Source: Lachnospiraceae bacterium (GTDB lineage Bacteria; Bacillota; Clostridia; Lachnospirales; Lachnospiraceae). From it: a DNA stretch of 42,244 nucleotides. The notes below the pieces were generated by a model. That model was not told where the DNA came from, made no database searches, and saw only the letters and a list, made by a program, of their open reading frames with translations. A program made the position numbers and the translations under genes. The DNA lies in contig JAFUGL010000021.1 in the NCBI GenBank assembly GCA_017469405.1, positions 1 to 42,244 of the forward strand, read 5' to 3'. This document shows positions 1 through 42,244 of the stretch, one piece after another (position 1 is the first letter of the stretch; every line of letters begins with the position of its first letter).

Positions 1-77
1 AATCCTTTTTATTTGCACGAAAACGATGAACTCACTTCGTTCAGACACATCGTTTTCTGAGCAAATAAATGCGGATT
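1..77. repeat. Large imperfect palindrome, truncated at window edge
   Basis: AATCC at 1-5 pairs with GGATT at 73-77. Inside, ATTTGC pairs with GCAAAT and GAAAACGATG with CATCGTTTTC, around a loop reading AACTCACTTCGTTCAGA. That loop is nearly the reverse complement of the loop of the palindrome at 4299-4577, so the two share a core. The left arm probably continues outside the window. Confidence 0.65.
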
Positions 78-190
78 CTCACTTTTGATTTTACACAAAT
101 CGGGCAAAATGTTGTTGTATCAGCCTTTTCATATACTTTCCTTTTCACATAAAGAAGTGTGAAGTTATATGAGCAGTACCCGGCACCCAC

Positions 191-224
191 AGCTTAAAAC
201 CGCGCATACGCGCAGTTTCAAGCT
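191..224 (-). repeat. GC-rich hairpin with minus-strand wobble pairs
   Basis: The arms pair over 15 positions around an ATAC loop, with two A.C or C.A mismatches when read on the plus strand. Read on the minus strand both become G.U pairs, so an RNA from the minus strand would pair fully. This suggests a minus-strand transcript selected for structure. No U-tract follows, so it is not an obvious terminator. Confidence 0.5.
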
Positions 225-280
225 ACAGCAACATTATCGTTTAGTACTATGAAATCGTCCATAACTGACAGGATGAAAGA

Positions 281-523
281 AAAGCAATATTTTCTCTTAC
301 ATTTTGATATTTTCTTGCTTATAATATATGATTCAAGGTTTATCATGTATGTAACAGCAATATTTTTCCTATATTTTGCCGTTTTTCTTGCTTATCAGAC
401 TTGATTTGATGTTTATTCGGTAAATAACGGCAATATTTGGTCAAGTCCTTTTTTGTGTGTAAATTACCTTTAGGCACTAATCGGCAATATTATTCCTATA
501 TTTTATCGCTTTTCTTGCTTTTT
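281..523. repeat. Degenerate repeats led by GCAATAT
   Basis: GCAATAT occurs at 284, 357, 430 and 484, giving spacings of 73, 73 and 54. Units 1, 2 and 4 also share a later block near TTTTCTTGCTT; the third is shorter and more diverged. The array runs directly into the 74 bp repeats. No coding potential is seen. Confidence 0.6.
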
Positions 524-727
524 AGAATAAATAGATTTTGGCTAACAGAACACAGTAAAATGCCCCGATTTATAGCCATATTCAAGTAACTTCCGGAAGA
601 ATAAGCAGATTGTGGCTAACAGAACATGATAAAACACCACAATTTATAGCCATATTCATGTAACTCCTGGAAAAATAAGCGGATTTTGGCTAACAGAACA
701 CAAGAAAACGCCCTGATTTATAGCCAT
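524..727. repeat. Three tandem 74 bp repeats
   Basis: Units start at 524, 598 and 672 (the last is partial). Each has TGGCTAACAGAACA near its start and ATTTATAGCCATAT about 30 bases later, so each unit carries a TGGCTA/TAGCCA inverted repeat that could form a small hairpin. The TGGCTA sites at 539, 613 and 687 give an exact 74-base period. There are only a few substitutions per unit. Confidence 0.8.
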
Positions 728-789
728 ATGTTTAAAATCAAAATAAGAAGTATATAAACACGTACTCATCACGCGCAGCGTGTCGGCAG

Positions 790-1083
790 GATATGGGTGT
801 AACTGCCGGTTCATAAACTATATGGGCGCGAAATCATATATAGGTCTTTAGAAGGACCATTTAGAGACGCGTTCACTTAGCGAAATATAATGAAGAAAAA
901 GGGATTTGAAGCTTTTGCATTCATGCAAAAAAGCATCAAATCCCTTTTTTCTGAAAATTATATTGAGGTTAGTGAGCCTGCGTCGATAACGGAGCGAGAG
1001 CGTGTCCTTCGAAGACCTGATATATGATGAGCACCCTTAAGGAAACCTACTCCGGCAGTTACACCCTCTATATCCTGCCGACC
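790..1083. repeat. Giant imperfect palindrome, about 294 bp
   Basis: GTCGGCAGGATAT near 790 is the inverse of ATATCCTGCCGAC ending at 1083. Inner matched blocks include GGTGTAACTGCCGG with its complement, ATCATATAT.AGGTCTT, and AAAAAGGGATTTGA.GCTTTT close to the centre near 920-926. The palindrome starts about 20 bases after the stop codon of the ABC permease gene (minus strand), so it may form the 3' end of that operon mRNA. Confidence 0.75.
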
Positions 1084-1103
1084 CTACCCGTATAAACCGG
1101 AAT

Positions 1104-2348
1104 TTAGTTGTTCTTCTTGAGGCCCTTAAGTGCGTTGGAAAGCTTGATAGGATTTCCGTATCTTAAGGTTGAATTTCTGAAAATCTTTCCTCCTAAGATG
1201 CCTACAAGGATAACCGATGCATAAAGGATAACTGCTGAAAGCACAATCTCCCACATCGCTACGTTACCCATGGCAACTCTTGCAAACATTGCGCTGTAAG
1301 AGCTGATTGGAAGGAAGGAACAAACCTTTATGATAATTCCGTCTACATTTGCAAGATTGATAAGTACTACAAAATAAACAATCATGATAATCATCTGTGC
1401 AGTACCTGCAGTCTTGTTAAGATCCTCAATCTTGGAAACAAGAGCACCGAGTGCACCGTAAAGGAATGCATAGAGGATAAATCCGCCTATTCCAAATACC
1501 GCAAAGGTAATAAGAACATCTGTAGGTATATCAAGGAACATTGCTATTCCACCGCCCCAGAAATCTTTGTTGATCTGATATGAGCCAAGGAGTGACAAAC
1601 CTATAAGTCCAACCTGGAAGATGGAAGTGATAACGCTTGCAAAAACCTTACCAAATAAAACTGCTGTAGTTGATGTACTGGTTACAAGAATTTCGATAGA
1701 ACGGTTACTCTTTTCATTGGTAACACTGCTTGCAACCTGCATACCATACATAATGATAAGCATAAATATTACGATAACCAGAATGTAGCAATACCAGTAG
1801 TTATTTGTACTGTCCTTACCGAGAATATTTTCATTTGCGGTAATCTGTGTGGTCTCAACCTCTATAAATTCTTCGACATTAAGCCCGTTTTCAATACAGT
1901 AATTCATCTTATTTAACATAAGCATATATTCTGAAAACGGTGCCTCCGAATCATCAAACATTGACTTATTGTACACATAATAATTGTATTCCTTTAAAGA
2001 AACAATCTCGTAGCCTGCCTCTAAAGAATCATCGCTGTCGTTGATATCTGCCTTCATGGCTTCAACGCTGTCATAAACCTTAAATTCAGATCCGTAAAAA
2101 TAATCCTGCAGTGCATCAAGGTCTATGAGGTCAACATCGCCGCATATACCATAATGAACTATATCATCCGGATCAATTTCCTTTTCCTCTTCTTCCTCAT
2201 CGCTGTCCGACTTAAATGAATCGACAACACGCGGAGCAAACATAATACCTGCTGATAAGATGCAAAGCAAAATCGTAGATATAATAAATGATTTTGACTT
2301 AAAGTAATTATCCAACTCAAATTTTAATACCGTTAAAAACTTTTTCAT
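1104..2348 (-). CDS. ABC-2 type exporter permease, NatB-like
   Basis: Membrane half of an ABC exporter. The 414-residue protein starts with a short basic cytoplasmic part and one membrane helix (about 20-40). Next comes an acidic extracytoplasmic region (about 45-180), then about five more helices between 185 and 390. The cytoplasmic motif 'EKSNRSIEILVTS' after helix 2 is typical of the NatB/YhaP branch of ABC-2 permeases. Its start codon overlaps the stop of the ATPase gene in a TAATG arrangement, so the two are translationally coupled. Family knowledge suggests export of sodium, peptides or antibiotics. The substrate cannot be read from sequence. Confidence 0.85.
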   Translation of the reverse strand: MKKFLTVLKFELDNYFKSKSFIISTILLCILSAGIMFAPRVVDSFKSDSDEEEEEKEIDPDDIVHYGICGDVDLIDLDALQDYFYGSEFKVYDSVEAMKADINDSDDSLEAGYEIVSLKEYNYYVYNKSMFDDSEAPFSEYMLMLNKMNYCIENGLNVEEFIEVETTQITANENILGKDSTNNYWYCYILVIVIFMLIIMYGMQVASSVTNEKSNRSIEILVTSTSTTAVLFGKVFASVITSIFQVGLIGLSLLGSYQINKDFWGGGIAMFLDIPTDVLITFAVFGIGGFILYAFLYGALGALVSKIEDLNKTAGTAQMIIMIVYFVVLINLANVDGIIIKVCSFLPISSYSAMFARVAMGNVAMWEIVLSAVILYASVILVGILGGKIFRNSTLRYGNPIKLSNALKGLKKNN

Positions 2349-3394
2349 TATGCCTGCACCTCCTTGTCATCATTTTTTTCATCCGTGGCTTTTTCCAAAC
2401 CTTTTTTATTCTTCTTACCTTCAGATTTTTTTCCTTTATCATCTGAATTCTTATCGTTATCCGAAGCATCCTCTTCAGGCTCTTCTTCACCTACGCAGGT
2501 TACAAATATATCATTAAGTGAAGGCTCATAATCACCAAAGGATTTTATCTCAATATTTTCCTTCTTAAGAGCCTCCAAGATATCCCAGCTTGTAACATTT
2601 TTCTCGCATTCAAATATAACATGATGCTTTGAAACTCTTTCAACCTTAACCATAGCAGAAAGCTTTGAATCAAGGATATCCTTAACCTCTTTTAAGCTGT
2701 AGTTGGAGGCAGAAAGTTTCTTTCTTCCCTTTCCGTAATCTGCCTTAACATCATCCAGATGTCCCTTAAGAACAACCTCACCTTTGTTGATGATTGCGAT
2801 ATTTTCGCAGAATTCCTCAACATAGCTCATCTGGTGACTTGAGAAAATTACGATTCTTCCTTCCTCTATAAGTTCGCTTATTACATCCTTAAGTATCTGT
2901 GAATTGACAGGGTCAAGTCCCGAAAATGGCTCGTCGAGTATAACTATCTCCGGCTCCCCTACAAGAGTAGCCGCAAGCTGAACCTTCTGCTGATTACCCT
3001 TTGATAAGGTATCAAGCTTTCTGTTGGTGTACTCATCAACACCTAGTCTCTTTAACCACTTTTCGGTATTGGCAGAAGCCTCCTTCTTGCCAAGTCCTCT
3101 CAGCATACCAAGATAGATAAGCTGTTCCTTAACCACTCTCTTTGGATAAAGCCCTCTTTCCTCCGGCAGATATCCAAATCTTCTTCCATCCGGTTTAAAT
3201 TTATCTCCGTCAAGAAGTACCTCCCCCGAATCAGCATGAAATACATCCATGATAATTCTGATTGTCGTTGTCTTACCGGCTCCGTTTCTTCCCAGCAAGC
3301 CAAGCGCTTTTCCGCTCTCAACATCAAAGCTTACTCCGTGTAGAATTTCTTTTCCTTCAAAGCTCTTCTTAATGTCTTTTACTTCAAGCTTCAT
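2348..3394 (-). CDS. ABC transporter ATP-binding protein, NatA-like
   Basis: Cytoplasmic ATPase subunit for the permease that follows it. I start it at the ATG at 3394, preceded by AAAGGAG at good spacing; a longer open frame runs upstream into the regulator gene without a ribosome site. In the 348-residue product, Walker A (GRNGAGKT) is near residues 35-42, the signature is LSKGNQQKV near 130-138, and Walker B with ILDEP is near 150-156. The C-terminal domain after residue 220 is of the type seen in bacitracin/NatA exporters. The last about 45 residues are a very Lys/Glu/Asp-rich tail, which is unusual and probably disordered. Confidence 0.88.
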   Translation of the reverse strand: MKLEVKDIKKSFEGKEILHGVSFDVESGKALGLLGRNGAGKTTTIRIIMDVFHADSGEVLLDGDKFKPDGRRFGYLPEERGLYPKRVVKEQLIYLGMLRGLGKKEASANTEKWLKRLGVDEYTNRKLDTLSKGNQQKVQLAATLVGEPEIVILDEPFSGLDPVNSQILKDVISELIEEGRIVIFSSHQMSYVEEFCENIAIINKGEVVLKGHLDDVKADYGKGRKKLSASNYSLKEVKDILDSKLSAMVKVERVSKHHVIFECEKNVTSWDILEALKKENIEIKSFGDYEPSLNDIFVTCVGEEEPEEDASDNDKNSDDKGKKSEGKKNKKGLEKATDEKNDDKEVQA

Positions 3395-3419
3395 ATAAAT
3401 TCTCCTTTCCCTATTATCC

Positions 3420-3611
3420 CTAATCCCAGAATAATTCATCTAAGGTTTTATCTAAAGCCCTGCATATCGCTATACAGAGATTTATGGTTGGATTGTAATC
3501 GCCTTTTTCTATAGAACTGATAGTCTGTCTTGAAACCCCTACGGTCTTTGCAAGATCCTCCTGCGACATATCCTTCATAGTCCGAGCAGCCTTTAATTTC
3601 AGATTCTTCAT
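3420..3611 (-). CDS. Small XRE-family transcriptional regulator
   Basis: A 63-residue protein that is almost wholly a Cro/C1-type helix-turn-helix: 'MSQEDLAKTVGVSRQTISSIE' minus its first residue spans the two recognition helices, and the end 'LDELFWD' is typical of the small YgzD/YozG-like regulators. It lies 25 bases before the ATPase gene and directly after the small membrane protein gene, in one operon. In this family such regulators usually repress the ABC or membrane genes they sit with. Operator sites are not identified. Confidence 0.88.
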   Translation of the reverse strand: MKNLKLKAARTMKDMSQEDLAKTVGVSRQTISSIEKGDYNPTINLCIAICRALDKTLDELFWD

Positions 3612-3614
3612 AAG

Positions 3615-4127
3615 CTACTCATCCTCTCTTTTATTAATCGCAAGCTTTATCACTCCTGCAAACGATACTATAAAAAGCGTTGTTCCACATGCAAAATTCA
3701 AGACTCCCAAAGAAAGCTTTCCGTCAACTACCCAGCTTTCACTATTTGAAAATCCGATAATCATATTTGCTACACCTATCAGAAATAATCCGATTATAGT
3801 TGACTTCGGATTTTCAACCACTCCGAAATATCCGTCATTGAAGATACAGTAAACAGCAAAAACTATCAAGGCGACAAATGCTGAAATCATAACCGCAACA
3901 TCCGTATTAATATACTTCATGCTTCCATCATCATTAGCTAAAAGAAGAATCAGCATATTGCATATCAGCATTGTAAAGAAACCTGCCTTATAGCCCTTGC
4001 CTCTTACAAGCTGTTGTCTTTCATCATACTCTCCGCGGCCTTTCTTTTTCATCCTGGATGCGGAAAAAATAATCACAAAAAATAAGACAAATAAAAATCC
4101 TACTACAAAACCGACTTTAAAATCCAT
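3615..4127 (-). CDS. Small multi-pass membrane protein of regulator/ABC operon
   Basis: Predicted 170-residue membrane protein with about five helices, at roughly 5-25, 45-65, 75-95, 110-130 and 140-160. After helix 1 a basic/acidic loop contains GEYDERQQLVRGKGY, a 'DERQ' motif seen in membrane proteins encoded next to small XRE regulators. The open frame reaches 4220, but that upstream part overlaps a consensus promoter. I therefore start at the ATG at 4127, preceded by CAGGGAAAAG. The product may sense or tune activity of the operon; no direct functional evidence is visible. Confidence 0.72.
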   Translation of the reverse strand: MDFKVGFVVGFLFVLFFVIIFSASRMKKKGRGEYDERQQLVRGKGYKAGFFTMLICNMLILLLANDDGSMKYINTDVAVMISAFVALIVFAVYCIFNDGYFGVVENPKSTIIGLFLIGVANMIIGFSNSESWVVDGKLSLGVLNFACGTTLFIVSFAGVIKLAINKREDE

Positions 4128-4208
4128 ATCTTTTCCCTGCCTTTCATCTATGGAAAAAACCGTTTCAAAAAACATCAAATCCATGTGTTTTGTTCTCTTG
4201 ATATAGCA

Positions 4209-4237
4209 ATAATAATCCATTGGATGAAATTTGTCAA
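4209..4237 (-). promoter_or_regulatory. Sigma-A promoter of the ABC/XRE operon
   Basis: On the minus strand TTGACA (4237-4232) is followed after 17 bases by TATTAT (4214-4209). It would drive the membrane protein, XRE, ATPase and permease genes. Because it overlaps the longest upstream ATG, it also argues for the downstream translation start at 4127. Confidence 0.75.
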
Positions 4238-4298
4238 GTATATTTTACATATTTTTAAATATTTTTTCCTTTTTGCCATAAACACACCATAGAAAGAA

Positions 4299-4577
4299 AG
4301 CGTGTAAAGGGCGTGGGTCTTGTCACACAAGTACGGCAGATACGAAAATCAGGTGGATGTTACAACATTTGACCCGATTTGTATGAAATCAGCAACGAGT
4401 ACTTGAATTGATTTTGCACGTATGAAACCAATATGTTTGAACGAAGCGAGTTTATTGGTTTTGTGCAAAATCAAGAAAGTACAAGTGCTCTGATTTTACA
4501 AATTGTTGGTTAGTTGTAACATCCACCTGATTATCATATCTGCCACATGTGACAAGACTCACGCCCTGTGACACGCT
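4299..4577. repeat. Giant imperfect palindrome, about 279 bp, starting at a stop codon
   Basis: The outer arms read AGCGTGT at 4299 and its complement ending at 4577, inside the TAG stop of the histidine kinase gene. Long matched blocks include AATCAGGTGGATGTTACAAC, TTGATTTTGCAC and AAACCAATA with their complements. The centre carries TTGAACGAAGCGAGTT, shared with the palindrome at 1-77. A CTTGTCACA/TGTGACAAG motif lies near each end. There is no open reading frame, and it is far longer than a normal terminator. Confidence 0.85.
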
Positions 4578-7062
4578 ATGCCTTCGGTATCAATAATTCC
4601 ACCTTATATAAATCACCGTCTACGATTATATTTATCGTTCCGTTTTGGAGTTCAATCAGGCTCTTTGCGATGGATAGTCCGAGTCCGCTGCCTTCGGTGT
4701 TACGTGAGCGGTCGCCTCTTGTAAATCTTTCCATAAGCTCTTCACCGGATATATTGAGCTCCTCTTTTGAGATATTTTTCATTGATACGCCCAGCTTATC
4801 GCCTTCATCAGTTATATCAATATAAACCCTTGTGTTATCCTGGGCATATTTTTTAATATTTACAAACAGATTATCAAACACCCTGTAAATCTGTCTTCCG
4901 TCTGCCATGATGTGAGTATCGGAAGCCTTGTTGCTAACCACAAGCTTAAGTTTCTTTTCTTCAAACTGTTCCTCATACTCACCGTTAAGCTGGGTAAGTA
5001 TGATACTTAAATCCAGTTTTTCAAGATTTACATCCACATTTCCGGTAGAGGCCTTGGAGGCATCTATCAAATCAATTATAAGCTTCTTCAATCTCTGAGA
5101 CTGCCTGTTTAAAACCTCCAGATATTCCTTTGCCTTATCGTTGTCTATGTTTTCCTTTTCCAGCAAATCCACATAATTTATTATGGAGGTAAGCGGTGTC
5201 TTGATGTCGTGGGATACATTGGTGATAAGCTCTGTCTTCATCATCTCACTCTTCATCTGATTCTCAACTGCCGCCTTGATTCCATCATTTACATGTCCCA
5301 AATCCTTGGCATATTCAAGAAATTCTCCATACATGTGCTCGGTGGAAAGCTCATCATCGGTATTTCCCTCTGCCAGACTTTTGGTATAGTTTTTTATCTT
5401 GGTAATGTTTATTACCGCATAAGCCGCAAGAACAAGTATCACTATCTTTTCTATGATGAGTAGTCCAAAGGTAAAAGGTGCATTTTCACGCAAGGTAAAC
5501 AAAAGCTCAACAAAACCTACACCAATAAGTATCAGCAGATATTTCCAATATAAATTCAAATGCTTCCACATATAGGTGATTCCGCTGCCAAGCCATTTGA
5601 AAACTCTTTTAATCATTTTGATAAGCAGACTTGCCAGCTTATAGGTAATTGTATTTTTGAAAAAGCTCCAACCCTCGCACTTAAGCCTTGCCGCAGTAGT
5701 CATTACCAGATAAGCTGCAAAGAAGCTTGTAAGAACTGCACATACAACCGCAATCACCGACTCTATACTTCCGTAGTAAGCATTTGAAAGATTTTCTACG
5801 CCAAATGCAAACGTAACAAGGAGTATAATAAACATCAAATCATAAGGCAGCTTGTCAAATATTCCAAGCTTTAACTCGTCGGTTATCTCATAGGTGCCGT
5901 CCTCATTTTCTCTTTTTACTCTCCTGTGTCCTGCCGTTATTATAAGAAAGGCAAAGCTTATAAACATAATGATTGCTGAAATCACACACACAGGAATCGC
6001 AAAAGTATTTACATCATCTATATATCTAAGCTCCAGTGAATTATAAAATGCATCGTATGCCGTAAGGTCATCCTTTATATACCAGTTAAGTTCTACCTCA
6101 AGTGTCGGGTAAATAAATGCAGCAATATACAAATAATCCTTTTCATTCACATACCAGGTTTCATAATATATTTCCGCATCAGAATATGTATTTCTGATGG
6201 AATCCATACAATTCGAAACACTGCTTATGTTTTCGAGCACGTAATAGTAATTCCCGTCCGTAACCATATGTACGCTTGCCATAACGTCCGAATAAATATC
6301 CGAATAACCATCGTAGTAATTGTAGATATCCTCCATATCTACATTTTCAAGATATAAACTACCTCCGTCGTTTTCTGCCACAGTCACCGAGTAATCATTA
6401 TTGATTTCATCATTTTTTTCAATTTTATTTTTTTCTTCAAAATAATAATATCCGTTATTATAATAAAACTTTTCCTCTAAATCATTTATAATATTTGCAT
6501 CTACAAGACTTATCTCATAGGTCAGTCTGTATATACTTTCAGACTTTTCTTCATATCCGTAATCATACCAGCCAAGATTCACCAAATCCTCTTCCGTACA
6601 CAGTACATAAGGAGTAGTTGATAATATGCTTTCGCTTGAAACCCTTATTTCCTTTCTATCTTCAAAGGAGTCAACATTAATATTATATTTATCTGTCTGG
6701 CTGTACTGATACGAGGAAGGCTCATAGGTAACAAGTTCAGGATAATCCAAATATCCGTCAAGCACTCTGGCATGGAAGGAATAGTTAGTATTCTCCTCCG
6801 AAAAATAATTCGCGTCCTTGGAGTAATCATCATAACCCATCAGATACTCCCGATAATATTCTACCGCCCTCCAATTATACTGGTCATATGCAATATTGGT
6901 AATTATTGAATTTTTAAAGGTTTCCTTACCTCTTTTTGTAAGGGCGTGCTTGGAATAAAGATTTATGGTGAGCACTGCGCTTGCTGCGCAGATAAGCATC
7001 GACATCATAAACAAAGCAATCATAAATGCCTTAAAAAAGCCGCTATTTCTCAATCTTTTCAT
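4576..7062 (-). CDS. Membrane sensor histidine kinase
   Basis: Autophosphorylating sensor paired with the OmpR-type regulator encoded just upstream. I start at the ATG at 7062, preceded by GAGGAAG; the frame is open further up. The 828-residue protein has one N-terminal helix (about 8-28), a large Tyr-rich extracytoplasmic sensor domain (about 30-360), and about six more helices up to 560. The kinase core follows, with H-box 'VSHDIKTPLTS' (His near 618), an N-box around 'LFVNIKKYA', and G-box 'GSGLGLS'. The N-box is NIKKYA, close to VanS-like enzymes. The signal sensed is unknown. Its stop codon is embedded in the giant palindrome. Confidence 0.9.
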   Translation of the reverse strand: MKRLRNSGFFKAFMIALFMMSMLICAASAVLTINLYSKHALTKRGKETFKNSIITNIAYDQYNWRAVEYYREYLMGYDDYSKDANYFSEENTNYSFHARVLDGYLDYPELVTYEPSSYQYSQTDKYNINVDSFEDRKEIRVSSESILSTTPYVLCTEEDLVNLGWYDYGYEEKSESIYRLTYEISLVDANIINDLEEKFYYNNGYYYFEEKNKIEKNDEINNDYSVTVAENDGGSLYLENVDMEDIYNYYDGYSDIYSDVMASVHMVTDGNYYYVLENISSVSNCMDSIRNTYSDAEIYYETWYVNEKDYLYIAAFIYPTLEVELNWYIKDDLTAYDAFYNSLELRYIDDVNTFAIPVCVISAIIMFISFAFLIITAGHRRVKRENEDGTYEITDELKLGIFDKLPYDLMFIILLVTFAFGVENLSNAYYGSIESVIAVVCAVLTSFFAAYLVMTTAARLKCEGWSFFKNTITYKLASLLIKMIKRVFKWLGSGITYMWKHLNLYWKYLLILIGVGFVELLFTLRENAPFTFGLLIIEKIVILVLAAYAVINITKIKNYTKSLAEGNTDDELSTEHMYGEFLEYAKDLGHVNDGIKAAVENQMKSEMMKTELITNVSHDIKTPLTSIINYVDLLEKENIDNDKAKEYLEVLNRQSQRLKKLIIDLIDASKASTGNVDVNLEKLDLSIILTQLNGEYEEQFEEKKLKLVVSNKASDTHIMADGRQIYRVFDNLFVNIKKYAQDNTRVYIDITDEGDKLGVSMKNISKEELNISGEELMERFTRGDRSRNTEGSGLGLSIAKSLIELQNGTINIIVDGDLYKVELLIPKA

Positions 7063-7084
7063 ACATACTTCCTCATATTTTTTA

Positions 7085-7128
7085 TGTGACAGAGCGCATT
7101 TTCCCATAATGCGCTTACACTTGTCGCA
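7085..7128. repeat. Short palindrome between response regulator and kinase genes
   Basis: TGTGACA (7085-7091) pairs with TGTCGCA (7122-7128), allowing one wobble pair, and GAGCGCATTTT pairs with AATGCGCTT inside. It occupies most of the 70 bases between the regulator stop and the kinase start. It carries the same TTGTCGCA/TGTGACA end motif as the larger palindromes, so it looks like a short member of that family. It could dampen kinase expression relative to the regulator. Confidence 0.6.
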
Positions 7129-7132
7129 TCAA

Positions 7133-7822
7133 TTAATCCAACTTATATCCCTGTCCCCAGACTACCTTTAGGTATCTTGGATCCGAAGGGTCAATCTCCA
7201 CCTTTTCCCTCAAATGTCTGATATGTACAGCAACCGTGCCTTCAGCACCAAGAGGTGCATCCTGCCACACTTCCCTGTATATTTCTTTAGGTGAATAAAC
7301 CACACCTGGATTTTCCATAAAAAGCTTAAGAATCTGGAATTCCGTCGGTGTAAGAGCTATCGGATTACCGTCAACCGTTACACTCTTGGCCTTATCGTCC
7401 AGTTCAATTCCCCTTATTATAAGCTTGTCCTGCTTATCATTGATATGACTGCTGCCAAGGGTTATATATCTTCTAAGCTGAGCCTTTACCCTTGCTATAA
7501 GCTCAACCGGATTAAATGGTTTAGTCACATAATCATCAGCGCCCACACTAAGACCAAGCACCTTGTCAGTATCCTCACTCTTTGCAGTAAGAAGTATCAC
7601 AGGGACATTGCTGTTTTTTCTTATGGCATTCATAGCTGCTATACCGTCCATCTCCGGCATCATTATGTCCATAATCACAAGCTGTATATCCTCTTTTTCA
7701 ACTATCTCAATAGCCTCTTTTCCGTTATACGCACTGAATATATTGTAGCCTTCACTCTCAAGATAAATTGTCAGTGCTTCAACTATATCCTTTTCATCAT
7801 CACATACCAGTATGTTGTACAT
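7133..7822 (-). CDS. OmpR/PhoB-family response regulator
   Basis: DNA-binding partner of the histidine kinase. The 229-residue protein has a receiver domain (1-120) with acidic pocket DD at 8-9, phosphoacceptor Asp 52 ('VIMDIMMPEMDG'), the LLTAK motif and the conserved Lys in VTKPF. A winged-helix output domain follows (about 130-229), ending 'VWGQGYKLD'. The start is well supported by AAGGAGG eight bases upstream. The gene precedes the kinase gene, with a palindrome between them. Closest in type to VanR/YclJ-like regulators, but the regulon cannot be inferred here. Confidence 0.93.
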   Translation of the reverse strand: MYNILVCDDEKDIVEALTIYLESEGYNIFSAYNGKEAIEIVEKEDIQLVIMDIMMPEMDGIAAMNAIRKNSNVPVILLTAKSEDTDKVLGLSVGADDYVTKPFNPVELIARVKAQLRRYITLGSSHINDKQDKLIIRGIELDDKAKSVTVDGNPIALTPTEFQILKLFMENPGVVYSPKEIYREVWQDAPLGAEGTVAVHIRHLREKVEIDPSDPRYLKVVWGQGYKLD

Positions 7823-7938
7823 TTTATCCTCCTTACCCCTTTTGTCCGTTACACGACATGATATATCAATTAACTTATTTATACAAAAAATATATTTAAA
7901 AAGAAAGTAATTAATAATTTAAGAATTTATTAAGGATT

Positions 7939-8097
7939 GTGTCAATAGACAGGCACCTTGTCACATATATAGGTATAAAAACAGGAAACAACAAAAAGTT
8001 ACTAAGCAAAGCGTGAGCGCCAGTGAGCTTTGCGTGTAACTATTTTTGTGTTCCCTGTTTTAATATGACAAGGTGTCTGTCCCTGCCCACATAACAC
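7939..8097. repeat. Large imperfect palindrome, about 159 bp, after nitrilase stop codon
   Basis: GTGTCAATAGACAGGCACC on the left pairs with the right arm ending TAACAC at 8097. ACCTTGTCA.AT, AAAACAGG and GTTAC with GCAAAGC continue inward to a short GC-rich loop near 8010-8025. It begins two bases beyond the TAG of the minus-strand nitrilase-like gene. It shares the CTTGTCACAT motif with the palindromes at 4299, 7085 and 16141. Confidence 0.8.
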
Positions 8098-8098
8098 T

Positions 8099-9004
8099 CT
8101 AATCACTCATTAAGCTTTTATAAATTTTTTCTCTTCTATCTTTTTTTACAGGAAATGCTTCCCTTATATTTTCCACATCATTATCAATTTCATATATAAG
8201 TACTAACTCCCCACTATCACTGCCTTCAATCTCATCAGGTATTACCGTATCTCCGTTTGGATCAACCAACATGGTTCCTCCGCAATAAGTCACTCCGCCT
8301 ATCTCTCCAATACAGTTTATGCCCGCTATGTAGCATTGGTTTTCTATAGCCCGTGCTACAAGAAGCTTATCCCAATGGCCAATCCTTACTTCGGGCCAGT
8401 TTGCAGGAACAATTATAAGTTCCGACTTCTTTGACATCGTCTGAAAGATTTCCGGAAATCTTAAATCATAACATATAGCAGCACTTATATTAAATCCCTT
8501 ATAGTAAAGATAATCCTGATACTCACCACCGGTAAAAAACCTATCCTCGCCGGAATAACTGAAAGGATGTATATTCGCATAGTCAAACATCATAGGGATA
8601 TCAAGCTCATCAAAATCATCTTCATTTATCCCACTATCATAGCTTAAACAAGAATTGCTTTTTTCATCTTCTGTGACGCCAAATTCTTCAACCTCATCCG
8701 GTCCGACTATAGAATAATGATTTTCACACAATAAGTCATTTGATTTATCATTTATCCTTTTTGTCCAACCAACTCCGATTGCAACCTTATACTCTGTTGC
8801 AAGCTTTTTAATCTTCCTGACGGTCTCATAATCCGACTCACCTGTTACATCAGTATTCATTGAAAATCCGGTAAGAGACATCTCCGGCAAAAGCAATAAA
8901 TCAATTTTTCTTCCTGAAACAGTCTTTAAAACATTTTCCAGCTTATTTAAATTTTCTTCTTTATTTTCCCAGACAATATTCATCTGATATAAAGCTAATT
9001 TCAT
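8099..9004 (-). CDS. Nitrilase-superfamily (omega-amidase-like) protein, catalytic Lys missing
   Basis: Carbon-nitrogen hydrolase fold protein of 301 residues. The start is the ATG at 9004, preceded by AAGGATG. Members hydrolyse amides with a Glu-Lys-Cys triad. Glu 41 (LLPEMSLTGF) and Cys 178 (AAICYDLRFPE) are present. In the block that normally reads Y-x-K-I-H-P-F-S-Y-S-G-E, this protein has YANIHPFSYSGE, with Asn 144 (codon AAT) where Lys is expected. Just before it (about 104-138) is an acidic insertion not typical of the family. It may be inactive, altered in specificity, or the triad Lys may be supplied elsewhere. The family call is strong; activity is doubtful. Confidence 0.85.
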   Translation of the reverse strand: MKLALYQMNIVWENKEENLNKLENVLKTVSGRKIDLLLLPEMSLTGFSMNTDVTGESDYETVRKIKKLATEYKVAIGVGWTKRINDKSNDLLCENHYSIVGPDEVEEFGVTEDEKSNSCLSYDSGINEDDFDELDIPMMFDYANIHPFSYSGEDRFFTGGEYQDYLYYKGFNISAAICYDLRFPEIFQTMSKKSELIIVPANWPEVRIGHWDKLLVARAIENQCYIAGINCIGEIGGVTYCGGTMLVDPNGDTVIPDEIEGSDSGELVLIYEIDNDVENIREAFPVKKDRREKIYKSLMSD

Positions 9005-9091
9005 AATAAATTCATCCTTATAAAAAAGCTTACACATTATATCAAAAGCCTGTTGATTTAACAGTTATAGCTTAACCTTCCAACTTCAAAG

Positions 9092-10012
9092 TTACCCCAG
9101 CACATCAAAAAACTTACTTACTTCGTTCCATGCTTTCATGGACTCAGGCATAAGCTTTGCTCCCATTTGAAACACATGAAACATACCCTCATATACAGAA
9201 AGCTTGACCTGAACTCCAGCCTCTTTCGCTTTTTCAGCAACCAGTCTTGAGTCATCCAAAAGCATCTCATTGGAACCAACCTGAATAAGCATCGGAGGAA
9301 ATCCCTCAAAATCCCCATATAACGGAGAAATGTATTTATCGCCCTTATCTGTATCCTCCACATACGGATTATCATATATAAGATTGCTGCTGTCATTTCC
9401 AAATACAGGGTCAACATCATAGTTATCTTTATAAGAAGCTCCCGTTGATAAAAGGTCTGTCCACGGTGACATGGCAACTATCGCGCAAGGAAGCTTGCGA
9501 CCTTTATCTTTTAGTAGATGACACAATGCCATAGCAAGACCTCCTCCGGCAGAATCACCCACGACAACAATCTTATCCTCAGTGTAGCCATTATCCAAAA
9601 GCCACTCATATGCGCAAAGAGCATCCTCCAAAGCAGCAGGATGTTTAAATTCCGGGCCAACTCTGTAATCTATCGAGAGTACATCTGCCCCGCAGCTTAC
9701 TTCTCCGTAAAGGCCTGCCATAGTTCTGTATATATTTTTAAATGCACCTATATATCCACCGCCATGCAGCTGTAAAATTACCTTATCCGACGGTTTATCA
9801 AAATGCTCATTTTTATCATTCCATTTGAGGAGCTCCATGGAAAAATTATCCAAGTCAATTCTTTCCTTTGAAAGGTGCTCCGGATATCTGAAATTCTTAT
9901 CCAGATCGCTATCCGTTCTTTTTTCTTCTCTTAAGTGGGTACGAAGATAATTGCTTTTATTGAACTCTGCTATAAGTGTAATAACCATCTTCGCACGTAA
10001 GCTTGTCTCCAT
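9092..10012 (-). CDS. HSL-family alpha/beta hydrolase (esterase)
   Basis: Cytoplasmic esterase or lipase of the hormone-sensitive-lipase branch. I start at the ATG at 10012, preceded by AAGGAG; the open frame upstream lacks a ribosome site. In the 306-residue protein the oxyanion motif HGGG is at 83-86, the nucleophile Ser 154 sits in GDSAGG, the acid is Asp 253 or 254 (LLDDS) and the catalytic His is 279 (MFHVF). It is the last gene of a three-gene set with the zinc-ribbon membrane protein and the condensation-fold protein, separated by 13 bases. It may remove or transfer an acyl group placed by that partner; this is inference. Confidence 0.88.
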   Translation of the reverse strand: METSLRAKMVITLIAEFNKSNYLRTHLREEKRTDSDLDKNFRYPEHLSKERIDLDNFSMELLKWNDKNEHFDKPSDKVILQLHGGGYIGAFKNIYRTMAGLYGEVSCGADVLSIDYRVGPEFKHPAALEDALCAYEWLLDNGYTEDKIVVVGDSAGGGLAMALCHLLKDKGRKLPCAIVAMSPWTDLLSTGASYKDNYDVDPVFGNDSSNLIYDNPYVEDTDKGDKYISPLYGDFEGFPPMLIQVGSNEMLLDDSRLVAEKAKEAGVQVKLSVYEGMFHVFQMGAKLMPESMKAWNEVSKFFDVLG

Positions 10013-10025
10013 AATTTTCTCCTTA

Positions 10026-10736
10026 TCAGATCCTAAACCTCTTTGCGAGCTCGCTCGTGGACTTTTTCTCGCCAAGAAAAACAATAATCATAAATATTAT
10101 TATCGAAACCACCGTCGAAACTATCGAAAGCATTTTTACCTTATAATTGCCTAGCACTACAAATATACTGCAGATAAGACTCATCAATATACCTATAAGC
10201 TGAACCATAAGATACACATGACATTTTTTGAAATTGACCATGGATAAAATAAACACAACCAGATCAAGCACGAGCACCATAATCGGAATTCCAAAATTAA
10301 TTGACCAACCGTTTCCTCCATAGACCCGGTCTATTATCATTATAAGCGGTATCGCAGCTATAACCTGAACCGCAAGCTTTGAGCGGTGGCTGACATAACG
10401 CTGGAAGGAGTAAAAAACTGTAAAGCATATATAAGCAAGACCTGCTCCGGTTACAATCGACCATGGTGTTCCCTTGTAGGTTGCATAGTTTATAAGCACA
10501 AGAATTATCTCTGCTATAATGGACAAAAAAATGCAGAGTCTTATAACAAACTTTATCCATTTTCTCTTTTTTACAATATCCGGATAGCTTATGGATTTTG
10601 ATTTGTACATTCCCATTTTATCGGTTCCCTTCATATCATCAGATAAATCAAGAACATTTTTACAAAGCGGGCAGACAATCGAATCATCCATAATATCTAT
10701 ATTACATTTTCTACATCTATTCATAATAAGCACCAT
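10026..10736 (-). CDS. Zinc-ribbon membrane protein, DUF6320-like
   Basis: The 236-residue protein opens with a zinc ribbon, CRKCNIDI...CPLCKNV, a CxxC-x(13)-CxxC pattern near residues 8-27. About six membrane helices follow between residues 60 and 225. The family resembles DUF6320, whose function is not known to me. The start overlaps the end of the condensation-fold gene; ATG at 10736 or 10724 are both possible, and neither has a strong ribosome site, which suggests translational coupling. Sandwiched between an acyltransferase-like and an esterase-like gene, it may be a membrane partner for an acylation reaction. Confidence 0.7.
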   Translation of the reverse strand: MVLIMNRCRKCNIDIMDDSIVCPLCKNVLDLSDDMKGTDKMGMYKSKSISYPDIVKKRKWIKFVIRLCIFLSIIAEIILVLINYATYKGTPWSIVTGAGLAYICFTVFYSFQRYVSHRSKLAVQVIAAIPLIMIIDRVYGGNGWSINFGIPIMVLVLDLVVFILSMVNFKKCHVYLMVQLIGILMSLICSIFVVLGNYKVKMLSIVSTVVSIIIFMIIVFLGEKKSTSELAKRFRI

Positions 10737-11991
10737 TACTTTCCACAGTTACATTTATTCCATCCTCAACCATATGCCTGAAAAAAGCCCTCTGAACATG
10801 AGTTTCAAGTATGGCAGAGCTAAATGTAAATACAAGAGTATCATTGTAAGAAAAAACCGTAGCCTTGATATTTTGTCCCGGCGACATGGATAATACTGCC
10901 GTAAATTTCTCTATATAATCCTCGTATCCGGGTGCAACCTTTATAATACCTAAATTAGTCACGGTAGTCGTGTTGGCCTTAGCTGATGCAAGGTAAATGC
11001 GCTTCATGACAAAGCTCTTTATAAAAAGCGGAACCGCTCTAAGCCATTTATTTTCTTCATTGGAAACATTGTAGGAAATTATATCCTCAAGGTTTTCTCT
11101 GGTTATCTGCTTTCTCAAACTTTCCGCAACCTCATCAAGCACTTCTTTAAATGTATAACTATCCTTTACAGGTCTGAATGTAGCTGAAACAATTGCAAAG
11201 AAATTCTTTAAGGTGCCCGAATCAAAGTACGGTCTTAGATTAACGGGAACGCACGCGGAAAACGGCTTTTTACCGGGCTGTGATTTCATACATTCTTTAT
11301 AAACTGCCCAGGCAAAGGTTCCGATAAGATACTGGTTTATGGTCACTCCGTATTTTTTTGAAACTTCTTTTATCTCTTTGACAGGTATATATCCGTGTAT
11401 TATGCCCATCTCGGTTTCGGGAAGTTTTTCGCCTTCTATGATAAACGCCTTTTCTTTTTTATATTTTTTCTTCTTACTGCGCTTGTAATTTTTAACATAG
11501 CTGTCCTCCCTGTCCAGAGAGGTTTCAGGACTTAAGATATCATGATTGGTTTCCTTAAGCTCCGGATATCTGTCTCTTAGATACTGATAGGTTATCTCCT
11601 TTAAAAAGGCAAGGGCTCCGTTACCATCAGTAACAGCATGAAATACCTCAAGATTTATCCTGTTTTTGTAATAGGTTACACGAAACTGATAATCCCTGTT
11701 AAGGTGAGGATTGATATATCTGCACGGATAGGTATCCTCCTCGGTAACCTTTGGGGGCATATTGTGATTAGTCTCAAAATAGTACCAGAAAAGTCCCTCC
11801 GTCATCTTGGAATTAAACACATCAAAATATGGCAGAACCTTATCCAGTGCCTTTTGCAAAATGTCCGGAACGATATCATATTTCAATGTAACCGATACTC
11901 TGTAGACATTGCTCATGCTCTCACTTACTATCATAGGAAAGAGATTTGCCGTATTATCAAGTTTGTCATAACGCTCGTCTTTATTGCTCAT
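10717..11991 (-). CDS. Condensation-fold acyltransferase (alcohol acetyltransferase-like)
   Basis: A 424-residue protein of the chloramphenicol-acetyltransferase-like superfamily that includes NRPS condensation domains, PapA-type acyltransferases and alcohol acetyltransferases. The catalytic motif HxxxDG is visible as HAVTDG with His 118 and Asp 122. A second conserved region lies near 270-290 ('FSACVPVNLRPYF'), a typical structural motif. It begins a three-gene operon with overlapping or near-abutting genes. An acyl-CoA or acyl-carrier donor and an alcohol or amine acceptor are expected from the family, but the substrate is unknown. No carrier protein or NRPS gene is nearby. Confidence 0.75.
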   Translation of the reverse strand: MSNKDERYDKLDNTANLFPMIVSESMSNVYRVSVTLKYDIVPDILQKALDKVLPYFDVFNSKMTEGLFWYYFETNHNMPPKVTEEDTYPCRYINPHLNRDYQFRVTYYKNRINLEVFHAVTDGNGALAFLKEITYQYLRDRYPELKETNHDILSPETSLDREDSYVKNYKRSKKKKYKKEKAFIIEGEKLPETEMGIIHGYIPVKEIKEVSKKYGVTINQYLIGTFAWAVYKECMKSQPGKKPFSACVPVNLRPYFDSGTLKNFFAIVSATFRPVKDSYTFKEVLDEVAESLRKQITRENLEDIISYNVSNEENKWLRAVPLFIKSFVMKRIYLASAKANTTTVTNLGIIKVAPGYEDYIEKFTAVLSMSPGQNIKATVFSYNDTLVFTFSSAILETHVQRAFFRHMVEDGINVTVESNGAYYE

Positions 11992-12075
11992 TATTTCGCC
12001 TTCTATATAATAATACTTTTAGTCTGGTTTTATCTATTTCTAAAACTCCAAATAATTTTTAAAAATCAATTAAAT

Positions 12076-12831
12076 CTACTTATCGGTAAGAGCCATAAGC
12101 ACTGTACCTGTACCTCTGTAAACATTTACAAGTCCCTCACCTGATACAGCCGAACCGATAAGGCTCTTAGAGGACTTCTCAACTGTAAATGCAAGTGAAC
12201 CCGACCATGCTATCGCCATATTGCCATCAATCTTAACTTCATCATCCTGAAGATTAAATGCTATAAGCTCCTGCTGCGGAACCGGACTTTCAAGAACTGC
12301 TATACCCTGTCCTGCAAGACTTAAATTAAATAAGCCCTCTCCACCAAGTGCGGCAGAGGAAAGATTGCTTCTTGCAACAACTTTGTCCTGAAGATTACTG
12401 TCACATGCAAGGAAAAGTCCGTCCTGAAGAACTATCGAACCCCACTGTGATACATCAATCATAATTATGTGCTTATACGTAGGTTCAAGCATAACATAAC
12501 CCTGTCCTACATATTCAGGTTTAGCAACTGTTTCACCTGTAACGGCTGCACTTACCATCTTGCCAAGAAAGTTTCCTGCCTTGACACCTGAAGTCATTGA
12601 TACATTTCCAATCATCCACTGCATGGCACCTGCCTGAACCTTGGCAGCAGAATTATTAAGTTCGATAAGCACCTGTCTTTTTCTTACATTCATCTTTGAA
12701 GCAAAATACTGAGTAGCAGCAGTCGCAGGAGTTACCGACAAATCCTGCTGATGCTCAAACACCCTAAACTGTCCAAGCTGACTTATACAAGTCATGTTTT
12801 TGTTGTCAAATAAATTGTTAATCTGATACAT
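12076..12831 (-). CDS. AIM24-family (TIGR00266-like) protein
   Basis: A 251-residue beta-rich cytoplasmic protein with the pattern of the AIM24 family: Gly-rich short beta strands, 'SGVKAGNFLGKMVSA' near 90-100, 'GEGLFNLSLAGQGIAVL' near 170, and a late 'VSGEGLVNVYRGTGTVLMA'. Bacterial members have no firmly established biochemical role. The gene stands alone between oppositely unlinked neighbours and has a strong AGGGGG ribosome site. No signal peptide or membrane segment is seen. Confidence 0.85.
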   Translation of the reverse strand: MYQINNLFDNKNMTCISQLGQFRVFEHQQDLSVTPATAATQYFASKMNVRKRQVLIELNNSAAKVQAGAMQWMIGNVSMTSGVKAGNFLGKMVSAAVTGETVAKPEYVGQGYVMLEPTYKHIIMIDVSQWGSIVLQDGLFLACDSNLQDKVVARSNLSSAALGGEGLFNLSLAGQGIAVLESPVPQQELIAFNLQDDEVKIDGNMAIAWSGSLAFTVEKSSKSLIGSAVSGEGLVNVYRGTGTVLMALTDK

Positions 12832-12926
12832 ATATTTTCCCCCTTTTATACCTTATAATTATTCATACTTATATTTTTATAGCACTTACTCATCCATTAT
12901 ACACTAATTATCGTAAAAGACAAATA

Positions 12927-12949
12927 AAAGCGGCAATAATACCGCTTTT
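12927..12949 (-). terminator. Rho-independent terminator
   Basis: AAAAGCGG pairs with CCGCTTTT around a short AT loop. On the minus strand a TTTTATTTGTC tract follows. It ends transcription of the small hypothetical gene just upstream on the minus strand. Confidence 0.8.
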
Positions 12950-12971
12950 ACTGTTTTTACCATAGTCATTT

Positions 12972-13133
12972 CTACCCTTGTTCTGTAGCTGTCGCTATTT
13001 TATCCAAAAGCTCGACTATTTCCTCTGTTGTATACTCTTTCTTTTCTCCTTGTGTGAAGATAAGTCTCAGTTCATACAACGTGGACATTTTGATACTTTT
13101 CATTTCTTTTTCCGTCATATTGGCAACCTCCAT
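12972..13133 (-). CDS. Small hypothetical protein, 53 residues
   Basis: I do not recognise this family. The start is the ATG at 13133, because AGGAGGGG lies at correct spacing; the frame is open 21 bases further up. The protein is soluble and charged (MEVANMTEKEMKSI at the start) with a helix-rich, Lys/Glu-heavy composition and 'TTEEIVELLDKIATA' near the end. It has its own terminator and lies between AIM24 and tRNA-Thr. The strong ribosome site and clean terminator support a real gene. Confidence 0.6.
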   Translation of the reverse strand: MEVANMTEKEMKSIKMSTLYELRLIFTQGEKKEYTTEEIVELLDKIATATEQG

Positions 13134-13171
13134 ACTTATCCCCTCCTGATGCATTTTTTTTAATTAACCAA

Positions 13172-13244
13172 AGCTTCTGATGGGACTCGAACCCACGGCC
13201 TACGCATTACGAATGCGACGCTCTACCAACTGAGCCACAGAAGC
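13172..13244 (-). tRNA. tRNA-Thr (anticodon CGT)
   Basis: Acceptor GCTTCTG pairs with CAGAAGC. The D arm is GCTC...GAGC with AGTTGGTA. The anticodon loop is TTCGTAA on a CGCA/TGCG stem. The T arm is GTGGG TTCGAGT CCCAT. CCA is not encoded. The discriminator base is U. Confidence 0.95.
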
Positions 13245-13257
13245 AAATTATTATTTA

Positions 13258-13701
13258 TTAAATTTTATCTTTAAGTGAATTACTAACAATCTCGTACGCT
13301 TTTTTATACTTTTCCAAGCGTTCATAATCCTCTTTGGTAGGATGTAAAATACGTTCAGGCTTCATGTTATGAGTCAGGTCTGCTATTTTCACTCTTGCAG
13401 AAAGAGGATTTTTAATTACATTATTGATATAATCGAAATAATCCTCACCCTCTGGCTTTGTAAGCGCAACAACCGCATCCGTAATCTCATCTCCAAATAT
13501 CGGTCTTAAATCTGCCTCTGTCACATCAGTATCCTCAATAGTGTCATGAAGCCATGCAACGATCTTTTCCTTTGTATCATCCACATAAGAAGCAACGGTC
13601 CTCGGGTGGTTAATGTACTCAACCCCGCACCGGTCAAACTGTCCTTTGTGTGCCTTAGTAGCAATCTCTTCTGCTTTTTTTAACAATGCCTCATAATCCA
13701 T
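13258..13701 (-). CDS. HD-domain phosphohydrolase, MESH1/SpoT-hydrolase-like
   Basis: A 147-residue stand-alone HD hydrolase of the small alarmone hydrolase/guanosine-polyphosphate type. Visible motifs are 'AHKGQFDRCGVEYINHPRTVA' minus its last residue near 17-36 (first metal His in NHP), the HD pair in 'VAWLHDTIEDTDV' near 48-60, and 'VKIADLTHNM' near 105-114. Catalysis would be metal-dependent removal of the 3' pyrophosphate or a related bond. A RelQ-type synthetase is encoded 1.7 kb away, so the two could form a (p)ppGpp make-and-break pair; that link is inference. GAGG upstream supports the start. Confidence 0.82.
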   Translation of the reverse strand: MDYEALLKKAEEIATKAHKGQFDRCGVEYINHPRTVASYVDDTKEKIVAWLHDTIEDTDVTEADLRPIFGDEITDAVVALTKPEGEDYFDYINNVIKNPLSARVKIADLTHNMKPERILHPTKEDYERLEKYKKAYEIVSNSLKDKI

Positions 13702-13774
13702 AGTGACCTCTTAATTTTCCGATAACCTGCTTAGATATAATAACACATTCCAAAGAAAAATAAAACAGTAAAAT

Positions 13775-13816
13775 AAAAAAGAAAGGACCTAAATCTACTC
13801 AGTTCCTTTCTTTTTT
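13775..13816 (-). terminator. Terminator after tRNA-Pro
   Basis: GAAAGGACCT pairs with the AGTTCCTTTC arm, flanked by A-rich and T-rich tracts on both sides. It could act in both directions but most simply ends the tRNA-Pro transcript on the minus strand. Confidence 0.75.
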
Positions 13817-13850
13817 AATCATTTTAAAATTATTTGGTTTATAAACTTAA

Positions 13851-13924
13851 TCGATGCGACAGGATTCGAACCTGCGACCTCTGCGTCCCGAACGCAGCGC
13901 TCTACCAAGCTGAGCCACGCATCG
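13851..13924 (-). tRNA. tRNA-Pro (anticodon CGG)
   Basis: Acceptor CGATGCG pairs with CGCATCG, discriminator A. The D arm is GCTC AGCTTGGTA GAGC. The anticodon arm is CTGCG TTCGGGA CGCAG. The T arm is GCAGG TTCGAAT CCTGT. CCA is not encoded. It sits between the rpsR terminator and its own terminator. Confidence 0.95.
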
Positions 13925-13949
13925 TTAATTTATTTTTTATTTTTTAAAA

Positions 13950-13980
13950 CCGCCCTTGAATTATTATAGTTCAAGGGCGG
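13950..13980 (-). terminator. Terminator of the rpsF-ssb-rpsR operon
   Basis: CCGCCCTTGAA pairs perfectly with TTCAAGGGCGG around a 9-base loop. On the minus strand TTTTAAAAAAT follows. It lies 13 bases after the rpsR stop codon. Confidence 0.9.
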
Positions 13981-13993
13981 CAGATTACATAAA

Positions 13994-14269
13994 TTAATCA
14001 GATACGTATGCCATAATTGCAACGTGTCTTGCTCTCTTGATTGCAACTGTCAAAGCTCTCTGATGCTTAGCACAGTTACCGGTAATTCTTCTAGGAAGAA
14101 TCTTACCTCTCTCTGAGACATACTTTCTTAACTTGTTAACATCCTTATAATCTATTACAGCGTTCTTCTCTGCACAGAATACACAAACCTTTTTTCTTCT
14201 TCTCATAGGTCTTCTCTTCATAGGAGCATCTGCGCGATCGCCGCTCTTTTCTGTCTTATTATAAGCCAT
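13994..14269 (-). CDS. rpsR: Ribosomal protein bS18
   Basis: Small-subunit protein S18, which binds with S6 at the platform of the 30S subunit. The start is the ATG at 14269, preceded by GGAGG; the frame extends five codons up without a ribosome site. The 91-residue sequence contains the zinc-type motif CVFCAEKN near 28-35 and the family core '[19 protein letters not shown]'. The N-terminal tail is basic ([10 protein letters not shown]). It is the last gene of the S6 operon; an imperfect small hairpin lies in the ssb-rpsR gap (about 14292-14312). Confidence 0.97.
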
Positions 14270-14320
14270 TTTATTTACCTCCATAATTAATCGTCAATCC
14301 CATAGATTGACCTAACACTT

Positions 14321-14764
14321 TTACTTGAATGGTAAATCGTTTTCTATTCCTTCAGGAATACTCATAAATCCTTCTGCGCTTGCATCAGCCGGTGCAGGTC
14401 TGTCAGCTGCCTGATAGTTTCCACCACCGTTTGCATTCTTGCTTTCAGCAAATTCATGATCTTCAACAACTACTTCTGTTGTATATACTTTATTTCCGTC
14501 TTTATTGGTATAGCTGCCTGTCTGAATTCTTCCGGTTACTGCAATTTTAGTACCTTGCTTTAAATACTTTTCTGCAAATTCACCATTTTTTCCAAACGCA
14601 ACACACTGAATAAAGTCTGCAGTCTGATCGTTGCCGGAATCTTTTCTGACAAAACGTCTGTCAACTGCCAATGTATATCTTGCTATAGCTAAAGGCTCTG
14701 CGCCCTGTGAATATCTTACTTCAGGATCACGAGTCAAACGACCCATTAAAATTACTTTGTTCAT
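14321..14764 (-). CDS. ssb: Single-stranded DNA-binding protein
   Basis: Protects single-stranded DNA and recruits replication and repair proteins. The OB-fold spans about residues 1-105, with 'MNKVILMGRLTRDPEVRYS' at the start and 'FIQCVAFGKNGEFAEKYLKQG' minus its last residue in the middle. A Gly/Ala/Pro-rich linker follows (110-135). The acidic tip reads ENDLPFK, so one Lys follows the Phe that is normally C-terminal and is gripped by partner proteins. At 147 residues it has typical length. It is the middle gene of rpsF-ssb-rpsR, with an AAGGGGG ribosome site. Confidence 0.97.
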   Translation of the reverse strand: MNKVILMGRLTRDPEVRYSQGAEPLAIARYTLAVDRRFVRKDSGNDQTADFIQCVAFGKNGEFAEKYLKQGTKIAVTGRIQTGSYTNKDGNKVYTTEVVVEDHEFAESKNANGGGNYQAADRPAPADASAEGFMSIPEGIENDLPFK

Positions 14765-14788
14765 AGGAATTCCCCCTTCTTATCAATC

Positions 14789-15079
14789 CTACTCTGCGTC
14801 TTTTCTAACACAAAGATATCTGATAACAGATTCCATAATACGAACATTAGCTTCAATCTGTGCAGGACTGTCAGCATTTGCATCGAACTGAATAAAGTAA
14901 TAATAACCTTCCTTCATCTTCTGAATTTCGTAAGCTAATTTCTTCTTACCCCATTCTTCGACGTCTGTAACAGTACCGCCAGCCTTTTCGATAATAGCCT
15001 TAGCCTTATCAACGACTTGAGCTCTAGCGTCATCTTCAATCTTTGTACTAACTACTAACGCTAATTCATACTTGTTCAT
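14789..15079 (-). CDS. rpsF: Ribosomal protein bS6
   Basis: Small-subunit protein S6, partner of S18 on the 30S platform. The 96-residue sequence has the family start MNKYELALVVSTKIED, the 'VTDVEEWGKKKLAYEI' strand-helix region near 38-53, 'EGYYYFIQF' and the late 'NVRIMESVIRYLCVR'. AAGGAGG sits nine bases before the ATG. First gene of the rpsF-ssb-rpsR operon, preceded by a consensus promoter and a likely S6:S18-binding leader. Confidence 0.97.
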   Translation of the reverse strand: MNKYELALVVSTKIEDDARAQVVDKAKAIIEKAGGTVTDVEEWGKKKLAYEIQKMKEGYYYFIQFDANADSPAQIEANVRIMESVIRYLCVRKDAE

Positions 15080-15105
15080 GTTATTGCACCTCCTTATGGT
15101 CTAAT

Positions 15106-15152
15106 GGCCAACGGTCTTCTCACCTGCCCCATGCAAAGCAATAGCCGTTAGC
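15106..15152 (-). promoter_or_regulatory. Likely S6:S18 autoregulatory leader of rpsF
   Basis: In the 5' untranslated region, on the minus strand, GCTAACGG and CCGTTGGC form an inverted repeat around a 31-base loop, ending about 25 bases before the rpsF start. Known S6:S18 leaders in many bacteria form a hairpin with a conserved CCG element that mimics the 16S rRNA site. The CCG here and the position fit. The fold was judged by eye. Confidence 0.55.
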
Positions 15153-15185
15153 AAGGAATATATAAAAAATATATCACGGAGATAT

Positions 15186-15214
15186 ATAATATCATATCGA
15201 ATACAAAATATCAA
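15186..15214 (-). promoter_or_regulatory. Sigma-A promoter of rpsF operon
   Basis: Minus strand TTGATA (15214-15209), 17-base spacer, TATTAT (15191-15186). It places transcription start shortly upstream of the leader hairpin. Confidence 0.75.
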
Positions 15215-15314
15215 GGAAATTTTTTCTATTTTAATTAAGAATTATTTTCCGTCTTTAACTAAAAAAATTTCTCTGATTTATAAAAAAATTAATAAAAACT
15301 TCATTTTCATTTTA

Positions 15315-15343
15315 TTGACATTATAGCAAAATGTATTTATCAT
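15315..15343 (+). promoter_or_regulatory. Sigma-A promoter of the alarmone synthetase gene
   Basis: TTGACA (15315-15320), 17-base spacer, TATCAT (15338-15343). About 80 bases of untranslated leader would precede the ATG at 15430. It is divergent from the rpsF promoter, 100 bases away. Confidence 0.7.
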
Positions 15344-15429
15344 TTTATTATCGGTTTTTATCAGATTTATAAGTTTATTATATAGCTTATTAATTGTAAA
15401 ATAAAAATAAATACATCAGGAGAAATAAT

Positions 15430-16143
15430 ATGGATTTTAATTACCTCAGTACATATATCGAACAACTTCAGGAAGACTTCATCAGAAAAGGGCTCATGTC
15501 CGATGAGTTTCTTGATTTTATGAATGAAAACAAACTTCCAATGGATCAGTTTTTTTCGTATTATCGTTGTGCAATAATGGAGATAGAGACCAAATTTAAT
15601 GTATTAAATGAGCAGTTTTCACTTCGCTATGACAGAAATCCTATCGAAAGTATAAAGACAAGAATCAAGTCTATGGACAGCCTTATCCGTAAAGTACGCG
15701 ATAAAAATATCCCTCTTAACCTTGAAGCTATAGAGGAAAACATCTATGACATAGCAGGTGTAAGGGTAGTATGTTCATTTATAGACGATATCTATACTCT
15801 TGCAGACAGTCTGCTTTCACAGGACGACATCAAGCTGATACGTCGTAAGGACTATATAAAAGAGCCTAAGCCGGGCGGATACAGAAGCCTTCATCTTATA
15901 GTTGAGGTTCCTATCTTCCTCCAGGATGAAAAGCGTCCTATGAAGGTCGAAGTTCAGCTTAGAACCATCGCCATGGACTTTTGGGCAAGTTTAGAACATA
16001 AACTTCGCTACAAGAAAAATATTCCGGAGAAAGAGCTTAAAGCAATCTCCGAAGAGCTTATCGATTGCGCCAACCAAAGTTCAAGACTTGATGAACGTAT
16101 GATGGAAATACACAATCATATACTTTCATTGGAAGAAAAATAA
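15430..16143 (+). CDS. relQ: Small alarmone synthetase (GTP pyrophosphokinase, RelQ-type)
   Basis: Single-domain (p)ppGpp synthetase that transfers pyrophosphate from ATP to GTP or GDP. The 237-residue protein lacks hydrolase, TGS and ACT domains, as expected for RelQ/RelP. Motifs include RIKSMDSLIRK near 76-86, 'DIAGVRVVCSFIDDIY' near 106-121, 'KPGGYRSLHLIVEVP' near 147-161, and 'EVQLRTIAMDFWASLEHKLRY' minus its last residue near 174-193. AGGAG precedes the ATG. Length and sequence suit the YjbM/RelQ class rather than YwaC/RelP, with moderate certainty on the subtype. A palindrome begins at its stop codon. Confidence 0.88.
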   Translation: MDFNYLSTYIEQLQEDFIRKGLMSDEFLDFMNENKLPMDQFFSYYRCAIMEIETKFNVLNEQFSLRYDRNPIESIKTRIKSMDSLIRKVRDKNIPLNLEAIEENIYDIAGVRVVCSFIDDIYTLADSLLSQDDIKLIRRKDYIKEPKPGGYRSLHLIVEVPIFLQDEKRPMKVEVQLRTIAMDFWASLEHKLRYKKNIPEKELKAISEELIDCANQSSRLDERMMEIHNHILSLEEK

Positions 16144-16211
16144 GTGTGTAGCGCAGTATGAGCCTTGTCGCATCAAAGATGTGGCAAGGCTCACACTGTG
16201 TTACACACTTA
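16141..16211. repeat. Palindrome at convergent gene ends, 71 bp, likely bidirectional terminator
   Basis: TAAGTGTGT, starting with the TAA stop of the alarmone synthetase gene, pairs with ACACACTTA. AGCCTTG.C.CATC pairs inward to a three-base loop, and TTTTTAT follows on the plus strand. It carries the same CTTGTCGCATC motif as the other palindromes. It separates the synthetase gene from the convergent surface-protein gene. Confidence 0.8.
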
Positions 16212-16259
16212 TTTTTATATCACTAAATTCATGTGTTAAAAATTCTTACCTTGTTTCAT

Positions 16260-19200
16260 TTATTTTCCACCATACCAAGCGATACCTTCATCACGCCATC
16301 CTAACTTTTTCAAGTTGTCTCTTTCTGCAACACTGGTGGTGTAATGATGTGAACCTGCTTTTGCATTTGGATTATACAAACGATATAAAGGTGTTCCATC
16401 TTTGGCTGTTGAATACCAACCAATACCTTCATACTTCCATCCAACCTTTACAAGGAAATCTCTTTCCGTAGCACTTACCGTATAATGATGGTCTCCGGCA
16501 TTTGGATTATATAATCTGTAAACAGGTGTATCTGAAGTCTTAGGTGCTTTCCATGCAATTCCTTCATATCTCCAACCATATTTTACAAGGTTATCCTTTT
16601 CTTTTTCATTAGAAGTATAAAAATGTTCGCCCGAATTTGGGTTATATAAGCGGTACATAGATACATATGTTACCGACGGAGTAGTTGGTGTTGTAGGTGT
16701 TGTAGGTGTTGTAGGTGTTTCATTTGAGCTGTCTTGAGCATCAACATCAACCAACGCATATACAGAAAATCTATCTCCAAGGAATGTAATTGTACCATCA
16801 TTATTTATTACATAACCTATATTTAAACCTGCAACCTCACCACGAAGGCTATCAACCAGGTCAAGATAATCAACCTTACCCTTATGATATCTGGCTATAC
16901 GATACTTTGATTTTTTATCTATCGCCTTTTTAGGCTTAATAGTCATTTCTACAGGTACTACTGTTTCAGTAATGCTTGTACTTCCCTGAACTCCTTCTAC
17001 AGATGCATCAATTGTGAAATCCAAAAATTCCATATTCTCAGCATCCTTACCGGTAGCATCTAAAAGTGAATCAACTGCCGCCTTAGTGTCAGCGTCAAGT
17101 GTACCATCTGTATCTATCTCATTTACGGTTACATCAACTGTAAGCTTAGCACCATTTTCAATTGCATCCTTTTGTGCATAAGACATCTCTGACAAAGCAT
17201 TTGGTTCCGGAACAACTGCGGTTACACCGGTTGCCGTTCCCTTTACACCAAGTTCACTGTTAATTGAATATGTACGAAGATTATAGGTCGCACCTCCAAA
17301 AGGCCCACCGTTAGAGTAAACTTTGGTAGCTTCAGGATATGAATCCGGTCCATCAATCTCATCATCAGAGCCCATAATTATAGCTTCATATTGTTTTCCT
17401 CCTGTGAGTGACTCATCAGGATATCCTATAATAAGATTACCCATATCACCGTCAAACTGCATGTCACAGTAGAGGTTTACATGCAGGCCCGGCATAACGT
17501 TTCCACGTCTGTACTCATTAGCTGCATAGTGTGTTGTTTCTTTAAGGTAAACAGCATACTGATCCAGGAAATCATCATATATTTCCATGAAAGCCTCATA
17601 TGCTTCATCATTATCAAATTCAAGTAAAGGTTCTTCACTTTCAAATGTGAAATAGTAGTCTTCAACTTCTATACCGTCTCTATTGGTATAAGTATTATCA
17701 TTACGCTTTGCACGATAGAAGGTTCCTCTCCATTCAATGAGACCGTCACCTTTATCTACAATATCCTCAAATGTCGCTTTCTGGTCAGCAGTAAGTTTGT
17801 CTTCCTCAAATTCAAGGAAACGTATCGGATCGTCAACTCCTATTTCTACATAATCACCTTCGGCACCTGAATATCCTGTAATCGCCGTATATGTTGCATC
17901 AGCTTTAACGAAATAAGGATAAGTTGAATTACCAAAGATTATACCATTGAGATTACCTGATGAAGATACATACTGAGGCTCTAATTCCAAATCTCCGTAC
18001 TGACTTGGATATACACCGATATAACCTGTATTTACAACATTAATATTATCTCCTTTTTCAATTGCTCCTTCAGGATTTGTAACATATCCCGGTACCGTTC
18101 CGCCTATGGCAGCTGCAGAAAGCTTATCTATAACCTCCTGAACTGTAGCAGCATGAACATAATAAGGATTTCCGTCTATGGCATCGTTATAGACACCATA
18201 TTTATATGCATCTTCTGACAGGTAGCATCCGGAAAAGCCTGCCTGAGGTGCACCGTCAAGCCAGAGTCCTCCTCCTAAATCTTCGTCTTCATCAGGTGCA
18301 AAATCAATCCATTCTTCATCATCCAAGCTATCTTCCTGTCTTTCTTCGCCTTCATACCAGTAATTGGTTTCAGTAAATTCTACAGCTATTGAAAACCATA
18401 TTTGTCTGTTTTCAGCAATGGATACCTTATATCCGTTATCTGTCTCTTCAACAGTAACCATATCATTAATATAATCCTCAGGTAATCCTTCCTGCTCTAT
18501 TCTGTATCCTGTTATGGTTCTGGTATTGCTCCATCCGTCGCCTATTTCATCATAACTGTTGATATAATATGTTCTCTCAGTAGAATTATATACAACTCTT
18601 CTGCCTATTAAGGTTTCCTCATCAGCTTCATCGCTGGTGTAGGCTGATATACGGGGCATATTGGCCTGGATATATATAGCATAATACTCAGGAGCATCTT
18701 CTTCATTTCCTGTATCATATATAAGGTAATAATTTCCTGATCTAGGCAAATACAAAGTAAATACGCCATCAGCTGATATATCATTACCCTCGCCATCATC
18801 AAAAATTCCTTTTTCGATTTCAAAGCCCTCAACAGGATTTTCATCTTCGTCAATTAAAGAAAATTTATCTATATCTTCAAATCCAATAGGTTCTACATGA
18901 GGGGTTCCTTCATCATCTGTAGTTTTGATACCTAAGCTTATAAATTCACTGTTTTTAATACTTATTCCTTCAAAATGTTTACGAAAACTATCGTCTTCTC
19001 CGCCAAATGTGAATGTCTGCTGAGGATCATTCCATGCCCATCCTATTACAAGACCGTCACCTACTTCTTCTTCATAAGATCCATCATCATTCAAACCACG
19101 GAATTCGATATACTCATCCCATTCATCAGGTTTATAATCAGGCTCTTCATTAAACGGATCTTCCTCACGAATTGTAACCTTGAAATATAAATTAGCACTT

Positions 19201-19922
19201 ACATCTTCATTAATTGTTACCTTATAGCCTTTATTATTGTTTCCGGTCGAATCGAGCGGTTCAAGCGCAGCAAAATCTTCGGTAACGTCTTCGTCTTCTT
19301 CATATATACCGCAATCTGTTATAGTACGCTTCCAGGTAACTACATCTTCATCATCTTTTTCATCATATGTAAGGATATAAAATTCTCTGTTACCTTCATA
19401 AGCTTCATCCAAATAATCTATACCACTACCGATAAGATTATCGGCGCTTACTGTAGGAGCACTGTATATACCCACTCCCGGAAATGAAGCATTAACAGCA
19501 ACGCTATATTCACCATATCTTATGGTATAGTTACCGGGAACTTCAATACGAACAGTAAAGAAACCTTCCACAGGACCGTTTTCACCCAAAAACGGCATAA
19601 TGCTTGCAGAACCATCAGTAATCTGATTTTCCCCATCATAAATTGCCGGTACTGCAGTAGATGCCAAAGGTGTTCTTACATCTCCGTTTTTCATAGCTAA
19701 AGCAACTATATTATCGTTTTTTATAGGTACTCCAAATTCAGCATCAAATCCAAAAGCATCTTCAAACGATTTCAAATTGCCATCTTCATCCCAATCTGAC
19801 CAGCCGATTACAAGACCGGTTTCAGGTTCTTCAGCTCTTGCACTTACACCCATAAATAGCGACATGATCATCGCAAACACAAGCGTTAAGGCAAAGCTTT
19901 TTTTCAAACTTTTCTTATTCAC
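16260..19922 (-). CDS. Very large secreted surface protein with C-terminal DUF5648-type repeats
   Basis: A 1220-residue exported protein. It starts at GTG (19922) behind AAGGAGG. Residues 1-30 form a signal peptide (KKSLKKS, hydrophobic core, cleavage near SARA-EE). Two related acidic modules follow, each opening GLVIGW (about 36-230 and 290-510). A large unassigned region (510-1060) and a Thr-Pro linker (TPTTPTTPT) come next. Three closing repeats contain YRLYNPN...HHYT (about 1085-1220), the DUF5648 type found at ends of cell-wall proteins in clostridia. No LPXTG or SLH motif is seen. Very acidic. Function is unknown, possibly adhesion or carbohydrate binding. Confidence 0.8.
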   Translation of the reverse strand: MNKKSLKKSFALTLVFAMIMSLFMGVSARAEEPETGLVIGWSDWDEDGNLKSFEDAFGFDAEFGVPIKNDNIVALAMKNGDVRTPLASTAVPAIYDGENQITDGSASIMPFLGENGPVEGFFTVRIEVPGNYTIRYGEYSVAVNASFPGVGIYSAPTVSADNLIGSGIDYLDEAYEGNREFYILTYDEKDDEDVVTWKRTITDCGIYEEDEDVTEDFAALEPLDSTGNNNKGYKVTINEDVSANLYFKVTIREEDPFNEEPDYKPDEWDEYIEFRGLNDDGSYEEEVGDGLVIGWAWNDPQQTFTFGGEDDSFRKHFEGISIKNSEFISLGIKTTDDEGTPHVEPIGFEDIDKFSLIDEDENPVEGFEIEKGIFDDGEGNDISADGVFTLYLPRSGNYYLIYDTGNEEDAPEYYAIYIQANMPRISAYTSDEADEETLIGRRVVYNSTERTYYINSYDEIGDGWSNTRTITGYRIEQEGLPEDYINDMVTVEETDNGYKVSIAENRQIWFSIAVEFTETNYWYEGEERQEDSLDDEEWIDFAPDEDEDLGGGLWLDGAPQAGFSGCYLSEDAYKYGVYNDAIDGNPYYVHAATVQEVIDKLSAAAIGGTVPGYVTNPEGAIEKGDNINVVNTGYIGVYPSQYGDLELEPQYVSSSGNLNGIIFGNSTYPYFVKADATYTAITGYSGAEGDYVEIGVDDPIRFLEFEEDKLTADQKATFEDIVDKGDGLIEWRGTFYRAKRNDNTYTNRDGIEVEDYYFTFESEEPLLEFDNDEAYEAFMEIYDDFLDQYAVYLKETTHYAANEYRRGNVMPGLHVNLYCDMQFDGDMGNLIIGYPDESLTGGKQYEAIIMGSDDEIDGPDSYPEATKVYSNGGPFGGATYNLRTYSINSELGVKGTATGVTAVVPEPNALSEMSYAQKDAIENGAKLTVDVTVNEIDTDGTLDADTKAAVDSLLDATGKDAENMEFLDFTIDASVEGVQGSTSITETVVPVEMTIKPKKAIDKKSKYRIARYHKGKVDYLDLVDSLRGEVAGLNIGYVINNDGTITFLGDRFSVYALVDVDAQDSSNETPTTPTTPTTPTTPSVTYVSMYRLYNPNSGEHFYTSNEKEKDNLVKYGWRYEGIAWKAPKTSDTPVYRLYNPNAGDHHYTVSATERDFLVKVGWKYEGIGWYSTAKDGTPLYRLYNPNAKAGSHHYTTSVAERDNLKKLGWRDEGIAWYGGK

Positions 19923-20041
19923 TTTTTTCTACCTCCTTGCACATTTTTGTCTGTACGGCAAAATATATTAGTACCAATCCTATAACAACACAAATATATT
20001 ACGCCCCTTTAAGCACTAATTATTTTGCTTATACATTGTAT

Positions 20042-20071
20042 ATATTACCTTTTTTCATTACACTTTGTCAA
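20042..20071 (-). promoter_or_regulatory. Candidate promoter of the surface-protein gene
   Basis: Minus strand TTGACA (20071-20066), 18-base spacer, TAATAT (20047-20042), leaving roughly 115 bases of leader before the GTG start. No strong hairpin is seen in the leader. Confidence 0.55.
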
Positions 20072-20149
20072 CATAGATAAATTGTTTTTAAAATGCCATT
20101 AATTTGCAATTTTTAGTTTATAGTCAACTAATGTCCAGGCGATTTTTCA

Positions 20150-21352
20150 TTACCCTGCAAGCACAACAAGAATCGATACAATCAAGGCTGTAATCAATAT
20201 AATCAGAATATCAATTATTATAACTCCCATTACCTTTTTTATTCCTGATTGTTTTTCAAGCCATTTAATCTTATTTTGCCAATTCAAATAATTGCATGAG
20301 AATAAAAAGACTATAAAAAGAGCAAGAGCAAAACCTATTCTGTTTGCATTTAATTCAAAAGCTTTATTATCACTTATATAGTTATCAAGTTTGTACGTTA
20401 TTGTACAATATAATAAAAATGCATATATGAAAACAGCCACCAGCATATGAAGTGGATTTTTACTTCTGAATCCGGGAAGAGCATATGCTTTAATATTTGA
20501 TTTGGCATCATGTGAATTACTTATATTGTCATTTCGTGAATCATATATGTCCTTATCTTTTTTTATCACATTTAATTTATCAATTATAAATTTTCTTAAT
20601 TCATCCACATTTTGAAATCTGTCATCAGGGCTTAATTTCGTAGCTTTATCAACCAACTCAGTTAATCTATCTGATTTTATTTCACATCTATCAATTATAT
20701 ATTTTACAGTTGCACCAAGTCCGTAGATGTCCGTTCTGGCATCGCTTTCGCCAAATCCAAACTGTTCCGGCGCCGCAAATCCTGCCGTTCCCATGATAAC
20801 AGTATCCTTACTTTTGATTCCGGTATAGTTCCTTGAAATGTTAAAATCTATCAAATACGTTTTTCCGATATCACTTAAAATAATATTATCCGGTTTAATA
20901 TCCCTATGTATGACCGGCGGATTGAGATTATGCAGCTTTTCCAATATATCAGTAAGTTTGATAATAATACTGACAAGTTTTTCTTCGGTCACGTCATTTT
21001 TCTCAATATATTCCGTCAAAGTGACTCCCTTTATATATTCTTCTATTATAACCAGGCTATCCTCTTTATCTGAATTCTCTCTATCCGAGTTTTCTCTATC
21101 CGAATTCAAATGATATATCTCATATATCTGCGGAACACCGTTTATATTCATATTTTTTAATGTCACATATATGTTTTCATCAAACCTTTTAAGCTGCTTT
21201 AAAATATATTTTCTTTTATTTAGTTTATCCAAGACAATATATGAACTGCACTGATCGGTTAGATTTTCCATATACTCATATGTATTGGAAATGTAATCAT
21301 CCAACCATAAATCCGGCAGATTATTATCTGTATTTTCGTAATTTTCAGACAT
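20150..21352 (-). CDS. Membrane-anchored Ser/Thr protein kinase with DFN instead of DFG
   Basis: Hanks-type kinase of 400 residues. Kinase domain about 30-270: catalytic loop HRDIKPDN, metal-binding motif LIDFNISR (DFN where DFG is usual), activation end 'GFAAPEQFGFGESDARTDIY' and 'GLGATV'. The Gly-rich loop is poorly conserved. Three C-terminal helices (about 300-400) anchor it; no PASTA domains. A tandem pentapeptide (NSDRE/NSDRE/NSDKE) lies near 107-123, between N-lobe strands, encoded by near-identical 15-base repeats that could vary in number. The gene is divergent from an XRE-like regulator gene 90 bases away, a likely functional partner. Confidence 0.85.
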   Translation of the reverse strand: MSENYENTDNNLPDLWLDDYISNTYEYMENLTDQCSSYIVLDKLNKRKYILKQLKRFDENIYVTLKNMNINGVPQIYEIYHLNSDRENSDRENSDKEDSLVIIEEYIKGVTLTEYIEKNDVTEEKLVSIIIKLTDILEKLHNLNPPVIHRDIKPDNIILSDIGKTYLIDFNISRNYTGIKSKDTVIMGTAGFAAPEQFGFGESDARTDIYGLGATVKYIIDRCEIKSDRLTELVDKATKLSPDDRFQNVDELRKFIIDKLNVIKKDKDIYDSRNDNISNSHDAKSNIKAYALPGFRSKNPLHMLVAVFIYAFLLYCTITYKLDNYISDNKAFELNANRIGFALALFIVFLFSCNYLNWQNKIKWLEKQSGIKKVMGVIIIDILIILITALIVSILVVLAG

Positions 21353-21382
21353 AGTTTAATCCTTTATATCTATTTAAAAATC

Positions 21383-21411
21383 TTGCTTTTTTTATATCTA
21401 TAGGATATGAT
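21383..21411 (+). promoter_or_regulatory. Candidate promoter of the XRE-like gene
   Basis: TTGCTT (21383-21388), 17 bases, TATGAT (21406-21411), about 30 bases before the start codon. It lies in the 90-base divergent gap with the kinase gene. Confidence 0.5.
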
Positions 21412-21442
21412 TTGATTATAACACTACGGAGGAGTTACAGCA

Positions 21443-21883
21443 ATGAAAGATGTTAATAACAAAAAGACTGTAGAGCTTCTTGAAATTTTAAATCAGGCTG
21501 AAAATTCAGAAGCCTTAAAAAAATATTTAGAAGATACCAGTGATTACAAATCGCTTAATTTTACTGATTATTTTAATGAGCTTTTATCTAAAAAGGGAAT
21601 TAATAAATCTGATATGGTAACCCGCTCCGGCATAGAAAGAACATATCTTTATCATATACTTAGCGGCGACAGGGTTCCGGGTAGAGATAATGCCCTGCGC
21701 CTTTGTATAGGTGCAGGGCTTAAACTCGAAGAAACCATGCGCTGTCTTGAGCTTTTATCAGCGGGTATTCTTTATGCAAAAAACAAGCGCGATTCCATAA
21801 TCATTTATTCAATTAATCGCGGATTATCCGTCGATGAAACCAACTCTCTTCTTTATGAGCATGATGAACTTCCACTAAAGTAA
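21443..21883 (+). CDS. XRE-like helix-turn-helix protein beside Ser/Thr kinase
   Basis: A 146-residue cytoplasmic protein. Residues about 45-100 form a Cro/C1-like helix-turn-helix ('KGINKSDMVTRSGIERTYLY', then 'HILSGDRVPGRDNALRLC'). The N-terminal 40 residues are helical and acidic, and the C-terminal part (100-146) contains 'RDSIIIYSINRGLSVDETN'. GGAGG precedes the start. It is encoded divergently from the kinase gene; such pairs recur, as I recall, in clostridia, suggesting that the protein is a kinase substrate or co-regulator. DNA binding is likely but not certain. Confidence 0.72.
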   Translation: MKDVNNKKTVELLEILNQAENSEALKKYLEDTSDYKSLNFTDYFNELLSKKGINKSDMVTRSGIERTYLYHILSGDRVPGRDNALRLCIGAGLKLEETMRCLELLSAGILYAKNKRDSIIIYSINRGLSVDETNSLLYEHDELPLK

Positions 21884-21893
21884 ACTCAATTTT

Positions 21894-22835
21894 TTATTTT
21901 GTTGAAAAACTTATCGGTTCTGAGGTTTCTATTGTATCATAATTTTCATTTAATATTTTAAATACCAATTCTATATCATCGACGCTTGTAATATTATTGT
22001 CCTCAAGGTCGCTTGACATAATCGTTATCTCATCTATAGCTTTTTTACCGTCATATACGTCTGCCGAGAAAAAAGGAGTAACCATAAATCCGTTTATCGA
22101 CATATCATCGCACTGAACTATAACATTTTGTCCGCTTGTGTTTTCTATATAAAGTAAAACTCCTGCTCCCCAGAAGGATTTCTCATCAACATATTTTCCG
22201 ACAATCCTTATACCATTGCTGTTAAACAGCTCCTGTCCTGCATCATTTGGAGTAGTGTCGATTTCATTTATTGCAGAAGTTTCTATCGTTACACAATCAA
22301 AATCCTCTATAGTCATATATGTATCCGGATCAAAGGTATGAAAATAAATTTCCACCTTTCCAACATTATCTATACCGGCTGCCTCAAGTTCGGAGCTTGA
22401 AAGATACATCATTTCATTAGATTTTTTTCCTGCGGCAACTGTCGAAGAAAATAAATCAAAAATCATATAATCATTTACAATAAGCGCTGTACAACTAAGA
22501 CCAATCGACTTATCCGAATCATTTTCTATCAAAAGATTGATTCCGTCACCCCATATCTTATCCGTCTTATATTCGGTAGCGGTAACCTTAAGTCCGTCCT
22601 TTTCAAAAAGAAGCTGTTCCTCTATCGTTACCTTTTTCGATGTCTGTCCGGTTTTATCTGAAGCTTCTTCATTATTATCAGAATCATTATTATCTTTCAC
22701 ATCCGATGTATCACCTGCCACTATATCCTTTTTTCCTGAATCTTCTTTATCCTTTTTTCCTGCCGATGCTATGGCACCTAACACAATAATCACTATCAGT
22801 ACGACAAGCCATGTTTTTTTCTTCTTTTTTCTCAT
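21894..22835 (-). CDS. Membrane-anchored protein with duplicated beta domain
   Basis: I do not recognise a named function. The start is the ATG at 22835; upstream frame lies in a hairpin. The 313-residue product has a basic start (MRKKKKKTW), one helix (8-25), a low-complexity Asp/Lys/Ser linker (26-70), and two related modules (about 75-195 and 205-313). Each contains an 'L..G....W..GI.L.IEN.S....' pattern (WGDGINLLIENDSDKSIGL and WGAGVLLYIENTSGQNVIV), typical of extracytoplasmic immunoglobulin-like DUF5067/DUF4352-type domains. Probably anchored and outside the cell. A hairpin overlaps its ribosome site. Confidence 0.7.
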   Translation of the reverse strand: MRKKKKKTWLVVLIVIIVLGAIASAGKKDKEDSGKKDIVAGDTSDVKDNNDSDNNEEASDKTGQTSKKVTIEEQLLFEKDGLKVTATEYKTDKIWGDGINLLIENDSDKSIGLSCTALIVNDYMIFDLFSSTVAAGKKSNEMMYLSSSELEAAGIDNVGKVEIYFHTFDPDTYMTIEDFDCVTIETSAINEIDTTPNDAGQELFNSNGIRIVGKYVDEKSFWGAGVLLYIENTSGQNVIVQCDDMSINGFMVTPFFSADVYDGKKAIDEITIMSSDLEDNNITSVDDIELVFKILNENYDTIETSEPISFSTK

Positions 22836-22839
22836 TATA

Positions 22840-22895
22840 AAAATCCCTCTCTTTCGATATATTTTTATAATAATACATCGAAAGAAAGGGATTTT
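22840..22895 (-). promoter_or_regulatory. Stable hairpin covering the ribosome site of the gene below
   Basis: The arms are 19 bases long (22840-22858 and 22877-22895) and pair fully on the minus strand, with one G.U. The 3' arm contains GAGAGGGA, the ribosome site for the ATG at 22835. A short U-run follows, so it may also terminate the transmembrane protein gene whose stop is at 22934. Confidence 0.7.
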
Positions 22896-22933
22896 GGTGT
22901 ACTGTGTGTACACAAATTTATGTTCATAAATTA

Positions 22934-24706
22934 TTATTTATCATTCTCCACACGCTTCTTTTTTTCTTTAATCATTAAAATCAACCTTGAAGCTACATAT
23001 AAAATACAACCAATTTCAGCAATTTGTATCAATATATAACCTGCCGGTGCATAATTATAATAGTAAGATGAACTACCATTCTTTTCAGCATCTAACCATC
23101 TTGAAAAAAGAGTCGACACATAAATATGAACAAATTCACACAACAGTATTCCTGTTAGTAGCAACCATACAAAAAATGATTTTGTTTCTTTTCTTTTTGA
23201 TTTAATATCTAAAATCATCATCACAAAAATCGCAATATAACCAAGCCACATCAAAGGTGCTAAAATATATGAAGCCAACTTATATACCTTTGTTATTTTA
23301 TTAGCCAAAAAAGAAATCCTTGCCTGATTAAATCTTTCAATACGATTCTGATTTATATATATTTCATTTACATTCATCTGTGACATATATTCATCTTCTT
23401 TGACTCCGTATATTCCCAGAAAGTTCTCCCATGTAACTACATCATTAACACCGGTTCCTAAAGGAATACTATATTCCTGCATATCACAATAATAATATTT
23501 TCTGATATTCTTCCATACAGTTGTTGATATTTTAAAGCTTTCAAAGAAATCATCAATTTTAAGTGCTCTAGCCTGCGAGCTCAAATAAAGTCCTTCCCTT
23601 TCTTCTATTCTTCCATCCTTAAAAGCCTCTTGCAACTCATTATGAATTTGATGAAACAATTCATTGGTTTCAACAGCCATATCATCATAGTATCCTGCAT
23701 AAGACACACCATCTCGCAATGCCCACTGACCGATATCTCCGGGAAGTTCATTTTCCTCACCTGCTGCCCAACGATCCCATAAATAAACAACTCCATCCTG
23801 TACAGACGAAAGTGTCTTACTTTCTCTAAATGCTATATCAAGCTGTTTTCTGGAAATCCAAACATCGTCAGACTGCTCACCGGCATCTATATGATGCAAA
23901 TCTGACAAAACATCAGCAAAATATGTTCCGGTTCTATCATTCGTCGTAAAGATGCCATAATTTTTATAATTCATATAAGCTATAAATATGTTTGTGCATA
24001 TACATAAAAATAATTGTAAAAGTATCGCGCAAATAACAATGATACTTCTTTTATTGCCTTTTTCTTTTCTTTGTATTATTGCAATTATAATAATTATTAA
24101 ACCTGAAACAAGCGTAAACGGCAAAATCCAAAATGAATCTTCACGAAGAATCCAAAAATAAGAAAAATAAACAGCTGTGATTATGCTCCAAAAAATTAGA
24201 TTTTTATAATTATCATTCTTATTAATTGTCCACAAATATATACCTATAATACCACTGACATAACCCAGTACCGTCCATGGAACAATGGCATTTCTGTAAA
24301 TACCCATTCCAAATATATGTGAAAATGAAACAGGGCAAAAAAGCATAAACGCAAAAACAAACGATAAAACATAATAATTCTTTACAAAAGGTTTTATCGA
24401 GTATGTAAAAAGTAAGCAACTAAATACAATAAATAAACAAAAAAGTATATTATATGGAATATTAAGAACATTTGACAAAAAGAGAAAAACAGAAAAACCT
24501 ATTCCTTTCGACAACGTCACACAATTGTATGCACCTAGCCATTTTCCTTCAGACATATTAATAGCATATTTAACCAAAAGACCATGATCATAATAATATT
24601 GAGGAGTAACGGCATATGGAGAATTTGAAGAGATAAACAACCTAAACACTATTGCTAAAATCGAAAAAATCACGAAAAATCTAATTTCTTTGTTATTCTT
24701 TTTCAT
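22934..24706 (-). CDS. Large polytopic membrane protein, GT-C glycosyltransferase-like
   Basis: A 590-residue integral membrane protein with a basic N-terminus, about nine helices in the first 250 residues, a long extracytoplasmic region (about 255-445), and three more helices near 460-580. The layout, with an early conserved acidic/His-containing loop 'PQYYYDHGLLVKYA', resembles GT-C-fold polyprenyl-phosphate-sugar glycosyltransferases. The classic aspartate motif is not clear, so the function is only suggested. GGAGG precedes the ATG by nine bases. It follows a small membrane protein gene on the same strand by 25 bases. Confidence 0.6.
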   Translation of the reverse strand: MKKNNKEIRFFVIFSILAIVFRLFISSNSPYAVTPQYYYDHGLLVKYAINMSEGKWLGAYNCVTLSKGIGFSVFLFLSNVLNIPYNILFCLFIVFSCLLFTYSIKPFVKNYYVLSFVFAFMLFCPVSFSHIFGMGIYRNAIVPWTVLGYVSGIIGIYLWTINKNDNYKNLIFWSIITAVYFSYFWILREDSFWILPFTLVSGLIIIIIAIIQRKEKGNKRSIIVICAILLQLFLCICTNIFIAYMNYKNYGIFTTNDRTGTYFADVLSDLHHIDAGEQSDDVWISRKQLDIAFRESKTLSSVQDGVVYLWDRWAAGEENELPGDIGQWALRDGVSYAGYYDDMAVETNELFHQIHNELQEAFKDGRIEEREGLYLSSQARALKIDDFFESFKISTTVWKNIRKYYYCDMQEYSIPLGTGVNDVVTWENFLGIYGVKEDEYMSQMNVNEIYINQNRIERFNQARISFLANKITKVYKLASYILAPLMWLGYIAIFVMMILDIKSKRKETKSFFVWLLLTGILLCEFVHIYVSTLFSRWLDAEKNGSSSYYYNYAPAGYILIQIAEIGCILYVASRLILMIKEKKKRVENDK

Positions 24707-24731
24707 TACATATTGCCTCCAACACCGAAAT

Positions 24732-24968
24732 TCAATTACAAAGCAAACTAATTATAGCGTTATATATGTGAAAAGTCAAAACAATAAGCAGTATCAAACC
24801 CCAATTCTGCTTGAAAACCTGCTTTATCCCATCCTGCGCAATCATCACTATAAGTCCAACACCTATAACAAAAACCGATATAATAAATACAAGCAACAGC
24901 TTGTTGCCAATCCCAAGTATATTCAGTCTTTTCAGTGTTTGATTTTTCTCTTTTCGTTTGTCGTTCAT
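24732..24968 (-). CDS. Small two-helix membrane protein
   Basis: A 78-residue protein with a basic N-terminus (MNDKRKEKNQTLKR) and two membrane helices (about 22-46 and 56-76). AAAGGGA is present upstream. Family not recognised. It is between the small HTH gene (16 bases upstream) and the polytopic membrane protein gene (25 bases downstream), so co-transcription is likely. An alternative frame over the same bases lacks membrane character or a good ribosome site. Confidence 0.55.
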   Translation of the reverse strand: MNDKRKEKNQTLKRLNILGIGNKLLLVFIISVFVIGVGLIVMIAQDGIKQVFKQNWGLILLIVLTFHIYNAIISLLCN

Positions 24969-24983
24969 ACAAAATCCCTTTTA

Positions 24984-25259
24984 TCATTTCTTATTTTTTA
25001 ACGCATCATAATAAGCCTTATACCTGTAAGCAGTTCGAACACTTATATTATTTATTTTTGCATTTTCAACAATCGTCATTCCTTTTTCATGAAGAATAGC
25101 AAAGTCATTATACGAAGCCATCCACTTATCATTATGTTTTTTTCTACCACTCATTTTTCGGTTTTTTAATTCTTCTATCTCAAGTTTTAACTGTTTATTT
25201 TCTTTCTCCAGTTCTTTTATCTTAAGAATTGCATCTTCGTAAGTTTCAATTTTCATCAT
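24984..25259 (-). CDS. Small coiled-coil helix-turn-helix protein
   Basis: A 91-residue protein. Residues 5-35 are a coiled coil (IKELEKENKQLKLEIEELKN), and residues 45-85 hold a homeodomain/resolvase-like helix-turn-helix ('MTIVENAKINNISVRTAYRY'). It looks like a free-standing recombinase-type DNA-binding unit or small regulator rather than a broken transposase, since start, stop and ribosome site (AGAGG) are all intact. It lies 14 bases after the Rpn-type nuclease gene, so the two are probably one transcript. Confidence 0.62.
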   Translation of the reverse strand: MMKIETYEDAILKIKELEKENKQLKLEIEELKNRKMSGRKKHNDKWMASYNDFAILHEKGMTIVENAKINNISVRTAYRYKAYYDALKNKK

Positions 25260-25273
25260 GGTTTCAACCTCTT

Positions 25274-26218
25274 TTAGTTGGCTGTCATCTCTGCCATTTT
25301 TTTTACTTCTTCTATTGGGAGTTTTGTTGCTCTGGAAATTTCCTCGTATGAATTTTTACCAATATCCAAAAAGGCTTTTGCTATTTCCTTAGCTCTTGCT
25401 TCAGCCGCTTTCCTTTTCATTTCTTCAGTAGCTCTACACATATTAACCGTCTCCTTTTCTTCATCAAACTTTAAATCCGAACCGGTAACATCTCTTATAA
25501 GTTCTGCTGTTTCTCTATCAATACTTTCATATACTTTATCATTTTCTAACACATTTTGCAATGTAACATCATCATTTGAATACTTTATATATTTTAACAC
25601 TTTAGCTAAAGAGGATTTAAACTTGTCAAATTCACAATCATTAATATTATATGGTGAAATAAGATTAATTTTATAATTAGGAACATATTTTAATATATTA
25701 ATATCTTTTGTCTCCATCATGGAATGTAAATCTTTCGGTCCATCCCATTCATCAGCTGACCAAAATACAACTATTGTGATTACAGGGACAAGCTTATCAT
25801 CCTTATAAAACCCACTAAGAAACTCTCCACTCGTAATGCCTTTATTGTGTGATTTATCTCTTCTATGTTTTTTTGCATTAAATAAAACCTGTTTAGTATA
25901 CTGTTCTGCATCATACAACATATCTTTAACCGGCATAGCATAATGAATTTCAGATTGATTTTCTATACCTAAAATCAGATAATTCACCTTATTATCCGTC
26001 ATGGTGCATGCACCTTTTAATATATCTCGATATTTCTGAATTATATCTGATGTATTATTTCTTTCACCATATGGAAATACAATTTCAGATGTATCCATTT
26101 CATGTAAATCATCCGGTTTAATAATTTGTTCTCCATTATAAATGTAATAATTGATAATATCTGCAAATCTCTTATTATCGCTTAAATACTCATGTGTTCT
26201 TGCATCTACCTTTCCCAT
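25274..26218 (-). CDS. Rpn-family PD-(D/E)XK nuclease-like protein
   Basis: I start at the ATG at 26218 with AAGGGA upstream. The 314-residue protein has the profile of the recombination-promoting nuclease/'putative transposase' family: an N-terminal 'NKRFADIINYYIYNGEQII' segment, a central 'VNYLILGIENQSEIHYAMPV' core, which includes the E-x-Q motif of the family (IENQ), and 'VPVITIVVFW'. The C-terminal tail is helical with a Glu/Lys/Ala-rich stretch and 'SYEEISRATKLPIEEVKKMA', an HTH-like end common in this family. Such proteins cut DNA and are often variable and of unclear role (RecA-independent transfer, phage defence). Confidence 0.8.
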   Translation of the reverse strand: MGKVDARTHEYLSDNKRFADIINYYIYNGEQIIKPDDLHEMDTSEIVFPYGERNNTSDIIQKYRDILKGACTMTDNKVNYLILGIENQSEIHYAMPVKDMLYDAEQYTKQVLFNAKKHRRDKSHNKGITSGEFLSGFYKDDKLVPVITIVVFWSADEWDGPKDLHSMMETKDINILKYVPNYKINLISPYNINDCEFDKFKSSLAKVLKYIKYSNDDVTLQNVLENDKVYESIDRETAELIRDVTGSDLKFDEEKETVNMCRATEEMKRKAAEARAKEIAKAFLDIGKNSYEEISRATKLPIEEVKKMAEMTAN

Positions 26219-26251
26219 AAATATCACATCCCTTTTATTTATTTGCCACAT

Positions 26252-26298
26252 TGATATTGTCAGTATTATATCAATCATTCTTTAGTTTGTCAATATCA
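26252..26298 (-). promoter_or_regulatory. Consensus promoter of Rpn gene with flanking inverted repeat
   Basis: Minus strand TTGACA (26293-26288), exactly 17 bases, TATAAT (26270-26265): a perfect sigma-A promoter. TGATATTG (26252-26259) and CAATATCA (26291-26298) form an inverted repeat around the -10 and overlapping the -35, a plausible operator. Tight repression would fit a potentially harmful nuclease. Confidence 0.65.
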
Positions 26299-26313
26299 TT
26301 CTGTCACTATCTA

Positions 26314-26352
26314 TTGAGTAGGGACGATGAAAACGCACCCTACTCGTGTGCG
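26314..26352. repeat. Hairpin in the intergenic gap before the Rpn promoter
   Basis: GAGTAGGG pairs with CCCTACTC around a loop of about 20 bases. It is followed by unassigned sequence up to the terminator at 26409. No coding sequence is seen in 26300-26405. Confidence 0.4.
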
Positions 26353-26408
26353 AGCCGCCGGTCAGCTTTAGCTAACATATTCCTTTCAGTGGCCTGTGCA
26401 TAATAAAA

Positions 26409-26436
26409 AAATGCTCCGCATTTTTGCGAAGCATTT
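26409..26436 (-). terminator. Terminator of the zinc metallopeptidase gene
   Basis: AAATGCTCCGC pairs with GCGAAGCATTT with one mismatch. On the minus strand TTTTTTTATTA follows. It begins about 20 bases after the gene's stop codon. Confidence 0.85.
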
Positions 26437-26454
26437 ACTATAAATCATTTATTC

Positions 26455-27138
26455 CTAATTTCTCCTGCTGCTGTTTACAATCATAATAAGTCTTAACAAC
26501 TGAAGTATAGTCGAGAACAGTGCTGCCACATAAGTAAGTGCCGCGGCCATAAGAACCTTTTTAGAACCTGAAAGTTCTTCACCGGCAAGCATGTTGCTTT
26601 GATCAAGTATCTTGATTGCCCTGTGGGATGCGTCAAACTCAACAGGAAGTGTAATAAGCTGGAAAAATACAACTGCTACGAACATCCATACGCCAACCTG
26701 CGCGAGTCCGAAAGAACCCATAGCAAGTCCTGCTATAAGGATAGGCCATGAAAGCTTTGAACCGATATTGGCAATCGGAACTGAAAGTGATCTTAATTTA
26801 AGTGGTCCGTATCCTACCTGGTGCTGTATAGCATGTCCGCATTCATGTGCTGCAACACCGATTGCTGCAACAGAAGTCTGGTTATATACACTGTCAGAAA
26901 GTCTTAAAACCTTTTCACTCGGCGAGTAATGGTCTGTTAGATTACCGCTTATTCGTTCAATACGCACATCATATATGCCTGCACCATGAAGTATGGTCTC
27001 TGCTGCCTGCTGGGAAGTAATCCCACGACTGTTTCTGACCGTGCTGTACTTTTTAAATCTTGCATTGACATTCCACGATGCAATCATACTTATGACCGCA
27101 CCAATGATTACCAAAATATACGTAAAATCCATATACAT
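26455..27138 (-). CDS. Membrane zinc metallopeptidase, YugP-like
   Basis: Neutral zinc peptidase of the COG2738/YugP family, 227 residues. A short N-terminal helix (5-22) is followed by a cytoplasmic part with 'SLSDSVYN'-like sequence and the active site HECGH ('VAAHECGHAIQHQ', about 95-107) of HEXXH type. Two to three helices follow (about 135-180 and 205-222), with the third-ligand region 'PVEFDASHRAI' near 158-168. Length and layout match the family closely. AGGTG lies seven bases before the first ATG; an internal ATG two codons later is possible. Confidence 0.92.
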   Translation of the reverse strand: MYMDFTYILVIIGAVISMIASWNVNARFKKYSTVRNSRGITSQQAAETILHGAGIYDVRIERISGNLTDHYSPSEKVLRLSDSVYNQTSVAAIGVAAHECGHAIQHQVGYGPLKLRSLSVPIANIGSKLSWPILIAGLAMGSFGLAQVGVWMFVAVVFFQLITLPVEFDASHRAIKILDQSNMLAGEELSGSKKVLMAAALTYVAALFSTILQLLRLIMIVNSSRRN

Positions 27139-27179
27139 TTTTGTTCACCTCATACTGTTATAATATTGATTTAAAGTAT

Positions 27180-27208
27180 ATTGTACAGTATTTAACCAAA
27201 TCTTTCAA
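27180..27208 (-). promoter_or_regulatory. Candidate promoter of the zinc metallopeptidase gene
   Basis: Minus strand TTGAAA (27208-27203), 17 bases, TACAAT (27185-27180), about 40 bases before the start codon and after the stop of the Cys-rich gene. Confidence 0.6.
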
Positions 27209-27225
27209 TTTAAAAATCTTTCAAC

Positions 27226-27420
27226 TCACCTGTAATCCATCGACACATCCATAAAGCTTCTTTTTCCTTCGATGTAATCTGCATAAGCAAGCTCAGGGTC
27301 TTTACCGTGAAACACCTGACATATACCACACATATCACAGTCTGCGATACATGGATACATCTCTTTTATACATTGTGCTCTCTCTTTCGGTGTTGAATTT
27401 TCTATCTCCGGTGGCCTCAT
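27226..27420 (-). CDS. Small Cys-rich protein, paralogue B
   Basis: A 64-residue protein with four or five cysteines in the middle (C.....YPCIADCDMCGIC), flanked by 'TPKERAQCI' and a C-terminal 'YADYIEGKRSFMDVSMDYR'. It is clearly related to the next gene upstream: both have KER...C.CD.C..C...Y..YI.G..-.D..M.Y(R/K). The cysteine set suggests a metal (zinc or iron-sulfur) site. AAGGAG lies upstream. I recall similar miniproteins in clostridia with unreliable names; no function is assigned. Confidence 0.7.
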   Translation of the reverse strand: MRPPEIENSTPKERAQCIKEMYPCIADCDMCGICQVFHGKDPELAYADYIEGKRSFMDVSMDYR

Positions 27421-27441
27421 ATCAAATCTCCTTTTGCATTA

Positions 27442-27660
27442 TTAATGCACCATACCGGTATTGCTTTTGTAGTTCATATTTAAATCCCTAAGCTCTACCT
27501 CTCCGTTTATATAAGGCTCATAAAATGCATCTATGCTTCCGCCACCTAAGTTATCACAGCCATTGCAAAAATCACAGGCTCCGCCACAGCCGTTCAAACC
27601 CTCCTGAACAATTTTCATTCGTTCTTCTTTAGTAGTATCCTTAATTAAAAGACTCTTCAT
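27442..27660 (-). CDS. Small Cys-rich protein, paralogue A
   Basis: A 72-residue protein with 'GCGGACDFCNGCD' in the middle (four cysteines), a preceding 'TTKEERMKIVQEGL' helix and a following 'FYEPYINGEVELRDLNMNYK'. The layout matches paralogue B, 21 bases downstream, so the two arose by duplication and are probably co-transcribed and perhaps act as a pair. A GGGGTG ribosome site is present. A metal-binding role is inferred from the cysteine spacing only. Confidence 0.7.
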   Translation of the reverse strand: MKSLLIKDTTKEERMKIVQEGLNGCGGACDFCNGCDNLGGGSIDAFYEPYINGEVELRDLNMNYKSNTGMVH

Positions 27661-27745
27661 TTTATCACCCCGCTATATCCTGTATATTATCACATCATCC
27701 ATAAAAATCATAGAAATGTGACCTACATTTTTTCATCTCACCGAA

Positions 27746-28729
27746 CTACTCCTGCTGGGTTAATTCATCATAATATCTTACAAGATCCTTTCGATTATCT
27801 TTGGTGTATGAAATTGCTGTACGAGGATGCTGGTTAAGTATACCTGTCAAAAGGTACTGCATATCATATCCCCAAACTACACCCGATTCGCGAAGCGGTA
27901 TCATATATTTTTCTATAAATTTTATAACAGGATAGATAGAATATTTAGGATTTTTAAGACATCCTATAAGATTTTCTATCGAGCAGTTACCTGCTCCACG
28001 TCCCATTCCGTTATATGTTCCATCCAAAAAGTCCACGCCGTCTCCACAGGCTTCAAGTGTGTTAGCAAATGCAAGCTGCTGATTGTTATGTGCATGCATT
28101 CCTATCTGCTTATTGTATTTCTCACCGTATTCAAGATATAAATCCGCAATACGTGCTATCTGCTCCGGATAAAGGGCGCCAAAGCTATCTACAATATATA
28201 TAACATCTACAGATGATTTTCCAAGCATCTCAAGTGCTACCTTTACATCAGACTCCTGAGCAGTCGAAATAGCCATTATGTTACAGCTTACCTCGTAGCC
28301 CTTCTTTTTGGCATCCTCAATTATATCGATTGCACCCGGCATCTGATGTACATATGTAGCTACACGAACCAGATCTACAGGGCTGTTGGCTCTGTCTTTT
28401 ATATCGGTCTTGTAGTCACATCTACCTACATCCGCCATTACTGCAAGCTTTATCTTCTTTTCGCTGTTTTCTCCTATTACGCGAAGAATATCCTCATCAT
28501 CACAGAACTTCCATGTTCCGAATTCATCTGTTGAAAATATCTCTTTAGACGCCTTATAGCCAAGCTCCATATAGTCAACACCTGCTTTGATATTGGTCTC
28601 ATAAAGTGCCTTTACAAATTCATCTGTAAAATAAAAATTATTAACAAGTCCGCCATCACGAAGTGTTGCGTCAAGAACACGAATGCTCTCCCTTACGCCC
28701 ATAAATTCCGATAACTTTTTTTCTTTCAT
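27746..28729 (-). CDS. DRE-TIM aldolase (HMG-CoA lyase-like / 4-hydroxy-2-oxovalerate aldolase-like)
   Basis: A 327-residue TIM-barrel metallo-lyase. Signature parts are DATLRDGG near 20-27 (the DRE-like motif with metal-binding Asp), 'GVDYMELGYK' near 50-59, and the HxH metal motif 'GMHAHNNQQLAFAN' near 200-213, followed by 'VDFLDGTYNGMGRGAGN'. These fit the 4-hydroxy-2-oxovalerate aldolase/HMGL-like group. The substrate is unclear: no aldehyde dehydrogenase partner is nearby, and related proteins sit in sugar or polysaccharide loci. AAAGG supports the start. Confidence 0.82.
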   Translation of the reverse strand: MKEKKLSEFMGVRESIRVLDATLRDGGLVNNFYFTDEFVKALYETNIKAGVDYMELGYKASKEIFSTDEFGTWKFCDDEDILRVIGENSEKKIKLAVMADVGRCDYKTDIKDRANSPVDLVRVATYVHQMPGAIDIIEDAKKKGYEVSCNIMAISTAQESDVKVALEMLGKSSVDVIYIVDSFGALYPEQIARIADLYLEYGEKYNKQIGMHAHNNQQLAFANTLEACGDGVDFLDGTYNGMGRGAGNCSIENLIGCLKNPKYSIYPVIKFIEKYMIPLRESGVVWGYDMQYLLTGILNQHPRTAISYTKDNRKDLVRYYDELTQQE

Positions 28730-28827
28730 ATTATTAACCTTTCATATTCGATTTATTTCACTTTAAATTGATAAAGTCTACAAAAGATAAAATAACATTA
28801 ATCTGATTTAATTGCAAGCAATATTGT

Positions 28828-29598
28828 CTATAACCGTTTTTTATTAAACACAATTATTCCTGCCACAAAAAATACCACGCTTACAATCAATGTAACTATA
28901 ACCGCCACAGTATAATCCGAAATCTTGGAGGCTCCTGTTGTAAGGCTGTATCCTGTAGTCAGCATAGTTTCCATATATTTATCAACCTTCGGTATCATAC
29001 TGATAAGATATATCGCAAAGACCACTCCGCCTGTTCCAAGCAGCACACCGCTTCCGTTTTTTAAAATTGTCGAAGAAAGCACCATAATCATAATGACCCA
29101 TATACCGAAAAACCACCAGCAAAACGAGGAAAAAAGCAGATTATCAGCTATCGAATTGTCCCAGTAAAAATCATTATATACATAGGTTATTCCAAAACAC
29201 ATCCAAAAGCATACAGTCCAAAGCAAAACCAAAACAACGGTTTTAGCTATTACCACGTTGTGCCTTTTTAGTCCCTTTGTTAGTGATAAAACCAAGGTTC
29301 CGGATTGATATTCCTTTGTAAATATACTGCTTTCCAACAGTACAAATGCTATAAGTCCCATAGGAATATTTTTGAAAAACTGCTCCCAGGACATAAGGGC
29401 ATCAACTGTTATTTTTCCTACCTGTATGCCGCTTTCAGCCAGACTATCGGACATTTTTTCAAAAAGCCACGGAGTAAGCTTGGCTATCGCAGGGTTCATT
29501 ATTCCAAATATTATAAATATTATTCCGAGAACCAGCACCTTATTGCTGCGAAGCTGATCCATTATTTCTTTTTTGGTAAATGCATATAGAGATTTCAT
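28828..29598 (-). CDS. ABC-2 type transporter permease
   Basis: A 256-residue membrane subunit with six helices, starting 'YAFTKKEIMDQLRSNKVLVL' (first helix 20-40), then 'SSIFTKEYQSGTLVLSLTKG' (the conserved cytoplasmic E-x-x-x-G-T motif), and further helices near 115-135, 160-180, 190-210 and 230-250. It starts in a TGATG overlap with the ATPase gene, so they are coupled. It is the last gene of the MerR-controlled operon. Export of a toxic compound is plausible; the substrate is unknown. Confidence 0.85.
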   Translation of the reverse strand: MKSLYAFTKKEIMDQLRSNKVLVLGIIFIIFGIMNPAIAKLTPWLFEKMSDSLAESGIQVGKITVDALMSWEQFFKNIPMGLIAFVLLESSIFTKEYQSGTLVLSLTKGLKRHNVVIAKTVVLVLLWTVCFWMCFGITYVYNDFYWDNSIADNLLFSSFCWWFFGIWVIMIMVLSSTILKNGSGVLLGTGGVVFAIYLISMIPKVDKYMETMLTTGYSLTTGASKISDYTVAVIVTLIVSVVFFVAGIIVFNKKRL

Positions 29599-30503
29599 CA
29601 GCCGACCACCTCCAAAAACAGATTTTCAAGAGAAGGTTCAAGCCTCTCAACCTTTATAACCGGAAGTTTTTTCTCCGATATATATCCAAGCACTTTATAT
29701 AAGCTTATGTCCGCTTCCTTAAATGTAAGCACCCTACCGGACATATTGTCTGCTCTCTTAAGTTCTTCAAATTCCTTAAGCAGTACTTTAATTGCTTCGT
29801 CATTTTCTGCTTCAATTATATATTCATCCGAACGGTATTTACCTTTTATATCATCAAGCTTTCCGGAAAGCTTGATACTTCCTCCGTCCAAAAATGCAAT
29901 ATCCGTACATATACGCTCTACATCAGCAAGGATATGTGTGGAAAAAAGCACGGTGGTTCTGTCCTTTACCGAAAGAAGTATATCAAGTATTTCCTTTCTT
30001 CCCAAAGGATCAAGCGCAGAGGTCGGTTCATCACAGATTAAAAGCTTCGGCTCGCCCAAAAGTGCCTGTGCTATACCAAGCCTTTGCTTCATACCTCTTG
30101 AATACCCCTTTATGCGGTGCTTTTCCTTATCAAGTCCGACAGCACTTAAGAGCTCGTTACTTCTTTCTTTTATAGTCTTCTTATCAAGACCTGTTATCTC
30201 TCCGCAGAAGTTAAGGTATTCTCTCGCATTCATAAACGAATAAAATTCAGGTACATCCGGAAGATAGCCTATATATTTATTGGTTTTTGTCTGACCGTAA
30301 ACAACAGTTTCGTCAGCAACCTGTATCTTTCCCTCATCTGCTTTGATAAGGCCTAAGATATGCTTCATAGTTGTAGTCTTACCGGCTCCGTTTTTGCCAA
30401 TAAAGCCAAATATACTATGCTCCGGTACCTTAAGTGTAACACCCTTAAGTACCTCCTTATCGCCAAACCTTTTATGAAGATTTTCAATACTTAATACTTC
30501 CAA
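29598..30503 (-). CDS. ABC transporter ATP-binding protein
   Basis: ATPase subunit of the MerR-linked ABC exporter. I start it at TTG (30503), nine bases after AAGGAGG; the ATG-led frame upstream overlaps the preceding gene and has no ribosome site. In the 301-residue product Walker A is GKNGAGKTT (near 37-45), the signature is 'YSRGMKQRLGIAQAL' and Walker B is LLICDEP with the D-loop SALDPLG. 'FSTHILADVERICTDIAFL' closes the nucleotide-binding domain. The C-terminal 70 residues are typical of drug/peptide exporters. The stop overlaps the permease start. Confidence 0.9.
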   Translation of the reverse strand: MEVLSIENLHKRFGDKEVLKGVTLKVPEHSIFGFIGKNGAGKTTTMKHILGLIKADEGKIQVADETVVYGQTKTNKYIGYLPDVPEFYSFMNAREYLNFCGEITGLDKKTIKERSNELLSAVGLDKEKHRIKGYSRGMKQRLGIAQALLGEPKLLICDEPTSALDPLGRKEILDILLSVKDRTTVLFSTHILADVERICTDIAFLDGGSIKLSGKLDDIKGKYRSDEYIIEAENDEAIKVLLKEFEELKRADNMSGRVLTFKEADISLYKVLGYISEKKLPVIKVERLEPSLENLFLEVVG

Positions 30504-30504
30504 A

Positions 30505-30708
30505 TTATTCGTCCTCCTTACCAAGAACAAAATAAAGTATAGGTCCTATAAATTCCATGCCTATTATCGTAACAATTACCCAAAGCAGACGACTTCCTCT
30601 TTTATAATTCTCATGTGTAAAGATATGATGCAGTGTTACTACAAGTAAAATTATCTCAACGATTACAAGCGGTATTATAAACGGTAAATATTCTCTTATT
30701 TTATCCAT
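30505..30708 (-). CDS. Small PLDc_N-type membrane protein
   Basis: A 67-residue protein with two helices (about 8-28 and 40-60) and the motif 'RGSRLLWVIVTIIGMEFIGP' followed by ILYFVLGK, as in the phospholipase-D-nuclease N-terminal (PLDc_N) domain. That domain also occurs alone beside ABC exporters and their regulators. I start at the ATG at 30708, behind AGGAG. The start overlaps the MerR gene end by eight bases, and the gene ends two bases before the ATPase start, so the operon is tightly packed. It may be an accessory membrane subunit. Confidence 0.8.
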   Translation of the reverse strand: MDKIREYLPFIIPLVIVEIILLVVTLHHIFTHENYKRGSRLLWVIVTIIGMEFIGPILYFVLGKEDE

Positions 30709-31435
30709 ATATTTTCTCCTCCATTCCATAGGTTTCAACACAGTAACCCTTATGTCCGCAGCAGCTGCAGGTAAGCTTTCTAAGTCTTGGCGTATGTGAT
30801 GCAAAAAAGCCTTCGACATGCTTTGCCTTAAATACATTATGACATTCCGGACATATGTAGGCAACCTTATCAAAATAATACTTACTGAACCAAAATGCTC
30901 CGACCATTACTACAGGCACAAATACCAAAAAAGGTATCCAAATTCCCTTTACAATCCAAAGTGCTATAAGCCCCACCTCAACCAAATCAAGAGGTATGCC
31001 AACGACCATCATCATTTTGTGCAGCTTACGAAGCTTCTTTCTGTTCTCCATAATGTATGCTATGTCGCCGATGGATTCAACCGAATATTTATCAAGCCCC
31101 TTAAGCTCCTTTTTTATCTGTTCAACCTTGTCTAACATCTCCTGTTTTTCCGAAAGCTCATCACGTAACACCTTTTCCTGTTCTTCAAGCAAAACAGATA
31201 TTACATTTTCAGTATTATCCTCCGCCAAAAGTTCACCTATTCCTTTAATCGGAATTCCGACATCACGAAGGAAGCAGATAATCTTAAGCTTTTTTAAATC
31301 CTCTTCCGAATAAAGTCTTCTTTTCCCCTCACTTAATTCACTCGGAACAAGTATCCCTCTTGAATCATAATACTGAACGGTTCTTACAGTAACATTACAG
31401 AGCTTAGCCATCTCTCCGGTTGTGTATTTTGACAC
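30701..31435 (-). CDS. MerR-family regulator with two membrane helices and zinc ribbon
   Basis: A 244-residue regulator starting at GTG (31435), eight bases after AGGAGGTG. Residues 1-70 form the MerR winged helix ('TTGEMAKLCNVTVRTVQYYD', then 'GILVPSE..EGKRRLYS'), and 80-130 the dimer coil. Two membrane helices follow (about 140-190) and a C-terminal zinc ribbon (CPEC..., then CSCCGHKGYC, about 195-235). Fusion of MerR to membrane and zinc-ribbon parts suggests a sensor held at the membrane, reacting to envelope stress, drugs or metal. The promoter upstream has the MerR-type long spacer, so the operon is likely autoregulated. Confidence 0.85.
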   Translation of the reverse strand: MSKYTTGEMAKLCNVTVRTVQYYDSRGILVPSELSEGKRRLYSEEDLKKLKIICFLRDVGIPIKGIGELLAEDNTENVISVLLEEQEKVLRDELSEKQEMLDKVEQIKKELKGLDKYSVESIGDIAYIMENRKKLRKLHKMMMVVGIPLDLVEVGLIALWIVKGIWIPFLVFVPVVMVGAFWFSKYYFDKVAYICPECHNVFKAKHVEGFFASHTPRLRKLTCSCCGHKGYCVETYGMEEKIYG

Positions 31436-31459
31436 AGCAATTCACCTCCTATGAGTCGG

Positions 31460-31490
31460 ATATTACAATATTACGCTACGTAACAAGCAA
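31460..31490 (-). promoter_or_regulatory. MerR-type promoter and operator
   Basis: Minus strand TTGCTT (31490-31485), a 19-base spacer, TAATAT (31465-31460). The spacer contains the palindrome TTACGCTACGTAA (31471-31483). A 19-base spacer with a dyad between -35 and -10 is the hallmark of promoters that MerR proteins activate by twisting DNA. It drives the MerR, PLDc_N, ATPase and permease genes. Confidence 0.75.
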
Positions 31491-31546
31491 GTCTTTTTTG
31501 AAAAAATCTATTATTTTTTTTAATTTTTATCTATTTATAATCAGAA

Positions 31547-31587
31547 AAGTTGTCACAACAATCGTCACACGATTATTATGACAACTT
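31547..31587 (-). terminator. Terminator of the DUF4230 gene
   Basis: AAGTTGTCA pairs with TGACAACTT, and the stem continues inward through ACAATCGT/ACGATTAT to a tiny loop. On the minus strand TTTTCTGATT follows. It lies about 45 bases after the gene's stop. Confidence 0.75.
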
Positions 31588-31634
31588 ATTATTAATCTAA
31601 AATCCTAAGAAGAAAATAAAGGCATTAACCAAAA

Positions 31635-32297
31635 TTATTGTGTCTCAGATTCAATGAAATTGATCTCAAGTTCTCTTTCACCTATGGATTCCGAAAGAAT
31701 TCCCTCAATAACTTCCTTGGTCTGCTCATCTGCCTTATCCATAAGTTCATATACCTGAACCTTACCTGCTACATCCTCCTCCGCAGCCGATATAGCTTCC
31801 TTTACATCATACTTATCACTCCAGTTAAACAGTGAATGCATCTCATCATAAAACTCTATAGAGTCATTATATACCTGCACAGAAAGAATCTTTGCATGCG
31901 GTATATTTACAATAACCTTATCTTTGGTTACCTCAATCTCCATCTCTGCCAAATCCACGCCGGCCTTTACACTTGCACTGTAAATCATATTAAATCCTGT
32001 CTGAGTGATAAATGGAATTTTTCCCTCTGAATATACTATAAGTCCGGTATATTCCAGTTCCGCAGTAGCAAGCTCACTTATGTTTTCAAGCTTTGCACTG
32101 ACAAAGGCTGTATCGATATCTGCTTTCTTTGGTGAATGAAGCTTAGCGGAAATGTTATAGGTAATTATTACAGCTATTACAAGTATAAGCAGCATCCATG
32201 CTTTATTGACGGTATTTTTCATTTTCTCTGAGCTGTTATTTTTCTTGAACTTTTTTTCAAGCTCTTCTATCAACTCTTTTTTGTCTTTATCTGTCAT
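31635..32297 (-). CDS. DUF4230-family membrane-anchored protein
   Basis: A 220-residue protein with a charged cytoplasmic N-terminus (1-30), one helix (about 32-50) and an extracytoplasmic domain. 'LENISELATAELEYTGLIVY' near 70-89 and the later alternating strands with 'VIVNIPHAKIL' match DUF4230. Function is unknown in the family. GGGAG precedes the start. Transcribed alone, with its own terminator. Confidence 0.8.
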   Translation of the reverse strand: MTDKDKKELIEELEKKFKKNNSSEKMKNTVNKAWMLLILVIAVIITYNISAKLHSPKKADIDTAFVSAKLENISELATAELEYTGLIVYSEGKIPFITQTGFNMIYSASVKAGVDLAEMEIEVTKDKVIVNIPHAKILSVQVYNDSIEFYDEMHSLFNWSDKYDVKEAISAAEEDVAGKVQVYELMDKADEQTKEVIEGILSESIGERELEINFIESETQ

Positions 32298-32424
32298 ACC
32301 TTATTTCTCCCATTTTTTAATATTATTATATCTTTCTTACCATAAATCAAAAGATTTATCTACACTGTTTAAACATACTTTTATTATTATAACACATGGC
32401 ATAAGCTATGGTAAACATAAATAA

Positions 32425-32465
32425 AAAGCTATGGCAACATTTTCATCAATGTCTGCCACAGCTTT
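32425..32465 (-). terminator. Terminator of the lipoprotein gene
   Basis: AAAGCTATGGCA pairs with TGCCACAGCTTT with one mismatch. On the minus strand TTTTTATTTA follows. It begins about 28 bases after the stop codon. Confidence 0.85.
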
Positions 32466-32492
32466 CATATTTTTTAACTGATAATCAGTTTT

Positions 32493-33620
32493 CTAATAAC
32501 TGATTGTTCCCGTTACCGGTTCGTTGTACAAAGGAGAACCTGTTTCTACAAGCTGATATCTGTTTCCGTAATAGCTGTCGCTCCAGCCATTTTCAGCATA
32601 ATATATTTCTCCTGTTTCAGTATCATATATACGCTCTCTTCCAAGAGTAGCATCACTGTACTGCTGTGATTGTATATCATAGGAATTATTTCTTGCTTCC
32701 CAGGAAGACATAATCATATCACTCATTACATTTGCCTGATAACTTAAGTAATTTGCTGTAGACTGTATCTGTCTTTGCATTGCAGCTCTGTCATCCCAAT
32801 ACTGATCAGAAAATGTAAGTGATGCAAACATCTGCCCAAGTACACCCTCCCAATTGGTATACTCCTCTTCCGGTGCGGTCATAATAACTGTTCCGTCAGC
32901 AAGGTCCATAGATCCATCCGCAAGTACCGGATTAACAGATACCGGTGCATCAACAACTCCGGATGTAAATACACCTTCGACATTAACTCCACCCATAACA
33001 CATGTTGCCTGAAGTATGTCTCCGCCCCATCCGTTATCTCCAAGATTGTCTATCACATTAAAATTTGTATATCCAAAATAATCTCCACTGTTTTCAAACA
33101 GGGATTGTACCGATGCAGTAGGACTAAAATACCAATATTCTCCATAATCTATACCAAATATATTAATGGTATATTGCCTCCACCACTGCCATTCATCATA
33201 GGAAGGATATGACGTAACAGCGGTACAAAAATAAAATCTTCTTCCCGGTGAATTAGGATCATATGCAATAAGTTCGTAACCGATAACATCTATATTTTTT
33301 ACCGATACCTCCCAGCCTGACGGAACATCTAATGTCATATATCCTTCAGGCGTAGTATAGCTTACCCAATTAATAGATGCATTTTCTGTAGGCGTAACTT
33401 TAACATCTGCATCAGCATTTTTTTCATCTTCTGTGGTACTTTCCGTGTCCGCTTCTGTCGTAGGTACCCCTGTTATAAGCTGTCCCCCTTCTGTCGTATC
33501 TAAAGGATTGCTTTCAGTGTTGCTTGAGGTACCCTCTTCTATTTTTTTGCTTTCTCCACAGCCTGCCATGGCTAAAGACATACTCACCGCAAGCAAAATT
33601 CCGATAATTCTTTTCTTCAT
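32493..33620 (-). CDS. Lipoprotein of unknown function
   Basis: A 375-residue exported lipoprotein. A lipobox is visible: basic MKKRIIG, hydrophobic core, LAMAGC with Cys 21 as the lipid site. A Ser/Thr/Glu-rich linker (22-80) precedes a soluble domain (about 85-260) containing 'VSYTTPEGYMTLDVPSGWEV', a start typical of PsbP/DUF-like lipoprotein modules. The end (280-375) is Gln/Tyr/Asn-rich ('QYSDATLGRERIYDTETGE'). Not recognised further. GGAGG lies well placed before the ATG. Confidence 0.75.
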   Translation of the reverse strand: MKKRIIGILLAVSMSLAMAGCGESKKIEEGTSSNTESNPLDTTEGGQLITGVPTTEADTESTTEDEKNADADVKVTPTENASINWVSYTTPEGYMTLDVPSGWEVSVKNIDVIGYELIAYDPNSPGRRFYFCTAVTSYPSYDEWQWWRQYTINIFGIDYGEYWYFSPTASVQSLFENSGDYFGYTNFNVIDNLGDNGWGGDILQATCVMGGVNVEGVFTSGVVDAPVSVNPVLADGSMDLADGTVIMTAPEEEYTNWEGVLGQMFASLTFSDQYWDDRAAMQRQIQSTANYLSYQANVMSDMIMSSWEARNNSYDIQSQQYSDATLGRERIYDTETGEIYYAENGWSDSYYGNRYQLVETGSPLYNEPVTGTISY

Positions 33621-33699
33621 ATATAAAAAGCCTCCAATCTTAAGTATTACTATTAACCAGAAAGTAAATCAAGTATAACATTTTAACAATAAAGAAAAA

Positions 33700-33740
33700 C
33701 TGTTTTACCATATCTGTCATTGACATTTTTGGTAAAACAG
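33700..33740 (-). terminator. Terminator of the EAL protein gene
   Basis: CTGTTTTACCA pairs perfectly with TGGTAAAACAG around a loop of 19 bases; on the minus strand TTTTTCTTTATT follows. Confidence 0.85.
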
Positions 33741-33774
33741 CAAATCTTTCAAAAATAATTCATTATATTTTTCA

Positions 33775-35697
33775 TCATTTCTGAACATCAGTCAACTTTG
33801 TAAAAAATTTATTTAACTCAATTATAGGTATCGGACGGGAATATTTATATCCCTGCAGATAGGACGCAGACATATTTATACATCTCTTCTCGTCACCGTC
33901 ATTTTCAATACCCTCATAAAGTACGGAGTAATTAAGCTCGGAAAACATACCTGCAAGACTCTTAACCATTTTCTCCGAACGTTCATCCGAATCGCTGGCA
34001 AGTACAAGCGATCTGTCAAACTTAATAATGTCAAACGGAAGCTCCATGATACGCTCCATATTGGAGTATCCTGTTCCGAAATCATCGAGGTAAAGCTTGA
34101 TTCCTCTGTCCCTAAGCTCTTCAATCTTATTTTTCATCAAGAGGAAATCACTGTCATTTCTTGACTCTGTTATTTCAACAGCAATCTTTTCATTTGGAAT
34201 ACTGCTTTCTTCGATTATCTTATCTATATCACTTGTAAATTCTTCATCACGAAGCTCCATAACGGATACATTTACCGAGATACGATTTACATCATATCCC
34301 TCATCCATAAGATATTTAATCTCATCACAGGTCTTCTTAAGTATAATCTCTGTAAGCACATGGATGAAGCCATGCTCCTCGGCTATCGGTATAAACTGAT
34401 CCGGAAAAACCATACCTATATCCGGAAGCTTAAGTCTCATAAGTGCCTCAGCCGTGTCATAACGACCGGTTTCTATATTAAATACAGGCTGGCAGTAGGC
34501 CAAAACCCTTGTATCATTTAAATCATGCTTTTTATAAATATCCGTAAGCTCTTCAAGTATGTATTCATATTTGTTAAATTCATCCACATCATCTATACCG
34601 ACGATATATACGGAATTAAGCTCCATCTTTCTATGAATATTGGATATAAAGCTTACATATTCATTTTTCCTGCTTATTTCTTCAATTGATTCACCAATTA
34701 TAACCTTATAATCCATCTGAAATTTATCATACTCTATATGGAACTGGTTAAGTATTTTATTTAAGCGGTTTTCATGGTCAGGGTTTAGATTTTTTGGTGC
34801 AACCAAAATTACATGTCCGTTACTGATCTGAAATAAGACAGACATTTTAAAGAACTCACTGGCAAATCTTCGTATTGTACTCTGCAAATCCGAAGGCAGC
34901 ACTTTACCTTCAGCATCATAATCCGGCAGATAAAGACTCATAAAAAGGAAATCCTTTTTCTTACGGTAGTTGTATTTTATAAGATCCTGCATAGCCATCA
35001 CATTTACAGCTCCGCTTTCTATGTCATACGAAGTCGAATGGATCAGATAAAACATACCGATTACAGGAAATAAAAATGTAGCTACCGTAAATGAAGACTG
35101 TCCGTGTCTGCCCTGTGCAAAAAGGACTAAAAAGGATACAATCATAGTTCCGTAAAAACCGTTCATTATCTTTTTATATATTCTGTCCCTGTACGCAATC
35201 ATCAGATACGATATCTCAACTACAAAGGCTATATAGCCAAACATAAAGATATTTATACCTGATACGGAAGTACCATTTACATTCAATCTGAAGCCTGTAC
35301 CCGTTATCGTCGTAACAATATCAGTTATAATAACGGTAAGATAAATCAAGGATGCAATTATCATAATCGGAACTCTTCTATGGGTTTCCAGATGCTGAAT
35401 CTCAACGATATAAACAATAAACAGGAGTAAAATCGAAAACAGAACTGCATGATAAATAACTCTTACAACATATACAGCTGTATAATTACCATCATCGACA
35501 TTTGTATATAAAACATGGTGAATCATGTCGCACATAGAAGCGGCAACAAGATAAAATATCATATTAAGAAAAAGAGTGAAATTTTTTGTCTTATTAACAT
35601 AGGAGGTGGCAACCAAAATAATCATAACCATAGATATGGCTATGACTATGATATCTCCCACAGGAGAATAATTGTCAAAATATAACTGTTGTCCCAT
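33775..35697 (-). CDS. Membrane EAL-domain protein, likely c-di-GMP phosphodiesterase
   Basis: I start at the ATG at 35697, behind GGAGGA. The 640-residue protein has about seven helices (10-215), a degenerate GGDEF-like domain (about 230-375), and a C-terminal EAL domain (390-635). EAL residues are largely intact: AEALMRL (the ExLxR motif), the Asn in VNVSVMEL, VEITESRND, DDFGTGYSN, Lys in IIKFDRSLV, EGIE and 'LQGYKYSRPIP'. Hydrolysis of c-di-GMP is therefore likely. A GGDEF protein gene lies 0.8 kb upstream, so synthesis and breakdown are locally paired. Confidence 0.85.
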   Translation of the reverse strand: MGQQLYFDNYSPVGDIIVIAISMVMIILVATSYVNKTKNFTLFLNMIFYLVAASMCDMIHHVLYTNVDDGNYTAVYVVRVIYHAVLFSILLLFIVYIVEIQHLETHRRVPIMIIASLIYLTVIITDIVTTITGTGFRLNVNGTSVSGINIFMFGYIAFVVEISYLMIAYRDRIYKKIMNGFYGTMIVSFLVLFAQGRHGQSSFTVATFLFPVIGMFYLIHSTSYDIESGAVNVMAMQDLIKYNYRKKKDFLFMSLYLPDYDAEGKVLPSDLQSTIRRFASEFFKMSVLFQISNGHVILVAPKNLNPDHENRLNKILNQFHIEYDKFQMDYKVIIGESIEEISRKNEYVSFISNIHRKMELNSVYIVGIDDVDEFNKYEYILEELTDIYKKHDLNDTRVLAYCQPVFNIETGRYDTAEALMRLKLPDIGMVFPDQFIPIAEEHGFIHVLTEIILKKTCDEIKYLMDEGYDVNRISVNVSVMELRDEEFTSDIDKIIEESSIPNEKIAVEITESRNDSDFLLMKNKIEELRDRGIKLYLDDFGTGYSNMERIMELPFDIIKFDRSLVLASDSDERSEKMVKSLAGMFSELNYSVLYEGIENDGDEKRCINMSASYLQGYKYSRPIPIIELNKFFTKLTDVQK

Positions 35698-35870
35698 CCT
35701 GTTTCCTCCATGAATCCTTATCTTTTCGATATCTGATTCCAAATGTGACATATACTCGGAATCAAAGCGCCATTCCTTTGGCTTTTTGTCTATTATATTA
35801 TAACTAAAAAGCGTTAATTACGCAAACATTTTATGTAAATCAAATTATCTTTTTTATTTATAACTTTGTT

Positions 35871-36491
35871 CTACTGTTTGCTCTTTGATAAAAGCCATGC
35901 CATTATGTGAATAGCCTGCTGAAACTCTCCTTTTTCTATCATGGATTCTATCTCTTCTGCGGTGTATTTTCTAACATTCAAAAATTCCGTATCATCCAGA
36001 TTCTGTCCTGAAACCTTGCGGCAGTTTTTTGCCTCAAAAACGTAGGCATAATTATCTGCTATGGTTGCATTGGACGGAACGGTTATAAGGTGTCTCCATT
36101 CATCGGATACATAACCGGTTTCCTCTTGCAGCTCTCTCTTTGCAGCCTCAAGCGCATCCTCCGCTACCGCCTTATCATTTGCTCCGTATTCCTTTCCATC
36201 CGTACGCTCTATACCACCGGCTGAAAACTCAGTGGTGACCCGCTTTATGCCATAGCGAAATTGTCTGACACAGATATATTTACCCTCCTCATCAGAGGCT
36301 ACTATTACCACGTAATTTCGTCTGCTGTAGGTATAATACGGCTCAAATTCCGTACCATCCGGAAAGCGAAAGGCCGAACGCCTGAAATCAATCCACTCAT
36401 CCTTTATGATGTGTTCGGTTTTTATCTCTTCCCATATAAGATTTTCATCTTCATTATTGTTTTTATTCTGATAATTTATACCGGTATCCAT
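35871..36491 (-). CDS. NUDIX hydrolase, ADP-ribose-pyrophosphatase-like
   Basis: A 206-residue enzyme. The NUDIX box runs 'AAKRELQEETGYVSDEW' (near 112-128), including REL..EE.GY with its metal-binding glutamates, preceded by the ADPRase-type 'VRQFRYGIKRVTTEFSAGGI' near 75-94 and followed by 'TVPSNATIADNYAYVFEA'. The family splits nucleoside diphosphates linked to sugars, commonly ADP-ribose. It lies 31 bases after the GGDEF gene, so co-transcription is likely, and 1.2 kb from a sirtuin/macrodomain pair that would release ADP-ribose. That metabolic link is inference. Confidence 0.85.
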   Translation of the reverse strand: MDTGINYQNKNNNEDENLIWEEIKTEHIIKDEWIDFRRSAFRFPDGTEFEPYYTYSRRNYVVIVASDEEGKYICVRQFRYGIKRVTTEFSAGGIERTDGKEYGANDKAVAEDALEAAKRELQEETGYVSDEWRHLITVPSNATIADNYAYVFEAKNCRKVSGQNLDDTEFLNVRKYTAEEIESMIEKGEFQQAIHIMAWLLSKSKQ

Positions 36492-36522
36492 ATTAAATAA
36501 TCTCCTACAAACTAATTAAATA

Positions 36523-37578
36523 CTATCTTGCCCTTCTGTCATGTGCCTTGTAATAATCCGATTTATCCTTATACATCTTTGATTCCGCACTTACAATCAG
36601 AGTATTTATATCCACATCTTTAGCATCATGAAATTCAAAGCCCACAGCTGCATGATAACCCTGCTCTGATACTTGTGCCCTCATTTCATTTATTTTATCT
36701 TCGACCTCTGTTTTTGGCGAATCAAGAACAAATGCCACATATTCATCTCCACCAACGCGATAAGAATCCTTTTTGCCAAACTGTTTTTTTACAACATCAG
36801 CTATGTACTGAAGCATCTCGTCACCGGCCTTATGGCCCTTTGTATTGTTAAGCTCATGAAGTCCGTTGACATCAATGTATATACAGCCGATAGATTTCTT
36901 ATAGATAGATGGATAAGTTTCAAGTCTCCATTCATAGCAGTTTCTGTTGTTGAGACCTGTAAGCTGGTCAGTTTCACTCATGATGTGCAGTTTATTTTCA
37001 AGGACATATCCTCTTATCTTCGCCCTGTAAACTACCGATTCGGAAAATACAGCTAAGATACCGAATATTATCGCATCGGTTATATCAACAGATAAAATCG
37101 AACCGGTCTTGGTCTGACATGCCATTATAATAAAAACTATTATATAAAATATAAGACTTGCAGCCATACGTATTGGTCTGTCAACAAATATAAGAGGCAC
37201 AAAAATAAGCATAACCATAAAGGTTACTGTCTGCTGGTCAGGTCTTGTTAAGGTTGCAATGGCAATTCCGTATATCAAAAATACCGATATAGCCATATAA
37301 ACCGATACATATGTAAGTACAGGTATTTTTTTAGATAATAGTGCAATTACAATCTGTATAATTGAAAAAATAACACCAAAGATATAAACAGGCTTTGAGC
37401 CTGAAAATCCATCCAGAAAAAAAGAAAGCAACAGCATTATACTGATAAGGATTGAAGCTCCGGTTGCAAAAACAAGCGCAGTAATTCTATTGGACGCTTC
37501 AAGCCTGTCCTTAATGCTGTGATAGCTTTCTCTGTCTGTATCTCCGTAAAAGGCATACTCTTTTATCTTTTGCCACAT
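36523..37578 (-). CDS. Membrane diguanylate cyclase (GGDEF)
   Basis: I start at the ATG at 37578, behind AAGGAGG. The 351-residue protein has about six helices (30-185) and a C-terminal GGDEF domain. Active-site loop is RVGGDEYVAF (GGDEY), preceded by 'DQLTGLNNRNCYEW' and 'IDVNGLHELNNTKGHKAGDE', all expected for an active cyclase. No RxxD inhibitory site is obvious. It makes c-di-GMP at the membrane; the NUDIX gene follows by 31 bases. The signal is unknown. Confidence 0.88.
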   Translation of the reverse strand: MWQKIKEYAFYGDTDRESYHSIKDRLEASNRITALVFATGASILISIMLLLSFFLDGFSGSKPVYIFGVIFSIIQIVIALLSKKIPVLTYVSVYMAISVFLIYGIAIATLTRPDQQTVTFMVMLIFVPLIFVDRPIRMAASLIFYIIVFIIMACQTKTGSILSVDITDAIIFGILAVFSESVVYRAKIRGYVLENKLHIMSETDQLTGLNNRNCYEWRLETYPSIYKKSIGCIYIDVNGLHELNNTKGHKAGDEMLQYIADVVKKQFGKKDSYRVGGDEYVAFVLDSPKTEVEDKINEMRAQVSEQGYHAAVGFEFHDAKDVDINTLIVSAESKMYKDKSDYYKAHDRRAR

Positions 37579-37733
37579 AAAATATCCTCCTTGATAAAAC
37601 AAATACAAAAAGTTGTAAAAGATATTTTATCATAAAAATATTTTATTGGATAGTCCTTTTATTATAAATTATGTCAACCACGAGCAATTCGTACTCTCTC
37701 CCATCTGCTAAAAAAAATCTACCTAGTCATAAA

Positions 37734-38708
37734 TCATACTATGTCATTCAGAGTTTTACCTATATCTCCGTCTATGCATATGGCTCGTTCTTTAATTATC
37801 TCCGGTGCGAACGCCTCTCCGTAATTGATGCAGGCATAAACCGCATTGGAATTTGCCGCTGTCATCTGCCAGAACGGATACTTGATTATAACCGGTGTAT
37901 TGGCTCCGACTCCAAGCTCTAGATAGAGCACATGCATATCCTCGTGTCTTCTTAAGAAGTCCGAATAACGGGATGAAGCAAGCTTCCAGCCCTCATCCTC
38001 AACAAATGTATCATCTGCACGAAGATTCATGGTAACGTCACTTCTGTCATCAGGACATTTAGGTATAAGTTCCGTAGGGATTCTCATGGAAAGCTTACCA
38101 TCTTCAGGTACTTGGAACACACCATTTTCATCCTTTACAAAGCCCTGTGACTCCATCGCCTTCATAACCCATTCTTCATTGTCATAGGTTTTTTTAAGCT
38201 TGGGATTAACACTCTGGAAAAGGCCGTAATCTCCCTGCGTATAAAATAATCTCCTCTTATCAAAACCTGCCCTCTGAAATTGGTGGTCAACGTTAGTAGT
38301 TATGACAAAATAATCTTTCTTTGGTGCAACCACCGGTTCATCTTTTTTTTCGATAACCGAATCAGCAGCCACCCTTCCGTCAACTAAATCATAAAGCATA
38401 TCATATACCGGCTTCGGTGCTTTATTATAACGATTTATATAAATATTTCTTGCCCAATATGCCCATGACACCTCAGGTTCAAGGTCCATCACATAAAATC
38501 CTCCTGAATACATATCATGGAAACCATATTCTTTTTCAAAATCAAAAAAATATTTTTTAAACCTCTCACCGCTATAGGTAAATCCCGCTGATGTGGAAAG
38601 TCCTGCTCCCGCACCGATTATAATCGCATCTGCCGTTTCTATCTCCTTTTTTAATCTCTTTATATTATCCTCACGTGAGCCTGTCTCACTTATTATCCTG
38701 TAGCTCAT
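37734..38708 (-). CDS. Class-M sirtuin (SirTM), protein ADP-ribosyltransferase-like
   Basis: Sirtuin-fold enzyme of the SirTM class, known in pathogens to ADP-ribosylate a lipoylated GcvH-like carrier protein using NAD. I start at the ATG at 38708, nine bases after GAGGGGG; longer frames overlap the macrodomain gene. In the 324-residue protein the NAD motif GAGAGLSTSAG is at 32-42, TTNVDHQF is near 137-144, and at the catalytic-His place is Gln 158 (YTQGDYG), as in SirTM transferases rather than deacylases. A flexible acidic insert lies near 111-131. It follows the zinc macrodomain gene by 46 bases, the usual partner. Confidence 0.87.
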   Translation of the reverse strand: MSYRIISETGSREDNIKRLKKEIETADAIIIGAGAGLSTSAGFTYSGERFKKYFFDFEKEYGFHDMYSGGFYVMDLEPEVSWAYWARNIYINRYNKAPKPVYDMLYDLVDGRVAADSVIEKKDEPVVAPKKDYFVITTNVDHQFQRAGFDKRRLFYTQGDYGLFQSVNPKLKKTYDNEEWVMKAMESQGFVKDENGVFQVPEDGKLSMRIPTELIPKCPDDRSDVTMNLRADDTFVEDEGWKLASSRYSDFLRRHEDMHVLYLELGVGANTPVIIKYPFWQMTAANSNAVYACINYGEAFAPEIIKERAICIDGDIGKTLNDIV

Positions 38709-38754
38709 AGCTCTCATCCCCCTCTGTATAGTTTCTCTGTATCCGTCACTTTTT

Positions 38755-39591
38755 TTAAGAAAGTAATCCTTCGTAATAGAATTTGTCTTCATCTTTAAAA
38801 ACATTAAATATCACCCTTTCCATACTGCCCTCATGCTCCGACAGCCATTTTGTCACCGTATCAACCGCAATTTCCGCAGCACGCTCATTTGGAAAATGAA
38901 ATACTCCTGTAGAGATACAACAAAATGCTACGCTTTTTAATCCATTTTCAAGGCACATATCAAGCGTATTCTTGTAACAGTCAGATAAATCCTTCTCAAG
39001 CTCCTTTGTAAGTCTTCCCATCACTATCGGTCCAACTATATGTATAACCTTTTTCGCTGGAAGATTATAACCATCCGTAAGCATCGGAACCGCTGTCGGC
39101 TGTTCATATTCCATACCATACTTTAATCTTAGGTTATTCATCTTTTCATTGCACTCTGCTCTCATCTGAATTCCTCCAAATGTATGTATGCAGTTATCTA
39201 TACAGGTGTGACAAGGTTGAAAACAGCCAAGCATCTGACTGTTCGCAGCATTAACAATTGCATCCACTGATAGCCTTGTTATATCTCCCTGCCATATCGA
39301 AATCATATCCGCATAATTTTTATCGCTTCCGTACTCTTCAGATACGGTCTTTATATCTTTAATTTCGACTATGCCTTTTTCAATGATAGCTTCCTTAAGA
39401 TACTCATCCTGTATCGCAAGTGTCTCATCGTCCATCTTCCTCGGCTTACGTATATTCATAAGAGAACGCAAAATCCTCTTTTTCTCATTTATATTGTTCG
39501 AAACCTTTAAGTCCCTGTACTCGCCTGAATCTTCCTTGAACTTATCTACAAGGTAATTTAGTCTTTCTTCCTGAGTCTTAAGTTTTGTCAT
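38755..39591 (-). CDS. Zinc-dependent macrodomain protein (ADP-ribosyl hydrolase)
   Basis: A 278-residue protein with an N-terminal helical extension (1-95) and a macrodomain (96-270). Motifs are 'IWQGDITRLSVDAIVNAANS' near 99-118, then LGCFQPCHTCIDNCIH (near 121-136), which holds the Cys/His/Cys set of zinc macrodomains linked to SirTM (C123, H128, C130). A conserved 'CCISTGVFHFPNERAAEIA' loop lies near 224-242. These enzymes remove ADP-ribose from the SirTM target. GGGAGAGG precedes the start. Genes on both sides are close (2 bases from the MDR gene, 46 from the sirtuin), so one operon is likely. Confidence 0.9.
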   Translation of the reverse strand: MTKLKTQEERLNYLVDKFKEDSGEYRDLKVSNNINEKKRILRSLMNIRKPRKMDDETLAIQDEYLKEAIIEKGIVEIKDIKTVSEEYGSDKNYADMISIWQGDITRLSVDAIVNAANSQMLGCFQPCHTCIDNCIHTFGGIQMRAECNEKMNNLRLKYGMEYEQPTAVPMLTDGYNLPAKKVIHIVGPIVMGRLTKELEKDLSDCYKNTLDMCLENGLKSVAFCCISTGVFHFPNERAAEIAVDTVTKWLSEHEGSMERVIFNVFKDEDKFYYEGLLS

Positions 39592-39592
39592 A

Positions 39593-40561
39593 TTATCCTC
39601 TCCCTATTCTTACAACTATCTTACCATTAACAGCACCCTTATCCTGTGCGGTTATGGCATCCTTAATATTATCAAATTCAAAAACCTTTCCATATATAGG
39701 AACTATCTTCTTATTATAAAAAAATTTAAACATGTCATCAACCACTTCCTGTGTAGGATAGTTTGAGAAAAATCCTGTAAGATAAACACCGTTTGGAATA
39801 TCCTTTATAGGATCAAATCCATCAAGTGCATACACTCCGCCAAGTATGCCTGTCTGGCAGACTATACCGCCTTTATTCACAGCAGTCATAGTATCCTTGA
39901 GATACTTTGGACCAACAAGATCAAGAGCCTTTGTAACGCCTTTTATCCTGCCGGTCAATTTACCATCATCCAAAAAGACTTCATCCGCTTCTTTAATAAG
40001 TACAAATTTATCTTCTCTATGAGTTGTGGCAATCACACGCGCGCCAAGTGCCATTGCTATCTGTATGGCAGCATATCCAAGCGCACAGGTTGCACCGCGA
40101 ATAAGTAATGTATCCTCTGCCCTAAGATTAAGGCATTCAAAAAGAGAGCCCCATGCCGTAAAATATGTCTCAGATATAGCAGCAAGCTCCTCCCAGTTAA
40201 GTTCACTTTCTATCTTAAATACATGATGTGCAGGAAGTAAAACATACTCTGCATAGCTTCCGTTAAAGCTTCTTCCCATACCACCCATCATAGCTATAAC
40301 CTTATCGCCTTTAGTTAATGTCGTATCGGATGCATCCTCTATTACTCCCACACACTCGATACCGGGTATAACAGGCTTTTGTATGTAATCAGCATTTATC
40401 TCATTTAATCTGAGTATCTGTTCAGAATGATTCATTCCAAATGCCTTGACCTTTACAAGCACCCAACCGGATTTAACATTAGGTATCGGAAGCTCTGAAA
40501 TTTCAATATTTTCTGCAGGTGTTATTTTATCTATTGATATTGCTTTCATTTTTTTATCCAT
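39593..40561 (-). CDS. MDR-family zinc-free alcohol dehydrogenase/quinone oxidoreductase
   Basis: NAD(P)-dependent oxidoreductase of the medium-chain superfamily, quinone-reductase branch. I start at the ATG at 40561 (GAGG ten bases up); a TTG three codons up is less likely. The 322-residue protein has 'GVIEDASDTTLTKGDKVIAM' in the catalytic domain and a Rossmann stretch LLIRGATCALGYAAIQIA, a variant of the GxxGxxG site. 'VCQTGILGG' follows, and the end reads NGKIVVRIG. No Cys/His set for structural zinc is evident. It stands between the radical SAM gene and the macrodomain gene; substrate unknown. Confidence 0.85.
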   Translation of the reverse strand: MDKKMKAISIDKITPAENIEISELPIPNVKSGWVLVKVKAFGMNHSEQILRLNEINADYIQKPVIPGIECVGVIEDASDTTLTKGDKVIAMMGGMGRSFNGSYAEYVLLPAHHVFKIESELNWEELAAISETYFTAWGSLFECLNLRAEDTLLIRGATCALGYAAIQIAMALGARVIATTHREDKFVLIKEADEVFLDDGKLTGRIKGVTKALDLVGPKYLKDTMTAVNKGGIVCQTGILGGVYALDGFDPIKDIPNGVYLTGFFSNYPTQEVVDDMFKFFYNKKIVPIYGKVFEFDNIKDAITAQDKGAVNGKIVVRIGRG

Positions 40562-40609
40562 ATATTTCAAACCTCACATTATATTTTAATTCACTATTTC
40601 TATCATTTT

Positions 40610-41665
40610 TTATACTAATTCAAAAAGCTCTCCATTTTCATCTGCCCAGCAACCCGGATCATCTGCATAAAAATCTCCATTTGTTCCTTTTGCAACAGCA
40701 GGGCAGCCTCTACACCATGCAAGAAGCTTGCACCTGGAACATTTACTGAATTTCTCATACTCTCGATAAGCCTCCATGCTTGTAATCCACACATCTGCAA
40801 GTCTATCCTCTAATGCATTTCCCACCTTGCTTTCAGCGACTCTTCGACATGCGTAAATATCACCGGTAGGAAGTATGGTAATGTGGCAGTTTCCACAGTT
40901 ACAGCCTCCGTATATCATACCTTTATCTGTATCGTCAGGTATGGTAAACTCACCTGTCTCGTATTCATACAGAGTCCACAGATGATCCTTTTTATTAAAG
41001 AACGTATCGCATCCCTCTGCCTCATACTCTTTGAATTTCTTATCACATATAGAAAGGAGTTCTCTATATTCCAATGCTGTCATACCAGAATCAAGTTCAC
41101 CGCCGCTTGGCACGTATCTTGAAAATGCAAATATTTTTACACCTGCTTTTACTACCTCGTCGATAATCCCCGGTACTTCCATGCGATTATCCTTTGATAC
41201 AGTAGTCATAATAACACTCTTAATTCCTGCACGATTTATGCATCCGATTTTCTCCAAGGTGCAGTCATATGAACCGGGCTTTCTAAACCAGTCGTGTGTT
41301 TCACGAAGTCCGTCTAAAGATAACTGATACTTTTCACAGCCATACCATTTAAGTTCTCTGCACACATTATCCGTTAGATGAAACGGATTACCAAGTATCG
41401 TAAATGTAATCTCATTTTCATGTAAAAGCTCAAGCAATCTCCAAAAATCCGGATGTAAAATCGGATCTCCGCCCGTTATATAAAAGTAAGGACTGCGGCC
41501 ATACACCTCGCAAAAATCAAGACAGTTATAAAATGTATCTTCAATCTGCTCCCACGTCATTGATTTAAGACAGGTATACTCTCCCGATGAATAAATATAA
41601 CAATGCTTGCATCTTTGATCGCATTCATCCGTAATATGCCATTGAAACGAAAAGTAAGGTTTCAT
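40610..41665 (-). CDS. Radical SAM/SPASM peptide maturase, ACGX-type
   Basis: A 351-residue radical SAM enzyme that uses a [4Fe-4S] cluster bound by C15, C19 and C22 (CDQRCKHC) to cleave S-adenosylmethionine. GGDP (65-68) binds SAM. The C-terminal SPASM domain supplies extra cysteines (255, 257, 260, 273, 309, 312, 318, 321, 339) for auxiliary clusters. It sits 147 bases after a 53-residue Cys-repeat precursor gene, in the same direction. From memory, NCBI families describe this pairing as the 'ACGX system'. The expected reaction is a radical crosslink on the precursor, for example thioether formation; product chemistry is not known to me. AGGAGG-like site upstream. Confidence 0.88.
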   Translation of the reverse strand: MKPYFSFQWHITDECDQRCKHCYIYSSGEYTCLKSMTWEQIEDTFYNCLDFCEVYGRSPYFYITGGDPILHPDFWRLLELLHENEITFTILGNPFHLTDNVCRELKWYGCEKYQLSLDGLRETHDWFRKPGSYDCTLEKIGCINRAGIKSVIMTTVSKDNRMEVPGIIDEVVKAGVKIFAFSRYVPSGGELDSGMTALEYRELLSICDKKFKEYEAEGCDTFFNKKDHLWTLYEYETGEFTIPDDTDKGMIYGGCNCGNCHITILPTGDIYACRRVAESKVGNALEDRLADVWITSMEAYREYEKFSKCSRCKLLAWCRGCPAVAKGTNGDFYADDPGCWADENGELFELV

Positions 41666-41745
41666 AATTTAATCCTCCATATAAAACCATAAAACAAATC
41701 TTTTATTTATATCAAAATAAGCCTACACTTATAATAATCTTTTAT

Positions 41746-41773
41746 AATTCCTCCGACAAAAGCCGGAGGAATT
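41746..41773. repeat. Hairpin between the precursor and maturase genes
   Basis: AATTCCTCCG pairs perfectly with CGGAGGAATT around an 8-base loop, in the 147-base gap. On the minus strand no U-tract follows, so it is likelier an mRNA processing or stabilising element that lets the short precursor message accumulate above the maturase. On the plus strand it has a T-run, so it could end antisense transcripts. Confidence 0.6.
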
Positions 41774-41812
41774 AAGTTTTTTGAACAATAAAACAACGTA
41801 CTTTTACTGACC

Positions 41813-41974
41813 TTATTTGTCACTTGCTCCGCAAGCTGTTCCACATGCTGCCTTCTTATCGCCTGCTCCGCAAGCGGTTCCGCATGCCGCCTTTTTATCG
41901 CTTGCTCCACATGCGGTTCCGCATGCTGATGTTGCAGCGCCTTTAGACCATCCTGCAATGTTTGCTAATGCCAT
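41813..41974 (-). CDS. ACGX-repeat RiPP precursor peptide
   Basis: A 53-residue peptide behind a strong AGGAGG site nine bases before the ATG at 41974. Residues 1-17 (MALANIAGWSKGAATSA) form a short leader. The core is three tandem 13-residue repeats of CGTACGA(S/G)DKKAA type, with cysteines at 18, 22, 31, 35, 44 and 48. Each unit holds ACGTACGA, two ACG-x steps four residues apart. The repeats are also visible in DNA as 39-base units with silent changes, which shows selection on protein. No peptidase or transporter gene is adjacent on the minus strand within the window. Matured by the radical SAM enzyme downstream; the final product is unknown. Confidence 0.85.
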   Translation of the reverse strand: MALANIAGWSKGAATSACGTACGASDKKAACGTACGAGDKKAACGTACGASDK

Positions 41975-42044
41975 ACCCTTTTACCTCCTGTTATTATTCA
42001 GAAAACTTATTAAATGTGTTTTTCTGTATAATTTATTTTACACG

Positions 42045-42076
42045 TAAAAAAAGCGCATACAAGTACGCACTTTTTT
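42045..42076. terminator. Bidirectional terminator-like hairpin upstream of the precursor
   Basis: AAAAAAGCGC...GCACTTTTTT forms a stem with one mismatch, and T-runs follow on both strands. It separates the ACGX locus from whatever lies to the right. No gene on either strand ends directly at it in this window. Confidence 0.55.
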
Positions 42077-42212
42077 GTAAGTATGGAATTTCTTTTTTTT
42101 CACGCCAGAGTAAAATTTTTGTCGGAAAATGAATAAAGAGATAGGGGAATCCCTGAACTTGTGATAAAGTGTTAGTTGGCATAAAAAAAACACACACAAG
42201 GAGGAGTTCCCC

Positions 42213-42244
42213 ATGGAAGAGATTATACAATATTTTGCCGAGGT
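42213..42244 (+). CDS. Partial gene at window edge
   Basis: ATG at 42213 follows AAGGAGGAG at good spacing, and the first ten codons read MEEIIQYFAE before the window ends. The family cannot be named from ten residues. The upstream 42100-42212 stretch contains GGGGAA...TTCCCC as an inverted pair and an AT-rich segment; a transposase gene near an insertion-sequence end is possible but unproven. Confidence 0.45.
   Translation, partial: MEEIIQYFAE

Follow-up and report, generated by a model that had tools for sequence, protein, structure and literature searches.

The window analysed here is a stretch of 42,244 nucleotides of Lachnospiraceae DNA, and it carries an ACGX-repeat precursor gene and a radical SAM gene side by side on its minus strand. 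The precursor gene, acgA (41813..41974), encodes 53 residues (MALANIAGWSKGAATSACGTACGASDKKAACGTACGAGDKKAACGTACGASDK) with the leader MALANIAGW and three ACGTACGA(S/G)DK units, in which six cysteines form three Cys-x3-Cys pairs and each cysteine is followed by glycine. It sits 147 bp upstream of acgM (40610..41665, same strand), which encodes a radical SAM/SPASM maturase of 351 residues; the gene names are those that NCBI uses for the TIGR04341/TIGR04340 pair. Profile searches placed both proteins above the curated cut-offs of their families, AcgA with 48.4 bits against TIGR04341 (cut-off 28) and AcgM with 582.7 bits against TIGR04340 (cut-off 400), which upholds the first-pass annotation in its reading of the cysteine pattern, the SPASM maturase and the ACGX class. 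That annotation had also reported that the pair has no adjacent gene for a peptidase, a transporter or immunity, which is indeed the case in the window, and had placed the pair in a known class with no solved product known; the family is named, and literature searches found no solved product.

AcgM contains the Pfam domains Radical_SAM (residues 11-169) and SPASM (255-321), while a Pfam search gave no match to an N-terminal RRE domain. The CxxxCxxC cysteines C15, C19 and C22 are invariant across the 19 sequences of alignment A1, as are seven C-terminal cysteines (C255, C273, C309, C312, C318, C321 and C339). NCBIfam holds the family apart as a hypothetical equivalog. Its best-scoring characterised family is SbtM, which all 19 members of the alignment match, and residues 4-339 of AcgM align to positions 198-515 of the 516 in the SbtM profile TIGR04082; the score, 157.9 bits, is below the cut-off of 350. 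The PapB model NF047865 gave 66.1 bits (cut-off 340) and the mycofactocin maturase profile 80 bits. AcgM is the radical enzyme that probably modifies AcgA.

The precursor was then followed through related loci, namely the best 80 of at least 575 relatives together with order-level, plasmid and viral loci, giving 99 loci with a maturase, which dereplication at 97% maturase identity reduced to 94; many are metagenome-assembled genomes, and some of the organism names probably stem from misbinning. From these, 94 distinct precursors homologous to AcgA were read, with 1 to 7 repeat units each. Of the 564 cysteines followed by a residue at +4, 97.2% show D, E or C at that position; when the cores were shuffled 300 times, the mean was 23.9% and the maximum 31.3%. 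With 94 homologues and this spacing, the precursor is not a chance reading frame. The cysteines stand in an Ala-Cys-Gly context in 548 of 568 cases (194/200 proximal, 354/368 other cysteines), a count in which the glycine is partly built in, because precursors were selected by at least two [ASGTPC]CG[ASTV] matches per peptide. The acid was not part of that pattern. D or E occurs at +4 of 348/368 distal cysteines, including all three in the window peptide. Counted by distinct distal context, the share is 67/74, compared with 0/74 at +1 and at +2, 4/74 at +3, 6/74 at +5 and 4/64 at +6, while none of 200 proximal cysteines has an acid anywhere from +1 to +6. A divergent precursor (L199) retains single Cx3D units only, and that of a Methanosphaera plasmid has its acid at +3.

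The steadier features of the precursors are ACG around the cysteine and an acid at +4 of a unit's last cysteine, rather than the Cys-x3-Cys pair, which 5 of the 94 lack. This leaves the earlier proposal of one crosslink set per repeat, drawn from the pairs, unsupported as it stood; crosslinking by AcgM is unproven, and SbtM makes a local heterocycle without a crosslink. The expectation that the precursor is kept wherever the maturase is kept held for 98 of 110 maturase loci, and a looser look showed repeats at three more. At six of the other nine the upstream sequence ends within 116 bases, and three (L025, L028 and L111) have a maturase without a precursor. L111 is viral and has a maturase relative but no recognisable precursor; 2 of 30 candidate viral stretches encode an AcgM relative, both 53% identical.

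The conserved operon of acgA and acgM includes three further minus-strand genes, between 37734 and 40570. The first, at 39593..40570, encodes an MDR-family NAD(P)H quinone-oxidoreductase-like protein (ADH_N/ADH_zinc_N); of the three PDB entries that it matched at E 1e-20, two are quinone oxidoreductases, and it is 91.5% identical to the ACGX-linked MDR of a relative. The second (38755..39591) encodes a zinc macrodomain protein-ADP-ribose hydrolase, scoring 299.5 bits against NF003163 (cut-off 272) over residues 5-277, with 8rsi, 5kiv and 8rsl as best PDB matches. It has the N-terminal extension and, by eye, the loop GCFQPCHTC, which fits the Cx4HxC Zn-loop motif described for Zn-macros (PMC11490716). 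The third (37734..38804), which has 50 bp of its reading frame in common with the macro gene, had no Pfam match at E 0.01, and its best PDB match was 5a3a (148.7 bits). By eye its motif YTQGDYG has QG in place of HG, the replacement used to recognise class-M sirtuins, or SirTM (PMC4518038), and together with the adjacent macrodomain gene this places the protein in that class. The operon is of a stress type, with a reductase and a predicted ADP-ribosylation on/off pair beside the peptide and its maturase.

Upstream of acgA lies a presumed promoter region (42035..42089, minus strand) with a conserved HxlR-type box, CTTACAAAAAAGTGCGTACTTG (core 42061-42075), and, by eye, a -10-like TAAAAT at 42035-42040. 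A consensus scan listed no promoter at 42035..42089; what it did report was an inverted repeat of terminator-like form covering the box (42068-42053). The box GTGCGTACTT, with at most one mismatch, occurs upstream of the precursor in 86 of 93 relatives. Within the own genome the 15-base operator core was found once, and this single match is no evidence on its own because the same pattern reversed was found twice; the search for a further operator element used a loose pattern, with no shuffled sequences as control. The window contig ends ahead of any HxlR gene, but among the 79 dereplicated loci whose upstream sequence spans 1.5 kb or more, 70 have a divergent HxlR gene within 2 kb upstream; the one HxlR protein profiled came closest to the redox regulators RrpB/RrpA, below their cut-offs. 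The gap between acgA and acgM contains a 13-bp hairpin (41745..41774, minus strand), with a minimum free energy for the gap of -32.9 kcal/mol (z -5.9). It is terminator-like on the plus strand only, the operon strand having no T run, and a stem of at least 8 bp occurs in 58 of 65 relatives' gaps. Rfam gave no match within 37500-42244.

The neighbourhood recurs among relatives. In Roseburia sp. 831b, for example, a plasmid carries a divergent helix-turn-helix gene followed by consecutive genes for AcgA, AcgM, a nitroreductase, a 4Fe-4S protein, an ADP-ribose hydrolase and Sir2. Downstream and co-directional within 5.5 kb, an oxidoreductase is present in 47/66 ACGX loci, a PNPOx-ferredoxin protein in 39/66 and macro plus sirtuin in 37/66, with only four loci lacking all three; 25 of the 66 have neither macro nor sirtuin in that range. 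The nearest labelled gene within 500 bp of the maturase is an MDR in 30 of 91 loci, a nitroreductase in 24 and a PNPOx-ferredoxin gene in 15, and 22 have none. In 40 macro loci fetched as ACGX-free, hand-picked from Zn-macro matches among the order's genomes, an oxidoreductase was found in 3 (Fisher p 3e-11 against 47/66), a comparison across unlike ranges (5.5 kb downstream on the same strand for ACGX loci, 3 kb either side on any strand for the others). One of the 40, L151 in genome G282, may be a split ACGX operon; its genome has ACGX on another contig. No metal-handling gene and no trimming peptidase were seen among the conserved neighbours of ACGX loci, and no recognisable transporter cluster occurred in more than 8 of 82 loci (the most frequent being an ABC transporter, called by eye, with a subset of clusters profiled).

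Co-occurrence was assessed in 392 genomes of the order with totals read from the match rows by hand: ACGX was present in 27 (counting G205, loci L028/L198, which lacks a precursor and scores under the family cut-off), Zn-macro in 114 and both in 19 (p 5e-6). Leaving out the window's own genome, 18 of 26 had both (p 1e-5). In 11 genomes, the own included, the two share a contig at a distance of no more than 5 kb, and the chance value for such linkage assumes a 10-kb target in 2.5 Mb. On a macro tree of 86 rows the ACGX-linkage label changes 18 times, at least 12 of them forced by starred branches, while shuffled labels gave a mean of 28.8 changes and none of 500 shuffles was as low as 18; a sirtuin tree of 79 rows showed 17 changes, only 5 forced. 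Given these changes on the macro tree and the pair's absence from 25 of 66 loci, SirTM/macro is not dedicated to ACGX, an idea that was rejected also in view of ACGX-free HxlR-macro operons; among HxlR-linked macro loci of the ACGX-free set, 14/15 have the GTGCGTACTT box (at most one mismatch) within 700 bp upstream of HxlR.

As for the chemistry, a heterocycle local to each cysteine and akin to the SbtM thiooxazole, at -4 Da per cysteine and with the acid serving recognition or metal binding, appears the likeliest product, though I would put this at a little under even odds. It draws on the SbtM score, which far exceeds that for PapB, on the near-constant Ala-Cys-Gly context and on the captophorins as a precedent, while AcgM's position far below the SbtM cut-off counts against it. 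The acid at +4 needs a separate reason under a heterocycle and instead fits a Cys-Asp/Glu thioether, with the distal cysteine sulfur joined to the beta carbon of Asp or the gamma carbon of Glu as in freyrasin, and the proximal cysteine free or in disulfides. Such a ranthipeptide was favoured at first because of the Cx3D/E motif; few acids stand at other offsets, L199 has kept only Cx3D units, and PapB acts on Cx3D/E while tolerating other spacings (PMC9413430). It was downgraded to an unlikely, if still sizeable, alternative because SbtM scores far higher and because proximal cysteines share the ACG context yet never have the acid; the PapB score is far under its cut-off, and the +3 acid of the Methanosphaera plasmid would make ring size vary. 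Since the masses predicted for the window peptide differ (-24 Da for heterocycles, -6 Da for thioethers), the two models can be told apart. A search for SbtM loci in 398 genomes of the phylum, intended for substrate comparison, returned none, and the controls were equally silent, so that absence was not shown.

The conserved setting of regulator and operator, reductase, Zn-macro/SirTM and hairpin points to an intracellular redox-stress peptide and suggests that AcgA serves redox defence within the cell and is not an antibiotic for secretion. My overall reading, with a probability of roughly 40%, is a cytosolic ACGX-type RiPP operon that answers redox or electrophile stress, possibly including that from soft metals. 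Control would lie with a redox-type HxlR acting from the box near the acgA promoter, as the conserved operator and gene position suggest, and AcgA would be produced in excess of AcgM, with the intergenic hairpin setting the ratio. AcgM would then oxidise the cysteines of the Ala-Cys-Gly motifs by radical SAM chemistry. The poly-modified peptide, for which no conserved linked exporter was seen, may act as a thiol/redox or metal buffer serviced by the NAD(P)H oxidoreductase next to it, be it an MDR protein or a nitroreductase. Where SirTM/Zn-macro is present, in about half of the loci, the pair might gate the module through reversible ADP-ribosylation, with either the peptide or a partner flavoprotein as target.

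A peptide secreted as an antimicrobial or a signal would be in keeping with the many antimicrobial cysteine-rich radical SAM RiPPs (PMC8326336), but the scarcity of transporter clusters and the oxidoreductases and redox-type regulator next door make it very improbable. Only slightly less improbable is a mycofactocin-like role as a peptide-derived redox cofactor for the neighbouring MDR or nitroreductase, to which the frequency of these genes directly after the maturase and the 80-bit resemblance to the mycofactocin maturase would lend themselves; a repeat number of one to seven does not resemble a defined cofactor, conserved neighbours include no trimming peptidase that was seen, and the hairpin suggests an abundant peptide. 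That AcgA has nothing to do with ADP-ribosylation, SirTM/macro being merely co-regulated and acting on another target such as the PNPOx-ferredoxin flavoprotein, has slightly better than even odds: ACGX-free macro loci also lie near HxlR (15/40) and PNPOx-ferredoxin proteins (13/40), and the linkage changes repeatedly on the macro tree. Against this, repeated independent co-location itself signals a functional connection, and Zn-macros remove S-linked ADP-ribose from cysteine (PMC11490716), which would suit a cysteine peptide. Mere co-regulation is compatible with either chemistry.

As far as literature searches show, ACGX has so far been a name without a function: in the open-licence literature no paper was found on ACGX with radical SAM, on TIGR04340, TIGR04341, TIGR04082 or the CXXX repeat, or joining SirTM with radical SAM, and the one paper found for HxlR with radical SAM and peptide concerns, by its title and opening, an unrelated polyketide cluster. 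The ACGX class and the intracellular option of the first-pass annotation have stood, the latter favoured by the conserved neighbours, while its crosslink set per repeat is unsupported in the form given and the operon with its redox setting had been missed. That setting of HxlR/operator, NAD(P)H oxidoreductase, PNPOx-ferredoxin, Zn-macro and SirTM gives a concrete hypothesis. PMC11490716 poses the targets of SirTM/Zn-Macro outside the GcvH-L operon as an open question, to which AcgA is a candidate answer; if true, this would connect RiPP chemistry with the field of ADP-ribosylation signalling in bacteria, here in anaerobes of the gut and rumen. It is a long shot that ACGX peptides represent a version of the captophorins that radical SAM enzymes make independently of oxygen, both a cytosolic poly-heterocyclic cysteine buffer for redox or metals in anaerobic gut bacteria and non-GcvH-L SirTM/Zn-macro targets switched by reversible ADP-ribosylation on Cys or Asp/Glu.

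Compared with known systems, the pair does not differ in kind from ACGX as defined by TIGR04340/TIGR04341, sharing above-cut-off proteins, adjacent genes and ACGX repeats; new here beyond the naming are the HxlR/oxidoreductase/macro/SirTM operon and the acid-spacing rule. The thio(seleno)oxazole maturase SbtM is likewise a radical SAM/SPASM enzyme, but the first ~197 positions of its profile have no counterpart in AcgM. PapB/freyrasin ranthipeptides share the Cx3D/E spacing of the distal cysteine and a multi-site precursor, whereas ACGX has the ACG context and an extra proximal cysteine without an acid. Captophorins, MNIO-made 5-thiooxazole peptides, share short Cys-Gly repeats with acids and stress-linked clusters; according to PMC12668002, their 5-thiooxazoles form on EGKCG repeats, the enzyme tested tolerated only Gly or Ala after Cys and was impaired in turnover by a change of the downstream Glu, and fontiphorin binds copper. 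They rely on an MNIO enzyme with an RRE partner, occur mostly in Pseudomonadota and have other neighbours, while the ACGX enzyme is a radical SAM protein and no MNIO enzyme is among the five operon genes of the window. The extended SirTM/Zn-Macro operon shares the Zn-macro and SirTM in a redox-stress operon with oxidoreductases, but neither GcvH-L nor LplA2 is among the five identified genes of the window operon, which instead has a RiPP peptide and its maturase.

Five genes on the minus strand, read as one operon because they are separated in transcription order by 147, 39 and 1 bp and then overlap by 50 bp, are a 53-aa ORF of the acgA type (41813-41974), a 351-aa radical SAM/SPASM protein of the acgM type (40610-41665), a 325-aa MDR (quinone-oxidoreductase-like) oxidoreductase (39593-40570), a 278-aa macrodomain protein (38755-39591) and a 356-aa sirtuin ORF (37734-38804). 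The first-pass annotation had described the first two as an ACGX precursor and its maturase, and this description was correct: they score above the cut-offs of TIGR04341 and TIGR04340, respectively, and the names acgA and acgM are given to the same genes on a Roseburia plasmid record. In a Pfam search, the maturase matched Radical_SAM and SPASM alone above cut-offs, and no RRE-type domain. The macrodomain protein carries the zinc-loop motif Cx4HxC and has zinc macrodomain hydrolases (Zn-macros) among its best solved relatives. In the sirtuin, QG replaces HG; among solved structures, it comes closest to 5a3a, a SIR2 family protein, the class-M sirtuin (SirTM) of Streptococcus pyogenes. Elsewhere in the window, 12076-12831 encodes an AIM24-family protein (PF01987, 142.5 bits).

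The maturase was found in 27/392 genomes of the same order (E 1e-90; 26 over the family cut-off, one genome with two copies) and in 9/398 genomes of a phylum sample (E 1e-100), and a scan of genome contigs returned at least 575 relatives, of which the best 80 of 575 were kept. It is also plasmid-borne in Roseburia, Subdoligranulum and the archaeon Methanosphaera, and therefore moves between lineages. The expectation that relatives keeping the maturase also keep the precursor frame held at most loci: a precursor was found at 98 of 110 maturase loci by filter and at three more on a looser look, upstream sequence is limited to 116 bases or fewer at six of the remaining nine, and L025, L028 and L111 have no precursor. 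The L025 maturase frame is interrupted, and the L028 maturase is under the family cut-off. L111 is a 504-kb contig filed as viral that encodes an ACGX-like maturase (53%) with no recognisable precursor, and may be a misfiled cellular contig. In genome G205 (L028/L198), the radical SAM protein under the family cut-off shares 43% identity with the window maturase and lacks a precursor; its open frame has ~270 extra residues ahead of the matching part, and it possibly belongs to a related but different family. On the Methanosphaera plasmid pNP174 (L117, 6673-8025), a precursor with CGxE repeats accompanies a maturase annotated as two ORFs, and BREX genes lie a few kb away.

Reading 94 distinct precursors enabled a description of their cysteines. 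The filter required at least two [ASGTPC]CG[ASTV] per peptide, thus allowing six residues before Cys, Ala being one, and did not require an acid at +4. Gly follows Cys in 562/568 cases, a count partly built in because the filter pattern required it, and Ala precedes Cys in 549/568. Two kinds of Cys can be told apart: 200 proximal ones with another Cys at +4, and 368 distal others. Proximal Cys show the ACG context in 194/200 and an acid within +1 to +6 in none, while distal Cys show ACG in 354/368 and D or E at +4 in 348/368. Among 74 distinct distal contexts, the acid stands at +4 in 67, compared with 0 at +1, 0 at +2, 4 at +3, 6 at +5 and 4/64 at +6. Twenty Cys without C, D or E at +4, four of them because the peptide ends, were retained in the counts. 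The Cys-x3-Cys pair is missing in 5/94 precursors. At the divergent L199 locus, whose maturase (L026) shares 50% identity with that of the window, the precursor has single CGxxD units only, and in the seven CGxE units of the Methanosphaera plasmid precursor the acid stands at +3. The commonest leader start was MALSN.

A thiooxazole-like local change on Cys is the reading of AcgM chemistry that I prefer, with a probability of roughly 45%. SbtM was the best-scoring characterised family on the maturase, 19/19 aligned members matching it; SbtM converts Cys or Sec to a thio(seleno)oxazole, removing four hydrogens (PMC11002830). Such a local heterocycle would explain why ACG is shared by Cys with and without an acid. 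Cys-Asp/Glu thioethers, a less likely product here, would explain the acid at +4: the PapB substrate rule Cx3D/E (PMC9413430) fits the distal Cys, and PapB scores below SbtM yet matches 19/19 aligned members. Some other modification takes up the remaining probability. As for the thiooxazole-like change, the captophorins offer a comparison: MNIO enzymes install 5-thiooxazoles, among repeat precursors mostly on EGKCG, and the one enzyme assayed tolerated no residue but Gly or Ala after Cys and was impaired in turnover by a downstream Glu change (PMC12668002). The same paper reports that fontiphorin binds copper and that the residues flanking Cys vary widely in other captophorins.

Neighbours in relatives were surveyed by protein clustering in 82 loci and a tblastn census of dereplicated loci. 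Of 79 dereplicated loci whose upstream sequence reached 1.5 kb or more, 70 had a divergent HxlR gene within 2 kb; where at least 5.5 kb of downstream sequence was present, 47/66 loci had an MDR or nitroreductase, 39/66 a PNPOx-like protein with a ferredoxin domain, 41/66 a sirtuin and 37/66 macrodomain plus sirtuin, and 4/66 (L069, L084, L111, and L198) had no reductase, PNPOx-ferredoxin, macrodomain or sirtuin. Families were confirmed by profile on single representatives: HxlR matched PF01638 (109.2 bits), its closest NCBIfam models being the redox regulators RrpB (122.9 bits) and RrpA (83.1 bits), whose cut-offs of 175 and 185 were not reached, and the others matched Nitroreductase, PNPOx_N with Fer4, Macro and SIR2 (23.5, just short of the cut-off of 24). 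Beyond the named operon genes, the precursor and its reverse-frame shadow, the largest cluster was a two-component pair (14 and 13/82 loci), and no recognisable transporter cluster occurred in more than 8/82 loci, with clusters judged by eye and part of them profiled. The partners of the ACGX peptide are redox enzymes under a redox-type regulator.

Zn-macro (NF003163) was present in 114/392 genomes of the order and in 19/27 ACGX genomes (Fisher p 5e-6; 18/26 and p 1e-5 without the window's own genome), and in 11 of the 19, own included, the two lay at most 5 kb apart on one contig. Near 40 macrodomain loci taken as ACGX-free, a reductase of the three kinds was rare (3), while HxlR (15), PNPOx-ferredoxin (13) and sirtuin (30) were commoner. 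The reductase thus accompanies ACGX, whereas HxlR, PNPOx-ferredoxin and macro/SirTM make up a broader redox module to which ACGX is added. Along the macrodomain tree, linkage to ACGX switches 18 times, with at least 12 of these switches forced, versus 28.8 when shuffled, and is far from a single clade: the association is recurrent, not exclusive.

A GTGCGTACTT box with at most one mismatch was found upstream of 86/93 precursors compared with 1/94 shuffled upstreams. In 83 of the 86, an uncontrolled count, a loosely defined second element also occurs at a greater distance; this element resembles GTTAC-N6-GTAAC in many loci and was not seen in the window. With the same tolerance, the box lies upstream of HxlR in 14/15 HxlR-linked loci of the ACGX-free set (L150, L152, L156, L157, L158, L162, L165, L166, L167, L168, L169, L174, L182, and L187), so that the box goes with HxlR more than with ACGX. 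Together these loci may represent a broader redox regulon of the order; some also have PNPOx-like flavoproteins. In the window's genome, the 15-base box core occurs once, ahead of acgA, and a reversed control pattern twice; a consensus scan called a terminator-like inverted repeat and no promoter at the acgA box.

The window is one complete contig of its genome (42244 bases). Another, C71, has near its end an HxlR gene ~90% identical to an ACGX-linked one. The C71 HxlR region matches that of a close relative, L031, and the window end matches L031 from the acgA promoter onward; judging by these matches, the break between the two contigs may fall between acgA and its regulator. L031 has no match to the outermost ~560 bases of C71. 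At 42195-42244, the window end resembles a ribosome-binding site followed by the start of a plus-strand coding sequence (MEEIIQYFAE), perhaps of a mobile element that separates acgA from its HxlR gene in the assembly.

The window's acgA-acgM gap holds a stable hairpin (z -5.9). Relatives gave 71 measurable gaps, 65 of them of 40-400 nt; among these 65, a stem of at least 8 bp was found in 58 and a z below -2 (mononucleotide shuffles) in 58. The hairpin is not a standard terminator, because there is no T run on the operon strand, and might set an excess of peptide over enzyme.

The ACGX gene families TIGR04340/TIGR04341 were already catalogued and named, and in the openly licensed papers searched I found none on an ACGX product or on an HxlR/reductase/Zn-macro/SirTM operon; new here are this operon, its operator and hairpin, and the acid-spacing rule. 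In the GcvH-L operon (PMC11490716, PMC4518038), the substrate of SirTM and Zn-macro is a lipoylated carrier, a proposed redox scavenger. The former paper gives GcvH-L as the only known SirTM target, states the targets of other SirTM/Zn-macro pairs as unknown, and reports that Zn-macros are able to remove ADP-ribose from Cys. With low probability, the ACGX peptide could be the counterpart of the lipoylated carrier in the window operon.
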